64,000 bases of DNA, taken from the NCBI GenBank assembly GCA_022565665.1, contig JAIUMI010000002.1, positions 62,001 through 126,000 of the forward strand, given 5' to 3'. Below, piece by piece: positions 1-64,000 of this stretch (its first letter is position 1; each line of letters starts with the position of its first letter). A program made the position numbers and the translations under genes. This stretch comes from Glycocaulis sp. (GTDB taxonomy: Bacteria; Pseudomonadota; Alphaproteobacteria; Caulobacterales; Maricaulaceae). The notes beneath the pieces are model-generated. The model did not search any database, had not been told where the DNA came from, and worked only from the letters and a program-made list of their open reading frames with translations.

Positions 1-899
1 GCCGGATCGGCCGCGACGAACTCCACCCAATCGGTGCGTTCCACCCAGTCTTCCAGCACGGAGAGATTGGTCTCAGACCTTGCCACCAGCCCTTTAAGCC
101 CGTCTTCCTTCATCGCCCAGCGCAGGCCATCCAGGAAGTCCTCCACGCAGAGCAGAGACGGCGTGTTGATGGTGGAGCCTTCAAACATCGCGGAGTGATC
201 ATCGCCCGCATCAAAAAGCTGGAGCACTTTGGGCACCGGCCAGGCGGGACGATAGGTTTTCAGCCGCGCACGGGCCGCAGGGGAGAGCACAACCATGCCG
301 TGCTGCGCTTCCCCGCCCAGGCATTTCTGCCAGGAGAGTGTGGTGATATCGAGCTTCTCCCACGGCAGCTCCATCGCAAACGCGGCCGAGGTCGCATCGC
401 AGAAGGTGAGGCCCTCGCGAGCCTCCGGTATCCAGTCCGCATGCGGCACTTTCAGGCCCGCCGCCGTGGCATTCCACGTGAAGACGATGTCGCGCGCAGG
501 ATCAGCTTTCGAGAGATCGGGCAGCGCACCGTAAGGCGCTTCGAAAATGCGCAGATCGTCCAGCTTCAGCTCGTCGCGGGCATCAAGAAGCCAGCGCTGG
601 CCGAACGCGTCCCAGCTGAAAATATCGAGCCCGCGCGCGCCGGCCATGGACCACATCGCCGCCTCGAACGCACCCGTGTCGGAGGCCGGAGTGATGAGGA
701 TGCGGTAATCCTCGGGGATTTCGAGGATGGCTGCCGCGCGCTCGATCGCTTCTTTCAGCTTCTGCTTGGGAGGCCCGGAACGGTGCGAGCGGCCAAGCGA
801 GGTCTGTCCGAGGGCGGAGGGTTCCCAGCCCGGCCGCTTGCGGGTCGGGCCGGAGGAAAAGCGCGGATCGGCGGGCTTGATGGAAGGCTTGACCGGCAT
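1..899 (-). CDS. serC: Phosphoserine aminotransferase, 5' part (runs off window)
   Basis: PLP enzyme converting 3-phosphohydroxypyruvate and glutamate to phosphoserine in serine biosynthesis. Reading leftward from the ATG at 899, 299 codons are open to the window edge, so the C-terminus is missing. It opens with a proline-rich segment ending RFSSGPTRKRPGW, the form typical of alphaproteobacterial SerC. It also shows the PLP-lysine segment LSWQKCLGGEAQHG and the FEGSTINTPS motif. A GGGGA Shine-Dalgarno-like sequence lies about 10 nt before the ATG, inside a predicted hairpin. The family is usually followed by serA, which would lie outside the window. Family assignment is firm; the allocation to the alphaproteobacterial subtype is from memory of the family. 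Confidence 0.93.
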   Translation of the reverse strand, partial: MPVKPSIKPADPRFSSGPTRKRPGWEPSALGQTSLGRSHRSGPPKQKLKEAIERAAAILEIPEDYRILITPASDTGAFEAAMWSMAGARGLDIFSWDAFGQRWLLDARDELKLDDLRIFEAPYGALPDLSKADPARDIVFTWNATAAGLKVPHADWIPEAREGLTFCDATSAAFAMELPWEKLDITTLSWQKCLGGEAQHGMVVLSPAARARLKTYRPAWPVPKVLQLFDAGDDHSAMFEGSTINTPSLLCVEDFLDGLRWAMKEDGLKGLVARSETNLSVLEDWVERTDWVEFVAADP

Positions 900-901
900 G
901 G

Positions 902-953
902 GCGGGAATCCCCGTAAAGACGCGCTCCCGCGATAGGCGCTTGCGCGCGCGCC
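902..953 (-). promoter_or_regulatory. Possible serC leader RNA (two hairpins)
   Basis: Just upstream of the serC start, the transcript can form two hairpins. One has arms at 949-953 and 936-940 (GGCGC/GCGCC). The other has arms at 926-931 and 902-907 (GCGGGA/UCCCGC), with the Shine-Dalgarno-like GGGGA in its loop. A conserved serC leader motif with two hairpins beside the start codon is known in Alphaproteobacteria. Position and shape fit, but I could not compare it with the family model, so the identity is inference. Confidence 0.4.
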
Positions 954-1098
954 GTCAAACCCCTTGCTTTATACCCTTCCGGCTTGGGCCGCTTTGAAGC
1001 CTTCAGCATGATTTTCCAGGGCCAGTTTCGCCTTTTGATTGAAATTAATGAATAGTTAATGCAAGGTGCCAGCCCTTTTGACGGGCGGGGACCGGCGC

Positions 1099-1977
1099 AT
1101 GGTGCTGCGGACCATTCCTGTATTGCTCGCAGGGCTGCTGGCAGGTCTTCTGGCCGCTTGCGCCAGTCTTGATCCACTGGCACCGCCAGCGCGTGATTTC
1201 CGTGACGAGACCCGCCTGCAGGCGCGAGTGATGGCGCTGGCAAGCCCGCTATTGCTGGCCAATGCCGAGCTCTGCCCCGAAACACTTGCCCATACCGGCC
1301 TCATCACGACCCACCGGGCGGACTGGGCCGACCGGCGCATGTTCGGCAGCGAGCGCAGGGGCATGGTCTGGATCGTGGCCCCGCACAGCCCTGCCGCGCG
1401 GGCCGGGCTGCAGACGGGCGATGTCATACTGGCGCTCAACGGGCGGTGGACGGCGGAAACCGCACGCGATCATGACGATCTGCGCAACCGGCGCCTGCCG
1501 CGCTCGGTCCGCACTGGCGAAGTGTCCTTGCGGATCATGCGCGAGGGCGAGGGGATGGATTTGCGCCTTGATCCCGAACCGGCCTGCGCAAGCGAGACAA
1601 GGATCATCGATGACCGCCGCAGCGCCGCCTGGATTGCTGGTGGCACGCTCTATGTCACGCGCCCTCTGGCTGGTGCGGAGCCGGAGGAGCTGGCCGTCCG
1701 GCTGGCGCTGGCGCTGGCAGCGGAAATTACCACGCAGCATGGCAAAAGCGCGGCCTGGCGGCAGATGAACCGGGCGGGCGAACGCGCGGTGCAGGCGGTC
1801 AATTTCGTGACGGGGCTGGACGCGCTGGACCATCTGGGACGGCGCACCCCGCGCGAGGAACGCCCGCCCCGCCCGCGCGCGCCGGACACTACGCAACTGG
1901 CGCTGGCGCGCGTGCTGCTGGCCGAAGCGTCCGCCTACCGGCCTGCCCCGCTGGAGTTTGCCAGCGTCCAGCCATGA
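1099..1977 (+). CDS. PDZ-domain lipoprotein of unknown function
   Basis: A 292-residue protein starting MVLRTIPVLLAG, with a lipoprotein signal ending in LAAC, so probably membrane-anchored in the periplasm. Residues ~80-165 read as a PDZ-like domain: GMVWIVAPHSPAARAGLQTGDVI is the usual carboxylate-loop and GD region. The rest has no recognised catalytic motif; there is no HEXXH although the C-terminal half is helical. The ATG at 1099 is preferred to the in-frame GTG at 1066 because it starts the signal peptide and follows a GGCGGGG sequence. Its 3' end overlaps thiD on the other strand by 43 nt. Confidence 0.7.
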   Translation: MVLRTIPVLLAGLLAGLLAACASLDPLAPPARDFRDETRLQARVMALASPLLLANAELCPETLAHTGLITTHRADWADRRMFGSERRGMVWIVAPHSPAARAGLQTGDVILALNGRWTAETARDHDDLRNRRLPRSVRTGEVSLRIMREGEGMDLRLDPEPACASETRIIDDRRSAAWIAGGTLYVTRPLAGAEPEELAVRLALALAAEITTQHGKSAAWRQMNRAGERAVQAVNFVTGLDALDHLGRRTPREERPPRPRAPDTTQLALARVLLAEASAYRPAPLEFASVQP

Positions 1978-2783
1978 TTGACCGGCCCGGCTCCTGAGCC
2001 GAAGCCCGGCGCGCGCCGAATCGCCTCGTGCAGATAATCGCCCGCTTCTTCCACAGCGCGGTCCAGCGGCGCGCCTTGCGCGATCAGCGCGGCAATGCCG
2101 CTCGCCAGCGTGCAGCCCGTGCCGTGCGTGTGGCGGGTCTTGATGCGCGGGCGCGAGAAGATGCGCATGCCGTTGCGCGTCACCAGCACATCAATCACCT
2201 GCGGGCCATCGAGATGCCCGCCCTTGATGAGGGCCGCGCGCGCGCCAAGCTTCAGCAATGCCTCGCCCGCCTCGCGCTGGCCATCCACATCCTCGATTTT
2301 CAGACCCGTCAGGGCCTCGGCTTCAGGGATGTTGGGCGTAACAAGCGTCGCCCGGCGGATCAGCTTGGCTTTAAGTGCCGCGACCGCACTCTCCTCGATC
2401 AGGCGCGCGCCGGAGCTCGCCACCATCACCGGATCGACGATCAGCGGGATCAGTTCGGCGCCGCCTTCGTCCAGCGCCGCCGCGACCGTCTCGATCACCT
2501 CCGCTGTGGCCAGCATGCCGGTCTTGATCGCGTCCGCGCCGATATCATCGAGCACCGCCGCGATCTGCCCTGAAATAATCTCCATCGGCGCGCCATGGAC
2601 GGCCGTCACACCCTTTGTATTCTGCACGGTCAGCGCGGTGATCGCGGTCGCTGCATAGCCGCCGAGCGCCGTCACCGCCTTGATGTCGGCCTGAATGCCC
2701 GCCCCACCCGAACTATCCGATCCGGCAATGATCAGCACGCGCCCTTGCGGCTCTGGCGGCAAATCGGTCTCGGTCGGGCTCAT
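1935..2783 (-). CDS. thiD: Hydroxymethylpyrimidine/phosphomethylpyrimidine kinase
   Basis: Phosphorylates HMP and HMP-P in thiamine synthesis. The 282-residue protein shows the ribokinase-like signature IIAGSDSSGGAGIQADIK near the N-terminus and the GTGCTLASGIAALIAQG anion-hole motif near the C-terminus. The start at 2783 (MSPTETD) is chosen over an upstream in-frame ATG at 2873 because AAGGAGATC lies directly before it. Length matches the single-domain family. A second thiamine gene (ThiE-like) lies at 8755-9378 but is not in the same operon. Confidence 0.93.
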   Translation of the reverse strand: MSPTETDLPPEPQGRVLIIAGSDSSGGAGIQADIKAVTALGGYAATAITALTVQNTKGVTAVHGAPMEIISGQIAAVLDDIGADAIKTGMLATAEVIETVAAALDEGGAELIPLIVDPVMVASSGARLIEESAVAALKAKLIRRATLVTPNIPEAEALTGLKIEDVDGQREAGEALLKLGARAALIKGGHLDGPQVIDVLVTRNGMRIFSRPRIKTRHTHGTGCTLASGIAALIAQGAPLDRAVEEAGDYLHEAIRRAPGFGSGAGPVNHGWTLANSSGAGR

Positions 2784-2861
2784 GATGATCTCCTTGGCGC
2801 TGGCTCCGGCGCGTTCTAGCCTTCCAAGCGAACAATGAGAACCGCCGGGGAGGGCCAGGCC

Positions 2862-4319
2862 ATGAAACATCATCTTGCCGGGATTGTCGGCGCAGGGCTG
2901 CTGCTTTTAAGCGCCTGTGCGCAGCCGCCCGCCACGCCCGACGCCATCGAGCCGAACTCCTCCACCCTGTCTGCCGAGGCACTGGCGCTGACTTTGGGCG
3001 AGGCGATCCGGTTTGAGACCATTTCGGAAATGGATAACCCGGATGCCAGCCGGGCCGAGTTCGATGCCTTCCGTGACTGGCTCGCGGCAAGTTTCCCGCT
3101 GGTCCATGCGCAGATGAACCCTGAGGACATCTTGCACGGCTCGCTCTGGTACACGCTGGAGGGGACGAACCCCGCGCTCGACCCCATTGTCATCCTCGCC
3201 CACCAGGACGTGGTGCCGGTGGAGCCGGGCACTGAAGACCAGTGGGAGTATCCGCCCTTCTCCGGCACGGTGGCAGACGGCTATGTCTGGGGACGCGGCG
3301 CGCTCGACATGAAGGGCTTCCTCGTCATGCTGATCGCGGCGATGGAGACCCTGCTGGAAGAGGGTTTCACCCCGGAGCGCACCATCCATATCGGGCTTGG
3401 CCATGATGAGGAGGTGGGCGGCACCGGGGCCGTGGCGATGGCAGAGCGGCTGGAGACTGAGGGGCGCCGCGCCTGGTTCGTGCTCGATGAAGGCGGCACC
3501 TCGATTGAAACCTTCCCCATGACGGGCGGGCCTGTGGGCCTGATTGGCGTGGGCGAGAAGGGCTTTCTCTCGATCGAGGTCACGGCGCGGGCGCGCGGCG
3601 GGCATTCCTCCGCTCCGCCGCCGGAGACCGCCATTGGCCTGCTCTCCCGCGCGATCAACGCCATTGTCGACAATCCGTTCGATCACCGCATCGACCATCC
3701 CGTCCCCGACATGATGCGCGCGCTCGCCCCGGAAATGGACGGGATGGCGGGCTTCGTGATGGCGCGCCCGATCCTCTTCGGTTCGGTCCTGCGCGGCCAG
3801 ATGATGGAGGATGACGCGACCCGCGCCACCATAGGCACCACGATCGCTCCCACTATCATTTCCGGCGGCACGGTCGCCAATGTGCTGCCGCAGGAGGCCC
3901 GCGCGACCATCAATCTGCGCCTGCACCCGCGTGACAGCGCGGAAAGCGCCCTGGCACATATGCGCGGCGCGGTGAGCCATCTGGACGGGGTAACGATAGA
4001 GCCGGTGGGGCGTATTTCGGACGCGCCGCCGATCAGCGCTACTTCCGGGCGCGCATGGGAGATCATTGCGGGCGCAGCGGTCAGCCATCTGCCCGAGGGG
4101 GCGCCAGTGGTGCCGAACCTTTTGACCGCCGCCACGGATTCGCGCGCCTTCAAGGATGTCGCCGACCATATCTACCGCTATGCGCCCATGCGCATGGAGA
4201 TGGACGATCTTGCCCGCATTCACGGCGATAACGAGCGCATCCGCATCGACGCCCTGCCCGGCATGGTCAGCTATTTCCGCACGGTGATTTCGCAGGCCGG
4301 GATGGAGACGGACAGCTAG
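2862..4319 (+). CDS. M20-family zinc peptidase/amidohydrolase, lipoprotein
   Basis: A 485-residue protein with a lipoprotein signal (LLSACAQ), so exported. Metal-site motifs of the M20 family are clear: LAHQDVVPVE, GRGALDMKG, and HDEEVGGTGA with the catalytic Glu pair. A dimerisation domain follows around residues 225-380, then the C-terminal metal-ligand segment. The insert length and HQDVVPVE form resemble the carboxypeptidase S/PM20D1 branch, which hydrolyses N-acyl amino acids or dipeptides. Substrate is not deducible. The ATG at 2862 follows GGGGAGGG. It ends on a CTAG shared with the stop of the next, opposite gene. Confidence 0.85.
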   Translation: MKHHLAGIVGAGLLLLSACAQPPATPDAIEPNSSTLSAEALALTLGEAIRFETISEMDNPDASRAEFDAFRDWLAASFPLVHAQMNPEDILHGSLWYTLEGTNPALDPIVILAHQDVVPVEPGTEDQWEYPPFSGTVADGYVWGRGALDMKGFLVMLIAAMETLLEEGFTPERTIHIGLGHDEEVGGTGAVAMAERLETEGRRAWFVLDEGGTSIETFPMTGGPVGLIGVGEKGFLSIEVTARARGGHSSAPPPETAIGLLSRAINAIVDNPFDHRIDHPVPDMMRALAPEMDGMAGFVMARPILFGSVLRGQMMEDDATRATIGTTIAPTIISGGTVANVLPQEARATINLRLHPRDSAESALAHMRGAVSHLDGVTIEPVGRISDAPPISATSGRAWEIIAGAAVSHLPEGAPVVPNLLTAATDSRAFKDVADHIYRYAPMRMEMDDLARIHGDNERIRIDALPGMVSYFRTVISQAGMETDS

Positions 4320-4810
4320 CCGTCCTTGCCGCCCCTGATCACCTGGAAGCGTGCGCGCGGCGCTGGCACAGTATCGGTACTGACGGGCGGTTCCGGCGCG
4401 GGTTGAGGCGTGTCGGGCACATCCTCGTTTATGTCACGCACATTGGCGCGCGGGGGCGGGCGTTTTGAGGAGAACCCCTTGCCGGGCTTCTGTTTGAAGC
4501 TGGAGCGCTTCCAGGGCCGGGTCTCCTTGCCCTTGGCCTTGTCTTCCAGCTCTTTCAGCTTGGCGGCCTGCAGCCGGGAGAGCGGCTCGTCGAGCGCGCC
4601 CTTTTCCGGGTCGGCGAAGGCGGAGCCAAAGGTGTTCAGCCGCTCTTCCACACTGCCGAGAAACCCGTCCTCCCATTCAGAGAGCTGGGCTCTGGCCGCT
4701 TCGGCGGCTTCCACATCTCCATCGGCCTCCGCAGCGGCGAGCGCATCACGCACGCGCTGCAGGCGGCGCAGGGCCTTCTTTTTCTTGCGGTCGTCAATAT
4801 CCCGGCTCAT
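4316..4810 (-). CDS. Charged hypothetical protein
   Basis: A 164-residue protein I do not recognise. The N-terminal half is a predicted coiled coil rich in Lys, Arg, Ala and Glu (DRKKKKALRRLQRVRDAL). The C-terminal half is basic and then Pro-rich, likely disordered, with a short conserved-looking end FQVIRGGKDG. No signal peptide or membrane segment. It lies 15 nt downstream of gapR on the same strand, so they are probably co-transcribed, and a nucleic-acid-related role is possible but unproven. Confidence 0.6.
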   Translation of the reverse strand: MSRDIDDRKKKKALRRLQRVRDALAAAEADGDVEAAEAARAQLSEWEDGFLGSVEERLNTFGSAFADPEKGALDEPLSRLQAAKLKELEDKAKGKETRPWKRSSFKQKPGKGFSSKRPPPRANVRDINEDVPDTPQPAPEPPVSTDTVPAPRARFQVIRGGKDG

Positions 4811-4825
4811 CGCCGGGCGAGCCTA

Positions 4826-5110
4826 TCAGAGATCGCCGAGCGCGCCGAGATAGGTTTCCAGGATGGCTTCCATTTCCTGGCGTTCCTGACGGTCCTGCTT
4901 GCGGATGCGGATCACCTGACGGAGCACTTTCACGTCAAAACCATTGCCCTTGGCCTCGTCATAGACCTCCTTGATGTCGGCCATGAGCGCCTTCTTCTCC
5001 TCTTCCAGCCGCTCGATCCGCGCGACGATGGCGCGCAATTGCTCGTCAGCCTTGGGGGTTCCGGCAGCATCGCCAGAGGGTGCGGAGGAGGGGAAGGGTT
5101 CAACAGACAT
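4826..5110 (-). CDS. gapR: GapR-type nucleoid-associated protein (DUF2312)
   Basis: A 94-residue protein of the DUF2312 family. In Caulobacter, GapR binds AT-rich, overtwisted DNA ahead of moving polymerases and supports chromosome replication. The core from about residue 20 reads [20 protein letters not shown], then [15 protein letters not shown] and [12 protein letters not shown], which is the family's helical signature and basic patch. The N-terminal 20 residues are a Ser/Pro-rich tail. The family is nearly confined to Alphaproteobacteria and is a strong lineage marker here. It heads a likely two-gene unit with the charged protein downstream. Confidence 0.9.
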
Positions 5111-5215
5111 CAGCCGGGCGTCCTTGTCCTGATCAGTAGGGGGTGCTCTTGGCTTACGCGCTCAAAGCCCGGGAAGGCAATGGCGGGGCGCGGCCCATCC
5201 ACACCTTATTGCGTG

Positions 5216-6190
5216 CTATTGAGCGGCGGCGCGGCGGGCCTGAACGCGCAGCGTGATGTCCGAGACCGCTTCGGCAACGCGCTCCGCATGGGCGAAATGG
5301 GGATTATGGCCCGCCCCCTCGATCACGATCACCCCGCCATCGGAGAGCATTTCAGCGGCGGCCAGCGAATGGCGGCGGGTGGAAACCACGCTATCCTCAC
5401 TGCCTGCGATGATGATGACGGGTTGGGTGATCTCGCCATAGCGGCTGTCCTGCTCGGCCAGATGGGTGTTGACCCGTGCCATGTCGGCGGCATTGGCCTT
5501 CCACACCCGCGCAGTGACCAGCAGATCAAGCGCGGTGCGTTCCGCATAATTCTCCGGCATGGGCTCTGGCGCGAAGGCGCTCTCGGCGCCCGATTCCAGC
5601 TGACCGCGCGCCACTACCGGTACGATCAGGCGGGTGATGACCGGGCCGATGAAGGGCCAGTGCGTGGCTCGGTTATAGAAGGCGGCATCACCGACATTGG
5701 ACATCAGGGCCGGGCCGATCAGCACCACGCCGGAGACGGCGCGCGGATGATCGAGGGCAAGCCGCATGGCAATCGCTCCGCCCCAAGAGTGACCGGCCAC
5801 AATCACCTCATCTATACCGCGCTGGTAGAGGAAGGCGGCGATGAGGCGCGCTTCGGTCTGCGGGCTCCAGCGTCCGTTCGGACGCTGCGAATGTCCCAGC
5901 CCCGGCCGGTCCAGCCAGATCACCCGGCGGCCTGACAGCGCCTCGTGCAGGCCCATCAGCGGATCGCGCAGATTGGCCGAAGCCCCGTGCAGCACCAGTA
6001 CCGGAATATCGCCCTCAGGGCCGGTCTCAAGGAAGTGCAGGCGTGTGCCCGCCACCGTCTCGAACTGGCCGACAGGCTCGGCGGAGGGCATCTCCAGCAA
6101 TGTGTCGACAGACGGCATGGCAAGGCTCCGCTCAGCAAGGAAGAGCAGGCAGATGGCGGCGAGGAGGAGAAGGAGGGAACTAGAGCGCAC
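5216..6190 (-). CDS. Alpha/beta hydrolase, membrane-anchored or exported
   Basis: A 324-residue alpha/beta-hydrolase. The nucleophile elbow is AGHSWGGAIA, the oxyanion region LHGASANLRDP, the acid IIIAGSEDSVV and the catalytic His GAGHNPHFAH. A hydrophobic N-terminus (SSSLLLLLAAICLLFLAE) gives one membrane anchor or signal. I chose the GTG at 6190, which overlaps the stop of the upstream TPR gene by 11 nt. Longer in-frame starts would run through that gene. Coupled translation with the TPR gene is likely. Substrate unknown. Confidence 0.78.
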   Translation of the reverse strand: MRSSSLLLLLAAICLLFLAERSLAMPSVDTLLEMPSAEPVGQFETVAGTRLHFLETGPEGDIPVLVLHGASANLRDPLMGLHEALSGRRVIWLDRPGLGHSQRPNGRWSPQTEARLIAAFLYQRGIDEVIVAGHSWGGAIAMRLALDHPRAVSGVVLIGPALMSNVGDAAFYNRATHWPFIGPVITRLIVPVVARGQLESGAESAFAPEPMPENYAERTALDLLVTARVWKANAADMARVNTHLAEQDSRYGEITQPVIIIAGSEDSVVSTRRHSLAAAEMLSDGGVIVIEGAGHNPHFAHAERVAEAVSDITLRVQARRAAAQ

Positions 6191-6767
6191 GGCCTGCCAG
6201 CTGGTCTTCCAGGCGTGCACGGGCCTGACGGGCCTGCGCATGCCAGGGGTGAACACGCAATGCCTCTTCATACGCAGCGAGCGCCGCGCGTGGTTCACTC
6301 GCCCGTTCCAGAGCCCGGCCCAGAAGCGCGTAGGCATCGAAGCGGCGCGGCTCCAGCGAGACGGTTTCGGTCAGCGCATCGAGCGCGAAATCCCACTGGC
6401 CGCGCGCAATCGCCAGCTGGGCCGAGGCAAACCAGCCTTCGGCAAATTCCGGCTCCAGACGACGCAAATGGGCGTACTGGCGCTCAGCCGTATCTCGGTC
6501 ATTCTCCGCCAGCGCGCGCTCTGCCCGGTCCAGCAATAGCTGGGCGGTGGCCCCGCCTGATTGTCGCCAGAGCGAGCGGACCTCTTCGGCAATCGCCTCA
6601 CCTGCCTGTTCGGACGGGGCCTCTGCGAGATCCGCCAGACGCTGCTCCAGCCTCTCCTCGATGGATACCGGACGGGTGCTCTCTTCCTCTTCCCCGCGGG
6701 GAATGAGATCAATGCCTGGCGGGATCATCGCCAGCACGAGAGACAGGGCGGCCAGAAGCGCGGTCAT
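6180..6767 (-). CDS. TPR-repeat protein with N-terminal membrane segment
   Basis: A 195-residue protein. It has a hydrophobic N-terminus (MTALLAALSLVLAMIPPG), an acidic linker, then about three tetratricopeptide-like repeats between residues 75 and 190 (for example AERQYAHLRRLEPEFAEGWF and ALAAYEEALRVHPWHAQARQ). Such proteins are scaffolds; the C-terminal layout recalls CcmI-like or assembly-factor proteins, but no partner genes are near to support that. Its stop overlaps the GTG start of the downstream hydrolase. Confidence 0.65.
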   Translation of the reverse strand: MTALLAALSLVLAMIPPGIDLIPRGEEEESTRPVSIEERLEQRLADLAEAPSEQAGEAIAEEVRSLWRQSGGATAQLLLDRAERALAENDRDTAERQYAHLRRLEPEFAEGWFASAQLAIARGQWDFALDALTETVSLEPRRFDAYALLGRALERASEPRAALAAYEEALRVHPWHAQARQARARLEDQLAGRAL

Positions 6768-6819
6768 GGCGCATGAGGATAGCGGGCATGATGCGCACGG
6801 CAAGCTTGGCTTGTAGGCC

Positions 6820-7089
6820 CTAGTTCAGCCTTTCCATCAGGGCTGCACCGCGCCATTCGGCCGGCTTTACCAGCTCCACATGGGCGACGCGCACCGAATG
6901 GATGACCGCTTCGATCTCGCGCCGCCAGTGATCAAGGAAGGCCTTGAGGCGCGGGAAATCCGGCGCAATGTCCTGTGTCTGCCAGCAAAAGCTCTGCAGC
7001 AGGGACGGATAGTCGGGGCGGTAATATAGCACTTCGGCTGTTGTCAGCCGCGCGCCCCTCAACTGCGCAGCAAAGTCATGTCCGTTCAT
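6820..7089 (-). CDS. usg: Usg-family protein
   Basis: An 89-residue protein of the Usg family, whose function is unknown; the name comes from a gene near trp genes in Caulobacter. The signature is clear: LTTAEVLYYRPDYPSLLQSF, then APDFPRLKAFLDHWRREIE and the SVRVAH segment near the C-terminus. The ATG at 7089 is chosen because GGAGAGG sits 4 nt before it, although the frame is open further upstream. No trp gene lies in this window. Confidence 0.85.
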   Translation of the reverse strand: MNGHDFAAQLRGARLTTAEVLYYRPDYPSLLQSFCWQTQDIAPDFPRLKAFLDHWRREIEAVIHSVRVAHVELVKPAEWRGAALMERLN

Positions 7090-7218
7090 GGCCCTCTCCA
7101 TAAATGACAGGGAAAGCTTGACGGAACACACCCTGTCAGGCAAGAGCCTGCACACAAATTCCTGAATGATTCCTGTAGCTTGTTAGCAGCCGGATGCTCC
7201 GTGTGCTAACAATGCGCA

Positions 7219-7887
7219 TCAGCCGCCGCTGAGCCGGCGCGCCTCATTGATGCGTCCGCGCAGGACGAGAGCGTCAATATCCTCGTTATCCCGGCCCAGC
7301 GTTTCGGCGAGATCATCAGCCGCGCCATCCAGATTGCCCATCTCCAGCCGGGCCTGGGCCCGCACACGCCAGGCCCGCACCATGCTGGAATCCAGACGCA
7401 GGGCATCGCTGGCAGCCTCTTCGGCCGCTTCCCAGTTTTCCTGCAGGGCCGCGGCTTCAGCAACACCCAGCGCCAGCCCGGCATCACCGGCATTGAAGTC
7501 CCGTCCCCGCCGGAAAGCGCGTTCGGCAAAGGCGTATTCGCGCGCGGCAATCCATGCATCACCGGCCTGACCGAGAATGATCGCGCGCGTGGCATCGGTC
7601 GCGACAACCGCGCCCTCGGCGGTCGATTCCAGCCTGCGTGCGGCAATGCCGTGCTGGCCCAGTTCGAACTGGGCCAGCGCGATGCAGTGCATGGCCGGCC
7701 AGCTGCCACCCTGCGCCCGCCAGGCAAGGCCTTCCTCATAGGCGGCCTCGGCATTGCGCGATATCAGCGCCAGACAGGCTTCATACTGGGCCTGCTCGAA
7801 ACTGACCTCGCCTTCCTGCGCCTGCAGGCCGGTCGTGAGAAGGACAGGCAGGGCAAGCCCTGCAAGGGTCTGGCGGAGAATGCGCAT
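7219..7887 (-). CDS. Exported TPR-like repeat protein
   Basis: A 222-residue protein with a signal peptide (MRILRQTLAGLALPVLLTTG, cleavage probably after LQA). After it come helical repeats of the TPR/Sel1 type: EACLALISRNAEAAYEEGLAW, then EAAEEAASDALRLDSSMVRA and LDGAADDLAETLGRDNEDID. It is likely a periplasmic scaffold with no catalytic motif. It is divergent from the epimerase gene that starts at 7964, with a 76-nt shared promoter region. Confidence 0.65.
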   Translation of the reverse strand: MRILRQTLAGLALPVLLTTGLQAQEGEVSFEQAQYEACLALISRNAEAAYEEGLAWRAQGGSWPAMHCIALAQFELGQHGIAARRLESTAEGAVVATDATRAIILGQAGDAWIAAREYAFAERAFRRGRDFNAGDAGLALGVAEAAALQENWEAAEEAASDALRLDSSMVRAWRVRAQARLEMGNLDGAADDLAETLGRDNEDIDALVLRGRINEARRLSGG

Positions 7888-7963
7888 CGGCCTATCCTGT
7901 CCTTTTCCGGCAGCGGCGGGCGAAACTAGCGCGCTGGAACCGGCACGGTCCATGGGAGACAGC

Positions 7964-8827
7964 ATGAAACTGGCCCTGATTGGCTTCGGCTATGTCGCGA
8001 AAGCCACAGCACGCGCGCTCGCCGGACGGGCGGATATCCGCGCCAGCACACGCGGTGAAGACCGGTTTGAACAGATCAGGGCGGCGGGGGCCAGGCCGGT
8101 TCTGGCCGATCCGGCCACGCCTGAAGGCGCAGACGCGCTGAACGCGCTTTTCGCCTGGGCAAGCCATGTGATCGTCTCGGTCCCGCCCGGTGAAGCGGGT
8201 GATCCGGTGCTGGCCGCATTGCGCCCGGATACCCTCTCAGGCCAGTTGATTGGCTATCTCTCCACCACGGGCGTCTATGGCGACCGGCAGGGTGGATGGG
8301 CGTTCGAGTGGGACGCGCCTGCACCGCGCCAGCGCCGCTCGGTCCTGCGGCGCGAGGCGGAAGCGGGCTGGCAGGCCCATGGCGCTACGATCTTCCGCCT
8401 CTCAGGCATTTATGGGCCGGGCCGTAGCCCGCTGACCCGTGTGCAGGACGATACCGCCACCCGCATAATCAAACCCGGCCATGTGTTCAGCCGTATCCAT
8501 ACGGACGATATAGCCGCGGCGCTGCTGCTGGCGATGGAGCGCGATGTGAGGGGGGAGGTGTTCAACCTTGCCGACGACCGGCCCGAAGAGCAGAGCGTGG
8601 TGATAGAGGCAGCAGCGCGCATGCTGGACCTGCCCGTGCCGCCTGCTCAGGACTTTGATGAAGCGCAGATGAGCCCGATGCAGGCGAGCTTCTATGCCGA
8701 GTGCCGGCGCGTCTCCAATGCGCGCGCCAAGGCGGTGCTGGGCTGGCGGCTGCGCTATCCCACCTGGCGGGAAGGACTGGCGGCGCTGATCGACGAGGAG
8801 AAGGCCTCCACCGCGCCCGCACCGTAA
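7964..8827 (+). CDS. NAD(P)-dependent epimerase/dehydratase (YeeZ-like)
   Basis: A 287-residue atypical short-chain dehydrogenase. It opens with a nucleotide-binding motif (MKLALIGFGYVAKATARAL). It has the active-site segment YLSTTGVYGDRQGGW, followed by EWDAPAPRQRRSVLRREAE where the usual YxxxK is altered, as in the YeeZ branch. The ATG at 7964 has GGGAG 5 nt before it, better than the ATG at 7952. The last 73 nt overlap the opposite ThiE-like gene. Function of this branch is unknown. Confidence 0.75.
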   Translation: MKLALIGFGYVAKATARALAGRADIRASTRGEDRFEQIRAAGARPVLADPATPEGADALNALFAWASHVIVSVPPGEAGDPVLAALRPDTLSGQLIGYLSTTGVYGDRQGGWAFEWDAPAPRQRRSVLRREAEAGWQAHGATIFRLSGIYGPGRSPLTRVQDDTATRIIKPGHVFSRIHTDDIAAALLLAMERDVRGEVFNLADDRPEEQSVVIEAAARMLDLPVPPAQDFDEAQMSPMQASFYAECRRVSNARAKAVLGWRLRYPTWREGLAALIDEEKASTAPAP

Positions 8828-9378
8828 AACCCGCGCGCCTCAAGGGCAGGCAGATCAGCGATTTCCACCCCGCCGAGCGCAAAGACGGGCCGCGCCGCCT
8901 GCCTTGCCATGGAGGCGGCGCGGATAAGCCCCAGCGGCGCGCCTGCGCTGGGGCTCTGCGACGGGAATACCGGCGACAGGAACACGCCGTCAGCGAGCCG
9001 TGCCGCCCGCCTCAAGGCTGCCGGAGAGTGCGCTGACGCCGTGACCAGGAGGTGTGGGGCTTTGAACCGCCAGCGGCGTATCTCACCCGTCAGGCGCTCC
9101 GGCCAGTGCACGCCATCGGCCTTCACGCGGATCGCCAGAGCCGGGTCCGCCGCGATCAGCAGGGCAAAGCGGTTGCGCCGCGCGGCCTGCGCCAGTGGTT
9201 TGGCGAGGGCCTTGAGATCTTCCCGCCCGAAATGACGCAGTATCAGCCCCGTGCCCGGCCCCAGTGCTTGAGCGAGCGCCAGAGGGTCGGGCGTGCGCTG
9301 CGGATCGGTGAAGGCAAAGAGGCGCGGCAGGCTGGCGCTTGCCAGATCAGCGCTTCGCGCATAGGTGAGGCTCGTCAT
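8755..9378 (-). CDS. Thiamine-phosphate synthase-like (ThiE/TenI family)
   Basis: A 207-residue TIM-barrel protein of the ThiE/TenI family. It shows IRVKADGVHWPER, matching the family's ADGVHLGQ region, and VTASAHSPAALRRAARLADGVFLSPVFPS. Near the C-terminus, RPVFALGGVEIADLPAL is the phosphate-binding segment. Sequence is divergent (GVHW for GVHLG), so it could be ThiE or a TenI-like paralogue. It overlaps the epimerase gene by 73 nt at its 3' end. Its ATG (9378) shares the CATG palindrome with the ATG of yggS on the other strand; GGAAGGA lies 6 nt before it. Confidence 0.75.
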   Translation of the reverse strand: MTSLTYARSADLASASLPRLFAFTDPQRTPDPLALAQALGPGTGLILRHFGREDLKALAKPLAQAARRNRFALLIAADPALAIRVKADGVHWPERLTGEIRRWRFKAPHLLVTASAHSPAALRRAARLADGVFLSPVFPSQSPSAGAPLGLIRAASMARQAARPVFALGGVEIADLPALEARGFYGAGAVEAFSSSISAASPSRQVG

Positions 9379-10060
9379 GTCCAATCCTTCCACCCCGACC
9401 CTCGCCGCGCGCCGCGCCGCCATCCTTGAAGATATCGCCAGCGCTGCCAAGGCAGGCGGGCGGACCAGCGCAGATGTGACGCTGGTCGCCGTCTCCAAGA
9501 TGCAGCCGGAGACCCGCATCGAGGAAGCCCTGGCGGCTGGCCAGCTTGTGTTCGGCGAAAACCGGGTGCAGGAGGCCATTACCCGCTGGCAGCATCGGCG
9601 GGCGGCCCACCCCGATCTTGAACTGCGCCTTGTCGGGCCGCTCCAGACCAACAAGGCGGAAGATGCCGTTGCCCTGTTTGACGTGATCGAGACGCTGGAC
9701 CGGGAAAAGCTCGCCCGCGCCATCCTCAAGGCCATGGAGAAGACCGGCCGCACCCCCCGTCTCTACGTGCAGGTCAATACCGGCGAGGAACCGCAAAAGG
9801 CCGGCATCACGCCGAAGAATGTGCCCGCCTTCGTGGCCGAGATGCGCGCGGCGATGCCGCAAGGGATTGAGGGCCTGATGTGCATACCCCCGGTTGATGA
9901 GCCGGCGAGCCTGCATTTCGCGCTACTGGCGAAACTCGCAAAGGCAGCGGGCGTTGAAAAACTCTCCATGGGCATGAGCGCGGACTATGCCCTCGCCGCC
10001 CGCATGGGCGCGACCTCGGTACGCGTCGGCTCGGCACTGTTCGGAGCGCGCGAGGGTTAG
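9377..10060 (+). CDS. yggS: PLP homeostasis protein (YggS/PROSC family)
   Basis: A 227-residue alanine-racemase-fold protein that binds PLP and buffers its supply. The PLP lysine lies in LVAVSKMQPETRIEEAL, followed by FGENRVQEA and RLVGPLQTNKAEDAV, then GLMCIPP and KLSMGMSADYALAARMGATSVRVGSALFG, all diagnostic. The ATG at 9377 follows GGTGAGG. A GTG at 9365 is also in frame. The start codon interlocks with that of the ThiE-like gene, so its promoter must lie inside that gene. Confidence 0.93.
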   Translation: MSNPSTPTLAARRAAILEDIASAAKAGGRTSADVTLVAVSKMQPETRIEEALAAGQLVFGENRVQEAITRWQHRRAAHPDLELRLVGPLQTNKAEDAVALFDVIETLDREKLARAILKAMEKTGRTPRLYVQVNTGEEPQKAGITPKNVPAFVAEMRAAMPQGIEGLMCIPPVDEPASLHFALLAKLAKAAGVEKLSMGMSADYALAARMGATSVRVGSALFGAREG

Positions 10061-10144
10061 GCGCTCCACTTGCACCTTGATTTTCACCCGCAAAAGGCGT
10101 TTCTGGCAGGCTAGAAATACTCATTATGAGCAAAAGGGGTGGCC

Positions 10145-12199
10145 ATGAGCGCCTTCCGCAATCTCTACCGGCACGGTTTCGTGCGCGTCGCGGCCTTCGC
10201 GCCAGAAGTCGCGCTGGCAGATCCGGCCCGCAATGCGCAGGCCCTGATCGCCCACGCGCGCGCGGCGGACAGGGCACAGGCCGCGCTGGTCCTGTTTCCT
10301 GAGCTCTCCCTGACCGGCTATGCGATCGACGATCTGCATCACCAGTCCGCTCTGCTGGATGCAGCCGAAGAGGCGGCGAGGGCGCTTATCGCGGCGTCTG
10401 CCGATCTGATGCCCGTCATCGTGGCGGGGTGCCCGGTGCGCGCCGATGGCCAGCTCTTCAACTGTGCGCTGGTGGTCCACCGGGGCCGGCTGCTGGGCGT
10501 AGTCGCCAAGAGCTATCTGCCCAACTACCGCGAGTTCTACGAGAAGCGCTGGTTTGCCCCTGCGGCGGGCGCCATCTCCGATACAGTGCGTTTTGCCGGT
10601 CAGGAGGCGCCTTTTGGCGCCGGGCTGATCTTTGATGCAGAGGATGTGCCGGGCTTCGTGCTGGGCGTGGATATCTGCGAGGATCTCTGGGCCGTGCATC
10701 CGCCAAGCCTTGATGCGGCACTGGCGGGCGCAAGCGTGATCGTGAACCTCTCGGCCTCCAACGCACTTATCGGCAAGGCGCGCGAACGCTCAGAACTCGC
10801 ACGTGTGCAATCGCGCCGGGTGATGGGAGCCTATCTCTTCGCCGCCTCCGGGCCGGGGGAATCAACCACCGATCTGGCCTGGGACGGGCAGCTCTGCGCG
10901 CATGAGCTGGGCCGCACGCTGGCCGAGGGGCCGCGCTTCGAACCCGGTGCCAGCCTGATCACCGAGTTCGACGTGGAGCGCATCGCGCAGGACCGGCTGC
11001 GCACCTCCACCTTCCGCGATGGCATTGCCGCGCGCACAGACGCGCTGAAAGGCGTCCGCCGGGTCGGCTTTCAGCTGGCGCCGCCGCTGGATGCCAACCT
11101 GCCCCTGACACGCAAAATTGCCCGCTTCCCCTTCGTGCCGTCTGATCCTGAAAGGCTGGACGAGGATTGCTATGAGGCGTGGTCGATACAGGTGGCGGGG
11201 CTGACCCAGCGGCTGCAATCAAGCGGGCTGAAACGCGCCGTCATCGGCATTTCAGGCGGGCTCGATTCCACGCAAGCTCTCATCATCACCGCGCGTGCCT
11301 TCGACCGGCTGGGCCTATCCCGCAAGGACATTATCGCCCTCACCCTGCCGGGCTTTGCGACGAGCAAGCAGACGCGCGAACAGGCGATTGCGCTGGCCGA
11401 AGCTCTGGGCGTTACCCATCGCGAGATCGATATCCGCCGGGCGGCCGGAAACATGCTGGCCGATATCGGCCACCCGTTCGCGTCCGGCGCGAAGCAGTAC
11501 GATGTGACGTTTGAAAACGTGCAGGCCGGGCTGCGCACCGACTACCTGTTCCGTATCGCCAATCACGAGGGCGGGCTGGTGATCGGGACGGGCGATCTCT
11601 CTGAAGCCGCGCTCGGCTGGTGCACCTATGGCGTCGGCGATCACATGTCGCACTACAACGTCAATGCGGGCCTGCCCAAGACCTTGATCCAGCACCTGAT
11701 TGCCTGGGCAGCACGCACCGGCGCGGCGGACGCAAAGGCAGGCCCGGTGCTGAACCGCATCCTCGCCACGGAAATCTCGCCGGAGCTGATCCCGGCAGAT
11801 GAAGATGGCGCAATCCAGAGCACGCAGGCCATCATCGGCCCCTACGCCCTGCAGGACTTCACCCTGCACTATGTCGTACGCTACGGGTTGGGTCCGGAGA
11901 AGATCGCGTTTCTCGCTGACGCGGCCTGGGGCGAAGGTTCGCAGGCGGACTGGCCGGACCATGTGCCCGAAGCCGAGCGGCGCAGCTATGAGATGGCAGA
12001 GATCATCCGCTGGCTGGAGGTCTTCCTCACCCGCTTCTTCGGCCAGAGCCAGTTCAAGCGCTCTGCGGTGCCCAACGGACCGAAACTCACCTCTGCCGGC
12101 GCGCTCTCCCCGCGCGGGGACTGGCGCATGCCTTCAGATGCCTCGGCGCGCGCCTGGCTGGAGGCACTCAACCGGTTGAAAGCAGAGCTTGGGCTCTAG
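10145..12199 (+). CDS. nadE: Glutamine-dependent NAD+ synthetase
   Basis: A 684-residue two-domain enzyme making NAD from nicotinate adenine dinucleotide, ATP and glutamine. Residues ~10-300 form a nitrilase-like glutaminase with Glu in FPELSLTGYAIDDL, Lys in AKSYLPNYREFYEKRW and Cys in LGVDICEDLW. Residues ~345-684 form the synthetase with the ATP motif GISGGLDSTQAL and the later GTGDLSEAALGW. Length matches bacterial long NadE. The ATG at 10145 follows AAGGGG; a GTG lies 6 nt earlier. Confidence 0.95.
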   Translation: MSAFRNLYRHGFVRVAAFAPEVALADPARNAQALIAHARAADRAQAALVLFPELSLTGYAIDDLHHQSALLDAAEEAARALIAASADLMPVIVAGCPVRADGQLFNCALVVHRGRLLGVVAKSYLPNYREFYEKRWFAPAAGAISDTVRFAGQEAPFGAGLIFDAEDVPGFVLGVDICEDLWAVHPPSLDAALAGASVIVNLSASNALIGKARERSELARVQSRRVMGAYLFAASGPGESTTDLAWDGQLCAHELGRTLAEGPRFEPGASLITEFDVERIAQDRLRTSTFRDGIAARTDALKGVRRVGFQLAPPLDANLPLTRKIARFPFVPSDPERLDEDCYEAWSIQVAGLTQRLQSSGLKRAVIGISGGLDSTQALIITARAFDRLGLSRKDIIALTLPGFATSKQTREQAIALAEALGVTHREIDIRRAAGNMLADIGHPFASGAKQYDVTFENVQAGLRTDYLFRIANHEGGLVIGTGDLSEAALGWCTYGVGDHMSHYNVNAGLPKTLIQHLIAWAARTGAADAKAGPVLNRILATEISPELIPADEDGAIQSTQAIIGPYALQDFTLHYVVRYGLGPEKIAFLADAAWGEGSQADWPDHVPEAERRSYEMAEIIRWLEVFLTRFFGQSQFKRSAVPNGPKLTSAGALSPRGDWRMPSDASARAWLEALNRLKAELGL

Positions 12200-12243
12200 G
12201 ACCAACGGGCCGTGCTGCGGGCCACTGCGAACATTAGCCAGAT

Positions 12244-12268
12244 GGGTCCCGGCTCGGGGCCGGGACCC
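12244..12268 (+). terminator. Strong GC hairpin between nadE and fabB
   Basis: A perfect 10-bp inverted repeat (GGGTCCCGGC / GCCGGGACCC) with a 5-nt loop, 45 nt after the nadE stop. No T-run follows, so it is either a structure-only or Rho-assisted terminator for the two convergent genes, or one half of a palindromic intergenic repeat. Confidence 0.4.
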
Positions 12269-12297
12269 TGGTGGTTATGGCATTGACTTCTCAACCG

Positions 12298-12322
12298 GGT
12301 TCCCGGGCTTGACCCGGGATCC
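12298..12322. repeat. Palindromic intergenic element (CCCGGG-CTTGA-CCCGGG)
   Basis: A second hairpin 30 nt after the first: CCCGGG arms at 12302-12307 and 12313-12318 around CTTGA, extended outward by a few pairs. The string CCCGGGCTTGACCCGGG is a form I know as a frequent dispersed intergenic palindrome in alphaproteobacterial genomes. It lies between the ends of convergent nadE and fabB. I noticed no other copy in this window. Confidence 0.45.
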
Positions 12323-12352
12323 AGAGTCTGTGGCTGAAGCCGGAGCTAGGCT

Positions 12353-13564
12353 CTAAACCTTCGACATGATGAGCGTGCCGTTCGTGCCGCCAAAACCGAA
12401 CGAGTTGGAGAGGACGGTTTCCAGCTCGGCCTTTTTCGTCTCGGTCACAATGGGCAGGCCCTCAAACTCCGGATCGAGATTTTCGACATTGATCGAGGGC
12501 GCGATGAAGCCGTGCTCCATCATGAGCAGGCAGTAGATCGCTTCCTGCACGCCCGCGGCGCCGAGAGAATGCCCGGTCATCGATTTGGTGGCCGAGAGCG
12601 CGGGTACGTCTTTGCCGAACACTTCGCGCAGCGCGCCCATCTCCTTGATATCGCCCACGGGCGTGGAGGTGGCGTGCGGGTTGATATAGTCGATTTTCCG
12701 CCCGCCCGCCTCTTTCATGGCGTTGCGCATGCAGCGGATCGCACCTTCGCCAGAGGGCTGGACCATGTCATGGCCGTCAGAGGTCGCACCATAGCCGGTC
12801 ACCTCGGCATAGATTTTCGCGCCGCGTGCCTTTGCCCGCTCGTATTCTTCCAGCACCACGATGCCGGCGCCGCCCGCGATGACGAAGCCGTCACGATCCT
12901 TGTCGAAGGCGCGGGAGGATTTTTCCGGTGTGTCGTTATAGCCCGAGCTCATCGCGCCCATGGCGTCAAACAGGTTGGAGAGCGTCCAGTGCAGCTCCTC
13001 CCCGCCACCGGCAAACATCACATCCTGCTTGCCCCACTGGATCTGTTCGGCCGCCGCACCCATGCAGTGCAGCGAGGTGGTGCAGGCCGAGCTGATCGAA
13101 TAGTTCAGCCCCTTGATCTGGAAGGGCGTGGCCAGCGTCGCAGAGCCGGTGGAGGCCATGGCCTTGGGCACCGCAAACGGGCCGATCCGGCGCGGACCCT
13201 TGTCGCGCGTGATATCGGCGGCGGTGACAATCGCTTCGGTGGACGGGCCACCGGTACCAACGATCAGGCCGGTACGTTCATTGGAAACCTCACCCGGCTC
13301 CAGCCCGGCATCGGCGATGGCCTGTTCCATCGACATATAGGCCCAGCCTGCGCCCTCACCCATGAAGCGCATGGCGCGCTTGTCCACATGGTCGGCCGCC
13401 TTCACGGGCGGGCGGGCATGGACCTGGCACTTGAAGTTAAGTTCGGCGTATTCCGGCGCAAAGACGATGCCGGATTTCCCGGCTTTCAAGGCCTCGGCGA
13501 CCTTGTCCTTGTTCTCGCCGATGGAGGAAACGATTCCGATTCCGGTGACGACAACGCGCCTCAT
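12353..13564 (-). CDS. fabB: Beta-ketoacyl-ACP synthase I
   Basis: A 403-residue condensing enzyme of fatty-acid elongation. Active-site Cys in [14 protein letters not shown], His residues in [11 protein letters not shown] and [13 protein letters not shown], and the C-terminal glycine-rich [12 protein letters not shown]. Pairing with fabA in the same operon, with a 4-nt ATGA overlap, marks it as FabB, which elongates the cis-3-decenoyl intermediate in unsaturated fatty-acid synthesis, rather than FabF. Confidence 0.95.
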
Positions 13565-14097
13565 ATGGCGGCTCCTGGCTGGTTCATCTCTTCGGGCTTG
13601 AACAGGCCCACGCGCAGATCGGTAGCGGTGTAGATCACCTTCCCGTCCGCCTCGACATGGCCATCTGCAATCCCGAGCACAAGTCTGCGCATGATGACCC
13701 GCTTGAGATCAATGACATAGCGCACTTTTTTTACGTCCGGGGTCACCTGGCCGGTAAACTTCACCTCGCCCACGCCCAGCGCCCTGCCCTTGCCTGGCGC
13801 ACCCGACCAGCCAAGGAAGAAGCCGACAATCTGCCACATCGCATCAAGGCCGAGGCAGCCCGGCATCACCGGGTCGCCTTCGAAGTGACAGGCGAAGAAC
13901 CAGAGGTCCGGATTGATATCCAGCTCGGCAATGATCTGGCCCTTGCCGAACTTCCCGCCCTCGCCGGAAATGTGAGTAATGCGGTCCATCATCAGCATGG
14001 GCGGCAGGGGAAGCTGCGCATTGCCGGGACCGAAGAGTTTGCCATGCCCGCATTCAATGAGCGCGTCATAATCAAAGCTTGAAGGGTATTGGGACAT
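13561..14097 (-). CDS. fabA: 3-hydroxydecanoyl-ACP dehydratase/isomerase
   Basis: A 178-residue hot-dog enzyme that dehydrates 3-hydroxydecanoyl-ACP and isomerises trans-2 to cis-3-decenoyl-ACP, the branch point to unsaturated fatty acids. Catalytic His lies in [14 protein letters not shown] and the Asp helix in [16 protein letters not shown]. Length (E. coli 172) fits. It is first gene of fabA-fabB, overlapping fabB by 4 nt. The 149-nt region upstream holds its promoter; no convincing operator was identified. Confidence 0.96.
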
Positions 14098-14246
14098 GTA
14101 GCGCTTCGTGCTGGGGCCGCCTGACGCAGAATGCGCGGGCGGGCCGGGCCGGTGAAAAGCCGCGCCGTGATTTGGCGGGCCGGATCGCGAGGGGGCAATC
14201 TAGACCGTCAGACATGCTCCTGTCTCCCCCGTGAGGGAGGGCGATG

Positions 14247-14831
14247 TCAGAGGCCTTCGGAACGCTCGTCCAGCGCAGCCGTGCGCAGCGCATTGCAGGG
14301 CGGCGATTGTGGCAGGTCCGCGCTCATCGTCTGCACCAGCTCATACGCGTAAACGCCCCAGAGCGCCGACGCCCTCACCCAGCCGCGATGGCCTTCTGCC
14401 TCCAGACGGCACCAGCCCAGGCGGCAGCGTTCAAGCGACAATATGGCTCCGGGTTCGGCGCGCGCCGTTTCAGGTGATTCGGCGTCCGGGCGGGCATGCA
14501 GCGATGCCGCTTCGCGCACCTGAACCGCACGGCGGCCCGACAGGGTGCGCCGGTGCATCCAGCTTTCCTCGCCTTCAGGATCACGCACGCGCCGCCAGTC
14601 CTCGGTCTCGGCAATGATCTCCACGGGCAGGCCTGAGCGGCGGTATTCCCAGCGGACGGGATGCGTGGTGGAAGGGCCGACACGCCCGCGCACCTCGTCA
14701 AAGCGCAGCGTGACAAAGCGCGGCACGGGTTGTCCTGACGGCGTGTCACAGGCCTGCGCCAGGGCAGGCGTATCCATCGCGACAAGGGCGAGGCAGAGAG
14801 CCAGAAAAGGAGTGGTGACGAGACGTGCCAT
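14247..14831 (-). CDS. Exported SH3-like domain protein
   Basis: A 194-residue protein with signal peptide (LVTTPFLALCLALVAM, cleavage near ALA-QA). Two tandem bacterial SH3-like modules follow: RFVTLRFDEVRGRVGPSTTHPVRW with SWMHRRTLSGRR, then REAASLHARPDAESPETARA with WVRASALWGVY. Such pairs occur in periplasmic proteins thought to bind cell-wall peptides. The reading frame is open far upstream (to 16022) but that is a shadow of other genes; the ATG at 14831 starts the signal peptide. Confidence 0.75.
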   Translation of the reverse strand: MARLVTTPFLALCLALVAMDTPALAQACDTPSGQPVPRFVTLRFDEVRGRVGPSTTHPVRWEYRRSGLPVEIIAETEDWRRVRDPEGEESWMHRRTLSGRRAVQVREAASLHARPDAESPETARAEPGAILSLERCRLGWCRLEAEGHRGWVRASALWGVYAYELVQTMSADLPQSPPCNALRTAALDERSEGL

Positions 14832-14954
14832 GACGGGCACAAAATGCGCGCGCTGTGGTGAATTCGAGGTTAAGCACACATGGCAGGGCCGGTACCCGGT
14901 CCCAATCTGTCGGCGCACGCTATATGCTGGCCGGGATAGCCAAGGAGACACCCC

Positions 14955-15851
14955 ATGCTGCGCACCTTCACCACCGCCATCACCGCCAGCCTTGTCCTCG
15001 CTGCCGGGACCATGGCCCAGCCCGCATTCGAGACCACCGATCTTGGTGATGGCGTCTACATGATCGCCAATGACCGGGCAGGCAATGTCGGCCTCATCGA
15101 TGCGGGCGATAACCTCATCATGATCGACACCCAGATGCCGCCCTTCCTGGATGATCTTGAAGCGGCCGTCCGCGAGGCAAGCGGCGGAGGCGCACCGACT
15201 CTGGTGATCAACACCCACTTCCATGGTGACCATGTGCTGGGTAATGCGCATTTTGCAGCGCTGGGAGCGGCCATCCTTGCCCACCGCAATGTGGCAGAGC
15301 GCCTCGCCAACCCGGTGCACAACGAACTGACAGGCAGCACGCCCGACACGCTGGGCGAGGACTATCTGCCCAATATCGAGGTGGGCCAGGCCATGATGCT
15401 TACCGGGTTCGGCGTGACAGGCGAGGTTCTGCATTTTCCCAATGCGCATACCGATGGCGACATCATCGTGAACCTGCCCGGATCCAACATCATCCATATG
15501 GGCGATCTCTTGTTTTCCGGGCGCTATCCGTTCATCGATCTGGATGCCGGCGGCTCGGTGGAAGGGTTCATCGCGGCGCTGGATGAAATTATCGGCTTTA
15601 GCGACGACGAGACCCGCTTCATCGCAGGCCATGGTCCGCTTTCCACCCGCGATGACATCATTGCCAGCCGTGACATGCTGATCGAGGGCCGGGCGCGCGT
15701 GGCTGCGCTGGTAGAGGAAGGCCACGACCTTGCCGCCATTCAGGAACAAAATCCGCTTGCCGACTTCCATGATGCGTGGAACTGGGGTTTCATCACGACA
15801 GAGCGAATGGTCTGGACCTTCTATCGTGACATCACGGGCCTCACAGAATAA
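14955..15851 (+). CDS. Exported metallo-beta-lactamase-fold hydrolase
   Basis: A 298-residue protein with signal peptide (MLRTFTTAITASLVLAAGT, cleavage near AMA-Q). Zinc ligands sit in INTHFHGDHVLGNA, then PNAHTDGD and the Asp in IHMGDLLFSGRYPF, with a late His in FIAGHGPLS. This is the glyoxalase-II/quinoprotein-relay type rather than a known beta-lactamase; the substrate cannot be told. AAGGAGA is well placed before the ATG. Confidence 0.82.
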   Translation: MLRTFTTAITASLVLAAGTMAQPAFETTDLGDGVYMIANDRAGNVGLIDAGDNLIMIDTQMPPFLDDLEAAVREASGGGAPTLVINTHFHGDHVLGNAHFAALGAAILAHRNVAERLANPVHNELTGSTPDTLGEDYLPNIEVGQAMMLTGFGVTGEVLHFPNAHTDGDIIVNLPGSNIIHMGDLLFSGRYPFIDLDAGGSVEGFIAALDEIIGFSDDETRFIAGHGPLSTRDDIIASRDMLIEGRARVAALVEEGHDLAAIQEQNPLADFHDAWNWGFITTERMVWTFYRDITGLTE

Positions 15852-15876
15852 GCGCAAACTGCCGCCTGCAAGGGTG

Positions 15877-16050
15877 ATGGTGCTGCCTATCGGCACGGGC
15901 CTCATCCTCGCCTTCCTGTTCGGCGTGCTGCTGGGAAGCTGGATCGCGGGCGGCGTGGTGGGCCTGCTCTTTGCCGCCGGGTTTACCGCCGTGCTGGTCC
16001 TGACCGCGCGCGGGGCGGGCAAGAAGAAAAAGAAGACGCGGCTGCGTTAG
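15877..16050 (+). CDS. Small membrane protein
   Basis: A 57-residue protein starting MVLPIGTGLILAF: two hydrophobic stretches (IGTGLILAFLFGVLLGSWIA and VVGLLFAAGFTAVLVLTA) joined by a short turn, then a basic tail GKKKKKTRLR. This is typical of a two-helix inner-membrane protein with positive C-terminus inside. The start is uncertain: an in-frame GTG at 15826 would overlap the preceding gene by 26 nt and give a better-spaced translation start. No family recognised. Confidence 0.5.
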   Translation: MVLPIGTGLILAFLFGVLLGSWIAGGVVGLLFAAGFTAVLVLTARGAGKKKKKTRLR

Positions 16051-16075
16051 GGGACGTCCGTCAATACCCTGCCCA

Positions 16076-16135
16076 CCAGCCTCACCACAGCCAGCCTCCG
16101 ACATTTCCGCACCAGCCGGCCGAAAAGGCTTGGCC
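16076..16135 (+). repeat. Direct repeat, left copy
   Basis: 60 bp matching 16704-16763 at 57 of 60 positions with no gaps (offset 628). It starts at CCAGCCTCAC and ends at AAGGCTTGGCC. It lies 26 nt after the small membrane gene and before an AT-rich gene. Together with the right copy it brackets that gene. Confidence 0.9.
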
Positions 16136-16198
16136 ATCACGAATTTGATCCATTGGTCGGACCGGGTTATCCTGAAACCTCACGACACGGGGGCGAAC

Positions 16199-16693
16199 AT
16201 GGTCCGGACATCTCTCACAGCACTGGTCGTAATGGGGTTGATCAGCTTCAGCGCGCAGGCTGGTGCCATTGAACAACCTGATCAGGCCAGCGCAGGCTTC
16301 AACGATTACGCCTCTGCGTTCGATGATCTGGATGCCAGATTGACTTTATGCCCAGATGTCGAGACCCGAACCGTATCCTATATTTCTCCCTATATCTTCC
16401 CTGAAGACACACAAGCTATTCGCAGCTATGGAAGCACTTATAGGTATTGCCCATCGGAACAGATCTCAGATGATCCAAGAGTGCTTCATGCAAGGTTCTT
16501 GGCGTCTCCGCAGGCCGCAGGCAAGCAAGACAGATATAGTCGTGCCGATAATATTCTTTCAGCTATGCATACGGAAGAGAGATTGACTGAAAATTTCAGA
16601 GAAGTGGCGATTAGAATGGGGCGGGAGAATTTGATACCGGAGATTGACAACAACATAGCACCGGGACATAGGCGGTTTGGAACTTTGCATTGA
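16199..16693 (+). CDS. AT-rich orphan, exported hypothetical protein
   Basis: A 164-residue protein with a signal peptide (MVRTSLTALVVMGLISF, cleavage near AQA-GA). The mature part has two Cys (TLCPDVETR and YRYCPSEQ), which could form a disulphide. I do not recognise it. Base and codon use are unlike the neighbours: 16561-16620 has 25 G+C in 60, with AGA, AGG, ATA and TTA codons, whereas surrounding genes are clearly GC-rich. It sits between two copies of a 60-bp direct repeat, suggesting recent gain or a duplication-linked insertion. The upstream TTG (16130) would place the start inside the left repeat and is less likely. Confidence 0.6.
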   Translation: MVRTSLTALVVMGLISFSAQAGAIEQPDQASAGFNDYASAFDDLDARLTLCPDVETRTVSYISPYIFPEDTQAIRSYGSTYRYCPSEQISDDPRVLHARFLASPQAAGKQDRYSRADNILSAMHTEERLTENFREVAIRMGRENLIPEIDNNIAPGHRRFGTLH

Positions 16694-16703
16694 ACTGGTT
16701 GCC

Positions 16704-16763
16704 CCAGCCTCACTACAGCCTGCCTCCGACATTTCCGCACCAGCCGGCCGATAAGGCTTGGCC
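16704..16763 (+). repeat. Direct repeat, right copy
   Basis: Right copy of the 60-bp repeat at 16076-16135. Differences are three single-base changes (for example CACC/CACT and CGAAAAGG/CGATAAGG). It starts 11 nt after the stop of the orphan gene and is followed by a short open frame (16765-16854) of 29 codons for which I see no support. Confidence 0.9.
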
Positions 16764-16816
16764 CATGTCCTATTATGTCAGGTTTGATCCCGCGCGCCGG
16801 GGCATTCCTTCCCGCC

Positions 16817-17581
16817 CTACCGCCCCTTCCCCGGCTTCGGCTCGGACGGTCTGAACTCGGCGACGCGCACTTTCGTCTTGTGGTCGGCGGGGCCCTTTTT
16901 GCCGTCGGGCATCAGGCCCCGGTAATACCCCTTTTGCCATTTTTCTTCGGCCGCGGCCTTGTCGCCGGTTTTCAGCCTTCCGGCGAAATCCTCGCGGCTC
17001 TCGCGCCAGATATTGAGCTGCTGAAGCGTTTTGGGATCAGACTGGATGGCACGGATTTCCGGCGTGATCCGGTCAAACAGATCGCGGCGCACGGGGAAGA
17101 AATGGGCAACCGCCTCCCCGGCCTCAAAGCGCACCTCGCAGGGCCTCGTGAAGCGCCAGTTCATGGTGAAGGAATAAGGGCTCCAGTCGGTCTCGATCAC
17201 ACCCGATAAAGGTGCGATACCGTCCTTGATGCCATTGACCGGGCCGGTGACCCATGTGTTCCAGCCCGGCGGAGTGCGCAGGAGAAAGCCCATCTCGAAG
17301 GTGAGGATGCCGGAGCCGAAATTGCTCATGGCGCTGCCCGGCTGGTGCATGGTCAGCGGTTCGTCCAGCTCCACCTCCACATCCTCCACCCGCACCCCGC
17401 CATTCCAGCGCGCGGTAAGCCCTGTGGGCGTATACACCTCCCAGCCATGCTGGTTGGCGACCGCCAGCGGCAGGCAGCGATAGGCAAAGCTTTCAGGGGT
17501 ATCATCCATCCACTGGCGCCGGCCGGAGGCAGCGCGGATGGTGGGCTCTTGCGCGGCGAGGGGGTGGCAGAGAAGTTTCAT
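16817..17581 (-). CDS. DUF6065 family protein
   Basis: A 254-residue soluble protein. It has the segments GFLLRTPPGWNTWVTGPVN, DGIAPLSGVIETDWSPYSF and TMNWRFTRP, which I associate with DUF6065, a family without assigned biochemistry. The C-terminus is basic and charged, likely disordered. There is no signal peptide, Walker motif or metal motif. It is divergent from rlmN, with a 122-nt gap. Confidence 0.65.
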   Translation of the reverse strand: MKLLCHPLAAQEPTIRAASGRRQWMDDTPESFAYRCLPLAVANQHGWEVYTPTGLTARWNGGVRVEDVEVELDEPLTMHQPGSAMSNFGSGILTFEMGFLLRTPPGWNTWVTGPVNGIKDGIAPLSGVIETDWSPYSFTMNWRFTRPCEVRFEAGEAVAHFFPVRRDLFDRITPEIRAIQSDPKTLQQLNIWRESREDFAGRLKTGDKAAAEEKWQKGYYRGLMPDGKKGPADHKTKVRVAEFRPSEPKPGKGR

Positions 17582-17703
17582 GGGGCAGTCCGGTTGGTGA
17601 ATAGCGACGCGACCCTAGCGCGCCGCCCGGGCTTCGAGAAGTTCTGCCGGTCAGGTACGCGCACCCTCGCAATTTGGCCCCGATTGGCGTATATCGCGCC
17701 GCC

Positions 17704-18864
17704 ATGAGCACGACCCTTGATCTTTCCGCCGCCAACAGGCCCCAGGTAACGCCGTCCCTTGCCGGGATGACGCGTAACCAGATTCGCGATTGTCTGGTCG
17801 CGGCCGGGCTGGTGGACGAGAAGAAGGCGAAGATGCGCGCCACCCAGATCTGGCGCTGGGTCTATCATTACGGCGTCACCGATTTTGCTGCGATGACGGA
17901 CATTTCCAAGGAGCTGCGCGCGGCCCTGCCAGGCCATTTCACCCTTGCCCGCCCGCGCGTGACCGAGCGGCAGGTGAGCGTGGACGGCACGCGCAAATAC
18001 CTGATCGAGCTGTCGCCGGGCGTGGAGTGCGAAACCGTTTTCATTCCGGGTGTTGGCCGGTCAGGCGCGCTGTGCGTGTCCAGCCAGGTCGGCTGCACGC
18101 TCAACTGCACCTTCTGCCACACCGGCACGCAGGCGCTGGTGCGCAATCTCACCGCTGCCGAGATCGTCCAGCAGGTGATGATCGCCAAGGATGATCTTGG
18201 CGAATGGCCGAGCAAGCTGGAAGACCGCCAGATCACGAATATCGTGTTCATGGGCATGGGCGAGCCGCTCTACAACCTTGATAATGTCGCTGACGCCGTG
18301 GACGTGATCTCGGACGGGGAAGGCATCGCTATTGGCCGCCGCCGCATCACGGTCTCCACCTCCGGCGTGGTGCCGAAAATCGAGGAGCTCGGCGCGCGCA
18401 CCGGCACCATGCTGGCAATCAGCCTGCACGCCACCAACGATCCGTTGCGCGATGAGCTGGTGCCACTGAACAGGAAATATCCGATTGCCGAGCTGATGGA
18501 CGCGATCCGCGCCTATCCAGACCTCTCCAACGCCAAGCGCGTGACGTTCGAATACGTGATGCTGAAGGGCGTGAACGACTCGCCGGCCGAGGCCAAGGCG
18601 CTGGTAAGGCTGCTGCAGGGCATTCCGTCCAAGATCAATCTGATCCCGTTCAATCCGTGGCCGGGCAGCCCTTACGAGTGCTCTGACTGGGCCACGATCG
18701 AGCGCTTTGCCGACATCGTGAACAAGGCCGGCTATGCCAGCCCGATCCGCACGCCGCGCGGCCGCGATATCTTTGCCGCTTGCGGGCAATTACGCTCTGA
18801 AAGCGTGAAACAGCGTGCGAGCGAAAAGCGCAGACTGGAGCGGGAGACGGGCGCGGCGAGCTAG
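17704..18864 (+). CDS. rlmN: Dual-specificity RNA methyltransferase RlmN
   Basis: Radical-SAM enzyme methylating C2 of A2503 in 23S rRNA and A37 in certain tRNAs. The 386-residue protein shows the iron-sulfur motif [13 protein letters not shown], then [17 protein letters not shown] and the methyl-carrying Cys near the C-terminus in [12 protein letters not shown]. The ATG at 17704 is used; a TTG at 17674 is in frame but unlikely. Its stop TAG is shared as CTAG with the opposite hydrolase gene. Confidence 0.96.
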
Positions 18865-19904
18865 TCGCCGCCCAGCCCCATCGCCTCGACCAGAGCCCGC
18901 CGGAAGGCGCGGGGCTGGTCCAGCCACGCATTGTGCCCGGCATTTTCGAGCACCGTCAGCGAGACGTCTGGATCATCCCCAAACCAGTGGCGGTTGAGGC
19001 CGGCGCCGGGGTCAGCAAAATCATGATCACCGATGATCACGCTGACGGGACCGGGATGCGCCTTGAGGACCGGGACCAGATCGACGGTCTCCGGCCTGCT
19101 CTGCCAGGCGGCCTGCCCGGCCTCTCCTGAATAGAACGCGCCGCCACCTCTCAGCTCGCGCCAATGGCTGACGCTATAGCTGTTCACGCCCGTGAAACGT
19201 ATCCGCCAGGCGAAATCGCGTTCGCGAAGGCCCAGTTCTTCTTCCTCACCGAAGCCTTCCGCCTCGATCTGCGCTGTCACGACATCCCGGTTCATCATCT
19301 GTCCGCCTGCGGCGTTGTTGTCACCCGCGGCCGGATTGGCGGCCAGATCGGCTTCCTCCAGCGGGTAGCGCAAATGGGCGGGCGCGAGCAGCACGATCCG
19401 GTCAACGGACTGGCCAAACCGTTCAAGATACCGCCCGGTGAGGTGCGTGCCCATGGAATGGCCAACCAGATTGATCCGTTCAAGACCCATGACGCGCCGC
19501 AGCCGCTCAATGTCGAGGACATGGGCGTCACTGGTCACATATTCAGTGGGGCAGTGGGAGCGCAGGCTGCCGCGCTGGTCATAGAAAATGAGGCGCACCT
19601 CGCGCTCAAGCCCGGCAAAGGCGTCCAGCAGATAGCTGTGCTCGGCCCCGAACCCGCCATGAACGACGATCCATGGCTCGGCACCCTCGGCGCCATATTC
19701 GCGCACATAGATGCGGCAGCGCGGCCCATCGTCTCCTGCCGGCTCGGCCTGGAAGATCCACTCCACGCCGCCGCCATAGGACATGGGCTGGAGATGAGCC
19801 GGTGTGCGCAGACCTGCTTCATAGGCGTCCAGCGCTTCGTCAGACGCCGGGTTGCTGCCAGCGGTCAGCGCCAGTGCAACCGCAATTGTTAGCGAAAACG
19901 CCAT
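18861..19904 (-). CDS. Exported alpha/beta hydrolase (proline iminopeptidase-like)
   Basis: A 347-residue protein with a signal peptide ([16 protein letters not shown]). Catalytic features: oxyanion [19 protein letters not shown] as in prolyl iminopeptidases, nucleophile VGHSMGTHL, acid GDHDFADPG and His NAGHNAWLD. The DQRG motif and the cap insertion point to the S33 peptidase branch, but an esterase role is possible. GGGAGGA precedes the ATG by 4 nt. Confidence 0.8.
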
Positions 19905-20042
19905 GACATCCTCCCGTCAGGACAGAAAGGCCAAGGCTAGGCACCGGAAGCTGACCCGCGAAATTAATTCGGCGTAACAGCCCCGCAAGGTGGCCGCATC
20001 TTAGCCTCGCCATCCCGCCAGACCCATGATACGCCGCCCGCC

Positions 20043-21368
20043 ATGAACCCGCCCCGTCAAAAGCTCCGACAGCCCCGCCCGCTGACCGCCCGTGAGGCGG
20101 CGCTGAAAGCCTTTCTCGCCATGGAGGCGGACGGCGCGGCGCTCGACACGGTGCTGAGTTCGCAGCCCGGCTACAAGGCGATGGAGGCGCGCGACCGCGC
20201 GTTTGCGAGAGCCATTCTCGCCGCTGCGATCCGCCGTCGGGGCACGCTGGAGGCGGCGTTCAACACCTTCCTCGACAAGCCCTTACGTCCACGCGAAGTG
20301 TTTGGCCGGGCCGTGCTCACCCTGGGGTCAGCCGAGCTATTGGTGCTGATGACGCCGCCGCATGCGGTGGTCGATGGCTGGGTACGCATTACCGGGGCTG
20401 CCGAAGAGGGCCGCCGCCTGAAAGGCCTGGTGAACGCGGTGCTGCGCCGTGTGTCGGAGCGGGGCGCGGATGCGTTCGCCAGCGCGGAACCGCTTCTGGA
20501 CCTTCCCGAATGGCTGCGCGCCCGCTGGGTGGAAAACTATGGCGAGGAGACCGTGCGCGCCATGGCGCTGGCGAGGGCCGGTGCGCCGCCGCTGGACCTC
20601 TCCACAAAGCCGGATTTCGACGCGACAGCGTTTGCCAGCGAGATTGACGGCGTGGCCCTGCCCACCGGCACGGTGCGCAAGGATGGCATTGGCGATGTTA
20701 CCGCCCTGCCGGGGTTTGAGGCCGGCAATTGGTGGGCGCAGGACGCGGCAGCGGCGCTGCCGGTAAAGCTGCTGGCGCCCAAAGAGGGCGAGCGCATCGC
20801 CGATATTTGCGCCGCGCCGGGCGGCAAGACATTGCAACTGGCTGCTGCGGGCGCGGATGTGATCGCGGTGGACCGCTCCGAGACGCGCCTGAAACGCGTG
20901 ACCCAGAACCTTGCCCGCACCGGCCTCAAGGCGGAGATCATCACCGCCGACGCGACACGCTGGCAGCCAGATTCCAAGCTCGACGCGGTTCTGCTCGACG
21001 CGCCGTGCAGCGCGACCGGCACGCTACGCCGCCGTCCGGACGTGGCGTGGACCAAGGGGGCGGAGGATATCGCCAGCCTTGCCGCCCTGCAGGCAAGCCT
21101 GCTCGACAATGCGTTTGCGATGCTGAAACCCGGCGGGCGGCTGGTCTATTGCACCTGCTCGCTGGAGCCCGAAGAGGGCGAAGACCAGATCGCAGCCTTC
21201 CTTGCCCGCACGCCGAAGGCCCGCCGTGAGCCCGTCAGCGCCGAAGAATTGCCGGGTCTTGGCGAGGCGATCACGCCCGAGGGCGATGTACGCACCCGGC
21301 CGGATATGTGGGCTGAGAATGGCGGGCTGGACGGCTTCTTCATCGCTAGACTGGTGCGCGTGAAATAA
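20043..21368 (+). CDS. rsmB: 16S rRNA m5C967 methyltransferase
   Basis: A 441-residue protein: an N-terminal NusB-like RNA-binding domain (residues ~12-140) and a C-terminal SAM methyltransferase domain. Motifs: [18 protein letters not shown] for [20 protein letters not shown] and [14 protein letters not shown] carrying the two catalytic cysteines. It is the first of a rightward run, rsmB-rpe-heparinase-purH. Confidence 0.93.
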
Positions 21369-21412
21369 GCGTCACTGGAAGGGCCTGCTTGCCCTTGCCG
21401 GGGGGCGCTGAT

Positions 21413-22087
21413 ATGCCCGTTTCCATGGCGCGCGCGGTCAAGATTTCACCGTCCATCCTCTCTGCGGACTTTGCCCGGCTGGGTGAAGAGGTGAAGGCTG
21501 TCGACGAGGCAGGCGCGGACTGGATCCATGTCGATGTGATGGACGGGCATTTCGTGCCCAATCTCACCATCGGCCCGGCCGTGGTGAAGGCGCTGCGCGG
21601 CTGGTCGAAAAAGCCGTTCGACGTCCATCTGATGATCTCGCCGGTCGATCCTTACATCGCGCAATTCGCCGAGGCCGGGTCAGACATGATCACCGCCCAT
21701 CCCGAAGCCGGGCCGCACTTTCACCGCACCATCCAGACCATCAGATCCCATGGCGTGAAGGCCGGGGCCGCGCTCAATCCGGCCACGCCCGCGGAGATAC
21801 TGGCGCCCGTGATCGAAGATCTCGATCTGGTGCTGGTGATGAGCGTCAATCCGGGCTTTGGCGGGCAGAGCTTTATCGCCAGCCAGTTGAAAAAGATCGA
21901 GGCGCTGCGCGCGATGATCGATGCGGCAGGCTCTGGCACGCTCATCGAGGTCGATGGCGGGGTGAACCCTCAGACCGCGCGCCAGTGCGTGGAGGCGGGG
22001 GCTGATGCGCTGGTGGCCGGGTCTGCGGTCTTTTCCGGCGGGCCTGAACGCTACGCGGCCAATATCGCAGCCCTGCGCGGGGGCTGA
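21413..22087 (+). CDS. rpe: Ribulose-phosphate 3-epimerase
   Basis: A 224-residue TIM-barrel enzyme of the pentose phosphate pathway interconverting ribulose 5-phosphate and xylulose 5-phosphate. Motifs: [33 protein letters not shown] with metal ligands, [12 protein letters not shown] and IEVDGGVN. The ATG at 21413 follows a GGGGGG run; MARAV at 21425 is the alternative. It lies 44 nt after rsmB and 9 nt before the next gene. Confidence 0.95.
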
Positions 22088-22096
22088 GCGGGGCCC

Positions 22097-23839
22097 ATGG
22101 GCGCACTCGTCACCAGCAAGGACATGGCCGACGCGCTGGGGCGCAGCGTCGCGCAGGAAGTATCTGCCTTTGCCAATATGATCGCGCCCTACCGGCTGGC
22201 GGCGCTGTCTGCCGGCACGCCGCGTGGGCTTACCCATGCCAGCGACACTGACCCCGCAGGCGACGCCCAGCGCGGCGCGGTGCTGCTGTCCGGCCGCTTT
22301 ACGCTTGGCGGCGAAACGCTCAATGTGGCGCCCGGCGAGACGGTGTGGGAGCGGCCTGCGCCCTCGCGCGCCTTTGCCGCCCGTCTGCACGGATTTGGCT
22401 GGCTGGATGATCTGCTTGCGGTCAAGAACGCGGCGGCGCGCGAAACCGCCCTTGTGCTGATCGATGACTGGACCGCCCATTTTGGCCGCTGGAACAGTTT
22501 TGCCTGGAGCCCGGCCATTCTCGCCCGCCGGGTGCGTGCCTGGCTCAATGCCGGCACCCTGCTGCAGCAGGAAAGCGAGAGGCACGCCACCGAGGCACGC
22601 TTTCGAACGCTCGCCCGCCAGTGCGCACGGCTGTCACGCACGCTGTCGCTTCTGCCTGCTGACGCAGAACGTATCGAGGCGGCCATCACCCTCATCAGCG
22701 CGCAGATCAGCCTTGGCCTGCCGGCGAAGATGAAGACCCGGGCGGAGAAGCAGCTCGTGGCCGATCTCAAGGCGCAGGTACTGGCCGATGGCGGCCATGT
22801 CAGCCGCACACCGATTGCCACGGCGCGCATTCTGGCAAGCCTTGTCCGGCTGGATGCGCTGGCGGGCGATGCCAGCGTCAGCCTTGATGGTGAAATCCAC
22901 CGGGCCATGGACCGGCTGGCCGGGGCGGTACGCTTTTTCCGCCTCGGGCCGAAAGGGCTGGCGAGCTTCCACGGTGGCGGCGAGGGCACGACCCGCCTGA
23001 TCGAGACGGCCCTGCGCGGGCGCGAAAAGGTGAAACCGTTCAATGTCGCCCCCCATTCCGGCTATCACCGCGCCGAGGCTGGCGGCTCGGTCATCATCCT
23101 CGATACGGCAGGCCCGGCCAAAGGCGCGCATGGGCTGAACGCCCATGCCAGCGCGCTGAGCTTTGAATTTGCCCCGCCGGGCGGCCGCCTGATCGTCAAT
23201 TGCGGCTGGAGCGAGGATCAGCCCGCCAGCTGGCGCGAGGCGGTACGCGCCACTGCGGCCCATTCGGCCCTGACGCTGGAGGAAACCTCTTCCGCGCGCC
23301 TTATCCGGCCGGGCTGGAAGCGCGATCTTCTGGGCCCGCGTTTTGAATCCGGCCCCGATCCGGTACGCGCCCGCCGCAATGAGGAAGATGTCGGCATCTG
23401 GCTGGAAGCCAGCCATGACGGCTATCGTAAGGCGTTTGGTGTCGGCGTGCGCCGGCGGGTCTTTCTGGCCGTCGATGGCGGGGATCTGCGCGGCGAAGAC
23501 GGGATTTACCGCCCGGTCGAAGACGGCCCGCCCGATGATCCGGGAAAGCTGATCCGCTTTGCCATACGCTTCCATCTGCACCCGGGAGTGAAAGCCTCGC
23601 TCTCGCGCGACTCCTTAAGCGCCCTGCTGGTCCTGCCCAATGGGGATGGCTGGCGCTTCCGCACCGATGGCGGGCCTGTGCGCGTGGAGCGTTCGGTCTA
23701 TCTTGCGGGCGGCAACGCGCCGGTGCGTTCCACCCAGCTGGTCATTATCGGCGAGGCGGAGTCATTCGGGGGCGGTGACAGACCGCCAAACCGTGTAAGA
23801 TGGGCGTTCCAGCGCCTCGGGCGCGTCGGCGGCGCATGA
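22097..23839 (+). CDS. Heparinase II/III-like protein
   Basis: A 580-residue protein with an alpha/alpha-toroid N-terminal part (residues ~60-300, including WTAHFGRWNSFAWSPAILARR) and a beta-sandwich C-terminal part. In that part, NVAPHSGYHRAEAGGSVIILD and GLNAHASALSFEFAPPGGRLIVNCGW match the heparinase II/III-like domain. Such genes next to purH and rsmB are common in Alphaproteobacteria; the physiological polysaccharide is unknown. No signal peptide is obvious. Confidence 0.8.
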   Translation: MGALVTSKDMADALGRSVAQEVSAFANMIAPYRLAALSAGTPRGLTHASDTDPAGDAQRGAVLLSGRFTLGGETLNVAPGETVWERPAPSRAFAARLHGFGWLDDLLAVKNAAARETALVLIDDWTAHFGRWNSFAWSPAILARRVRAWLNAGTLLQQESERHATEARFRTLARQCARLSRTLSLLPADAERIEAAITLISAQISLGLPAKMKTRAEKQLVADLKAQVLADGGHVSRTPIATARILASLVRLDALAGDASVSLDGEIHRAMDRLAGAVRFFRLGPKGLASFHGGGEGTTRLIETALRGREKVKPFNVAPHSGYHRAEAGGSVIILDTAGPAKGAHGLNAHASALSFEFAPPGGRLIVNCGWSEDQPASWREAVRATAAHSALTLEETSSARLIRPGWKRDLLGPRFESGPDPVRARRNEEDVGIWLEASHDGYRKAFGVGVRRRVFLAVDGGDLRGEDGIYRPVEDGPPDDPGKLIRFAIRFHLHPGVKASLSRDSLSALLVLPNGDGWRFRTDGGPVRVERSVYLAGGNAPVRSTQLVIIGEAESFGGGDRPPNRVRWAFQRLGRVGGA

Positions 23840-23874
23840 CCACCACATTCTGATTTTCATGGAGCATTCCCCTC

Positions 23875-25469
<1,595 letters not shown>

Positions 25470-25470
<1 letters not shown>

Positions 25471-26303
25471 TGATCCGGGCGGGCCTCATATCGCTCGCAC
25501 TTGTGGCTCCGCCGGTCCTTGGCGCCTGCCAGGCCCGCACCCATGATCTTGATCACTGGCGCGAGGCGATCGCTCCGCATGTCCGGGTCATGATGCCCGA
25601 AGACGCAGGCGGGCCGGTGCCTGCCGTGCTGCTCTTCTCCGGCTGTGGCGGGGTGATCAGTGTGCAGAGCGAGTATGGGGCGGTTGCCAATCAACACGGC
25701 ATGGCGGCTGTGATCATCGATTCCCATGCCGTGCGCGGTATCGGCCCCATTGGCGCGCGGCTCTACACCTGCACCGCATTACGGATGCGCGGCGATGAGC
25801 GTGCACGCGATGTGCTGGCTGCGCTGGCCCATGTGCGCACGCTGGACGGGATAGATTCCGACCGGCTGGCGCTGACGGGCTGGAGCCATGGCGGCTGGAC
25901 GCTGCTGGATACACTCGCCCTCGTCCATGACGGTACACCGCCGCGCGGGCTTGACACCCTGCCGGACGCGGCGCTGGACGGGGTGAAAGCGGCTGTCACC
26001 ATCTACCCCTATTGCGGCTTCATCATCCGCGCGCGCAGCCACGATATCGGCAATACCATCCCTGTGGACGCGCTGCTCGCCGAAGAGGACATGATCGCCA
26101 ATCCGCGCACCTGCGAGGCGCTGTTTGAACGCCAGAACGCCAATGGAGCGCGGATAGACTGGACGCTATTCGAAGGACAGACCCATGCCTTCGACGCCCC
26201 CGACCAGCCCTTCGATCCGCGTGTGCGCTATGATGAGGACGCAACCCGGCGGGCGCACGACTGGTGGATAGAGACCCTGTCTATCCGGCTGGGTGACGGG
26301 TGA
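25470..26303 (+). CDS. Dienelactone-hydrolase-like lipoprotein
   Basis: A 277-residue alpha/beta hydrolase with an N-terminal lipobox-like LGAC. Nucleophile in LTGWSHGGWTLLD, oxyanion region LFSGCGGVISVQSEY, acid near DALLAEEDMIANP and His in GQTHAFDAPDQPF. The GWSHGG elbow and the late GxTHAF resemble the dienelactone hydrolase family. Translation is coupled to purH through TGATG. Substrate unknown. Confidence 0.75.
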
Positions 26304-26380
26304 GCCCATAATGGCGGGCTTTCATGCCAGCGCGCTTTGACGCATGCTCACGACAGAGACCTTCGCAAGGACAACCCCAG

Positions 26381-26971
26381 ATGATTTCAGGTCTACGCAC
26401 CATCCACCCCCTCGTGCTCGCGCTTGCCACCATCGCCCTGCTGGCGTTGAGCGCATGCGGGCGGGGGCCAGCTGATCCCTCGGCACTGGCGAGGTCCGGC
26501 CCGGTGGTGCTGGTGGTAACCGGCGCTGGCGCACCGGCTGATGCCGGTCAGGGCGTGGCCTATGAGGGCCTCTACGCCATGTATGGCATCGAGCTTCAGG
26601 GTGCACGCGCTTTCTCCCGGCCTGAACTGACCGCCATGAGCTGGCGGCAGATGCGCGTAGATTTTCCGGTGGGCGGCTCCGAGCGGGTGTTTGAGGGCCC
26701 GCGCCTGTCGGACGTGCTGCGCGCTGCCGGCATTCCCGGCGCCAGCGTGCGCCTGACCGCCTTTGACGGGTACGAGGCCGAAGTGCCTGCCGACATGATC
26801 GCCGCGCATGAGCCGATCCTTGCCTTGCGCGCAGACGGGCAGGCGCTGGCGATTGGCGGGCTGGGACCGGTCATGCTGGTCTGGCCGCGCCGCACGCAGA
26901 GCGCGCTATCGGACATGAATGATGATCTATGGCCGTGGGGCGTGTTCGCAATCACACCTTATGAGCCCTAG
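26381..26971 (+). CDS. Lipoprotein with sulfite-oxidase-like fold, no molybdenum Cys
   Basis: A 196-residue lipoprotein (lipobox LSACG). The mature part looks like the molybdopterin-oxidoreductase (sulfite-oxidase) fold: FEGPRLSDVLRAAGIPGASVRLTAFDGYEAEVP and a late PVMLVWP. The only cysteine is the lipobox one, so the usual molybdenum-ligand Cys is absent. It is therefore probably a binding protein rather than an enzyme. It lies 77 nt after the hydrolase gene. Confidence 0.6.
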   Translation: MISGLRTIHPLVLALATIALLALSACGRGPADPSALARSGPVVLVVTGAGAPADAGQGVAYEGLYAMYGIELQGARAFSRPELTAMSWRQMRVDFPVGGSERVFEGPRLSDVLRAAGIPGASVRLTAFDGYEAEVPADMIAAHEPILALRADGQALAIGGLGPVMLVWPRRTQSALSDMNDDLWPWGVFAITPYEP

Positions 26972-27079
26972 TGCAGCTCTGAGCGGCATAAATTCGCTCT
27001 CTCTTGCACATGAGGGCTTCCCGAGGCCGCAAGCCCTGCCTAGGGTCTGTCAAAATCAACCAGTTCCGGGGGAGCGGGC

Positions 27080-28603
27080 ATGGACGCGTTTTTCGACAAT
27101 GTCACAATTTTCAGTGACTTTCTGTGGGGTGGCACCTGGGGTGACCAGCGTATCCTGCCCGTCGGCATCATTACCATCGCTCTGCTGGGCACCGGTATTT
27201 TCACCATGTTCCTGCTGGGATGGCGCCCGGTAAAGCGGCTAATCCCGGCCTTCTCCGAACTCTGGGCGGGCCGCAAGGGCTCCGGCGAGGGCGAGATCAC
27301 GCCCTGGCAGGCGCTCTCCACCGCACTCTCCGGACAGGTCGGCACCGGTAATCTGGCCGGTGTGGCAACCGCGATCACGCTGGGCGGACCGGGTGCGATC
27401 TTCTGGATGTGGGTGACGGCCATTTTCGGCATGGCACTCGCCTATGCGGAAAGCTCGCTGGCCGTGCGTTACCGGGAGAAGCACGCCGATGGCAAGTATC
27501 ATGGCGGCCCGATGTACTACATTCAGAACGGGCTCGGTAAGAACTGGAAATGGCTCGCCATCCTGTTCTGCATCGGCACAATCTGCTCGGCTGTCGCCAC
27601 GGGCGGCGCCATTCAGGCCAACTCGGTTACCCAGTCCGCCGTGGAAGCCAGCACCTCGCTCGGCATTGACCTGCCGCGCTGGGTGGTCGGTGCGGGCCTC
27701 GCCCTGCTCGTCTTCGCGGTGATCATTGGCGGCATCAAGTCCATCGGCACCGTGGCCGGGCGCATCGTGCCCTTCATGGCGGTGGCCTATATCCTGATCG
27801 CCTTCGTCATTCTCGTGATGAACGCCGACAAAATTCCCGGTGCCTTCGGGCTGATCTTCTCCGAAGCGTTCGGTTTCCGCGAAGCTGCTGGCGGCTTTGC
27901 CGGCTATGTGGTGCTGGCCGCCATCCGGGCCGGTGTGGCGCGCGGCCTGTTCTCCAACGAGGCCGGGCAAGGCTCCGCGCCGATCGCCCACGCCGCCGCG
28001 CAGACCAAGAACCCCGTCAAGCAGGGCGAGATCGCCATGCTGGGCGTGTTCATCGACACGGTGATCATCTGCACCATGACCGCTCTGGTCATCCTGACCG
28101 TAGCGGGTGCCTATCCCAATCTGGACGGATCGGTGGTGGAATATGCTTGGCAGTCTGACGCGCTGCAGGCCTCGGCCATCACCACGGCAGCCTTCGCGCA
28201 AGGCATCTATGCCGGGGGGTGGGTGATCCTGGCCGCACAGGGCCTTTTCGCCTTCACCACCATTATCGGCTGGTCCTACTACGCGGAAACCTCCGCGACC
28301 TACATCATCGGCGACTGGGCAGCCCGCCCGTTCCGCTTCGTGTGGGTGGCCGTCGCCTTCCTCGGCACGCTGGTGGTCAATGTGGACGGCCTCTGGCGGT
28401 TCGGGGATGTGGCCAACTCGATGATGCTGTTCCCGAACGTCATCGCGATCCTTTTCCTGTCGGGCGTCGTCGTGAAATACACGCGCGATTTCGACAAGCA
28501 CGGCATCGTGCCGCCTGCCTGGTATGGCGATGTGGCCCGCGATGCGGATGGCAAGGCGGTTGAAGCGCCTGCCGCCAAGGACAGTAAGGGCAGCGATGCC
28601 TGA
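27080..28603 (+). CDS. Sodium:alanine symporter (AGCS family)
   Basis: A 507-residue inner-membrane transporter with about 11 helices. The family signature is plain: GQVGTGNLAGVATAITLGGPG, then WVTAIFGMALAYAESSLA and GLFSNEAGQGSAPIAHAAA. It takes up alanine or glycine with Na+ (or H+), which fits a marine or saline habitat. GGGGGAGCG precedes the ATG. Its TGA abuts the opposite gene's stop as TGATCA. Confidence 0.92.
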   Translation: MDAFFDNVTIFSDFLWGGTWGDQRILPVGIITIALLGTGIFTMFLLGWRPVKRLIPAFSELWAGRKGSGEGEITPWQALSTALSGQVGTGNLAGVATAITLGGPGAIFWMWVTAIFGMALAYAESSLAVRYREKHADGKYHGGPMYYIQNGLGKNWKWLAILFCIGTICSAVATGGAIQANSVTQSAVEASTSLGIDLPRWVVGAGLALLVFAVIIGGIKSIGTVAGRIVPFMAVAYILIAFVILVMNADKIPGAFGLIFSEAFGFREAAGGFAGYVVLAAIRAGVARGLFSNEAGQGSAPIAHAAAQTKNPVKQGEIAMLGVFIDTVIICTMTALVILTVAGAYPNLDGSVVEYAWQSDALQASAITTAAFAQGIYAGGWVILAAQGLFAFTTIIGWSYYAETSATYIIGDWAARPFRFVWVAVAFLGTLVVNVDGLWRFGDVANSMMLFPNVIAILFLSGVVVKYTRDFDKHGIVPPAWYGDVARDADGKAVEAPAAKDSKGSDA

Positions 28604-29419
28604 TCAGGGTGTGGGCAGTGCTGCGGCCACCAGATGGTCCAGCACTGCCCATTTCTTGTAGCCGCGCGCGGCTTTGTCCGCGCGGTGCCAGGCCGCCGCA
28701 AGGGCGGTCTTTTCTTTTGAGGCCAGCGCCGCCACCGGATCGATACACACCCGGATCGTGAAGAGCACGGCGCCGCTCTCCGGCAATTTCGTGATCGTCT
28801 GGCGCTCCACGCGCACATGCAGGAGGCTTTGAGCCTCATCGGCGCGCGCAGTCTGCGCCCGGGCGCGCAGCGGCTCGCCATCGGGCGTATAGCGGTCTTT
28901 GCCGGCCTGCAGGGTCCAGTTGAAGCGCTCAAGCACCTGTCCGGGGCGGACATGATCAAAGACGCGCGCAATGCGGGTGGCCAGCCCGTCTCCGCCCGGC
29001 ACGGGCGCGTGCAGCTCATGCAGGGTCTTTCCCGCCGCATGCGGCAGGGAGAAGAAGGTGGGCGAGGTCAGCACCGCTGCGCCGACCCGCCAGCCCTCCT
29101 CGCCCGGCATCATCAGCACCAGATCATCGCTGACCTTATGGGCAAGCTGCCAGAGCGGGGGCGCATCCGCAGACGGATCATTTTCAAGGCCCATCGCCCT
29201 GCCCGCCAGCGCTACCGCCTCCCGCGCGGCGGGTAGTACAGTCTCGTCCTGGAAGTGGGTAGCATCCCTATCCCGTAGCAGCAGGGCTCGCTCCGGCAGG
29301 GTGTGCGCCTCGGTGTCGGGCAGGAGCCAGAGCGCCGGCTCAATGGGTTTCAGGCCCACGGCAAAGCGCGGCGGGCCGTCCCGCCAGGGCGTGAAGGGCG
29401 GACGCCTGTCCGCTACCAT
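28604..29419 (-). CDS. Haem-dependent oxidative N-demethylase-like protein (DUF3445)
   Basis: A 271-residue protein of the DUF3445 family; characterised members are haem-PAS subunits of a dimethylamine oxidative demethylase. Recognised from PFTPWRDGPPRFAVGLKPI at the N-terminus, DDLVLMMPGEEGWRVGAAVL with LTSPTFFSLPHAAGKTLHELHAPVPG (His likely near the haem) and the Arg-rich middle. No reductase subunits lie beside it, so the function is open. It starts at 29419, overlapping the end of the VanZ-like gene by 7 nt. Confidence 0.75.
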   Translation of the reverse strand: MVADRRPPFTPWRDGPPRFAVGLKPIEPALWLLPDTEAHTLPERALLLRDRDATHFQDETVLPAAREAVALAGRAMGLENDPSADAPPLWQLAHKVSDDLVLMMPGEEGWRVGAAVLTSPTFFSLPHAAGKTLHELHAPVPGGDGLATRIARVFDHVRPGQVLERFNWTLQAGKDRYTPDGEPLRARAQTARADEAQSLLHVRVERQTITKLPESGAVLFTIRVCIDPVAALASKEKTALAAAWHRADKAARGYKKWAVLDHLVAAALPTP

Positions 29420-29826
29420 GGCTCGCCGGCAAGCTGACCCGCGATCCAGACCAGCACCAGCCCGATGGCAATGCCGATGGCATCGGTCACCCAGTCGGCC
29501 AGCGAGGCCGTGCGGTTGATCAGAGGCAGGGCCTGCAACAGCTCGATCAGGCCGCCAAAGGCCATCAGCGCAAGGAACAGCCATATCCGCCGGATATGCG
29601 GCCAGGCCGCGCGCGCCAGCATGGTCAGGACCAGGAACGCGAAGATGTGATTGATCACGTGCCAGCCAAACAGTGAGGGCGGCCGCGCATCGCCGGGCCA
29701 GAGTGCGAAAACGCTGACGCCGGTCAAGGCAAGAACAAAGAGATGGGGCCACCAGGGCGCGAACCAGCGTGCACAGGCGGCAGCGATCCCCACTTGTGGC
29801 AACACGCCCGGCTTTCTACGCTCCAT
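29413..29826 (-). CDS. VanZ-like membrane protein
   Basis: A ~137-residue protein with four predicted helices. [23 protein letters not shown] and [30 protein letters not shown] match the VanZ-like family (conserved His, Glu and Asp). Function in non-resistant bacteria is unknown. The start is uncertain: MERRKPG at 29826 is used. An ATG at 29856 (MSELHSG) is equally possible and would interlock with the bioB start in a CATG. It probably forms an operon with the DUF3445 gene. Confidence 0.65.
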
Positions 29827-29854
29827 CCCTTCCCGACCCGAATGGAGTTCACTC

Positions 29855-30835
29855 ATGCCTTCTGCCTCGCCGCTTGCCGATATCGCACGTCTCGCTACCC
29901 CCCGCTTCAACTGGACGCGCGCCGAGGTCAAGGCCGTCCATGATGCCCCGTTCGCCGATCTCGTCCATGCTGCGGGGAGCGTGCACCGCATCCATCACCG
30001 CGCGGGCGAGGTGCAGAAAAGCCAGCTTCTTTCGATCAAGACCGGCGGTTGCCCTGAAGATTGCGGCTATTGCAACCAGTCCGCCAGGTTCGATACCGGC
30101 CTGAAGGCGTCCAAGCTGATGGCGGTCGATACCGTGATCGAGAAGGCGAAGAAGGCCAGGGAAGGCGGGGCGACGCGTTTTTGCATGGGCGCGGCCTGGC
30201 GTTCGCTGAAAGAACGCGATGAGCCGCAGATCTGCGCCATGATCGAAGGGGTGAAAGCGCTCGGCCTGGAGACCTGCATGACGCTGGGCATGCTCGAAGA
30301 GGGTCAGGCCGAGCGGCTGAAAAGCGCCGGGCTCGACTATTACAACCATAATCTCGATACCTCGCCGGAATATTATCGCGACATCATCACCACCCGCACC
30401 TGGGAGGACCGGATCGAGACGCTGGGCCGGGTACGCAGTGCGGGCATCAAGGTGTGCTGCGGGGGCATTATCGGCATGGGCGAAAGCGCCGATGACCGGG
30501 TGGGCCTGCTCACCGAGCTCGCCAGCCTTGATCCCCACCCGGAGAGCGTGCCGATCAATCACCTCGTGCAGGTCTCCGGCACGCCGCTATCCGGGTCGGA
30601 GCCGCTGGACGGGCTCGATTTTGTACGCGCGATCGCCACCGCACGCATCATCATGCCGAAATCGGTGGTGCGTCTGTCGGCGGGCCGGGAAGGCATGAGC
30701 AAGGAGCTGCAGGCCTTATGCATCCTTGCCGGCGCGGGCTCGATTTTTGTCGGCGAGGAATTGCTGACCACGCCCAACCCCTCGCTCAGCGCCGATGCGC
30801 GCCTGTTCGAGGAAATGGGGCTGGCCGCGCGCTAG
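29855..30835 (+). CDS. bioB: Biotin synthase
   Basis: A 326-residue radical-SAM enzyme inserting sulfur into dethiobiotin. Iron-sulfur motif [19 protein letters not shown], then [36 protein letters not shown] and [12 protein letters not shown]. The ATG at 29855 has GGAG 8 nt before it. No other bio genes are adjacent. The TAG stop is shared with the proA stop as CTAG. Confidence 0.97.
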
Positions 30836-32109
30836 CGCGTCTGGCCTGTCCCCAGCACCTGATACTTCCAGCTGGTCAGCTGGTCGGCGCCCACAGGCCC
30901 GCGCGCATGGATGCGGCCCGTGGCAATGCCGATCTCTGCGCCGAAACCGAACTCTCCGCCATCGGAGAAGCCGGTCGAGGCATTGTGCATGACGACGGCG
31001 GCGTCGACCTCCTGCAGGAAGCGGCGGGCCGTCTCGTCATTACTGGTGACAATCGCTTCGGTATGGCCTGAACCATGGCGGGCGATGTGGGCTAGCGCAC
31101 CCTCCAGCCCGTCCACCACGGCCAGCGAGACGATGGCGTCGAGATATTCCGTGTAGAAATCCTCCGCCGTAGCCGGGGTGATGCCGGGCGCGGCGCGCCG
31201 GGCGGTGTCATCGCCGCGCACTTCGCAGCCTGCGCCTTGAAGGTCGGTGATGATCGCTTTGAGCAGGGCCTCGCCTGCGCCTTTGTCCACCAGCACGCAT
31301 TCAGCCGCATTGCACACGCCCGTACGGCGCATTTTCGAGTTCAGCACGATGGCGCGCGCCATGTCCGGATCGGCCGCGGCGTCGACATAGACATGGCAAA
31401 GTCCGTCGAGATGACCCAGTACCGGCACACGCGCCTCCTTCTGAACACGTGCCACGAGATCCTTGCCCCCGCGCGGCACGACGAGATCCAGCGCCCCACC
31501 CATCCCGGCGAGCATGTCACCCACATAGGCACGGGAAGTATCCGGCGGCAGAGTGATGAGATCGTCCGGCAGGCCTCCCCTCTCCAGACCGGTTTTCAGG
31601 GCACGGACAATCGCGGCAACCGATCGGGCCGCATCCGATCCGCCGCGCAGCACCACGGCGTTGCCTGAGCGTATGCAGAGCGCCACCGCATCGGCGGCGA
31701 CATTCGGGCGGCTTTCGAATATCACGCCGATTGCCCCGATGGGTACACGCACCTGCGCGATGACCAGCCCGTTGGGCCGCGTCCACCGTGTGATCTCCCG
31801 GCCCAGCGGGTCAGGGTGGCGGGCAACGGCGCGTATCCCGTCTACGATACCCGCCAGACGGGCTTCATCCAGAACGAGGCGGTCCACGAGCGCGCCGGAG
31901 AGCCCCGCGGCCTTTGCCGCCTCCACATCGCCTGCATTCGCGGCGAGCACGTCAGGCGCCGCTTCGGCCAGCGCCTCGGCCATGGCATTGAGCGCATCGG
32001 TGCGCGCCTCCGCGCTGGTATTGCGCAAGACGGCAGAGGCCGTGCGCAGGGAGGCACCGGCCTTCTGCGCCCATCCTGCGTCATGGAGGTTCTTCTGCGG
32101 CGCGTTCAT
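30832..32109 (-). CDS. proA: Gamma-glutamyl phosphate reductase
   Basis: A 425-residue NADPH enzyme making glutamate semialdehyde in proline synthesis. Catalytic Cys in [18 protein letters not shown]-binding VPRGGKDLV and the C-terminal [23 protein letters not shown] that contains the conserved family motif. It starts 3 nt after proB ends, so the two are one unit. Confidence 0.97.
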
Positions 32110-32112
32110 CGC

Positions 32113-33252
32113 TCAGGCCTTTCTTTCCAGAACCAGATCATCGGCGTGGACAGCGGCAGAGCCGCGCCGATAGCCCAGCACAGCCTCGATCTCGGCTGAC
32201 TTAAGTCCGCATATCCGGCTCATCTCCTCTGAACTGTAGCCCGCCAGCCCCTTGGCTGCGAGTGCGCCGTCCTCACCGACCAACGCCACCGTCTCGCCGC
32301 GCGCGAAGGCACCGTCCACGCGCTTTATGCCTGCCGCCAGCAGGCTCTTGCCTGCGCCGATGGCGGTGAGCGCGCCTGCATCCAGCACGAGCGTGCCGCG
32401 CGGCGTGACCGCCCCTGCGATCCATGTCTGGCGAGCCGACTGACGGGAGGTTTCCGGCGCAAACACCGTACACGGAGCATAGGCCCGTAACCGTGCAATG
32501 GGCTGGTCTGCCGCACCCGCCGCTATGAGCGTGGGAATGCCCGCCCGTCCTGCAATGCGTGCGGCGGCGAGCTTTGAGGCCATGCCGCCGGTACCAGTCC
32601 CTGCGACACCAGTCCCACCCGCCAGCGCCTCTATCTCCGGCGTGATAGCCTCGACCTGCGTGATCAGCTGCGCCTTGGGATCCCGGGAGGGATCGGCGCT
32701 GTAGAGCCCGTCCACGTCCGAAAGGAGGATCAGGGCGTCGGCATCCACCATCTGGGCCACCCGCGCGGCCAGACGGTCATTATCGCCATAGCGCAACTCA
32801 ACCGTGGCGACCGTGTCATTCTCATTGATTACCGGTGCAGCCCCGGCGGCCAGCAGCGCCTCCAGCGTGGCGCGGGCATTCAGCCAGCGGCGCCGGTTCT
32901 CCATGTCATCCCAGGTGAGCAGGGCCTGTGCGGCAGGCAGGCCATGCGGCTCCAGCGCGCTGTTCCAGGCCTGCATGAGGGCGGTCTGACCCGCTGCCGC
33001 GGCTGCCTGCTTCATCTCGAGGGTGAGCTTGCCGTCTGCCAGCTTCAGCCGCCTGCGGCCCAGCGCCACCGCGCCGGAAGAGACCAGCACGGTCTGCGTC
33101 CCCACATCGCGCAAGGCGGCGATATCGCCCGCCAGCGCCGCAAAGCGCGCGGCCAGCGCCCCGCCGGTTGCGGGGTCGATCAGCAGGGACGAGCCGATCT
33201 TCACCACCACGCGGCGGGCAGGCTTCAATATGTCCGCAGCACTGCGGGTCAC
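32113..33252 (-). CDS. proB: Glutamate 5-kinase
   Basis: A 379-residue enzyme, the first step of proline synthesis: amino-acid kinase domain (VVKIGSSLLIDPATGG, VINENDTVATVELRYGDND, LLSDVDGLYSADP) plus a C-terminal PUA domain from about residue 280 (VDGAFARGETVALVGEDG). The start is GTG at 33252 with AAGAGG before it. Proline feedback is usual for this length class. It follows uup after 65 nt. Confidence 0.97.
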   Translation of the reverse strand: MTRSAADILKPARRVVVKIGSSLLIDPATGGALAARFAALAGDIAALRDVGTQTVLVSSGAVALGRRRLKLADGKLTLEMKQAAAAAGQTALMQAWNSALEPHGLPAAQALLTWDDMENRRRWLNARATLEALLAAGAAPVINENDTVATVELRYGDNDRLAARVAQMVDADALILLSDVDGLYSADPSRDPKAQLITQVEAITPEIEALAGGTGVAGTGTGGMASKLAAARIAGRAGIPTLIAAGAADQPIARLRAYAPCTVFAPETSRQSARQTWIAGAVTPRGTLVLDAGALTAIGAGKSLLAAGIKRVDGAFARGETVALVGEDGALAAKGLAGYSSEEMSRICGLKSAEIEAVLGYRRGSAAVHADDLVLERKA

Positions 33253-33317
33253 GGCGCACCTCTTGCCCGGTCAGAAAGCCCGGCACTCTATCGCAGGTGC
33301 AGCATGGCGCAAGCGCC

Positions 33318-35141
33318 CTAGCGCGCCGCGTTTTCCGCCTCGATCTCCTCGCGCAGCGCTTCCAGCTCCAGCCAGCGGTCTTCCTTGGCAGCGCGCTCCT
33401 CCGTCAGCTTTTCCAGCCGGGCGGAGAGCTCGGCAAAGCGGTCGGGCTTCTGCGAGAAAAGTCCGGGGTCGGAAAGTTCCGATTCAATACGGGCGATCTT
33501 GGTGCCCAGCGCATCGATCTCGCCGGGCAAGGTCTCCAGCGCATGCTTGTCCTTGAACGACATCTTACGCTTCGAGGCAGGAGCAAGTGAGGACGGCGCG
33601 GCGTCTTTGGGCTCATCCTTGCGTGCCCTGTCCGAGGTCTTCGCGCGCACGCCGCTGCCGCGCTGGGCCACCATGTCAGAATAGCCACCTGCATAGACCT
33701 GCCAGCGCCCCTCGCCCTCAAAGGCGATGGTGCGGGTGACGGTGCGGTCAAGAAAGTCCCGGTCATGGCTCACCAGAAGCACCGTGCCCGGATAGTCCGC
33801 GATCAGATCCTGCAACAGGTCCAGCGTTTCCAGATCAAGATCATTGGTCGGCTCGTCCAGCACCATCACATTGCCGGGCAGGGCGAGCGCCCGGGCCAGC
33901 ATGACGCGGGCACGCTCGCCGCCGGAGAGCACGTGAACGGGCGTGCCGGCCTGTTCTGGCCTGAACAGGAAATCCTTCATCCAGGCGGCGACATGGCGCG
34001 TGCGGCCATTGACCTCGACATGATCTCCGCCCCCGCCGGTCAGCGCCTGCGCCAGCGTCCACTCCGGTTTGAGCATGGCGCGCTTCTGATCAAGCTGGGC
34101 AATCTCCAGCCCCTCGCCGAGCCTGACTGAGCCGCTGTCAGGGGCAAGATTACCCATCAGCATGTTCAGAAGCGTGGTCTTGCCCGCGCCATTGGGACCG
34201 ACAAAGCCCACGCGCTCACCGCGCATGATGCGCACACTGAAATCATCGACGATTTTCGCGTCCCCATAGGATTTCGAGATGCTCTTCGCCTCGCAGACCA
34301 GCTTGCCGGACTTTTCCGCTTCGGAGGCTTCCAGTGTCGCAAGGCCCTGCGGGCCTCCATGGCTGCGCAGGCGTGATTTCATGGCCTTGAGCTCACCCAC
34401 ACGGCGCATATTGCGCTTGCGCCGCGCGGTGACGCCATAGCGCATCCAGTCCTCTTCGCGGGCGATCTGGCGGGCGAGCTTGTGCTGCTCCATCTCCTCA
34501 GCGGCGAACACCTCGTCGCGCCAGTCCTCGAAATGGGCAAAGCCCTTCTCCAGACGACGCGATATGCCCCGGTCCAGCCAGACGGTTGCGCGGGACAGGC
34601 GCTCCAGAAAGCGCCGGTCGTGGCTGATGAGCACCATCGCGCCCTTGCGGCCCGACAGCTCCTCTTCCAGCCATTCAATGGCGGGCAGGTCGAGATGGTT
34701 TGTCGGCTCGTCCAGAAAGAGAATATCCGGGTCCGGAGCAAGGGTGCGGGCGAGCGCCGCGCGGCGCGCCTCACCGCCCGAAAGCGTTGCCGGGTTCTCA
34801 TCGCCGGTGAGACCCAGAGCTTCCAGCAGCACGCCCACCCGCCACGGGTCATCGCCCGGTGCCAGCCCGGCTTCGGCATAGGCGCGCACCGTTTCGAAGC
34901 CGGAGAGATCGGGTTCCTGCGGCAGGTAGCGCACGGTGGCGCCGGGATGGATGAAGCGCTCGCCCCGGTCCGCCTCGATCAGGCCTGCCGCGATCTTCAT
35001 CAGCGACGATTTGCCCGACCCGTTGCGGCCTACAAGGCAGACCCGGTCACCGGGCGCGATCATCAGCTCCGCGCCTTCCAGGAGCGCGGTGACGCCGAAG
35101 CTCAGATGGATGTCCTGCAGGGTGAGAAGGGGCGGAGCCAT
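33318..35141 (-). CDS. uup: ABC-F ATPase, Uup type
   Basis: A 607-residue soluble protein with two ATPase domains and no membrane part. Walker A motifs GRNGSGKSSLMK and GPNGAGKTTLLN; signatures LSGGEARRAALAR and LSGGERARVMLARAL; a linker with KRNMRRVGELKAMKSR; and a C-terminal coiled coil (KMSFKDKHALETLPGEIDAL) that marks the Uup branch. Uup acts in DNA transposon excision or ribosome-related functions. It probably starts the uup-proB-proA unit. Confidence 0.92.
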   Translation of the reverse strand: MAPPLLTLQDIHLSFGVTALLEGAELMIAPGDRVCLVGRNGSGKSSLMKIAAGLIEADRGERFIHPGATVRYLPQEPDLSGFETVRAYAEAGLAPGDDPWRVGVLLEALGLTGDENPATLSGGEARRAALARTLAPDPDILFLDEPTNHLDLPAIEWLEEELSGRKGAMVLISHDRRFLERLSRATVWLDRGISRRLEKGFAHFEDWRDEVFAAEEMEQHKLARQIAREEDWMRYGVTARRKRNMRRVGELKAMKSRLRSHGGPQGLATLEASEAEKSGKLVCEAKSISKSYGDAKIVDDFSVRIMRGERVGFVGPNGAGKTTLLNMLMGNLAPDSGSVRLGEGLEIAQLDQKRAMLKPEWTLAQALTGGGGDHVEVNGRTRHVAAWMKDFLFRPEQAGTPVHVLSGGERARVMLARALALPGNVMVLDEPTNDLDLETLDLLQDLIADYPGTVLLVSHDRDFLDRTVTRTIAFEGEGRWQVYAGGYSDMVAQRGSGVRAKTSDRARKDEPKDAAPSSLAPASKRKMSFKDKHALETLPGEIDALGTKIARIESELSDPGLFSQKPDRFAELSARLEKLTEERAAKEDRWLELEALREEIEAENAAR

Positions 35142-35179
35142 GGCCCATGCGCTTAGCGCATCGTCAGGCAGGTGTTAAG

Positions 35180-36694
35180 TTATTCTGCAGCGCGGGCGAG
35201 TTCGGGCGGCGCCTCTCCCTTCGCACCCGCCTTGCGGAACTGGAGATGGCCGTCTTCCAGCCTGCCATAGCGTATGGCGAGCATGTCCTGCACATAGTTC
35301 TGGTAGGTGCGCCAGGGCGGTGTTGCACCCTGTCTTGGCAGGCCGGGAAGGCCGCGCTGGACATAGCCGGAGGAGAAGTCGAGCAAAGGCAGCGTCTCCA
35401 TCCCTTCAGGTGGAACGGCCACACAATAATCATGGCCCCTGGCGGCCATGTGATTGATGAGGCGGCAGACCCGCTCAGCCGTCAGATCGACTTTGAGCGT
35501 CCATGAGGCATTGGTGTAACCGAACGCCATGGCGGCATTGGGCACGCCCGACAGCATCATGCCGCGATAGGTGATGGTCTCGTTCGCGGCAATGGTCTTT
35601 CCATCTACGGATATATCGATGCCGCCGCCGACAAGCATGTCGAGCCCGGTTGCCGAAATGACGATATCGGCTTCCAGCACCTCACCTGATTTCAGGCGGA
35701 TACCTTCAGGGACAAAGCGGTCGATATGGTCGGTAACGACGCTCGCCTTGCCGCTCTTCAATGCCTCGAAGAAATCTCCGTCCGGGGCGAGGCAGAAGCG
35801 CTGGTCCCACGGATTATAGGGCGGGGAGAAATGCCGCTCGACGTCGAAATCCTCGCCCAGCTCCTTCCTGATCTGCTTGATAACACCCTTCTTCACGAAG
35901 TCCGGGTGGGCGCGCGCCAGCGCGAAGAAAAACATGGCAAGCCCGACATTCTTTGCCCGCGACAGCGTGTAGGCGAGCCGGCCCGGCAGCACTTTGCGTA
36001 AAGTGTCGGCAATGGCATCACGCGAGGGCCTAGCCGCGATATAGCTTGGCGTTCTCTGCAGCATGGTGACATGGGTGGCCTCTTGCGCCATGGCGGGCAG
36101 GAGGGTGACGGCGGTTGCCCCGCTGCCAATGATCACCACGCGCTTGCCCGCATAGTCCTTGCCCTCGGGCCAGAGCTGGGCGTGGATCAGTTCGCCCTTG
36201 AAGTCAGAAAGCCCTTCAAACTCCGGCATATAGCCGCTTTCATAGCGGTAATAGCCCGAGCACAGCATGAGGAAGCGCCCGCGCCAGACCTCCAGCCCGT
36301 CAGGCCCGTCTACATGAAGCGTCCAGCGGGCCGAGGCGCTGTCCCAGCTGGCGCAGGTCACCTTGCGGCTAAAATGGATGTGGCGGTCCATGCCCGCCTC
36401 GCTGGCGGTCGCGCGAACATAATTGCGGATGGACGGGCCATCGGCGAACACCTTGCCATCCACCCAGGGGCGGAAATTATAGCCGAACGTGTACATGTCG
36501 CTGTCCGAGCGTATGCCCGGATAGCGGAACAGATCCCACGTGCCGCCCAGATCCTCGCGCGCTTCAAGGATGGCGTATGACTGGTCGGGACAGCGGTGCT
36601 GCAAGTGCCACGCCGCACCGACGCCGGATATGCCGGCGCCCACGATGAGCACGTCGAGGTCTTTGACGGGACCGTCAGGCGATGATGCGTCCAC
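35180..36694 (-). CDS. Flavin-containing Baeyer-Villiger monooxygenase
   Basis: A 504-residue FAD/NADPH enzyme inserting oxygen next to ketones. FAD motif VLIVGAGISGVGAAWHL, NADPH motif VVIIGSGATAVTLLPA, and the fingerprint FKGELIHAQLWPEG (FxGxxxHxxxW). The closest description is the EthA-like branch. I place the start at a GTG (36694) because GGAGAGG lies 6 nt before it. The longer GTG start at 36739 sits inside a palindrome and has no ribosome site. The esterase 35-80 nt upstream on the same strand would hydrolyse its ester product. Confidence 0.88.
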   Translation of the reverse strand: MDASSPDGPVKDLDVLIVGAGISGVGAAWHLQHRCPDQSYAILEAREDLGGTWDLFRYPGIRSDSDMYTFGYNFRPWVDGKVFADGPSIRNYVRATASEAGMDRHIHFSRKVTCASWDSASARWTLHVDGPDGLEVWRGRFLMLCSGYYRYESGYMPEFEGLSDFKGELIHAQLWPEGKDYAGKRVVIIGSGATAVTLLPAMAQEATHVTMLQRTPSYIAARPSRDAIADTLRKVLPGRLAYTLSRAKNVGLAMFFFALARAHPDFVKKGVIKQIRKELGEDFDVERHFSPPYNPWDQRFCLAPDGDFFEALKSGKASVVTDHIDRFVPEGIRLKSGEVLEADIVISATGLDMLVGGGIDISVDGKTIAANETITYRGMMLSGVPNAAMAFGYTNASWTLKVDLTAERVCRLINHMAARGHDYCVAVPPEGMETLPLLDFSSGYVQRGLPGLPRQGATPPWRTYQNYVQDMLAIRYGRLEDGHLQFRKAGAKGEAPPELARAAE

Positions 36695-36729
36695 GGGTTT
36701 CCTCTCCGGCGATTGCGCCTTGCTGTCCG

Positions 36730-36748
36730 AAGTGAACACCGTTCACTT
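36730..36748. promoter_or_regulatory. TetR-like operator before the monooxygenase gene
   Basis: Perfect inverted repeat AAGTGAAC-ACC-GTTCACTT, 8-bp arms with a 3-nt spacer, 35 nt upstream of the monooxygenase start. TetR-family regulators commonly bind palindromes of this TGAAC-n-GTTCA type. No regulator gene lies within the window near it, so the cognate protein is unknown. Confidence 0.55.
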
Positions 36749-36774
36749 TGTCGGCGCAAGAGGGCCGTGCCCGG

Positions 36775-38496
36775 CTATTCCGCCGGGCAGCCCGTGCGTT
36801 CGCGCAGGCCCTCTGCCGCTTCGAGCGGCCGCCAGTCGGCGATAGCCGACACCACCATGCAGCGTTGCTCCGCATCCAGACGGTCATCGCCCATCAGATC
36901 GGATTCGATACGCTCCATGCTGTCAGTGCCCGTAATGATTTCCTGGCCATTGGCCGCCGGGCTGTCAAAGCGCATCAATAGCCCGTCAGAGCGCCAGCGG
37001 GGCCATTCGGGCAGATTGGTCGGCCCGCCCGTGCCCGGCTCACCCGAGCGCGCAAACTCGGCCCAGTAGGCCCCCATGGCCGCGGCCAGCACTTCACGAC
37101 CGGGTGCGTTGCGGCTGTTGAAGAGCGTGCTGTCGAGCCTGCCGAAGAAATCGAAATGATTGAAGACGAAGGGTATCTCCATCGCATGGGCTGCGCCCAG
37201 CAGGTGGGAGAGATCCATGATGAAGAGGGCCGTGCCTGCCTCGTCCCAGTCAAACCGGTACGCCCAGACATCGCCATGCCCGCCCGCGATCATGCGATTG
37301 GCCGGTTCGTCGACCGCCAGCACCCGCCAGACCCGGCTCTGATAGTCTGCCATGATGTCATAAAGCTGCCGGTCGCGAGAAAAGATCAGTACACCGAAAT
37401 AACGCCGCACCAGATCATCGCGGAACAGGTTGAAGAGCTTCATCTCATCCCGGTTCGTGCCCGTAATGACAGGTACGGCATTGAACGTGTCCGGCGAGGC
37501 GAAAGCGTTGGCGAGTCCGTCCTGCGGCAAGGTCACCCCGTCCTCGATCATGCGCGGCAGGTTCAGGAAGGGCGAGCCGTCACGCTGATAGGCACCGTAA
37601 ATCGCCTCCAGCGATGCGTTGCGAAGGGTGGCGACGTCACCATCAGGCGCCACGGTACGGGCGATATCGTGGGCCGGATTGGTTGCGCCCGGTTCTGCGC
37701 CACTGGCGCTCGCCCATGACACGCTCTCCACGCTGCCGGACTGGATGATGGCACGGTGGAAGAGCCCCGATGCCAGCGGCGAAGCCAGAAGCCCGGCTAC
37801 ATTATGCCCGCCGGCGCTCTCGCCGAATATCGTCACCCGTCCCGCATCGCCGCCGAACTGGGCGATATTGTCCCGCACCCATTCCAGCGCCGCGATCTGG
37901 TCCAGCAGCGCGAAATTGGCCGCCGCGTCGCGCGGATCGCGGGCATCATTGCGCAGGTCGTCATGGGCGAAAAATCCAAGCGGCCCAAGACGGTACTGGA
38001 CCACGACCACGACCACGTCCTGATCCTTCGCGAGCTGCGCGCCGTCATACTGGCCTGCATAGCCCCACACATTTGCCCCGCCATGGATCCACACCATGAC
38101 CGGGCGGCCGGCATTGTCCGGGCCTGCTCCAGCGGGGGCGTAGATGTCGAGCTTCAGGCAGTCTTCCGAGCCCAGAAGCTCGCCCGGCGTGACACCGGAA
38201 GTCGCTTCCAGCGCGCTTGTCACCTGCGGGCAGCGTTCAGGCGTGTGCAGGGCGTCAAACCGGCCCTCGAATGCGGGGGCAGGGCGCGGCGCACGCCAGC
38301 GCAGATCGCCTTCCGGGGCGGCCGCAAACGGCACACCGCGCCAGGCCCATGCGCCGGGTGAATGTTCAAACCCGATGATCTCGCCCTGGGCTATCGTGCG
38401 CAGGGTCGGCGCATGCGGTTCCGGCGGCGCGGGTTCACGCGAACCGCACGCCGAAACAAGCAGTGCTGCTGCCAGAATGAAGCCCATACGCGCCAT
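36775..38496 (-). CDS. Type B carboxylesterase, lipoprotein
   Basis: A 573-residue esterase of the cholinesterase/carboxylesterase family with a lipobox (LLVSACGS). The nucleophile is in FGESAGGHNVAGLLASP, the oxyanion hole in WIHGGANVWGYAGQYDG, and the N-terminal signature EDCLKLDIYAP is present. Length is usual. It is located immediately upstream of the Baeyer-Villiger monooxygenase, which suggests a shared ketone-to-ester-to-acid pathway, although its start region shows no obvious operator. Confidence 0.88.
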   Translation of the reverse strand: MARMGFILAAALLVSACGSREPAPPEPHAPTLRTIAQGEIIGFEHSPGAWAWRGVPFAAAPEGDLRWRAPRPAPAFEGRFDALHTPERCPQVTSALEATSGVTPGELLGSEDCLKLDIYAPAGAGPDNAGRPVMVWIHGGANVWGYAGQYDGAQLAKDQDVVVVVVQYRLGPLGFFAHDDLRNDARDPRDAAANFALLDQIAALEWVRDNIAQFGGDAGRVTIFGESAGGHNVAGLLASPLASGLFHRAIIQSGSVESVSWASASGAEPGATNPAHDIARTVAPDGDVATLRNASLEAIYGAYQRDGSPFLNLPRMIEDGVTLPQDGLANAFASPDTFNAVPVITGTNRDEMKLFNLFRDDLVRRYFGVLIFSRDRQLYDIMADYQSRVWRVLAVDEPANRMIAGGHGDVWAYRFDWDEAGTALFIMDLSHLLGAAHAMEIPFVFNHFDFFGRLDSTLFNSRNAPGREVLAAAMGAYWAEFARSGEPGTGGPTNLPEWPRWRSDGLLMRFDSPAANGQEIITGTDSMERIESDLMGDDRLDAEQRCMVVSAIADWRPLEAAEGLRERTGCPAE

Positions 38497-38573
38497 GGAA
38501 CCGCCCTCCCGCTTTATCTCCTGTCAGCGAGACTAGCGGCTATCGGCACTCCGGCAAGGGGCGTGTTGGCGGG

Positions 38574-41264
38574 CTATTCGAATTTCGGGATGTTGAGGAG
38601 CTTGACCCAGCCGGTCTTCTTGTCGCGCACGACGATGATGCGCGCCGGATCGAGTCCGCCTGTGTCCCGGCCTAGCCCTTTCAGCAGATCGACCGCCGCC
38701 GCGCGGACCGCCGCATCATCCGTATCCGGAGAGACCTGCAGACTGCCCCGTCTCTTGCCACCCTCCTGCACCACCACTTCGATGGTCTCGATGGCGGCTT
38801 TCAGCGCCTCGCTGTCAGCTTTCGGCCAGTCGGCGTGGAAGACGCTGCCTTCGCCGCCCGCCCTGCTCCACAGCTCCTCGGCCATGAAGGGCGCGAAGGG
38901 CGCCAGCACACGGATGAAGCCGGTGAGCGTGTCTTGCGTTGCAGGTTCATTCTCGACGGCATTCAGATACTTCATCAGCTCGGCGATCGCGGTGTTAAGG
39001 CGTAGATTTTCCAGATCCTCCGTCACCGCCTCGATGAGCTTTCCAAGCGCGAGACTGACGCCGGAGCCATCCTGATCGGCGGGTGCAGCGAGCCCGCGGC
39101 TCACATAATTCCACACGCGGCGCAGGAATTTCAGCGAGGCGGCGGCCTTCTCGGTCTCCCAGACGCGTCCGCCCTCAACCGGCCCCATGAACATGAGGCA
39201 GACGCGGAACGCGTCAGAGCCATAGCGCGCGATCACATCGTCGGGCGTGACCACATTGCGCAGCGATTTCGACATCTTGGCGCCGATGCGCTCCACGCGC
39301 TCACCAGTCGGTACGTGGACGAACTCGCCTGCACCGCGCTCTTCCACCTCGTCGACGGGCAGGATGATGCCGCGCGCATTCTGGTACGCGAAGGAGGTCA
39401 GCATGCCCTGATTGACGAGCTTGGCGAACGGTTCTGCCGTGGAGATGATCCCCAGATCATGCAGCGCCAGATACCAGAAGCGGGCATAGAGCAGGTGCAG
39501 CGTGGCGTGCTCGGCCCCGCCGACATAGAGATCGACCGCGCCCCAGGCTTTCTCCTTGGACGGATCAACCAGCGCATCCGCATTCTTCGGGTCCATGAAG
39601 CGCAGCGGATACCAGCACGATCCGGCCCATTGCGGCATGGTGTTCAGCTCGCGCTTGCCCTTCATGCCCGTCTTCGGATCGGTGACCTCCACCCAGCCTG
39701 GCGCGCGCGCCAGCGCGGGCGCGTCATAGCTTGTCGGCTTGTAGTCATCGACATGCGGCAGGGTCAGCGGCAGCTCGGAAACAGGCAGCGTGGTCCGCGT
39801 GCCATCCTCCCAGTGAATGACGGGGATAGGCTCGCCCCAATAGCGCTGGCGGGAGAAAATCCAGTCCCTCAGATTATAGGTGACCACGCGCTTTCCGAGG
39901 CCGCGCGTTTCGAGATAATCGGCCACCGCCTCACGCGCCTCGCGCCAGCGCTGACCCGCCTTGTAGAGCGTAGGGTCGGTCCCCTCGGGCGGGGTCAGCA
40001 TCACGCCATCCTCGGTCCAGCAAGCCTGACCCTTCAATACCGCATCGCGCGAGATAACATCCGCACCCGGATCAATGACCGGCACGACGGGAAGGTCGTA
40101 TTTGCCCGCGAAGGCGAAGTCCCGGTCGTCATGGGCGGGCACACCCATCACCGCGCCGGTGCCATAGTCCGGCAGCACATAGTCGGCGACAAAGATCTGC
40201 ACCTTCGCCCCGCTGACCGGGTTGATGGCGTAGAGCCCTGAGAACACGCCGGTCTTTTCCGCGTCCACCGTGCGGTCGAGGTCAGACTTGCGCGCTGCCG
40301 CTTCCGAATAGGCGTCGACATCAGCCCGGTTCGCCGAAGGGATCAGCGTCTTGACCAGAGGATGCTCCGGCGCAAGCGCGAGGAAAGTGACGCCCGCCAG
40401 CGTATCGGCGCGCGTGGTGAAGGTGGTGACGGTCTTGTCCGAACCCTCGATCGCAAAGCGGATTTCTAGGCCTTCGGACCGGCCGATCCAGTTGCGCTGG
40501 CTGTCCTTGATGCCTTCGGGCCAGTCCAGCCCTTCAAGGCCCGCCAGCAGGCGCTCGGCATAGGCGGTAATGCGCATCTTCACCTGACGGATCGGCACGC
40601 GGATCACGTCAAAGCCCTGCTCTGACTTGCCGTCGAATACTTCCTCATTGGCAAGGATGGTGCCGAGTTCCGCACACCAGTTGACCAGCGCGTCGTCGAA
40701 ATAGACGAGCCTGCGCGCATCCTGATAATCCTGAACGGCAAGCTTGCCCTTGGTCTTCACCTCGTCAGGGATGGGCAGCTCGGAAATGGGCCGGGCGCGG
40801 TTCGCTTGCTCGTCGAACCAGGCCTCATACATCTGCGTAAAGATGAACTGTGTCCATTTGTAATAATCCGGCTTCGAGGTCGCGATCTCGCGGTCCCAGT
40901 CATAGCCGAGGCCCAGCAGCTCCATCTGCCGGCGGAAAGTCTTGATATTCTTGTTCGTGGAAACTTCCGGGTGCTCGCCGGTCTTAATCGCGTGCTGTTC
41001 GGCGGGCAGGCCGAAACTGTCCCAGCCCATTGGGTGCAGCACGTTGAAGCCCGCCATGCGCTTGTAGCGCGCCACGATATCGGTCGCGAGATAGCCCACA
41101 GGATGGCCCACATGCAGGCCGGAGCCGGAAGGATAGGGAAACATGTCCAGCACATAGAAAGTCTTGTCGCCCGGCTTGGGGTCGGGCGTGGCATAGATGC
41201 CTTCGGCGGCCCAGCGGGCGCGCCATGTTTCTTCAATCGCGGCGAAATCGTACGTGTCGGACAC
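38574..41264 (-). CDS. leuS: Leucyl-tRNA synthetase
   Basis: An 896-residue class I synthetase. The HIGH-equivalent is in PYPSGSGLHVGHPVGYLATD, KMSKS in GAKMSKSLRNVVTPDD, with the editing domain (TFTTRADTLAGVTFLALAPEHP) in between. The start is uncertain: GTG at 41264 (VSDTYDF) gives the normal N-terminus; a TTG at 41291 adds nine residues. It lies 98 nt after leuD on the same strand. Confidence 0.96.
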   Translation of the reverse strand: MSDTYDFAAIEETWRARWAAEGIYATPDPKPGDKTFYVLDMFPYPSGSGLHVGHPVGYLATDIVARYKRMAGFNVLHPMGWDSFGLPAEQHAIKTGEHPEVSTNKNIKTFRRQMELLGLGYDWDREIATSKPDYYKWTQFIFTQMYEAWFDEQANRARPISELPIPDEVKTKGKLAVQDYQDARRLVYFDDALVNWCAELGTILANEEVFDGKSEQGFDVIRVPIRQVKMRITAYAERLLAGLEGLDWPEGIKDSQRNWIGRSEGLEIRFAIEGSDKTVTTFTTRADTLAGVTFLALAPEHPLVKTLIPSANRADVDAYSEAAARKSDLDRTVDAEKTGVFSGLYAINPVSGAKVQIFVADYVLPDYGTGAVMGVPAHDDRDFAFAGKYDLPVVPVIDPGADVISRDAVLKGQACWTEDGVMLTPPEGTDPTLYKAGQRWREAREAVADYLETRGLGKRVVTYNLRDWIFSRQRYWGEPIPVIHWEDGTRTTLPVSELPLTLPHVDDYKPTSYDAPALARAPGWVEVTDPKTGMKGKRELNTMPQWAGSCWYPLRFMDPKNADALVDPSKEKAWGAVDLYVGGAEHATLHLLYARFWYLALHDLGIISTAEPFAKLVNQGMLTSFAYQNARGIILPVDEVEERGAGEFVHVPTGERVERIGAKMSKSLRNVVTPDDVIARYGSDAFRVCLMFMGPVEGGRVWETEKAAASLKFLRRVWNYVSRGLAAPADQDGSGVSLALGKLIEAVTEDLENLRLNTAIAELMKYLNAVENEPATQDTLTGFIRVLAPFAPFMAEELWSRAGGEGSVFHADWPKADSEALKAAIETIEVVVQEGGKRRGSLQVSPDTDDAAVRAAAVDLLKGLGRDTGGLDPARIIVVRDKKTGWVKLLNIPKFE

Positions 41265-41362
41265 TGCGGCTGTCTTTCCCAAGCGTGGCAAGGTGTGTGA
41301 GAGGCCGCTTCTACAAGGCTGCGATGCTCATGGCAAAGCCCGTGCGCGCATGGCAGGGGGCT

Positions 41363-41941
41363 TCAGGTCCTGCGCGCCTCGAAGCGGGCGATTTCCTCTT
41401 GCCGGGCAAGGATATAGCCCAGCGCGTCATTACCCTCCATCAGGCAGACGCGCGCAAACGGCTCCAGCGAAAAGCTGGCGCGCACATTGCCGCTGGTCAC
41501 GCTCAAATCCTCAAGATCGACGCGGATTTCCTCATCCTCACGCTCGACAAGCGCTGCATGGGCGGCTGGGTCAATCTCGGCGACGACAAGCCCGTTATTG
41601 GCGGCATTGGCCTTGAAGATATCGCCCGCACGCGGGGTGATCACGGCGCGCACGCCAAAATCCCATAGTGCCCAGGGCGCATGCTCGCGCGAGGATCCGC
41701 AACCGAAATTATCCCCGGCAAGAAGGATGGTATGGGTCTGCGTATCCACCCGGTTCAAGGGGTGATCCTTCGGGCTGCCATCAGCGTGAAAACGCCAGTC
41801 GCGGAAGCAGGCATCACCAAGGCTACCCCGCTCGGTCACGGTCAGGAAGCGGGCCGGGATGATCTGGTCGGTATCGATATTGTGCTCACGCAGCGCAAAG
41901 CTGCGCGAGACGATCTGGCGGACGGGTTCACGCTGCACCAC
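41363..41941 (-). CDS. leuD: 3-isopropylmalate dehydratase small subunit
   Basis: A 192-residue subunit of the leucine-pathway isomerase. Motifs: [13 protein letters not shown], the substrate-loop [17 protein letters not shown] and [14 protein letters not shown]. Its GTG start overlaps the end of leuC by 14 nt, so translation is coupled. Works with leuC to convert 2- to 3-isopropylmalate. Confidence 0.96.
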
Positions 41942-43361
41942 ACATCTCCATCATTCTGCGCGGATCGGTAATGGCACCAGCGACCGCTGCGGCGGCGGCA
42001 GTGGCAGGGCTTGCCAGCACGGTGCGCACGCCGGGGCCCTGACGGCCAGCGAAATTGCGGTTGGAGGTGGAGACGACCAGCTCTCCGGGCCGTCCGGAAT
42101 CCCCATTCATGGCGATGCACATGGAACATCCGGGCTCGCGCCATTCGGCCCCTGCGGTGCGGAAGATCGCATCCAGCCCTTCGGCTTCGGCCGCCTTGCG
42201 CACACGCTCCGAGCCCGGAACGACCAGCATGCGCACGCCAGGCTTCACATGACGCCCGGCCATGATGAGGGCGGCTTCGCGCAGGTCTGACAGCCGTGCA
42301 TTCGTGCACGAGCCGATAAACACGGTATGGACCGGCTCGCCCAGCAGGGTCTCGCCCGGCTGGAAGCCCATGAAGGCGAGCGCCTTGGCGGCATCCCCGT
42401 CATTGGGCGCAGGCACTGACATGTCCACAGGGCCTGCCATGTGCGGGGATGCGCCCCAGGTGACCATGGGGGCAAGGCGGCTGGCATCCAGCGTCACCAC
42501 CCGGTCGAACTCAGCTTCGGGGTCGGAGCGTAGAGCGCGCCATTTCAGGCGCGCTGCCTCGAACGCCGCGCCCTTGGGGGCATATTCACGGCCCTGCAGC
42601 CAGCTGAAGGTCACCTCGTCTGGCGCGATAAGCCCGGCGCGGGCACCCGCCTCGATAGACATGTTGCAGACCGTCATGCGCCCCTCCATGGAGAGCGCCT
42701 CGATGGCAGGGCCGGCATATTCGATGACGTGGCCGGCCGCGCCGCCAGCGCCGATCTTGGCGATGATGGCGAGGATCAGATCCTTCGCGCCGACGCCATT
42801 GGGCAGGCGGCCATCAACATGGACTTTCATCGTTTTCGGCTTGCGCTGCAGAAGGCACTGCGTGGCCAGCACATGGCCCACTTCCGTGGTGCCGATGCCG
42901 AAGGCCAGCGCCCCGAACGCGCCATGGGTGGAGGTGTGGCTGTCCCCGCACACAATGGTCATGCCGGGCTGGGTCAGGCCCAGCTCCGGCCCCATGACAT
43001 GGACAATACCCCGGTCCGGACTGCCCCAGCCGGCAAGCGGAATCCCATGGTGGCGGCAGTTTTCCTCCAGCCGTTCAACCTGCATCTGAGCAGCCGGGCT
43101 GATATAGACCGGGCGCTGGCCTTTTCTGCGCGGCGTAGTGGGGGTGGAATGGTCAAGCGTCGCAAACGTCCGGTCCGGACGGCGCACGGGGATACCGCGC
43201 GCCTCCAGAGCGGAGAAAGCCTGAGGACTCGTCACTTCATGGACGAGGTGGAGATCGACATAGAGAATGGCCGGACTGTCGGCCGTCTCCGGCGAGACGA
43301 TATGAGCGTCCCACAGCTTGTCGAACAGTGTCCTGGGCTTATTCTGCGGCGCGCTTGCCAT
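41928..43361 (-). CDS. leuC: 3-isopropylmalate dehydratase large subunit
   Basis: A 477-residue iron-sulfur subunit. Cluster cysteines lie in [13 protein letters not shown] and [10 protein letters not shown]; catalytic DHSTPT and [25 protein letters not shown] are present. Length is normal (E. coli 466). Its start overlaps ilvE by 23 nt. Confidence 0.97.
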
Positions 43362-44307
43362 CGTGTTTCCCTTTTACGTCAACGTCCGGATAAACCGGGT
43401 CCAGCCAGCCCCATTTGTCGGGCGTGCGTCCTTCAAACAGGCCGAAGAAGCGGTCCTGTATCAGCCTGGTTATCTCGCCCGGCCCGTTGGCGCGGGTCGG
43501 CTTGTCATCGACAGAGCGGATGGGTGTCACTTCAGCTGCCGTGCCGGTGAAAAAGAGCTCGTCGGCGAGATAGAGTATCTCGCGCGGCAGCACCTGTTCG
43601 ACCACCTCGATGCCTTCCGATTTGGCGATCTCGATCACGCTGTCGCGGGTGATCCCCTGCAGGATGGACGAGGCCGCAGGCGGGGTCAGGAGACGGCCAT
43701 TTTTGACCGCGAAAATGTTCTCGCCCGCGCCTTCAGACAGGCGCCCTTCCGTATCCAGACCAATCCCTTCGGCATAGCCGCGCTTCTTCGCCTCGCGCGA
43801 GATGAGGAAGCTGGACAGGTAATTGCCGCCTGCCTTGGCGCCCGTCGGCGCGGTATTGGGCGCCAGGCGGTTCCAGGAGGACACGCACACATCCACGCCT
43901 GCATTGCGCGCCTCATCGCCGAGATAGGCCCCCCAGGGGAAGGCGGCGATGTAAAGCTCGATCGGCGGCAGGTTCAGCGGGGCCACGCCCACAGAGCCAT
44001 AACCGATGAAGACGACCGGGCGCAGATAGGCCGATTTGAGATTATTGGCACGCACGATTTCGTTGCACGCCTCGACAATCGTGTCCTCATCAAACGGCAT
44101 GGGCACGTCATAGATGCGCGCAGAATCGGCCAGGCGGCGGATATGGTCACGCACGCGGAAACCCATCGGCCCATCCGGCGTGTCATAGACGCGGATACCC
44201 TCGAACATCGAGGTGCCATAGTGCAGCGCATGGGTCAGCACATGCACCTTCGCATCGGCCCATTTGATAAGCTGTCCATTGTGCCAGATGTGTTCGACTT
44301 CATTCAT
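43339..44307 (-). CDS. ilvE: Branched-chain amino-acid aminotransferase
   Basis: A 322-residue class IV PLP aminotransferase completing valine, leucine and isoleucine synthesis. Motifs: [16 protein letters not shown] Lys in [15 protein letters not shown], and [25 protein letters not shown] precedes the ATG. It sits between leuA (19 nt away) and leuC, within the attenuated ilv-leu operon. Confidence 0.95.
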
Positions 44308-44326
44308 GTGCTTGCTCCTTGAAATC

Positions 44327-45910
44327 TCATTCCGCTGCGGCGGGCGCGTGATTACGCGCCCTGTGCCGGGCTATCGCCTCGGCATTGCATAGGGCGTCGA
44401 TATACGCGCTGACGCAAGCGGGAAGGATGTCACGGGTGCGGGCCCGGCCGGTAAAGCTTTCGCCCTCCACCGCCACGCTCATTTCAATGAGCACATCGGC
44501 GCCCTGCCCGCCCGGCCCGTCCTCGTCCGGATCGGCGGCGACATACTGCATGTCGATGCTCTCCACCCGGCCTTCCATCCCGATGATGTGGCTGACCGCA
44601 GTGAAGGCGGCGTCCAGCGCGCCGGGCGCCGAGGCGATATCGGTCACCCGTCCCCGGCGCGGATGATCCAGCTCGATACGCGCTACCGGCATGGCATTGG
44701 CCGCGAGCGGCATGCGCACCTCGGCACGTGACAGTGTCCACAGCCCGGTTTCGAGCGTGCCGTCCAGCCGCGACAGGATAGTGGCAAGGCGGGCGCTGTC
44801 TACCGTGCCGACCTCGTCTGCCACCTCCTTGAATACGGCAAAGGCCGCGTTCAACTGCTCCGTATCGAGATCATGGCCCAGCTCGCGGGCCCGCGCGGCG
44901 AGCGCGTGCTTGCCCGAATGCTTGCCCAGCACCAGCGCGTTGGACGCCAGCCCGATATCTTCCGGCTTCATGATCTCGTAGGTCTCGCGGTTCTTCAGCA
45001 CACCGTGCTGATGGATACCGGCCTCATGGGCGAAGGCATTGGCCCCCACGATCGCCTTGTTACGCGGGGGATGGGTGGAGGTGATTTTTGACAGGGTCCG
45101 CGAGGTATTCATGATCTCGCGCGTATTGATATTGGTGGTGACGCCCGTGGCATCGCGCCGTGTACGGATCGCCATCACCGCATCTTCCAGCGCCGCGTTG
45201 CCCGCACGCTCGCCAATCCCGTTGACCGTGCATTCGATCTGGCGCGCCCCGCCGCGCACGGCCGCCAGCGAATTGGCGACCGCCAACCCCAGATCATTAT
45301 GGCAATGGGCCGAGAAGATGACGTGTTCCTCTCGCGTCACCTTCTTCGACAGCATGCGGAAGAGTTCGTATATCTCCTCCGGCGTCGAATAACCGACCGT
45401 ATCGGGCACATTCAGCGTGGACGCGCCTGCCGCCGCCGCCGTGGACAGCGCCTCAACCAGAAAGCCCGGCTCGGTGCGGATGGCGTCCTCGGCGGAGAAC
45501 TCCACATCATCGGCGAACTCACGCGCATAGGCCACCATGTCGGCGATGCGGGTCAGCACCTCGGCCGCGCTCATCTCCAGCTTGAATTCCCGGTGGATGG
45601 GGCTGGTGCCGAGGAAGACATGAATACGCTTCTTCTTTGCCGCTTTCAGCGCCTGCGCTGCCGCGTCGATATCGCCCTTCACCGCACGCGCGAGCGAGCA
45701 GATGCGGGGGCCGTCTACCTCGGCGGCGATACGGGCGATGGCGCGGGCATCACCGGGCGAGGCGGCGGCAAAGCCGGCCTCGATGATGTCCACGTTCAGC
45801 GCGGCGAGCGCGCGCGCCATTTTCAGCTTCCCGTCCTCGCTCATCGAGAAGCCGGGGGCCTGTTCACCATCACGCAGGGTGGTATCGAATATCAGGACAT
45901 TGGGCGCCAT
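44327..45910 (-). CDS. leuA: 2-isopropylmalate synthase
   Basis: A ~527-residue enzyme making 2-isopropylmalate, the first committed leucine step. TIM barrel with FDTTLRDGEQAPGFSMS and the metal site FSAHCHNDLGLAVANSLAAV. The C-terminal LeuA regulatory domain (residues ~395-515) is present, so leucine feedback is expected. The ATG at 45910 overlaps the ilvM stop by one base (TGATG); a GTG directly before it is possible. Confidence 0.96.
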   Translation of the reverse strand: MAPNVLIFDTTLRDGEQAPGFSMSEDGKLKMARALAALNVDIIEAGFAAASPGDARAIARIAAEVDGPRICSLARAVKGDIDAAAQALKAAKKKRIHVFLGTSPIHREFKLEMSAAEVLTRIADMVAYAREFADDVEFSAEDAIRTEPGFLVEALSTAAAAGASTLNVPDTVGYSTPEEIYELFRMLSKKVTREEHVIFSAHCHNDLGLAVANSLAAVRGGARQIECTVNGIGERAGNAALEDAVMAIRTRRDATGVTTNINTREIMNTSRTLSKITSTHPPRNKAIVGANAFAHEAGIHQHGVLKNRETYEIMKPEDIGLASNALVLGKHSGKHALAARARELGHDLDTEQLNAAFAVFKEVADEVGTVDSARLATILSRLDGTLETGLWTLSRAEVRMPLAANAMPVARIELDHPRRGRVTDIASAPGALDAAFTAVSHIIGMEGRVESIDMQYVAADPDEDGPGGQGADVLIEMSVAVEGESFTGRARTRDILPACVSAYIDALCNAEAIARHRARNHAPAAAE

Positions 45911-46173
45911 CACGCACTCTCCCGCAATGGTTCGGCCGTCAGTTCGCGCACGGACAGAACGCCGTAGACGCGGCTGATCTGGGCTTTGAGCGTCTCCATG
46001 CGGCGCGGGCCGGGGCGGGGGCGGACGGACAGGTCCAGCCGCCCCTTCCCGCCTACGGCCGCGGGCTGGAAGTTGACGCCCAGAAGCTCATAGCCGCGCC
46101 GCTCCACGAGGCCGATGAGACGCACCACCTGGCCTTCAGCGGGCTCGAAGTCGATTTCGATGCGGTGGGTCAT
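45910..46173 (-). CDS. ilvM: Acetolactate synthase small subunit, IlvM type
   Basis: An 87-residue single ACT-domain protein (HRIEIDFEPAEGQVVRLIGLVERRGYELLG). This matches the short IlvM regulatory subunit of E. coli AHAS II (87 residues), not the ~170-residue IlvH usual in Alphaproteobacteria. It follows ilvG by 5 nt. It probably makes the synthase weakly feedback-controlled. Confidence 0.88.
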   Translation of the reverse strand: MTHRIEIDFEPAEGQVVRLIGLVERRGYELLGVNFQPAAVGGKGRLDLSVRPRPGPRRMETLKAQISRVYGVLSVRELTAEPLRESA

Positions 46174-46178
46174 GGCGT

Positions 46179-47882
46179 TCAGGCCTCCATCATTTCGGAA
46201 TTGGATTTGCCCGGCGGCACCAGCGGCCAGACATTTTCACGCGGGTCGATGCGCACATGGCACAGGACCGGCCCGCGCGTGGTCAGCAGGCGTTCAATGG
46301 CTTCGGCCTCGCCTGCGCGGTGCTCCAGCGTGAACGCCTCAATGCCGAAAGCGCGGGCGATCTCGGCAAAGTCGGGATTGTCGTAGAGATCCACCTCGGA
46401 GAAATTCTCCTGGTAGAACAGCTCCTGCCACTGGCGGACCATCCCTAGCTGGGAATTGTCCAGCAGCAGGATTTTGAGCGGGATGCGGTAGCGCCGTATG
46501 GTCGCCAGCTCCTGAATATTCATCATGATGGAGCCATCGCCGCTGACCGTGACGACGGTGGCGTCCGGCTCGGCGAGCGCCGCGCCAATGCCCGCCGGAA
46601 TGCCAAACCCCATCGTGCCCAGCCCGGCGCTCGTCAGGTGCGCCTGCGGGCGGGTGAAGCGGCAGTGCTGGGCTACCCACATCTGATGCTGACCGACATC
46701 ACAAGTGACAATGAGATTGTCGCCCGCCGCCTTCGCCATCGCGTTGAGCAGCCCCGGCGCATAAACGCCAGAGCCCGGCGCGTCATAGCGGAAGGCCCAG
46801 CGCACGGCATTGTCCGCACACGTTTTCTGCCACGCGCTGATATCGCCCATGATCGGGTGCAGGGCATCGAGAATGGCCCCGATATCGCCTGCCAGCCCGA
46901 CCTCGACCGCGCGCAGCTTGGAAATCTCCGCCGCGTCGCCATCGATGTGGATGACCCTTGCGCCGGGCGCGAAGGTATCGAGCTTGCCGGTGGCCCGGTC
47001 ATCAAAGCGCGCGCCGACACAGATCAGGAGATCGCTGTCATTGACGGCTGTGTTTGCCGCGCGGGTGCCGTGCATGCCCAGCATGCCAAGAAAGCCCGGC
47101 CAGTCGGTCGGTATCGCGCCGAGCCCCTTCAGCGTGGCGACAGCGGGGATGCGCGTGCGCTGGAAGAAGCGCCGCAGCGCGTCCTCGGCCCGCGACAGGG
47201 CAATCCCGCCGCCAAAGTAGAGGACGGGACGCCGCGCCGCCGTGATCAGTTGCCCGGCGCGTGCCAAGCCCTGAGCATCGAGGGGAAAAACGGCGGGCGT
47301 CTCCGTCCGGCAGGCAATCACTCCGGGGGTGTGGATGCTTGCCTGCGTCACGTCCTTGGGCAGATCGATCAGAACCGGGCCGGGCCGTCCTGATGCGGCG
47401 ACCCGGAAGGCTTCTGCGAAGATATGCGGGATGTCGGCCGCATCGCGCACCAGCCAGGAATGCTTCACGACCGGCAGGGTGATGCCGAACGTGTCGATCT
47501 CCTGAAACGCGTCCGTGCCCATGAGCGGGCTCGCGACCTGACCGGTAATGGCCACCATCGGCACACAGTCCATGAAGGCGTTGGCGAGCCCGGTGACGAG
47601 ATTGGTCGCGCCCGGCCCGGAAGTGGCCATGCACACGCCCGGACGGCCCGTGATGCGGGCCCAGGCATCGGCGGCCAGCGCCGCGCCCTGCTCATGGCGG
47701 ACAAGGATATGGTTCAGCGACGAACCGGTCAGGGCATCATAGACGGGCATGATCGCCCCGCCGGGATAGCCGAACACATCGGTCACGCCCTCGCGCTCCA
47801 ATGCCTCCACCACCAGCTGCGCGCCGGTCTTGAAGGCGGCGTGCTGGCTGGCATCGGAGCTGGTCTGGGCGGCGGGTTGCAT
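46179..47882 (-). CDS. ilvG: Acetolactate synthase large subunit, IlvG type
   Basis: A 567-residue ThDP enzyme making acetolactate and acetohydroxybutyrate. Motifs: FGYPGGAIMPVYDAL, the catalytic Glu in LVRHEQGAALAADAWARITG, ThDP motif VTVSGDGSIMMNIQELATI with LLLDNSQLGMVRQWQELFY. Pairing with a short IlvM indicates the IlvG branch. It follows ilvC by 33 nt. Confidence 0.94.
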   Translation of the reverse strand: MQPAAQTSSDASQHAAFKTGAQLVVEALEREGVTDVFGYPGGAIMPVYDALTGSSLNHILVRHEQGAALAADAWARITGRPGVCMATSGPGATNLVTGLANAFMDCVPMVAITGQVASPLMGTDAFQEIDTFGITLPVVKHSWLVRDAADIPHIFAEAFRVAASGRPGPVLIDLPKDVTQASIHTPGVIACRTETPAVFPLDAQGLARAGQLITAARRPVLYFGGGIALSRAEDALRRFFQRTRIPAVATLKGLGAIPTDWPGFLGMLGMHGTRAANTAVNDSDLLICVGARFDDRATGKLDTFAPGARVIHIDGDAAEISKLRAVEVGLAGDIGAILDALHPIMGDISAWQKTCADNAVRWAFRYDAPGSGVYAPGLLNAMAKAAGDNLIVTCDVGQHQMWVAQHCRFTRPQAHLTSAGLGTMGFGIPAGIGAALAEPDATVVTVSGDGSIMMNIQELATIRRYRIPLKILLLDNSQLGMVRQWQELFYQENFSEVDLYDNPDFAEIARAFGIEAFTLEHRAGEAEAIERLLTTRGPVLCHVRIDPRENVWPLVPPGKSNSEMMEA

Positions 47883-47915
47883 GAGCGTGAGGTCTTTCGT
47901 CTGTATGGAGATGAA

Positions 47916-48932
47916 TCAGGGTTGGCCGGCATTGGCGCCGGGTTTCAGCCAGCCCATGCGGGCGCGCAGGCGCGCACCGGTGTGCTCGATCGGCTGGTCG
48001 AGATCGGCGTTGAGAAGCGCGCCATAGCGCGGCTTGCCAGCCTGGTTTTCCAGCACCCAGTCGCGGGCGAAGCCGCCAGTGCGGATATCGCTCAGCACCT
48101 CGCGCATCCGTTCGCGGGTTTCTTCGTTGATCACGCGGGGGCCGGAGACGAGATCGCCATATTTGGCCGTCTCGGAGATGAAGTCGTGCATCTTCGCGAT
48201 CCCGCCCTCATAGAGCAGGTCGACGATCAGTTTCAGCTCGTGCAGGCACTCAAAATAGGCGATCTCAGGCTGATAGCCGGCCTCGACCAGCGTCTCATAG
48301 CCGGCCACAACCAGCTCGGTCGCGCCGCCGCATAGAACGGCCTGCTCCCCGAACAGATCGGTCTCAGTCTCCTCGGCGAATGTCGTCTCGATGGCCCCGC
48401 CCGCCGTGCCGCCATTGCCTGCGCAATAAGCCAGCGCCTTGTCGCGCGCCTTGCCGCTGGCATCCTGCCAGACCGCAAACAGGCTCGGCACGCCCGCGCC
48501 GCGCTCATATTCGCGCCGGACGAGATCGCCGGGGCCTTTGGGCGCGACGAGGATGACATCAATGTCCTTGGCGGGCTTCACCTGCCCGTAATGGATGGAG
48601 AAGCCGTGCGCGACGAGCAGGGCATCATCCGCCTGCATATTGGGCGCGATGTCCTTCGTGTAGACGTCCGCATGGCTCATGTCCGGGGTCAGCAGGGCGA
48701 TGAGTTGCGCGGCCTTGGCCGCTTCGGCGGGGCTCATCACCGTGAAGCCGTCGGTCTTCGCGCGCGCCTCAGCCGTGCCGCCTGCACGCGCGCCGACGAT
48801 CACCTCGTGGCCGCTGTCACGCAGATTGCGCGCATGGGCGCGACCCTGGCTGCCATAGCCGATAATGGCGATAGTACCGCCCTTCAGCGCGGACGGGTCG
48901 GCGTCATTATCGGTGTAGATGCGGGCTTCCAT
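47916..48932 (-). CDS. ilvC: Ketol-acid reductoisomerase
   Basis: A 338-residue class I (short) KARI, NADPH- and Mg-dependent. Motifs: [21 protein letters not shown], the [17 protein letters not shown] loop and [19 protein letters not shown]. First structural gene of the operon, right after the attenuator. AAGGAGACC precedes the ATG. Confidence 0.97.
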
Positions 48933-48961
48933 TGTCGAGGTCTCCTTGTTTGCGCCAGGCG

Positions 48962-49001
48962 CGAAAAAGAAAAACCCCGCTTCCTTTCGGGAGCGGGGTT
49001 T
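48962..49001 (-). terminator. Intrinsic terminator of the ilv attenuator
   Basis: On the leftward transcript a stem forms between AACCCCGCT (49000-48992) and AGCGGGGTT (48981-48973), loop around GAAA, followed by a U-rich tract (48972-48962). It lies between the leader peptide stop (49033) and ilvC (48932). The core of the hairpin is the same as that in front of thrA (49683-49706). Confidence 0.9.
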
Positions 49002-49032
49002 TCTGCGTTTCAGGTTTTTTTGAGTTCAACCG

Positions 49033-49113
49033 TCAGGCAGGGGCAACCGCTCCCGTATGGGTAATAATAAGTACAAGTACGAGTACGAGCGCGGTGAGGC
49101 CGGAAACCGTCAT
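49033..49113 (-). CDS. ilvL: ilv leader peptide of the attenuator
   Basis: A 26-codon frame: MTVSGLTALVLVLVLIITHT, then GAVAPA and stop. Residues 9-17 are LVLVLVLII, nine branched-chain codons in a row, the classic sensing run. GGGAG lies 6 nt before the ATG. An in-frame ATG at 49173, also with a GGGAG-type site, would add 20 hydrophilic residues. The segment 49047-49055, inside codons for THTGAV, is perfectly complementary over 9 nt to the terminator's 5' arm (48988-48996). A ribosome stalled on the run would leave it free to form an antiterminator. A ribosome at the stop codon would cover it and let the terminator form. Mechanism is inference from structure. Confidence 0.88.
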   Translation of the reverse strand: MTVSGLTALVLVLVLIITHTGAVAPA

Positions 49114-49173
49114 CAGACGCTCCCGGGTCTCGCGCTCTGCGCGGATGGCAATGACCTTGGCCGCCGCTCTCAT

Positions 49174-49513
49174 AACCTGCTCCCAAAAGCCGCTCCCGGT
49201 TGACGCGATGCCAGCCGGAGAGGCCCCATGACGAAGCGGACGCCGTTCGCGCCCGCCTTCCTTTTCATCCTATGGGCAGGTGCAGCAAAAGCGCAAGCGA
49301 AAAATTGTCCGGATGAAGTTTCAGAAATTATCTTTGATTTTTCAATGAGTTAATATAAGTGCCGTGCTATCTTCCACGTGCATTTGCATGAATATCAAAT
49401 TTTTTGTTTGACCTGTGCGCAGTTTCGCGTGCAGCCTTCGCAGCGATGTTAGCGGTTGCAACAAGGGGCTTCCCCGTCGCAGCGGCTGACACGTCTGAAG
49501 AATGGAACGGCCC
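49174..49513. promoter_or_regulatory. Divergent promoter region of the ilv and thr operons
   Basis: 340 nt between the two leaders. It holds an AT-rich core (about 49285-49405, e.g. TAATATAAG and TTTTTTGTTTGACC) that must carry both promoters, but I cannot assign -10/-35 pairs with confidence. It also contains a hairpin around AAGGGGCTTCCCC (near 49470) and a short signal-peptide-like open frame at 49228-49353. Confidence 0.55.
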
Positions 49514-49648
49514 ATGTGCGAGCGTTTTGACATCGCCATGACTTTCTCCGCCGGTGGCTCTGCCGCCGGGGCTGCTTCCATGTCCGTCACCACCATCATC
49601 ACCATTACGACCACCGGCACCCCCGGGGGCGGAACGGATATGGGCTGA
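49514..49648 (+). CDS. thrL: thr leader peptide of the attenuator
   Basis: A 44-codon frame containing the run TTIITITTT (49589-49615) followed by GTPGGGTDMG and stop. Threonine and isoleucine codons in tandem are the hallmark of ThrL. The true start may be 49514, 49538 or 49580, all ATG and in frame; none has a strong ribosome site. Within it, 49624-49632 (CGGGGGCGG) can pair over 9 nt, one being G-U, with the terminator 5' arm at 49685-49693, the same geometry as in the ilv leader. Confidence 0.85.
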   Translation: MCERFDIAMTFSAGGSAAGAASMSVTTIITITTTGTPGGGTDMG

Positions 49649-49682
49649 CGAGGCAGGCAAACCTCAAACAGAACCCGGACCG

Positions 49683-49713
49683 ACCCGCTCCCGAAAGGAA
49701 GCGGGTTTTTTCT
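49683..49713 (+). terminator. Intrinsic terminator of the thr attenuator
   Basis: Stem ACCCGCT (49683-49689) with AGCGGGT (49700-49706), inner CC/GG pairs around GAAA, then a T-tract from 49706. It lies 52 nt before thrA. From CCCGCT to AGCGGG it is identical to the ilv terminator on the other strand. Confidence 0.9.
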
Positions 49714-49764
49714 TGTTTTCATCTCACGACAATTCGACCCACCGGCACTCAAGGACAGACGATC

Positions 49765-51561
49765 ATGAAACCCGATCACGCCCAGCCCCGGCCGCTATCA
49801 CAGGCCCAGCCGCCCGTCTGCGTACTCAAGTTAGGCAGCTCGGTGCTGGAGACCGATGCCGATTATCAGGCCGCAGCCCAGGAAGTCTTCCGTCATGTCC
49901 GGCGCGGGGAGAAGGTGATCGCGGTCGTCTCCGCACTGGCGGGGCAGACCGATGCCCTGCTGGCGCAGGGCGAGCGGGTGGGCGGCAATGGCGCCGAGCC
50001 ACACCCAGCCTTCCTGGCCCGTCTGGCGCGCGTAGGTGAGCTGCAGTCTGCCGCCCTGATGGGTCTTGCGCTGGCGCGTGTGGGGCTGCGCACACGGGTG
50101 ATGGATCCGGATGAGATGGGGCTGATGGCCGAGGGTGAGCCGCTGGACTCCGATCTGGCCAGCGTGGATCGCGACGCGCTGCACTCCGCACTCAGCCTCA
50201 ATGAGGTGCTGGTGGTGCCGGGCTTTACCGCGCAGCACGCCAAACATGGCGTCGTCACGCTCGGCCGGGGCGGGACGGATCTGACGGCAGTATTCTTTGC
50301 TGCCGAAGCAGGAGCCGCGCGGGTGCGGCTCATCAAGGATGTGGACGGTGTGTATGCCGAGGATCCGGCGCAAAATCCGGATGCGGAGCGCTATGCCGAG
50401 CTGGACTATGGAAAGGCGGCCGAGGCCAGCAAGGGGCTGATCCAGCCGAAAGCCATCTGGGCGGCGCGCGATGCCGGTGTGGTGATCGAGATCGCCGCCA
50501 TGGGCGCAGCTGAAGCCACGCGCATCTGCTCGGCGCCCGCGCGCAAGGCCCCGGCCCGGCCCCAACGGCCCTTGCGGGTGGCGCTGCTGGGCTGCGGCGC
50601 GGTGGGAGCAGGGGTGCTCGCCCACCTCAAGGCCCGTCCGGAGCTGTTCGAACTTAATCCGGTCCTCGTCCGCCGCCCTGAAACGCGCGAGGGGGAGGCC
50701 GGTGTGGTGTTCACCGCCGATCTTGACCGCGCCCTCGCTCACAGGCCCGATCTGGTGATCGAGGCGATGGGCGGGGCCGATTATCCCGCCACCATCATGG
50801 AAGGCGTGCTGGCAAGCGGCGCCAGCGTGGTGACGGCCAACAAGGCCGCGCTTGCCCGCCATTATGACGGGCTGCACGCCGCAGCACGGCAGGGCGGCGG
50901 ACGGCTTGCCTATTCGGCGTCTGTGGGTGGAGGCACGCCCATCCTCGAAGCGCTGGAACGTCTGGTCAGGGCGGGCGGTGTGCGCCGGATCGAGGGCGTG
51001 ATGAACGGCACGGCCAACTTCCTGCTCGACCGGCTGGCCGAGGGCGCGAACTTCGATGCGGCCGTAAAACGTGCGCAGGCGCTGGGCTTTGCCGAAGCCG
51101 ATCCGGCCGCCGACGTGGACGGGCATGATGCTGCTGACAAGCTGTCCCTGCTGATCCGCGAAGCCTTCGCCATCGCGGTTGACCCGGCAGATATCCCCAA
51201 GGATTCCCTTGCAGACGTCAGCGCAGACAAGGTCCAGAGAGCCCGCGAGGAGGGCCTCGCCTACAAGCAGATCGGCCTGTGTGAACTGCTGCCTGATGGC
51301 ACGCTGAAGGCCGAGGTGCGGGTGCGCCCGGTGCCGCTGAACCATCCGCTGGCGGGAGCGCGCAATGAGGAAAACCGCTTCGTCATCACCGGTAGCGACC
51401 ACGCCGTCCACGCCCTGTTCGGCAAGGGCGCGGGGCGCTGGCCGACCGCTGCAGCGGTGTTTGCCGATGTGATGGACATTCAGCGCAGACTGTCAGAGCC
51501 TGAGGCCCAGTCAAAGGCCCGCAAGGGCGAGCCGGACCGCCCCCTCCGGCTGAGGGCCTGA
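49765..51561 (+). CDS. thrA: Aspartate kinase-homoserine dehydrogenase fusion lacking ACT domains
   Basis: A 598-residue bifunctional enzyme. Residues ~18-262: amino-acid kinase domain with VVSALAGQTDALL, GVVTLGRGGTDLTAVFFAAEAGA and IKDVDGVYAEDP. The opening motif is KLGSSVL where aspartate kinases usually have KFGGTSV. Residues ~272-590: homoserine dehydrogenase with VALLGCGAVGAG, VTANKAALA, SASVGGGTPILEAL, GVMNGTANFLL and GFAEADPAADVDGHDAADK. E. coli ThrA is ~820 residues; the missing ~220 correspond to the ACT regulatory region between the domains. Threonine feedback is therefore likely lost, with control left to the attenuator. Confidence 0.9.
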   Translation: MKPDHAQPRPLSQAQPPVCVLKLGSSVLETDADYQAAAQEVFRHVRRGEKVIAVVSALAGQTDALLAQGERVGGNGAEPHPAFLARLARVGELQSAALMGLALARVGLRTRVMDPDEMGLMAEGEPLDSDLASVDRDALHSALSLNEVLVVPGFTAQHAKHGVVTLGRGGTDLTAVFFAAEAGAARVRLIKDVDGVYAEDPAQNPDAERYAELDYGKAAEASKGLIQPKAIWAARDAGVVIEIAAMGAAEATRICSAPARKAPARPQRPLRVALLGCGAVGAGVLAHLKARPELFELNPVLVRRPETREGEAGVVFTADLDRALAHRPDLVIEAMGGADYPATIMEGVLASGASVVTANKAALARHYDGLHAAARQGGGRLAYSASVGGGTPILEALERLVRAGGVRRIEGVMNGTANFLLDRLAEGANFDAAVKRAQALGFAEADPAADVDGHDAADKLSLLIREAFAIAVDPADIPKDSLADVSADKVQRAREEGLAYKQIGLCELLPDGTLKAEVRVRPVPLNHPLAGARNEENRFVITGSDHAVHALFGKGAGRWPTAAAVFADVMDIQRRLSEPEAQSKARKGEPDRPLRLRA

Positions 51562-51591
51562 TCCATGGCGGGCAGGGAAAGGATCGGCGCG

Positions 51592-52539
51592 ATGAGAACC
51601 ATCGCCAGCGCCAGCGCACCGGCCAGCATCGGCAATGTCGGGCCGGGTTTTGACATATTGGGACAGGCATTTGATGCCCTGAAGGACAGGGTAACCGTCC
51701 ATCGCGAGGACGCGCCGGGCGTCCGGCTGGGCAAGGTGACGGGCTGTGTGCCGGGCCTGCCCGCCGAACCGCACCGCAATACGGCGCTTGCCGCCGCGCT
51801 CGCCCTGCTGGAAAGCCAGAAGGCCCCGTTTGGCGTCCGGCTAGATGTCGACAAGGGCGTGCCCGTAAGCGCCGGCATGGGCGGGTCTGCGGCCTCGGCC
51901 GTCGCTGCCGTGGTGGCCGTCAACGCCCTGCTGGACAAGCCGCTGGCGCATGGCGCGCTGCTGCCCTTCGCGATGGAAGGCGAGCGGGTCTCCTCCGATC
52001 CGCCCCCCTGGGACAATGTGATGGCAAGCCTTTTGGGCGGGCTGGTGATTGCCGCGCGCCTCGATGCGGCCCACGTCCAGCAGATACCCGCACCCGAAGG
52101 ACTGGTGTCGATTGTCGTTCACCCCGATGCGGAGATCGAGACGCGGGCGGCGCGCGGCATCCTCAAACCCACCATCCCCATGGAAACGGTGGTGGAGCAT
52201 TCACGGCGTCTGGCCGCCTTCGTGGCCGGATGTGCAGCCAGTGATCTCAAACTGATCCGCGACGGGCTGGACGATGTGCTGGTCGAGCCGCAGCGCCGCT
52301 TCCTCCTGCCGGCTCTGCCTGCGGTGAAGGCGGCAGCCCTGGGCGCAGGCGCGCTTGGCTGTTCCTTCTCCGGCTCCGGTCCGTCCATCTTTGCCTGGGC
52401 GGTTGAGGCGGATGCCGACGCGGTGGAAAAGGCCATGGTGAAAGCCTTCAAGGCCGAGGGCTTGAAATCGCGCAGCTACCGCGCCGCGATCCGCTCTCAA
52501 GGCGCGCGGCTGGAGCCGGCCATGGAGACGGTGGCATGA
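51592..52539 (+). CDS. thrB: Homoserine kinase, GHMP type
   Basis: A 315-residue GHMP kinase phosphorylating homoserine. Motifs: SASAPASIGNVGPGFDILGQAF and the ATP loop VPVSAGMGGSAASAVAA; C-terminal GCSFSGSGPSIFAW. Alphaproteobacteria usually use an unrelated APH-type homoserine kinase, so this GHMP form is unusual. The ATG at 51592 follows AAAGGA and gives the normal N-terminus; 51565 is an alternative. It lies 30 nt after thrA and overlaps thrC by 4 nt. Confidence 0.93.
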   Translation: MRTIASASAPASIGNVGPGFDILGQAFDALKDRVTVHREDAPGVRLGKVTGCVPGLPAEPHRNTALAAALALLESQKAPFGVRLDVDKGVPVSAGMGGSAASAVAAVVAVNALLDKPLAHGALLPFAMEGERVSSDPPPWDNVMASLLGGLVIAARLDAAHVQQIPAPEGLVSIVVHPDAEIETRAARGILKPTIPMETVVEHSRRLAAFVAGCAASDLKLIRDGLDDVLVEPQRRFLLPALPAVKAAALGAGALGCSFSGSGPSIFAWAVEADADAVEKAMVKAFKAEGLKSRSYRAAIRSQGARLEPAMETVA

Positions 52540-53858
52540 AATTCGTTTCCACACGCGCCAAGCAGGCGGTGACCTTGAGCGAAGCCATCAGGCGCGGTGC
52601 AGCGCCCGATGGCGGGCTTTACGTGCCGGAGCGCCTGCCCCGCTTTGAGGCAGGGGAACTGCCCGCTGGCCTGCCCCTGCCGAGGCTCGCCGAACGGCTT
52701 TTAAAGCCTTTCTTTGTGGACGATGCGCTGGACGTGCATCTTGGCGATATCTGCGCCAATGCGTTCAACTTCCCCGTACCGCTGGTGACGCCGGATCCGG
52801 CCCGTCCCGGCCTGCGCGCGCTGGAGCTGTTTCACGGCCCCACCGGCGCGTTCAAGGATTTCGGCACGCGCTTCCTGATGGGTGCGCTGGACCGCATGGC
52901 CCGCCCCGGCGAGCGCTTCACCGTGCTGGTCGCCACGTCCGGCGATACGGGCGGGGCGGCAGGTTGCGCGGCAGAAGGGCGGGAGAATGTGTCGCTCGCC
53001 ATCCTCTATCCGCAAGGGCGCGTCTCGGCCTTTCAGGAGCACCAGCTGACCTGCTGGGGCGAGGGCGTTGCCGCCTTCAGCGTGAAGGGCGATTTCGATG
53101 CCTGTCAGGCACTGGTCAAATCGGCCTTTGCCGATGTAGCCCTGACGCGCCGCTTCAATCTGACCTCGGCCAATTCCATCAATATCGCCCGGCTGCTGCC
53201 GCAGATGGTCTATCTCGCCGGGGCCGCGCTGGACGTGCACAAGGCCAGCGGCGTTGCGCCCGGCTTCATCATCCCCTCGGGCAATCTGGGTCATGCGCTG
53301 GCCGCGCTCTATGCCCGCGCCATCGGCGCCCCCATCGGGCCGATCGTGGTGGCCACCAATGCCAATGACGCGCTCTCGCGCTGGGCGGCCACCGGGCTCT
53401 ACCAGCCGCTGCCCTCGGTGGCGACGCTGGCGAACGCCATGGATATCGGCGCGCCGAACAATTTCGAGCGCCTTGCCGCGCTGGAACCCGGTCAGCGCGC
53501 GGTGAGCGTGGAGCGCGTGCTGGACGATGCCATCCGCGCCCGGATCAGCGAGGACTTTGCCCGCTCGGGCTATGTCTGGTGCCCCCATTCGGCCATTGGC
53601 GCGGAGAGCTGGCACCGCCTGCCTGAAGCGGCGCGCGAGCAGCGCGTCTGGATCAGCGCGGCGACGGCCCATCCGTACAAGTTTGCCGATATTGTTGAGC
53701 CTCTTACCGGAAGCGCCATCGTGCCCAGCCCGGCACTGGAAGCGGTGCTGAAGCGCCGCTCTGAAAAGCGCGCAATCAAGGCCGATCCCCAGACGCTCGC
53801 CCGCGCTCTGGCCGATACATTCCGCCCGGCCCATGCCGGCGAGGGAGTTCCTGCATGA
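52536..53858 (+). CDS. thrC: Threonine synthase
   Basis: A 440-residue PLP enzyme converting phosphohomoserine to threonine. PLP Lys in [16 protein letters not shown], followed by [17 protein letters not shown] and [17 protein letters not shown]-terminal [13 protein letters not shown] is diagnostic. It overlaps thrB (52536-52539) and ilvD (53855-53858) by ATGA junctions. Confidence 0.96.
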
Positions 53859-55540
53859 CCACCCCAAAATCGCCTTCGCGCACCCTGATCGAGGGTCCGG
53901 CGCGCGCACCTGCACGCGCGATGCTACGCGCGGCCGGCTATGACGATGAGGCCATGGCCAAGCCGCTGATCGCGATTCTCAACACCTGGTCGAGCGTAAC
54001 GCCCTGCAACATGCATCTGGCGGATCTCGCTGTGCATGCACGCGAGGGCATCAGGGCGGCAGGCGGCACGCCGGTCGATTTCAACACCATCGTGGTCACG
54101 GACGGTATCTCGATGGGTACTGAAGGCATGCGCGCCAGCCTGATGAGCCGCGAATGCGTGGCTGATTCTGCCGAACTTGCCGTGCGCGGACATTGCCTTG
54201 ATGCGGTGCTGTTTCTGGTCGGGTGCGACAAGACGATTCCCGCCGCTGCGATGGCCGCGGCCCGCCTCGACCTGCCAAGCGTGGTGCTCTATGGCGGCTC
54301 GATCATGCCCGGCAGGCTTGGCGAGAAGAACATCACCATCCAGGACGTGTTCGAGGCCGTAGGCGCGTGCGCGGCAGGCCGGATCAGCGAGGAAGAGCTG
54401 GCAGAGGTGGAAAAGGCCGCCTGCCCGGGTGCGGGTGCCTGCGGAGGCCAGTTCACCGCCAATACTATGGCGCTGGCGCTCACCTTCCTCGGCCTCTCGC
54501 CCATGGGGCTGAATGATATTCCGGCCGTTGATCCGCGCAAAACCGGCGCCGCGCGCCGGGCCGGTGAACTGGTGGTGGAAGCCTTGCGCGAAGAGCGCAA
54601 TGCGCGCCAGCTCATCACGCCTGTCAGCCTGAAAAATGCCGCGGCCGCCGTGAGCGCCACCGCAGGCTCGACCAATGCCGTGCTGCATCTGGTTGCCATT
54701 GCACGGGAGGCTGGCATCGGGCCTGACGGCTTCTCCATTGATGATTTTGACCGCATCTCACGTTCCACGCCGGTGATTGCGGACCTCAAGCCCGGCGGAC
54801 GCTATATGGCGCCTGACATGGCCGCGGCGGGCGGCTCGGCGCTTCTGGGCCGCAGGCTGAAAGAGGCAGGCCTGATCAAGGATGCGCCCACCGTTACCGG
54901 CGACACGCTCTACGCCCTGGTGTCCGATGCGGCTGAAACACCGGGGCAGGACGTTATCCGCAGCGCGGGCACACCGCTGAAAGCGCGCGGCGGCTTTGGC
55001 ATTCTCTATGGCGATCTCGCCCCTGAGGGGTGCGTTGCCAAGCTCGCCGGGCATGACCGGCTGCTCTTTTCCGGTCCGGCGCGGGTGTTTGACGGCGAGG
55101 ATGCCTGCTTTGCGGCCGTCCAGTCCGGTCAGATACGCAAGGGTGATGTGGTGGTGATCCGTCATGAAGGCCCTGCGGGCGGACCGGGCATGCGCGAAAT
55201 GCTGGCCGTCACGGCAGCCATTCAGGGCGCGGGGCTGGGTGATGATGTGGCGCTGGTCACGGACGGGCGCTTCTCAGGAGCAACCCACGGCTTCATGGTC
55301 GGCCATGTCGCGCCGGAGGCCGCGCGCGGCGGGCCCATCGCCTTCCTCAAGGATGGTGACCGGGTGACGATCGATGTGGAACGCCAGCGCATCGATACCG
55401 ATGCCGATCTGGAGACGCGCGCCAAGGCAGGCTTTACCGCGCCGCGCCCGCGCTATCGATCAGGCGCGCTGGCCAAATATGCCGCTCTTGTGGGTTCGGC
55501 TTCGCAAGGCGCGACCACCAGCTTCCCCTTCAGCGACTAA
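53855..55540 (+). CDS. ilvD: Dihydroxy-acid dehydratase
   Basis: A 561-residue iron-sulfur dehydratase of valine and isoleucine synthesis. Cysteines in [32 protein letters not shown] and [19 protein letters not shown]. It is the last gene of the thrA-thrB-thrC operon, so the isoleucine pathway depends here on the threonine attenuator, whose run contains both Thr and Ile codons. Its stop overlaps ptsN's as CTAA. Confidence 0.96.
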
Positions 55541-56004
55541 GCGGCGTCAATCGTCTGGGCGGCGCCCGACAATATGGCGTTGACGGCAGCTGAATCCGGC
55601 GCAGCGCGCAGGGCCGTGCGGATATCCTCGCGGCGGAAGAGGCGTGCCACACGGGCCAGCGCCTTGAGGTGTTCCGCCCCTGAATCTTCCGGCGCCAGCA
55701 GCAGGAAGACCAGATCGGCATGACGGCCATCGACCGCATCGAAATCGACCGGCGTCTTCAGCCGCGCGAACACACCGCACATGCGGTCCACCTGGGACGT
55801 GCGCGCATGGGGTATGGCCACGCCATCACCTACGCCGGTCGAGCCGAGGCGCTCGCGCTCCATCACCGCGTCCAGCACGGTGCGCGACGGCACGTGCAGG
55901 GTGCGCTGTGCTAGGTCGCACAGGGCCTGGAGCACCTGTTTGCGGCTGGTGCCGGGCAGGTCGGCAACAGCCCCGCCGGGCGGGATCAGATCTGTCAGAG
56001 CCAT
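55537..56004 (-). CDS. ptsN: Nitrogen-PTS phosphoacceptor EIIA-Ntr
   Basis: A 155-residue PTS EIIA protein of the nitrogen branch. Phosphorylated His in [16 protein letters not shown]; the [10 protein letters not shown] motif precedes it. It probably senses nitrogen and potassium status through PtsP/NPr. It lies 40 nt downstream of hpf, the usual order hpf-ptsN; rpoN is not in front. Confidence 0.93.
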
Positions 56005-56044
56005 GTCGTGCCTTCTGCTGATGCCGGTTTACGGGGAGGTCCGG

Positions 56045-56671
56045 CTAGCGAGCGGCGCCGTCTTTAACCTCTCTTGCCGGATCAATCCACCCCACATGTC
56101 CATCGGGGCGGCGATAGACCACGTTCAGCGATCCGCTGGCCGCATTTCTGAACAGGATGAAGGGCGCATCGAGCACGTCCATCTCGTGAACGGCCATCGA
56201 CACGGTCAGCGTGCGCAGCTCGCCTACCGTTTCGGCAACAATGACGGGTTCGGACCCGCCGGTCGCGCCGCCATCATCGCCATCATCCTCGTCTTCATCG
56301 AGCACGACGGCACGGCCGTTGCCCCGGAAAACCACGATGGGTGTTTCCTCTGCCGGCAGGCCGGCCTTGTTCTCGTTGTGATGGTCTTTCAGGCGGCGCT
56401 TGTAGCGGCGCAGACGCTTTTCCAGATGTTCCACGGCAATCTCGGCGGCGGCATAGGCATCCGTCCCCTCACCGGAGGCCTGCAGAAAAGCGCCGGACGG
56501 CAGGTGAAGCGAGCACTCCACCTTGAAACCGAACCCTTCCTTGGTGGCGGTGATGAACGCCTCTCCGGGACGGCTGAAATACTTGGCGGTGCCTTCCTCT
56601 ACCTTGCCTTCAATACGCTCGCGCAGGGCGGGCGAAACGTCGATACCCTTGGAAACAAACTGGATGTGCAT
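56045..56671 (-). CDS. hpf: Ribosome hibernation promoting factor, long form
   Basis: A 208-residue protein that dimerises 70S ribosomes in stationary phase. N-terminal S30AE domain (MHIQFVSKGIDVSPALRERI, with HLPSGAFLQASGEGTDAYAA and RLRRYKRRLKDHH). It has an acidic linker and a C-terminal dimerisation domain (MAVHEMDVLDAPFILFRNAA). The ATG at 56671 has GGAG 5 nt before it, better than the upstream ATG at 56722. Confidence 0.94.
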   Translation of the reverse strand: MHIQFVSKGIDVSPALRERIEGKVEEGTAKYFSRPGEAFITATKEGFGFKVECSLHLPSGAFLQASGEGTDAYAAAEIAVEHLEKRLRRYKRRLKDHHNENKAGLPAEETPIVVFRGNGRAVVLDEDEDDGDDGGATGGSEPVIVAETVGELRTLTVSMAVHEMDVLDAPFILFRNAASGSLNVVYRRPDGHVGWIDPAREVKDGAAR

Positions 56672-56701
56672 ATGAGCTCCATCTGCCGCGGGCGCGCCGC
56701 G

Positions 56702-56740
56702 CTGGCGTGGAGCCTTTTTCAAAAAGGCCCCCGGCGCCAG
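56702..56740 (-). promoter_or_regulatory. Hairpin in the hpf 5' region
   Basis: CTGGCG (56702-56707) pairs with CGCCAG (56735-56740), enclosing an A/T-rich inverted repeat GCCTTTTT/AAAAAGGC (56712-56728). It lies 31 nt before the hpf start. It may be a 5' UTR structure or a terminator-like element; no known family is recognised. Confidence 0.35.
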
Positions 56741-56851
56741 AGACAGCGCGTGGCCAAATTCCGGACCGAAAGGCCGGACCTCCTGACGGTAACAAGCGTG
56801 CGCGCCCCGTCAATGGAGGGAAGTGGTTAAGACTGCCGATTCCGGCGGTTG

Positions 56852-57343
56852 TCAGCCCACCGGCGCCGGCGTGCGGAAGGTGGACAGGCAGGCGTCCGTG
56901 AGCTGCCAGCGCCCGTCGATCATCCGGAAGCGGCAGGCGGCGTGATCACGCGCAGGCGTGCCCAGATTGACCTCCCGCGTGCCTTCGGGGTTGAGGGCCT
57001 CGAAGCGCCCTTGCGGGAAGGCATAGCTGATGCGTTCACTCGCATTGGCGCCGGGTGCCTCGTACACGCACATGGGTGGCTGCATGAGCACGCTGCGCAC
57101 CGAGGCATCGCCCATGCGCTGGCCAAAAATCTGGGCCCTGAGCGCCGGGTCCTGTGCACGCAGCTGGTCGGCCAGAGCGGCGCTCTGCGGCGGCAGATAG
57201 TCAGCCAGCCCGCCCGGATTGCCCGCAACGATCACTCCGAAAGCCTGGCGTTCGGCACCATCGGCCTCCCGGCAGATGGGAGTCGTGGCACAGGCGCTAA
57301 CGGCGAACGCGGCAAGAAGGCTGATCACGCCAAGACGCTGCAT
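56852..57343 (-). CDS. Small hypothetical lipoprotein
   Basis: A 163-residue lipoprotein (lipobox VSACA). The mature part has four Cys, two near IC-READG and VYEAPG, and the last near AACRFRMIDGRW and TDACLSTF. I do not recognise a family. The ATG at 57343 follows GGAGAT; an upstream in-frame ATG would miss the signal. Confidence 0.6.
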   Translation of the reverse strand: MQRLGVISLLAAFAVSACATTPICREADGAERQAFGVIVAGNPGGLADYLPPQSAALADQLRAQDPALRAQIFGQRMGDASVRSVLMQPPMCVYEAPGANASERISYAFPQGRFEALNPEGTREVNLGTPARDHAACRFRMIDGRWQLTDACLSTFRTPAPVG

Positions 57344-57462
57344 CGGGCAAATCTCCAAATGGCCATTCCGGCACGGCCGGATATTCGTGGTGAGACATTG
57401 CATGAGCCAGCCATGCCCGCCAAGGGCCAAACGCGCTCACGGCCCCTCCCATGGCAGACAGG

Positions 57463-58638
57463 TCAGCACCCGCCAGCCATGGCATCGATCCATTGCGCGA
57501 TCAGCGCCACGCCTTCTGCATGGGCCACCGAGCGTCCGATCTCCGGCATCATGGCGTCGGGACGGCTGGTGACCATGCGGAACACGAAGATCGAGGCATC
57601 AGAATCACCCGGCACGATGGAATAGAGTCTGTTGCCGGTACCCCGCCCCGCCGCGATGGGCGGCTTGCACAGGCCGAAACTGGCTCCGACCGGATCGGCG
57701 GGCTCCAGAAACAGTCCGGATGTGCGGGCATGGCCGGTGCGTGAGTGACAGTGCGCGCAATTGATATCGATATAGGCGCGCGCCGCCGCATCAAGCGCCA
57801 GCCCGCCCAGGGGCATTTCGCCGTGCCATACCGCATTGCGCGGCGCGGCAACGGGCTCCGGCCCGCCGGCCAGCAGCCCCGCTTCACGCCAGTAGGCCAG
57901 CTGGTTCTGCTCCCCGTGTGCATAAGGATAAGTCCCGTTGAGATGACGCGCGCGTGGCCCGATGGGGCGAATCTGTGCGTCGCCGGCATTGGTGACATGA
58001 CACTGCGCACACTGGTTCACGTCAGGTATCTGGTAGCTGAGCGCCTGGGTGCGTCCGGCCGCAGCGATCAGGGTCAGGTCCACGAACGCGCCGGCTCGTG
58101 CCAGCCGGGTCGAGCCCTGATCATCGTTCCACGCATAGGGAATGGCTGCCCAGCCCTCTTCACGATGCACCAGCACGCGCGTTTCGATCACCCGCACGGC
58201 CGACAGATCAAGCGCGTGCCCGTCGAAATGGGCATCGGGATCATGCTCGAGCGCCACGCGTTCAAACCCGCCGCTGCTACGCGGATAGTAGAAGGTCTTG
58301 GTGATCACCGTCCCGACAGGAAAGCCGAACACCTCGCCATCATCCCAGCTGGCCGGGTCGGCCCCTTCGGGCAGCCAGACCGTGCGCAGCTTCAGCGCAT
58401 AGTCGGAGAACAGCGCGGTGTTGAGGCCATAGGGCACGACACCCTCGGCCAGCACCAGAGCGCCGTCCTCGATACGGAACTGGCCCCACTCTTCCAGCGT
58501 GGCGGGGTTGCCGCTGGCATGGAAAGCTGGGGCCACTTGCCAGGCGGCGGTGTCGGCGGGCTCAAGGCGCCCGCCATCATTCCCGCACGCCGCGAGCGCC
58601 AGAGCGCCCAGCGCAGCGTAAAGAGCGCGCATCATCAT
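57463..58638 (-). CDS. SO2930-type diheme c cytochrome, lipoprotein
   Basis: A ~391-residue lipoprotein (lipobox ALAACG) with two haem motifs, NQCAQCHVT and NCAHCHSRTG, and Met-containing C-terminal segments as possible axial ligands. It fits the family called SO2930 or HNE_0200, whose members often sit beside a parallel beta-helix protein, as here (17 nt downstream). The start is at ATG 58638; GTG 58650 is possible. Role unknown; an electron-transfer function in the periplasm is expected. Confidence 0.82.
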   Translation of the reverse strand: MMMRALYAALGALALAACGNDGGRLEPADTAAWQVAPAFHASGNPATLEEWGQFRIEDGALVLAEGVVPYGLNTALFSDYALKLRTVWLPEGADPASWDDGEVFGFPVGTVITKTFYYPRSSGGFERVALEHDPDAHFDGHALDLSAVRVIETRVLVHREEGWAAIPYAWNDDQGSTRLARAGAFVDLTLIAAAGRTQALSYQIPDVNQCAQCHVTNAGDAQIRPIGPRARHLNGTYPYAHGEQNQLAYWREAGLLAGGPEPVAAPRNAVWHGEMPLGGLALDAAARAYIDINCAHCHSRTGHARTSGLFLEPADPVGASFGLCKPPIAAGRGTGNRLYSIVPGDSDASIFVFRMVTSRPDAMMPEIGRSVAHAEGVALIAQWIDAMAGGC

Positions 58639-58655
58639 GGCACGCGACACCCCCG

Positions 58656-59900
58656 CTAGAAGGGCAGTTCGACGGCGGGACGCGGATCGTGACTGCAGGC
58701 ATGGTCTGCCGTCACCACACGCGGACTGGCATAGCCGTTCGGCCCGTCCGCGTTCAGCACTTCCGCGCCGGAGACGCAGATGCGCAGTTCGGCGGGCATC
58801 TCGCCATCGACCAGCTTATCCGCGTCATAATACCCGTCCCACAGCACATCCGGGATGCGGCCCGTGGGCCCGAACATGGCGATACGCAGGGCCTGCAGCT
58901 CCAGCGGGTCAGGATTGTTTCCGCCCCCCTCGAACGTGTTGGAATGGACGTAGATGCGCTCCGGATAGGGATCGAAATCAGCTTCCACCCCGAGATCGGA
59001 ATAGCCCGCCGAATGCAGCGAGGAGATGATAACGTTCGCGGTGCGGTTACGCGAGACTCGATTGTTGAAAATCTCCACATCGTCATTGGAGTTCACGAGG
59101 ATGCCCGTACCGGCCGGCACGCTGGCCACCGGTGTGCCAGCATGGCCGAAATTGCGGGTATTGTTCTCGTAAACATCATTGTCGAACACGCGCGTGCCCT
59201 GGCCCGGACGGGGCAGGTTCGGCATGTTGAAGATGAGGATGCCGCCGGTATTGTTGGTCGCCACATTGCCGTACACATCGGCGTCCATCGAGTTCTCGAT
59301 CTCGATCCCGGCGACATTGTACTCGGCGCGGTTATTGCGCACGACGATATTGTCCGACTGGCCGACATAGATGCCCGCATCCGAGGCGCCGATGGCCACC
59401 GATTCCTCGATAAGCACATTGCGCGTCAGCACCGGATAGATGCCATAGGCCCCGTTGTCGGTGGACACGCCACGCGTCCATTCGGTGCGCACCCGGCGGA
59501 TGATCACATTCTCTCCGCCCGTGATCTTCAGCGCATCGCCGATCGTGTCCTCAATGGCGAGATCTTCAATGGTGAAATTGTTGGAGCCGGTGACCAGAAG
59601 CCCCTCCGCGCCTGCGCGCTGTTCCTGAAAAGAGAGGATGGTCTCGTCCATGCCTGCGCCGCGTATGGTGACGCCATCGACATTGCTCAAGGAAAGGCCG
59701 CGGTCGAAGACAAACACGCCGGCGGGAATCTCGATCACGCTGCCGGCTTCCGCATCCAGCAGCGCTTCCAGCAAAACCTGCTGATAGGCCCGGTCCGCGC
59801 CGGATATATCACGCTGGTCTCCGGTTTGCTGTTGCCCGCAGGCCTGCACGATGAACGCCGCCGACAGGGCGGCAAGAGCTACACGCCAGTGCTGTGTCAT
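58656..59900 (-). CDS. Parallel beta-helix lipoprotein
   Basis: A 414-residue protein with a lipobox (FIVQACGQ) and right-handed beta-helix repeats across residues ~60-310. Short repeats of about 22-24 residues such as NNFTIEDLAIEDTIGDALKI, RNVLIEESVAIGASDAGIYV and DNIVVRNNRAEYNVAGIEIE recur. It resembles the family found next to SO2930-type cytochromes and is reminiscent of NosD-like repeats. It is the first gene of the pair and divergent from the TonB receptor. Confidence 0.85.
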   Translation of the reverse strand: MTQHWRVALAALSAAFIVQACGQQQTGDQRDISGADRAYQQVLLEALLDAEAGSVIEIPAGVFVFDRGLSLSNVDGVTIRGAGMDETILSFQEQRAGAEGLLVTGSNNFTIEDLAIEDTIGDALKITGGENVIIRRVRTEWTRGVSTDNGAYGIYPVLTRNVLIEESVAIGASDAGIYVGQSDNIVVRNNRAEYNVAGIEIENSMDADVYGNVATNNTGGILIFNMPNLPRPGQGTRVFDNDVYENNTRNFGHAGTPVASVPAGTGILVNSNDDVEIFNNRVSRNRTANVIISSLHSAGYSDLGVEADFDPYPERIYVHSNTFEGGGNNPDPLELQALRIAMFGPTGRIPDVLWDGYYDADKLVDGEMPAELRICVSGAEVLNADGPNGYASPRVVTADHACSHDPRPAVELPF

Positions 59901-60078
59901 GAACAAAGTCTCCCCGAAAATATTCCTGAACGCGCAAGCGCGTTTCGTTGATCGGTCAGTTTGCGAATTTATAGCACGCTTGGGAAGGGGGCGGATAACT
60001 CCACGCGCAAATCCACCGGCCGCCTTGTGTTCACAGGGCGGTGCGGCAGCGTGCCGCGGGGGATAAGCCCGGCCTAAC

Positions 60079-60093
60079 TGCAATTCATTCGCA
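60079..60093. promoter_or_regulatory. Second palindromic Fur-like site (weaker)
   Basis: TGCAATTCATTCGCA, an imperfect 7-1-7 palindrome 82 nt before the receptor start. Caulobacter-type Fur sites often have TGCGAAT halves, and the right half ATTCGCA is that complement. Two mismatches in the left half make this tentative. Confidence 0.35.
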
Positions 60094-60127
60094 ATTGCCC
60101 TTGGCGCGAGCGCGCCCATCCTGTAGG

Positions 60128-60142
60128 TGAGACTTATTCTCA
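60128..60142. promoter_or_regulatory. Fur box in the receptor promoter
   Basis: TGAGACTTATTCTCA, a 7-1-7 palindrome differing at one position from the TGAGAATNATTCTCA consensus familiar from proteobacterial Fur sites. It lies 32 nt before the receptor ATG. Iron-dependent repression is inferred. Confidence 0.65.
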
Positions 60143-60174
60143 TTTACACCAGACGTCAGGGACGACGCCACACC

Positions 60175-62376
60175 ATGCGCACGCTTCTTCTTGCCGGCAC
60201 CGCTGTGCTGGCCCTTACCGCTCATGCCGCCGCTGAAAACGTTCACGAAGCCGAACTTGATCTCGATAATGCGCCCCGCAATATCGACGTGATCGTGGTC
60301 ACCGCTTCAGGCTTCCAGCAGGATATCGAGCGGGCGCCCGCATCAATGACGGTGGTGGACCGCGCCGCGCTGGAGCGCCGCCAGGTACTCAACCTCACCG
60401 ATGCGGTCGAAGGCATTGAGGGCGTCAATGCACAGCCCTTCGATGCGCGCAGTGGCAAGACCGGCAATCAGGCGATCTCGCTGCGCGGCCTGCCCAGCGA
60501 GTACACGCTCGTGCTCATTGATGGCGTACGCCAGAACCCGATGGGGACGGTAGCGCCCAACGCGTTCAATGACAGCGCGACCGTATTCTTCCCGCCAGTG
60601 GCGGCCATTGAACGCGTGGAGCTGATCCGCGGTCCGATGTCGACACTCTACGGCTCGGACGCGATGGGGGGCGTGGTCAACGTTATTACGCGTCAGCCGG
60701 GCGATAGCTGGGCCGGTTCGGTCTCGCTGAGCGGCACCTTCCAGTCCGATTCGGCTTTTGGCGGCACCTCCATGGCCGAGGGTTATGTCTCCGGTCCGCT
60801 GGCGCCAAACCTCGCCTTTACCGGCTATGCGCGCCTGTTCAGCCGTGACGATTCCAGCATCGAGATTCCAGGGCTCGACCCGTTTGACCCGCAGCGTCTC
60901 GTTGAAAGCGCGACCATGGGCCAGAACCCGGTCGGTGCGGACGTGTTCACGATTGGCGGGCGGTTTGATTTCACGCCGGTCGAAGGTCAGACCTTTTCCC
61001 TGCGCTACGACCGGACCGATCAGACCTATAACAATGATCGTGGTCAGGTAGGCGGTCTGCATCGTGTGCAAGGCACGGAAGGGCCATGCAGTCTGGGCAG
61101 CGTCAACGATCCCAATTTCTGCCGCGGCTATCAACGCGAGCTGGAATTCAACCGTGAGCAGATCCGGCTGGCCCATGAGGGCGTGTTCGCCTTCGGCACG
61201 GTGATATCCAGCCTGACGCGTGACTATGTCGAAACCATCGGACGCACCATCCCCGCGGGCAGCGGGCTGGCGCTCCAGTTCGAAGGCGGGCCGCGCACGC
61301 TGGAACTGGAGACCTGGGTCGCCGATAGCCGCGCCATCATGGAGCTGGGTGACCATACACTGACTGTCGGCGGGCAGTATCTGGCCCCTGAGTTGACCGA
61401 CGGGCTGTTTGGCGGAAACAGTGCCGCTGTCAGCCAGTATTCGCTGTTCGCGGAAGATAGCTGGAACATCACGCCATCGCTCAATCTCACTGCAGGCCTG
61501 CGTTATGATGATAGCGAGGCGTTCAGCGGACGGCTTACCCCGCGCCTCTATCTGGTCTGGGCGGCGAATGAGAGCTGGACGTTCAAGGGCGGTGTGGGCC
61601 GCGGCTACCGCACGCCGTTTGTGGAACAGCTTACCGACGGGATTATCGGCTTTGGCGACCGGGGCACGACGCCGCTGTTCGGCAATCCCGAACTCAATCC
61701 GGAAACGAGCACCAATTACGAGGTCTCCGCGCTCTATAGCGGGCCGACCTTCTCCGCCCAGGCGACCGTGTTCCGCAATGAGCTGACCAACCTCATCGAG
61801 AGGGGCACCGGGGCCAATGCCGGACGCACGCTCAATATCGGCGAGGCGGTCATTCAGGGAGTGGAACTGGCAGGCCGGGTCGAGCTGACCGAAACGGTCC
61901 GCCTGTCAGGCAACTACACCTATACAGACAGCGAGGTGACCGAGAGCCAGCTCAATCCGGCGAGCGCGGCCAGCATTGTCGGTGATCCGCTGGTCAGCGT
62001 GCCCGATCATATGGCCAACGCGACAGTGAGCTGGGATATGACCTCACAGCTCACTGCGTTCCTCCGTGCCGAATACCGCTCCAGCGCCTTCCGTCCGCGC
62101 AATTATCATGAGCCGCAGGATGGCGGGAGCGCGCAAGGCGCGTTCGAGGCTCTGGGCGCTTTCAGGGGCTATACGCAGCTCAATCTCGGCGGCAGTTGGC
62201 AGATCAATGAGCGGGTGCGCCTGAACGCGGTCGTCTACAACTTGCTGGACAAGGATTTCATCGACTACCGGGAGTATCCGCGCCGCAACAACCCGGCCCA
62301 GATCCTTACCAGCAATGTGTACAACAACATCCTCGAGCCCCGCCGTCTCTATGTGAGCCTCGGGGTGGACTTCTAG
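60175..62376 (+). CDS. TonB-dependent outer-membrane receptor (FepA/CirA-like)
   Basis: A 733-residue receptor with signal peptide (MRTLLLAGTAVLALTAHAAA). Plug domain at residues ~45-170 with the TonB-box-like DVIVVTASG, SLRGLPSEYTLVLIDGVRQNP and MSTLYGSDAMGGVVNVITR. A C-terminal beta-barrel follows, ending in the typical YVSLGVDF. The resemblance is to catecholate siderophore or haem receptors; the substrate is not certain. A Fur box precedes it and the beta-helix/cytochrome pair is divergent from it. Confidence 0.88.
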   Translation: MRTLLLAGTAVLALTAHAAAENVHEAELDLDNAPRNIDVIVVTASGFQQDIERAPASMTVVDRAALERRQVLNLTDAVEGIEGVNAQPFDARSGKTGNQAISLRGLPSEYTLVLIDGVRQNPMGTVAPNAFNDSATVFFPPVAAIERVELIRGPMSTLYGSDAMGGVVNVITRQPGDSWAGSVSLSGTFQSDSAFGGTSMAEGYVSGPLAPNLAFTGYARLFSRDDSSIEIPGLDPFDPQRLVESATMGQNPVGADVFTIGGRFDFTPVEGQTFSLRYDRTDQTYNNDRGQVGGLHRVQGTEGPCSLGSVNDPNFCRGYQRELEFNREQIRLAHEGVFAFGTVISSLTRDYVETIGRTIPAGSGLALQFEGGPRTLELETWVADSRAIMELGDHTLTVGGQYLAPELTDGLFGGNSAAVSQYSLFAEDSWNITPSLNLTAGLRYDDSEAFSGRLTPRLYLVWAANESWTFKGGVGRGYRTPFVEQLTDGIIGFGDRGTTPLFGNPELNPETSTNYEVSALYSGPTFSAQATVFRNELTNLIERGTGANAGRTLNIGEAVIQGVELAGRVELTETVRLSGNYTYTDSEVTESQLNPASAASIVGDPLVSVPDHMANATVSWDMTSQLTAFLRAEYRSSAFRPRNYHEPQDGGSAQGAFEALGAFRGYTQLNLGGSWQINERVRLNAVVYNLLDKDFIDYREYPRRNNPAQILTSNVYNNILEPRRLYVSLGVDF

Positions 62377-62400
62377 GCTCCGCCCACGCCTGACATGAAA

Positions 62401-62431
62401 AACCCCGGACGTTTGCGTCCGGGGTTTTTTT
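62401..62431 (+). terminator. Intrinsic terminator after the TonB receptor
   Basis: AACCCCGGAC (62401-62410) pairs with GTCCGGGGTT (62417-62426), loop GTTTGC, followed by a T-run to 62431. Nearly symmetric, so it may serve ahcY from the other strand too. Confidence 0.88.
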
Positions 62432-62457
62432 GTTGCCTGCGGTGAGGCTGATATCGC

Positions 62458-63876
62458 CTAATAGCGATAGTGCTCGGCCTTGAACGGGCCCTTCTGCTCC
62501 ACGCCGATATAGTCGGCCTGCTCGGCCGACAGCGCGGTCAGTTTCGCGCCCAGCTTGTCGAGATGGAGCGCAGCCACCTTCTCATCGAGGTGCTTGGGCA
62601 GGATATAGACATCGTTCTTGTACTGGTCGCCCTTGGTCCAGAGCTCGATCTGGGCGAGAACCTGATTGGTGAAGCTCGCGCTCATCACGAAGCTCGGGTG
62701 ACCATTGGCGTTGCCGAGATTCACAAGGCGGCCTTCGGACAGCAGGATGATCTTGTGGCCTTCGGGAAATTCCACCAGATCGACCTGCGGCTTCACATTG
62801 GTCCACTGGAAATTGCGCAGCGCCTCGACCTGAATCTCGTTATCGAAATGGCCGATATTGCACACGATGGCCATGTTCTTCATGGCGCGCATATGGTCGA
62901 CGGTGACCACATCCTTGTTGCCGGTCGCAGTGACAACGATGTCCACCTCGCCGATCACGTCTTCCAGCGTCACCACCTCATAGCCGTCCATGGCAGCCTG
63001 CAGGGCGCAGATCGGATCGACTTCGGTAACAGACACACGGCAGCCGGCCTGTGAGAGAGACTCAGCCGATCCCTTGCCCACATCGCCATAGCCGCACACC
63101 ACGGCCGTCTTGCCAGCCATCATCACATCGGTGCCCCGGCGGATGGCGTCGACAAGGCTTTCGCGGCAGCCATAGCGGTTGTCAAACTTCGACTTGGTCA
63201 CGCTGTCATTGACGTTGATCGCCGGGAAGGCCAGCTCGCCGCGCTTGGCCATCTGGTAGAGGCGCATCACGCCGGTCGTGGTTTCTTCGGAGACGCCCTG
63301 GATATTGGCCTTGGCCTTGGCAAACCAGCCCGGGCTCGCCTTGATGCGGCGTTTGATCGCGTCGAACAGCCAGCGCTCTTCTTCCGATTTCGGCTCGCCC
63401 AGCACGGACGGGTCCTTCTCGGCGCGCTCGCCCAACTGGAGATACATGGTGGCATCGCCGCCATCATCGAGGATCATGTTGGCGGTCTCGCCGTCCGGCC
63501 AGTGGAAGATGGCGTCGGCATAATCCCAGTATTCTTTCAGCGTCTCGCCCTTCACCGCGAAAACCGGCACACCGGCTTCGGCGATGGCGGCGGCGGCATG
63601 ATCCTGCGTGGAAAAGATGTTGCACGAGGCCCAGCGCACTTCCGCGCCGAGAGCCGTCAGCGTCTCGATCAGCACGGCAGTCTGGATGGTCATGTGCAGC
63701 GAACCGGCAATGCGCGCGCCCTTAAGAGGCTGCGACGCGCCAAACTCCTCACGCAGCGCCATCAGGCCGGGCATCTCGATCTCGGCCATTTCCATCTCGA
63801 TCCGGCCCCAGCGGGCGAGCGCGATGTCCTTGACCAGATAGTCCTTGCCACCGGGCGTGTCGAAAAGGAGCGTCAT
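62458..63876 (-). CDS. ahcY: Adenosylhomocysteinase
   Basis: A 472-residue NAD enzyme hydrolysing S-adenosylhomocysteine to adenosine and homocysteine. NAD-binding [40 protein letters not shown] at the N-terminus and the C-terminal KAEHYRY typical of the family. [13 protein letters not shown] at 63876 is preferred over the ATG at 63915 because GAAGG lies before it and the family starts there. Confidence 0.97.
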
Positions 63877-63932
63877 TGAAGAAACCTTCTTTGTTGCGGG
63901 AAATCTGCAGGCCATACGGCCTTCAAGGGCGC

Positions 63933-63956
63933 CTCTATAGACCGCTGCCCGTTCAA
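63933..63956 (-). promoter_or_regulatory. Possible ahcY promoter
   Basis: On the leftward strand TTGAAC (63956-63951) is followed after about ten bases by CTATAGA (63941-63935), close to the Caulobacter housekeeping pattern of a TTGAC-type -35 and GCTA-type -10 with short spacing. No SAH or SAM riboswitch is recognisable in the ~60-nt leader. Confidence 0.4.
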
Positions 63957-64000
63957 GCGCAAACGGGCCATTGGCGGGCTGTCACTGGCCCGACGCAGGT

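Follow-up and report, generated by a model that had tools for sequence, protein, structure and literature searches.

The closest described counterparts of the two regulatory regions considered here are the thrL leader of the Escherichia coli thrABC operon and the ilvL leader of the ilvGMEDA operon. The former has a run of Thr and Ile codons and a thrA fusion gene downstream, and a segment within the leader ORF, GGTGCGGGC, located directly before the stop codon, is complementary to the arm GCCCGCACC. The latter has a run of Ile, Val and Leu codons, an in-ORF segment, CGTGCGGGG, that is complementary to CCCCGCAC, a terminator with a GAAA loop and a stem mismatch, and an IlvG-type enzyme encoded in the operon. 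Both E. coli leaders use the arm CCCGCACC. Among the alphaproteobacteria, an attenuator with tandem Ile and Val codons has been described for ilvBN of Caulobacter crescentus (Tarleton 1994, as cited in a passage of PMC4117421); by that description, it resembles the ilv leader reported here in being a case of alphaproteobacterial ilv attenuation, but differs in that it controls ilvBN. An excerpt of PMC1183508 presents a stop codon behind region II as one of two strategies for low basal read-through, and the position of the stop codons behind the antiterminator segments described here fits that strategy as the excerpt sets it out.

The window (the whole 64-kb stretch of DNA that was analysed) contains two gene clusters that diverge at about 49.2–49.5 kb. 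The leftward order is ilvC, an ilvG-type gene, an 87-aa small-subunit-like ORF, leuA and ilvE, and the rightward order is thrA, thrB, thrC and ilvD (Table 1). Both first genes, ilvC and thrA, have a leader ORF of their own with a codon run, and an intrinsic terminator 5' of the gene. An earlier note on this DNA had reported these back-to-back leaders together with their codon runs, antiterminator segments and terminators, and a recheck by script found its coordinates to be right within a few bases; its observation that the terminator cores are identical from CCCGCT to AGCGGG is likewise correct, the identity extending over 22 nt. A simple terminator scan listed the ilv hairpin and missed that of thr, returning two sites against a shuffle mean of 1.5, and a simple scan of the attenuator region for promoter-like sites found none. 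Since ilvD is located at the end of the thr cluster, a Thr/Ile sensor would control a branched-chain enzyme too. The acetolactate synthase of the window is of the IlvG type (isozyme 2) and is followed by the small-subunit-like ORF (together 45910-47882, minus strand), an arrangement like that of the E. coli ilvGMEDA operon. The ilv leader additionally has three more GGGAGC copies upstream (at 49197, 49184 and 49124, minus strand), which are complementary to the terminator arm; the ilv leaders of four sibling genomes have a single copy only.

Table 1. Genes and attenuator features of the divergent ilv and thr clusters, with positions in the window
Feature	Position	Strand	Basis
ilvE, branched-chain transaminase	43339..44307	-	NF005146 above cut-off
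leuA, 2-isopropylmalate synthase	44327..45913	-	NF002086 above cut-off
ORF of 87 aa in the place of ilvM, likely small subunit of acetolactate synthase	45910..46173	-	Position; small-subunit models match over their full length, but weakly and always below cut-off (best E 1.2e-4)
ilvG-type acetolactate synthase large subunit	46179..47882	-	NF006524 (acetolactate synthase 2), 864 bits against a cut-off of 738
ilvC, ketol-acid reductoisomerase, first gene of ilv cluster	47916..48932	-	NCBIfam NF004017 and TIGR00465 above cut-off
ilv intrinsic terminator, core CCCGCTCCCGAAAGGAAGCGGG at 48976-48997, C.A mismatch in stem, T tract	48970..49003	-	-22.3 kcal/mol; core twice in genome
ilv leader stop TGA	49033-49035	-	Sequence
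ilv leader peptide ORF, MRAAAKVIAIRAERETRERLMTVSGLTALVLVLVLIITHTGAVAPA, 46 codons	49033..49173	-	Sequence; leaders of relatives L/I/V-rich, many ending GA(V/A)..P(A/V)
ilv antiterminator segment CGGGAGCGG, inside ORF, 11 nt before stop	49047..49055	-	z -6.0 against shuffles for duplex with terminator 5' arm; recovered by RNAalifold, 2/8 pairs compensatory
ilv codon run LVLVLVLII (CTC GTA CTC GTA CTT GTA CTT ATT ATT)	49063..49089	-	Sequence; L/I/V runs in ilv leaders of relatives
thr leader peptide ORF, MCERFDIAMTFSAGGSAAGAASMSVTTIITITTTGTPGGGTDMG, 44 codons	49514..49648	+	Sequence; Thr-rich leader at 52/52 family ThrA loci
thr codon run TTIITITTT (ACC ACC ATC ATC ACC ATT ACG ACC ACC)	49589..49615	+	Sequence
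thr antiterminator segment CGGGGGCGG, inside ORF, 13 nt before stop	49624..49632	+	z -2.2, p 0.02 against shuffles; outer helix part of the structure given by RNAalifold for the 6 sequences of genus g1
Long thr antiterminator, outer 9-bp switch helix and inner helices at stop codon	49624..49693	+	MFE -35.3 kcal/mol; clade-specific inner helices at same place
thr leader stop TGA	49646-49648	+	Sequence
thr intrinsic terminator, 22-nt core at 49684-49705 as in ilv, T tract	49682..49707	+	-16.3 kcal/mol
thrA, short aspartokinase-homoserine dehydrogenase fusion	49765..51561	+	NF004976 above cut-off (HSD part); N-terminal part matches aspartate kinase models, below cut-offs
thrB, homoserine kinase	51565..52539	+	NF002288 and TIGR00191 above cut-off
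thrC, threonine synthase	52536..53858	+	TIGR00260 above cut-off
ilvD, dihydroxy-acid dehydratase, last gene of rightward cluster	53855..55540	+	TIGR00110 and NF002068 above cut-off

The window thr leader shares with thrL the Thr/Ile codon run, the thrA fusion downstream and the design in which an in-ORF segment is complementary to the arm. It differs in the arm itself (CCCGCTCC as opposed to CCCGCACC), in the distance of the segment from the stop codon, in its extra inner helices and imperfect terminator stem, and in the presence of ilvD at the cluster end. Similarly, the window ilv leader has the design of ilvL, with an Ile/Val/Leu run, an IlvG-type enzyme and a terminator with both the GAAA loop and a stem mismatch, but its first gene is ilvC rather than ilvG, leuA is part of the cluster, ilvD is located in the opposite cluster and the 8-nt arm differs by one base. 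Since thrL and ilvL themselves have the same design, the window pair joins an already known kind of attenuator. The Rfam model RF00506 (Thr_leader) gave full-length scores of 20.9 bits (E 0.26) for the thr leader and 22.4 bits (E 0.12) for the ilv leader, both short of the 55 bits set as gathering threshold, and Rfam families unrelated to it do about equally well on the window leaders, RF02744 for example with E 0.01. The titles and abstract openings of the literature matches listed include no publication on these attenuators in this family.

Conservation was examined in a set of 137 genomes, referred to here as the family, which apparently takes in Robiginitomaculum (Robiginitomaculaceae at NCBI) besides Maricaulaceae. 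ThrA was found at E<=1e-120 in 52 of the 137 genomes, and a Thr-rich leader ORF with a terminator lies upstream of thrA in all 52, a count obtained at loci picked by protein match as opposed to motif, using a leader finder that takes the stop codon with the most Thr codons and with no shuffled control behind it. At least four Thr codons occur among the last 26 leader codons in all 57 thr rows, which are made up of the 52 genomes of the family, three loci from outside it and two further named loci with the same sequence as two of the 52. The corresponding 40 ilv-type rows include one leu leader, one orphan and one duplicate; duplicate rows were left out of the alignments and of the all-row folding with positioned ribosomes. 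Of the 52 thrA-bearing genomes, 18 have an ilv attenuator on the divergent side. All 18 are among the first 22 genomes, the remainder being G450, G452 and G506, which are without one, and G015, which has an orphan leader; none was found in the other 30 within the 0.85-1.35 kb of flank. Unlinked ilv attenuators of the family precede an ilvD-like gene and then ilvC in the genomes checked, and since these loci, except that of G011, were found via the arm pattern, their arms are no independent sample. The earlier proposal of two ribosome-mediated attenuators with the same arm and a similar geometry is upheld in that the arrangement is conserved in relatives, at all 52 thr loci and, in linked form, at 18 of the 52 for ilv. 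More distant ThrA-like loci (L017, L018 and L078-L083), when read by eye, showed no such leader.

Three side observations concern individual genomes. In G015, the orphan (L177:780-1040), divergent from thrA, is an ilv-like leader with a terminator and a peptide tail GHKGAVAG that is devoid of a codon run; it precedes a 148-aa ORF without assigned function, at a place where siblings have ilvC. The same genome has a leuA-type attenuator (L184:755-1011) whose leader reads ...LSTLVLLSALLLMTFISGARVPV and whose arm is CCCGCTCC. Outside the family, two Sphingomonas records and one alphaproteobacterial MAG (L066, L067 and L068) have a ThrA that is 57-66% identical, together with a thr leader whose terminator arm is the same, which suggests that the thr operon was transferred along with its leader.

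Analysis of 35 ilv sequences with RNAalifold returned the antiterminator and nothing else, with eight pairs of which two have compensatory changes. The pair formed by columns 21 and 106, which is not in the search pattern, is GC in 18 sequences, UA in 4, AU in 3, CG in 2 and UG in 1, and unpaired in 7, such that it is unchanged in 18 sequences and changed on both sides in 10. For the thr leaders, a family-wide alignment of 52 sequences yielded no RNAalifold consensus structure; since the clades are not in register with one another there, separate alignments of 6, 14, 18 and 10 sequences were used, one per clade. The outer helix, in which the G-rich segment within the leader ORF pairs with the CCCGCTCC arm, was recovered in each of the four, within structures of 21 pairs in g1 (6 sequences), 12 in g5/g8/g15 (14), 16 in g10 (18) and 17 in g7 (10). 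Compensatory pairs numbered 2, 1, 0 and 1, respectively, with none in the outer switch helix. The inner helices, which enclose or adjoin the stop codon, differ strongly in sequence between clades. The check by folding and covariation put forward in the earlier note therefore gave a positive outcome for ilv across the family, with compensatory changes, and for thr by clade, but no family-wide thr consensus.

Pairing between segment and arm was better than that of shuffled sequences (p<=0.05) in 39 of the 40 ilv rows (median z -4.1) and in 17 of the 57 thr rows (median z -1.3). The thr pairing often fails to beat shuffles because the segment is G-rich, and shuffled versions therefore pair too. 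Thr pairing was weaker than the shuffle mean in G497, G500, G501, G502, G504 and G505, and no better than shuffles in G450, G452, G506 and one Sphingomonas row. With regard to the window itself, the claim that both segments pair with the same arm holds for ilv and also for thr, but less so for the latter, in which the pairing includes one G-U (Table 1). A possible pause hairpin 5' of the codon run is only weakly indicated, with median z values of -0.76 for 57 thr rows and -1.53 for 39 ilv rows.

The anatomy, its conservation and the covariation of the ilv antiterminator, which were directly observed, make it very probable that the region comprises two independent head-to-head ribosome-mediated transcription attenuators, responsive to Thr/Ile on the right and to Leu/Val/Ile on the left, in which the arm is shared as an old feature of the family and the identical tip is late and local. 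From these observations we infer translation of the leaders, ribosome stalling, termination and a response to starvation, along the following lines. When charged Thr and Ile tRNA (right) or Leu, Val and Ile tRNA (left) is plentiful, the leading ribosome would clear the codon run and, once past it, would cover the G-rich segment and disrupt the helices at the stop codon. The CCCGCTCC arm would then be left to form the terminator hairpin with its 3' arm, and transcription would end before thrA or ilvC. If the ribosome were stalled in the run, the free segment would capture the CCCGCTCC arm ahead of synthesis of the 3' arm, and transcription would continue. Since there are Ile codons in both runs, Ile shortage should open both operons.

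Folding was modelled with ribosomes at defined positions, with 12 nt covered past the first base of the A-site and upstream RNA ignored. For the window thr leader, a ribosome in the run is predicted to give antiterminator probabilities of 0.93-1.00, falling to 0.26 at the last codon, and a ribosome beyond the run gives a predicted terminator probability of 1.00. For the window ilv leader, the predicted antiterminator probability with a ribosome in the run is 1.00, only until the 3' arm is made. Across the rows, with a stalled ribosome and the 3' arm not yet made, the arm is predicted to be held upstream (P>=0.8) in 48/55 thr and 37/37 ilv cases. In the finished RNA with a stalled ribosome, the corresponding predictions are 31/55 and 5/37, with the terminator preferred in 24/55 and 32/37, so that in these thr and ilv rows alike the switch has to be a kinetic one. 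When the ribosome is placed at the stop codon, the terminator is predicted to form (P>=0.8) in 49/55 thr and 37/37 ilv rows; with the 3' arm unmade, the ilv arm would be partly held in most relatives, P being <=0.2 in 12/37. These arm-holding values are to be read against shuffled spacers, which in the model also give high values (means of 0.67 for thr and 0.50 for ilv), and rows in which at most 5% of shuffles reach the arm-holding value number 13/55 for thr and 35/37 for ilv. Given the ribosome footprint, a ribosome at the stop codon would reach just the 3' part of each antiterminator segment. The earlier claim that a terminating ribosome would mask a segment inside the leader ORF stands as regards position, the segments being 11 and 13 nt before the stop, but only the 3' part would be covered.

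The origin of the likeness between the two hairpins was considered next. The 22-nt core occurs twice in the 2.74-Mb genome and nowhere else with up to three mismatches. Sites of the form CCCGC...GCGGG+T number 16 in this genome, where only the two attenuators continue TCC, and 16-34 per genome in six genomes, in which 2 of 110 other sites continue TCC, the 110 leaving out the attenuators and one complementary-strand hit at an attenuator. The possibility that the core is a generic terminator is ruled out by this low TCC count and by the finding that just three CCCGCT...AGCGGG+T sites exist in the genome, two of which are the attenuators. A composite pattern of segment, spacer, arm and hairpin was found in 39 of the 137 family genomes with no control hits, a count that covers hits only partly inspected, those in G484 and G485 resembling, by eye, a groEL 3' end with its terminator. 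Class-wide, the pattern was found in 2 of 385 genomes (the source genome and one chance-like hit) with two control hits, which rules out, on this sample, that the core marks attenuators across the class as a whole. Of the 57 thr rows, 53 have the arm CCCGCTCC, as do 29 of the 40 ilv-type rows, the remaining 11 ilv rows having TCT or TTC.

These counts bear on whether the shared arm reflects a terminator preference combined with chance, ilv and thr having reached TCC independently, an account with a real prospect of being correct, albeit somewhat short of an even one. The abundance of CCCGC...GCGGG sites is in keeping with it, as is the situation in the Gammaproteobacteria. E. coli-like ThrA was identified in 60 of 398 phylum genomes, of which 52 were taken and 15 dropped because they had no leader or terminator, or no convincing one, leaving 37. 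Matching ilv and thr arms occur in 14 of these, 13 of them in one family, with the automatic arm cut off by at least one base in a few rows (f191 and f192) whose arms differ by eye too. Arm sharing is therefore not required, and a general coevolution of the two arms is unsupported in the Gammaproteobacteria. The scarcity of TCC at other CCCGC sites and its retention in the family at most thr and ilv-type loci nevertheless speak against independent arrival at TCC. According to the preferred reading, the arm is common to ilv and thr as an old feature of both attenuators in the family.

The earlier note had instead envisaged a single attenuator that was copied in inverted orientation, or converted, and adjusted to other amino acids through the codon run alone; taken as a recent duplication or a conversion of the whole, this is considered unlikely. 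The uniqueness of the identical core to this pair speaks for such an event, as does the single inverted match, of 34 nt at 94%, obtained at E<=0.001 when the 861-bp region was compared with itself. However, no similarity between the leaders beyond this 34-nt hairpin was detected at that threshold, and other genera have both attenuators, linked or not, the ilv attenuator there being elsewhere with the same arm, such that recent duplication with a change of the codon run alone is not sustained. Identical ilv and thr tips within a genome are confined to the source genome among 35 rows with both tips, and the tips of the other 17 linked pairs, siblings included, differ. Identical tips also occur between unrelated genomes, the ilv tips of G001, G003 and G005 being the same as the thr tip of G482, and the GAAA loop recurs in the G015 ilv attenuator, which does not adjoin thrA, and in many gammaproteobacterial ilv attenuators.

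In permutations within genus, linked pairs have tips that are more alike inside a genome than between genomes, which favours duplication or conversion. For the 18 linked pairs, the edit distance gave p 0.0013-0.0017 (0.009 without the source genome), with 0.051 for genus g1 alone, 0.025 for g5 alone and 0.0056 with identical pairs collapsed; permutation across all gave 0.011, or 0.147 without the source genome. The statistic was chosen after the sequences had been seen and ignores the tree, and kinship within genera can account for part of the similarity. The 16 unlinked pairs showed no within-genome similarity (p 0.97). The idea of a converted hairpin thus survives in part, its support depending on the permutation scheme (p 0.001-0.15), and local conversion within linked ilv/thr pairs is weakly supported by these comparisons. 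Since the GAAA loop is present in G015 and in gammaproteobacteria, convergence on a stable loop equally explains the identical tip. On the sequences compared, the identical tip here is a late local event, either conversion or convergence on the GAAA loop.

A broader proposal, that attenuators placed head to head undergo concerted evolution, the hairpins of linked ilv/thr pairs exchanging sequence by template switching or by conversion between inverted arms, and that the shared arm also allows pairing in trans and thereby ties the operons together, appears improbable. Trans action considered separately, in which released leader RNAs would coordinate the operons by pairing of the segment of one with the arm of the other, is very improbable. 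Because the arms are identical in this genome, the segment of each leader is indeed complementary to the other's arm as well, and a trans-acting attenuator product has been reported for trpL of Sinorhizobium, according to the part of PMC7298713 consulted, providing a precedent. However, arm sharing follows from the common design, pairing in cis should win, and matched arms are not kept in most of the gammaproteobacterial genomes. Finally, a reading of the hairpins as ordinary terminators at gene ends, with short ORFs that arose by chance, can be dismissed. Other inspected CCCGC terminators of this genome do follow gene ends and the simple scan revealed no excess of terminator-like sites, but at the 52 thr loci and the 18 linked ilv loci the hairpins precede thrA or ilvC and accompany a matching codon run, and covariation is seen in the ilv antiterminator.

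The two independent attenuators favoured here extend thr-type attenuation to an alphaproteobacterial family in which Rfam stays below threshold. The linked and unlinked pairs of the family provide a small natural experiment on the concerted evolution of inverted regulatory repeats. In the organism itself, much of the Asp-Thr-Ile-Val-Leu pathway is gathered in a single 12-kb island, with Ile codons in both of its putative sensors.
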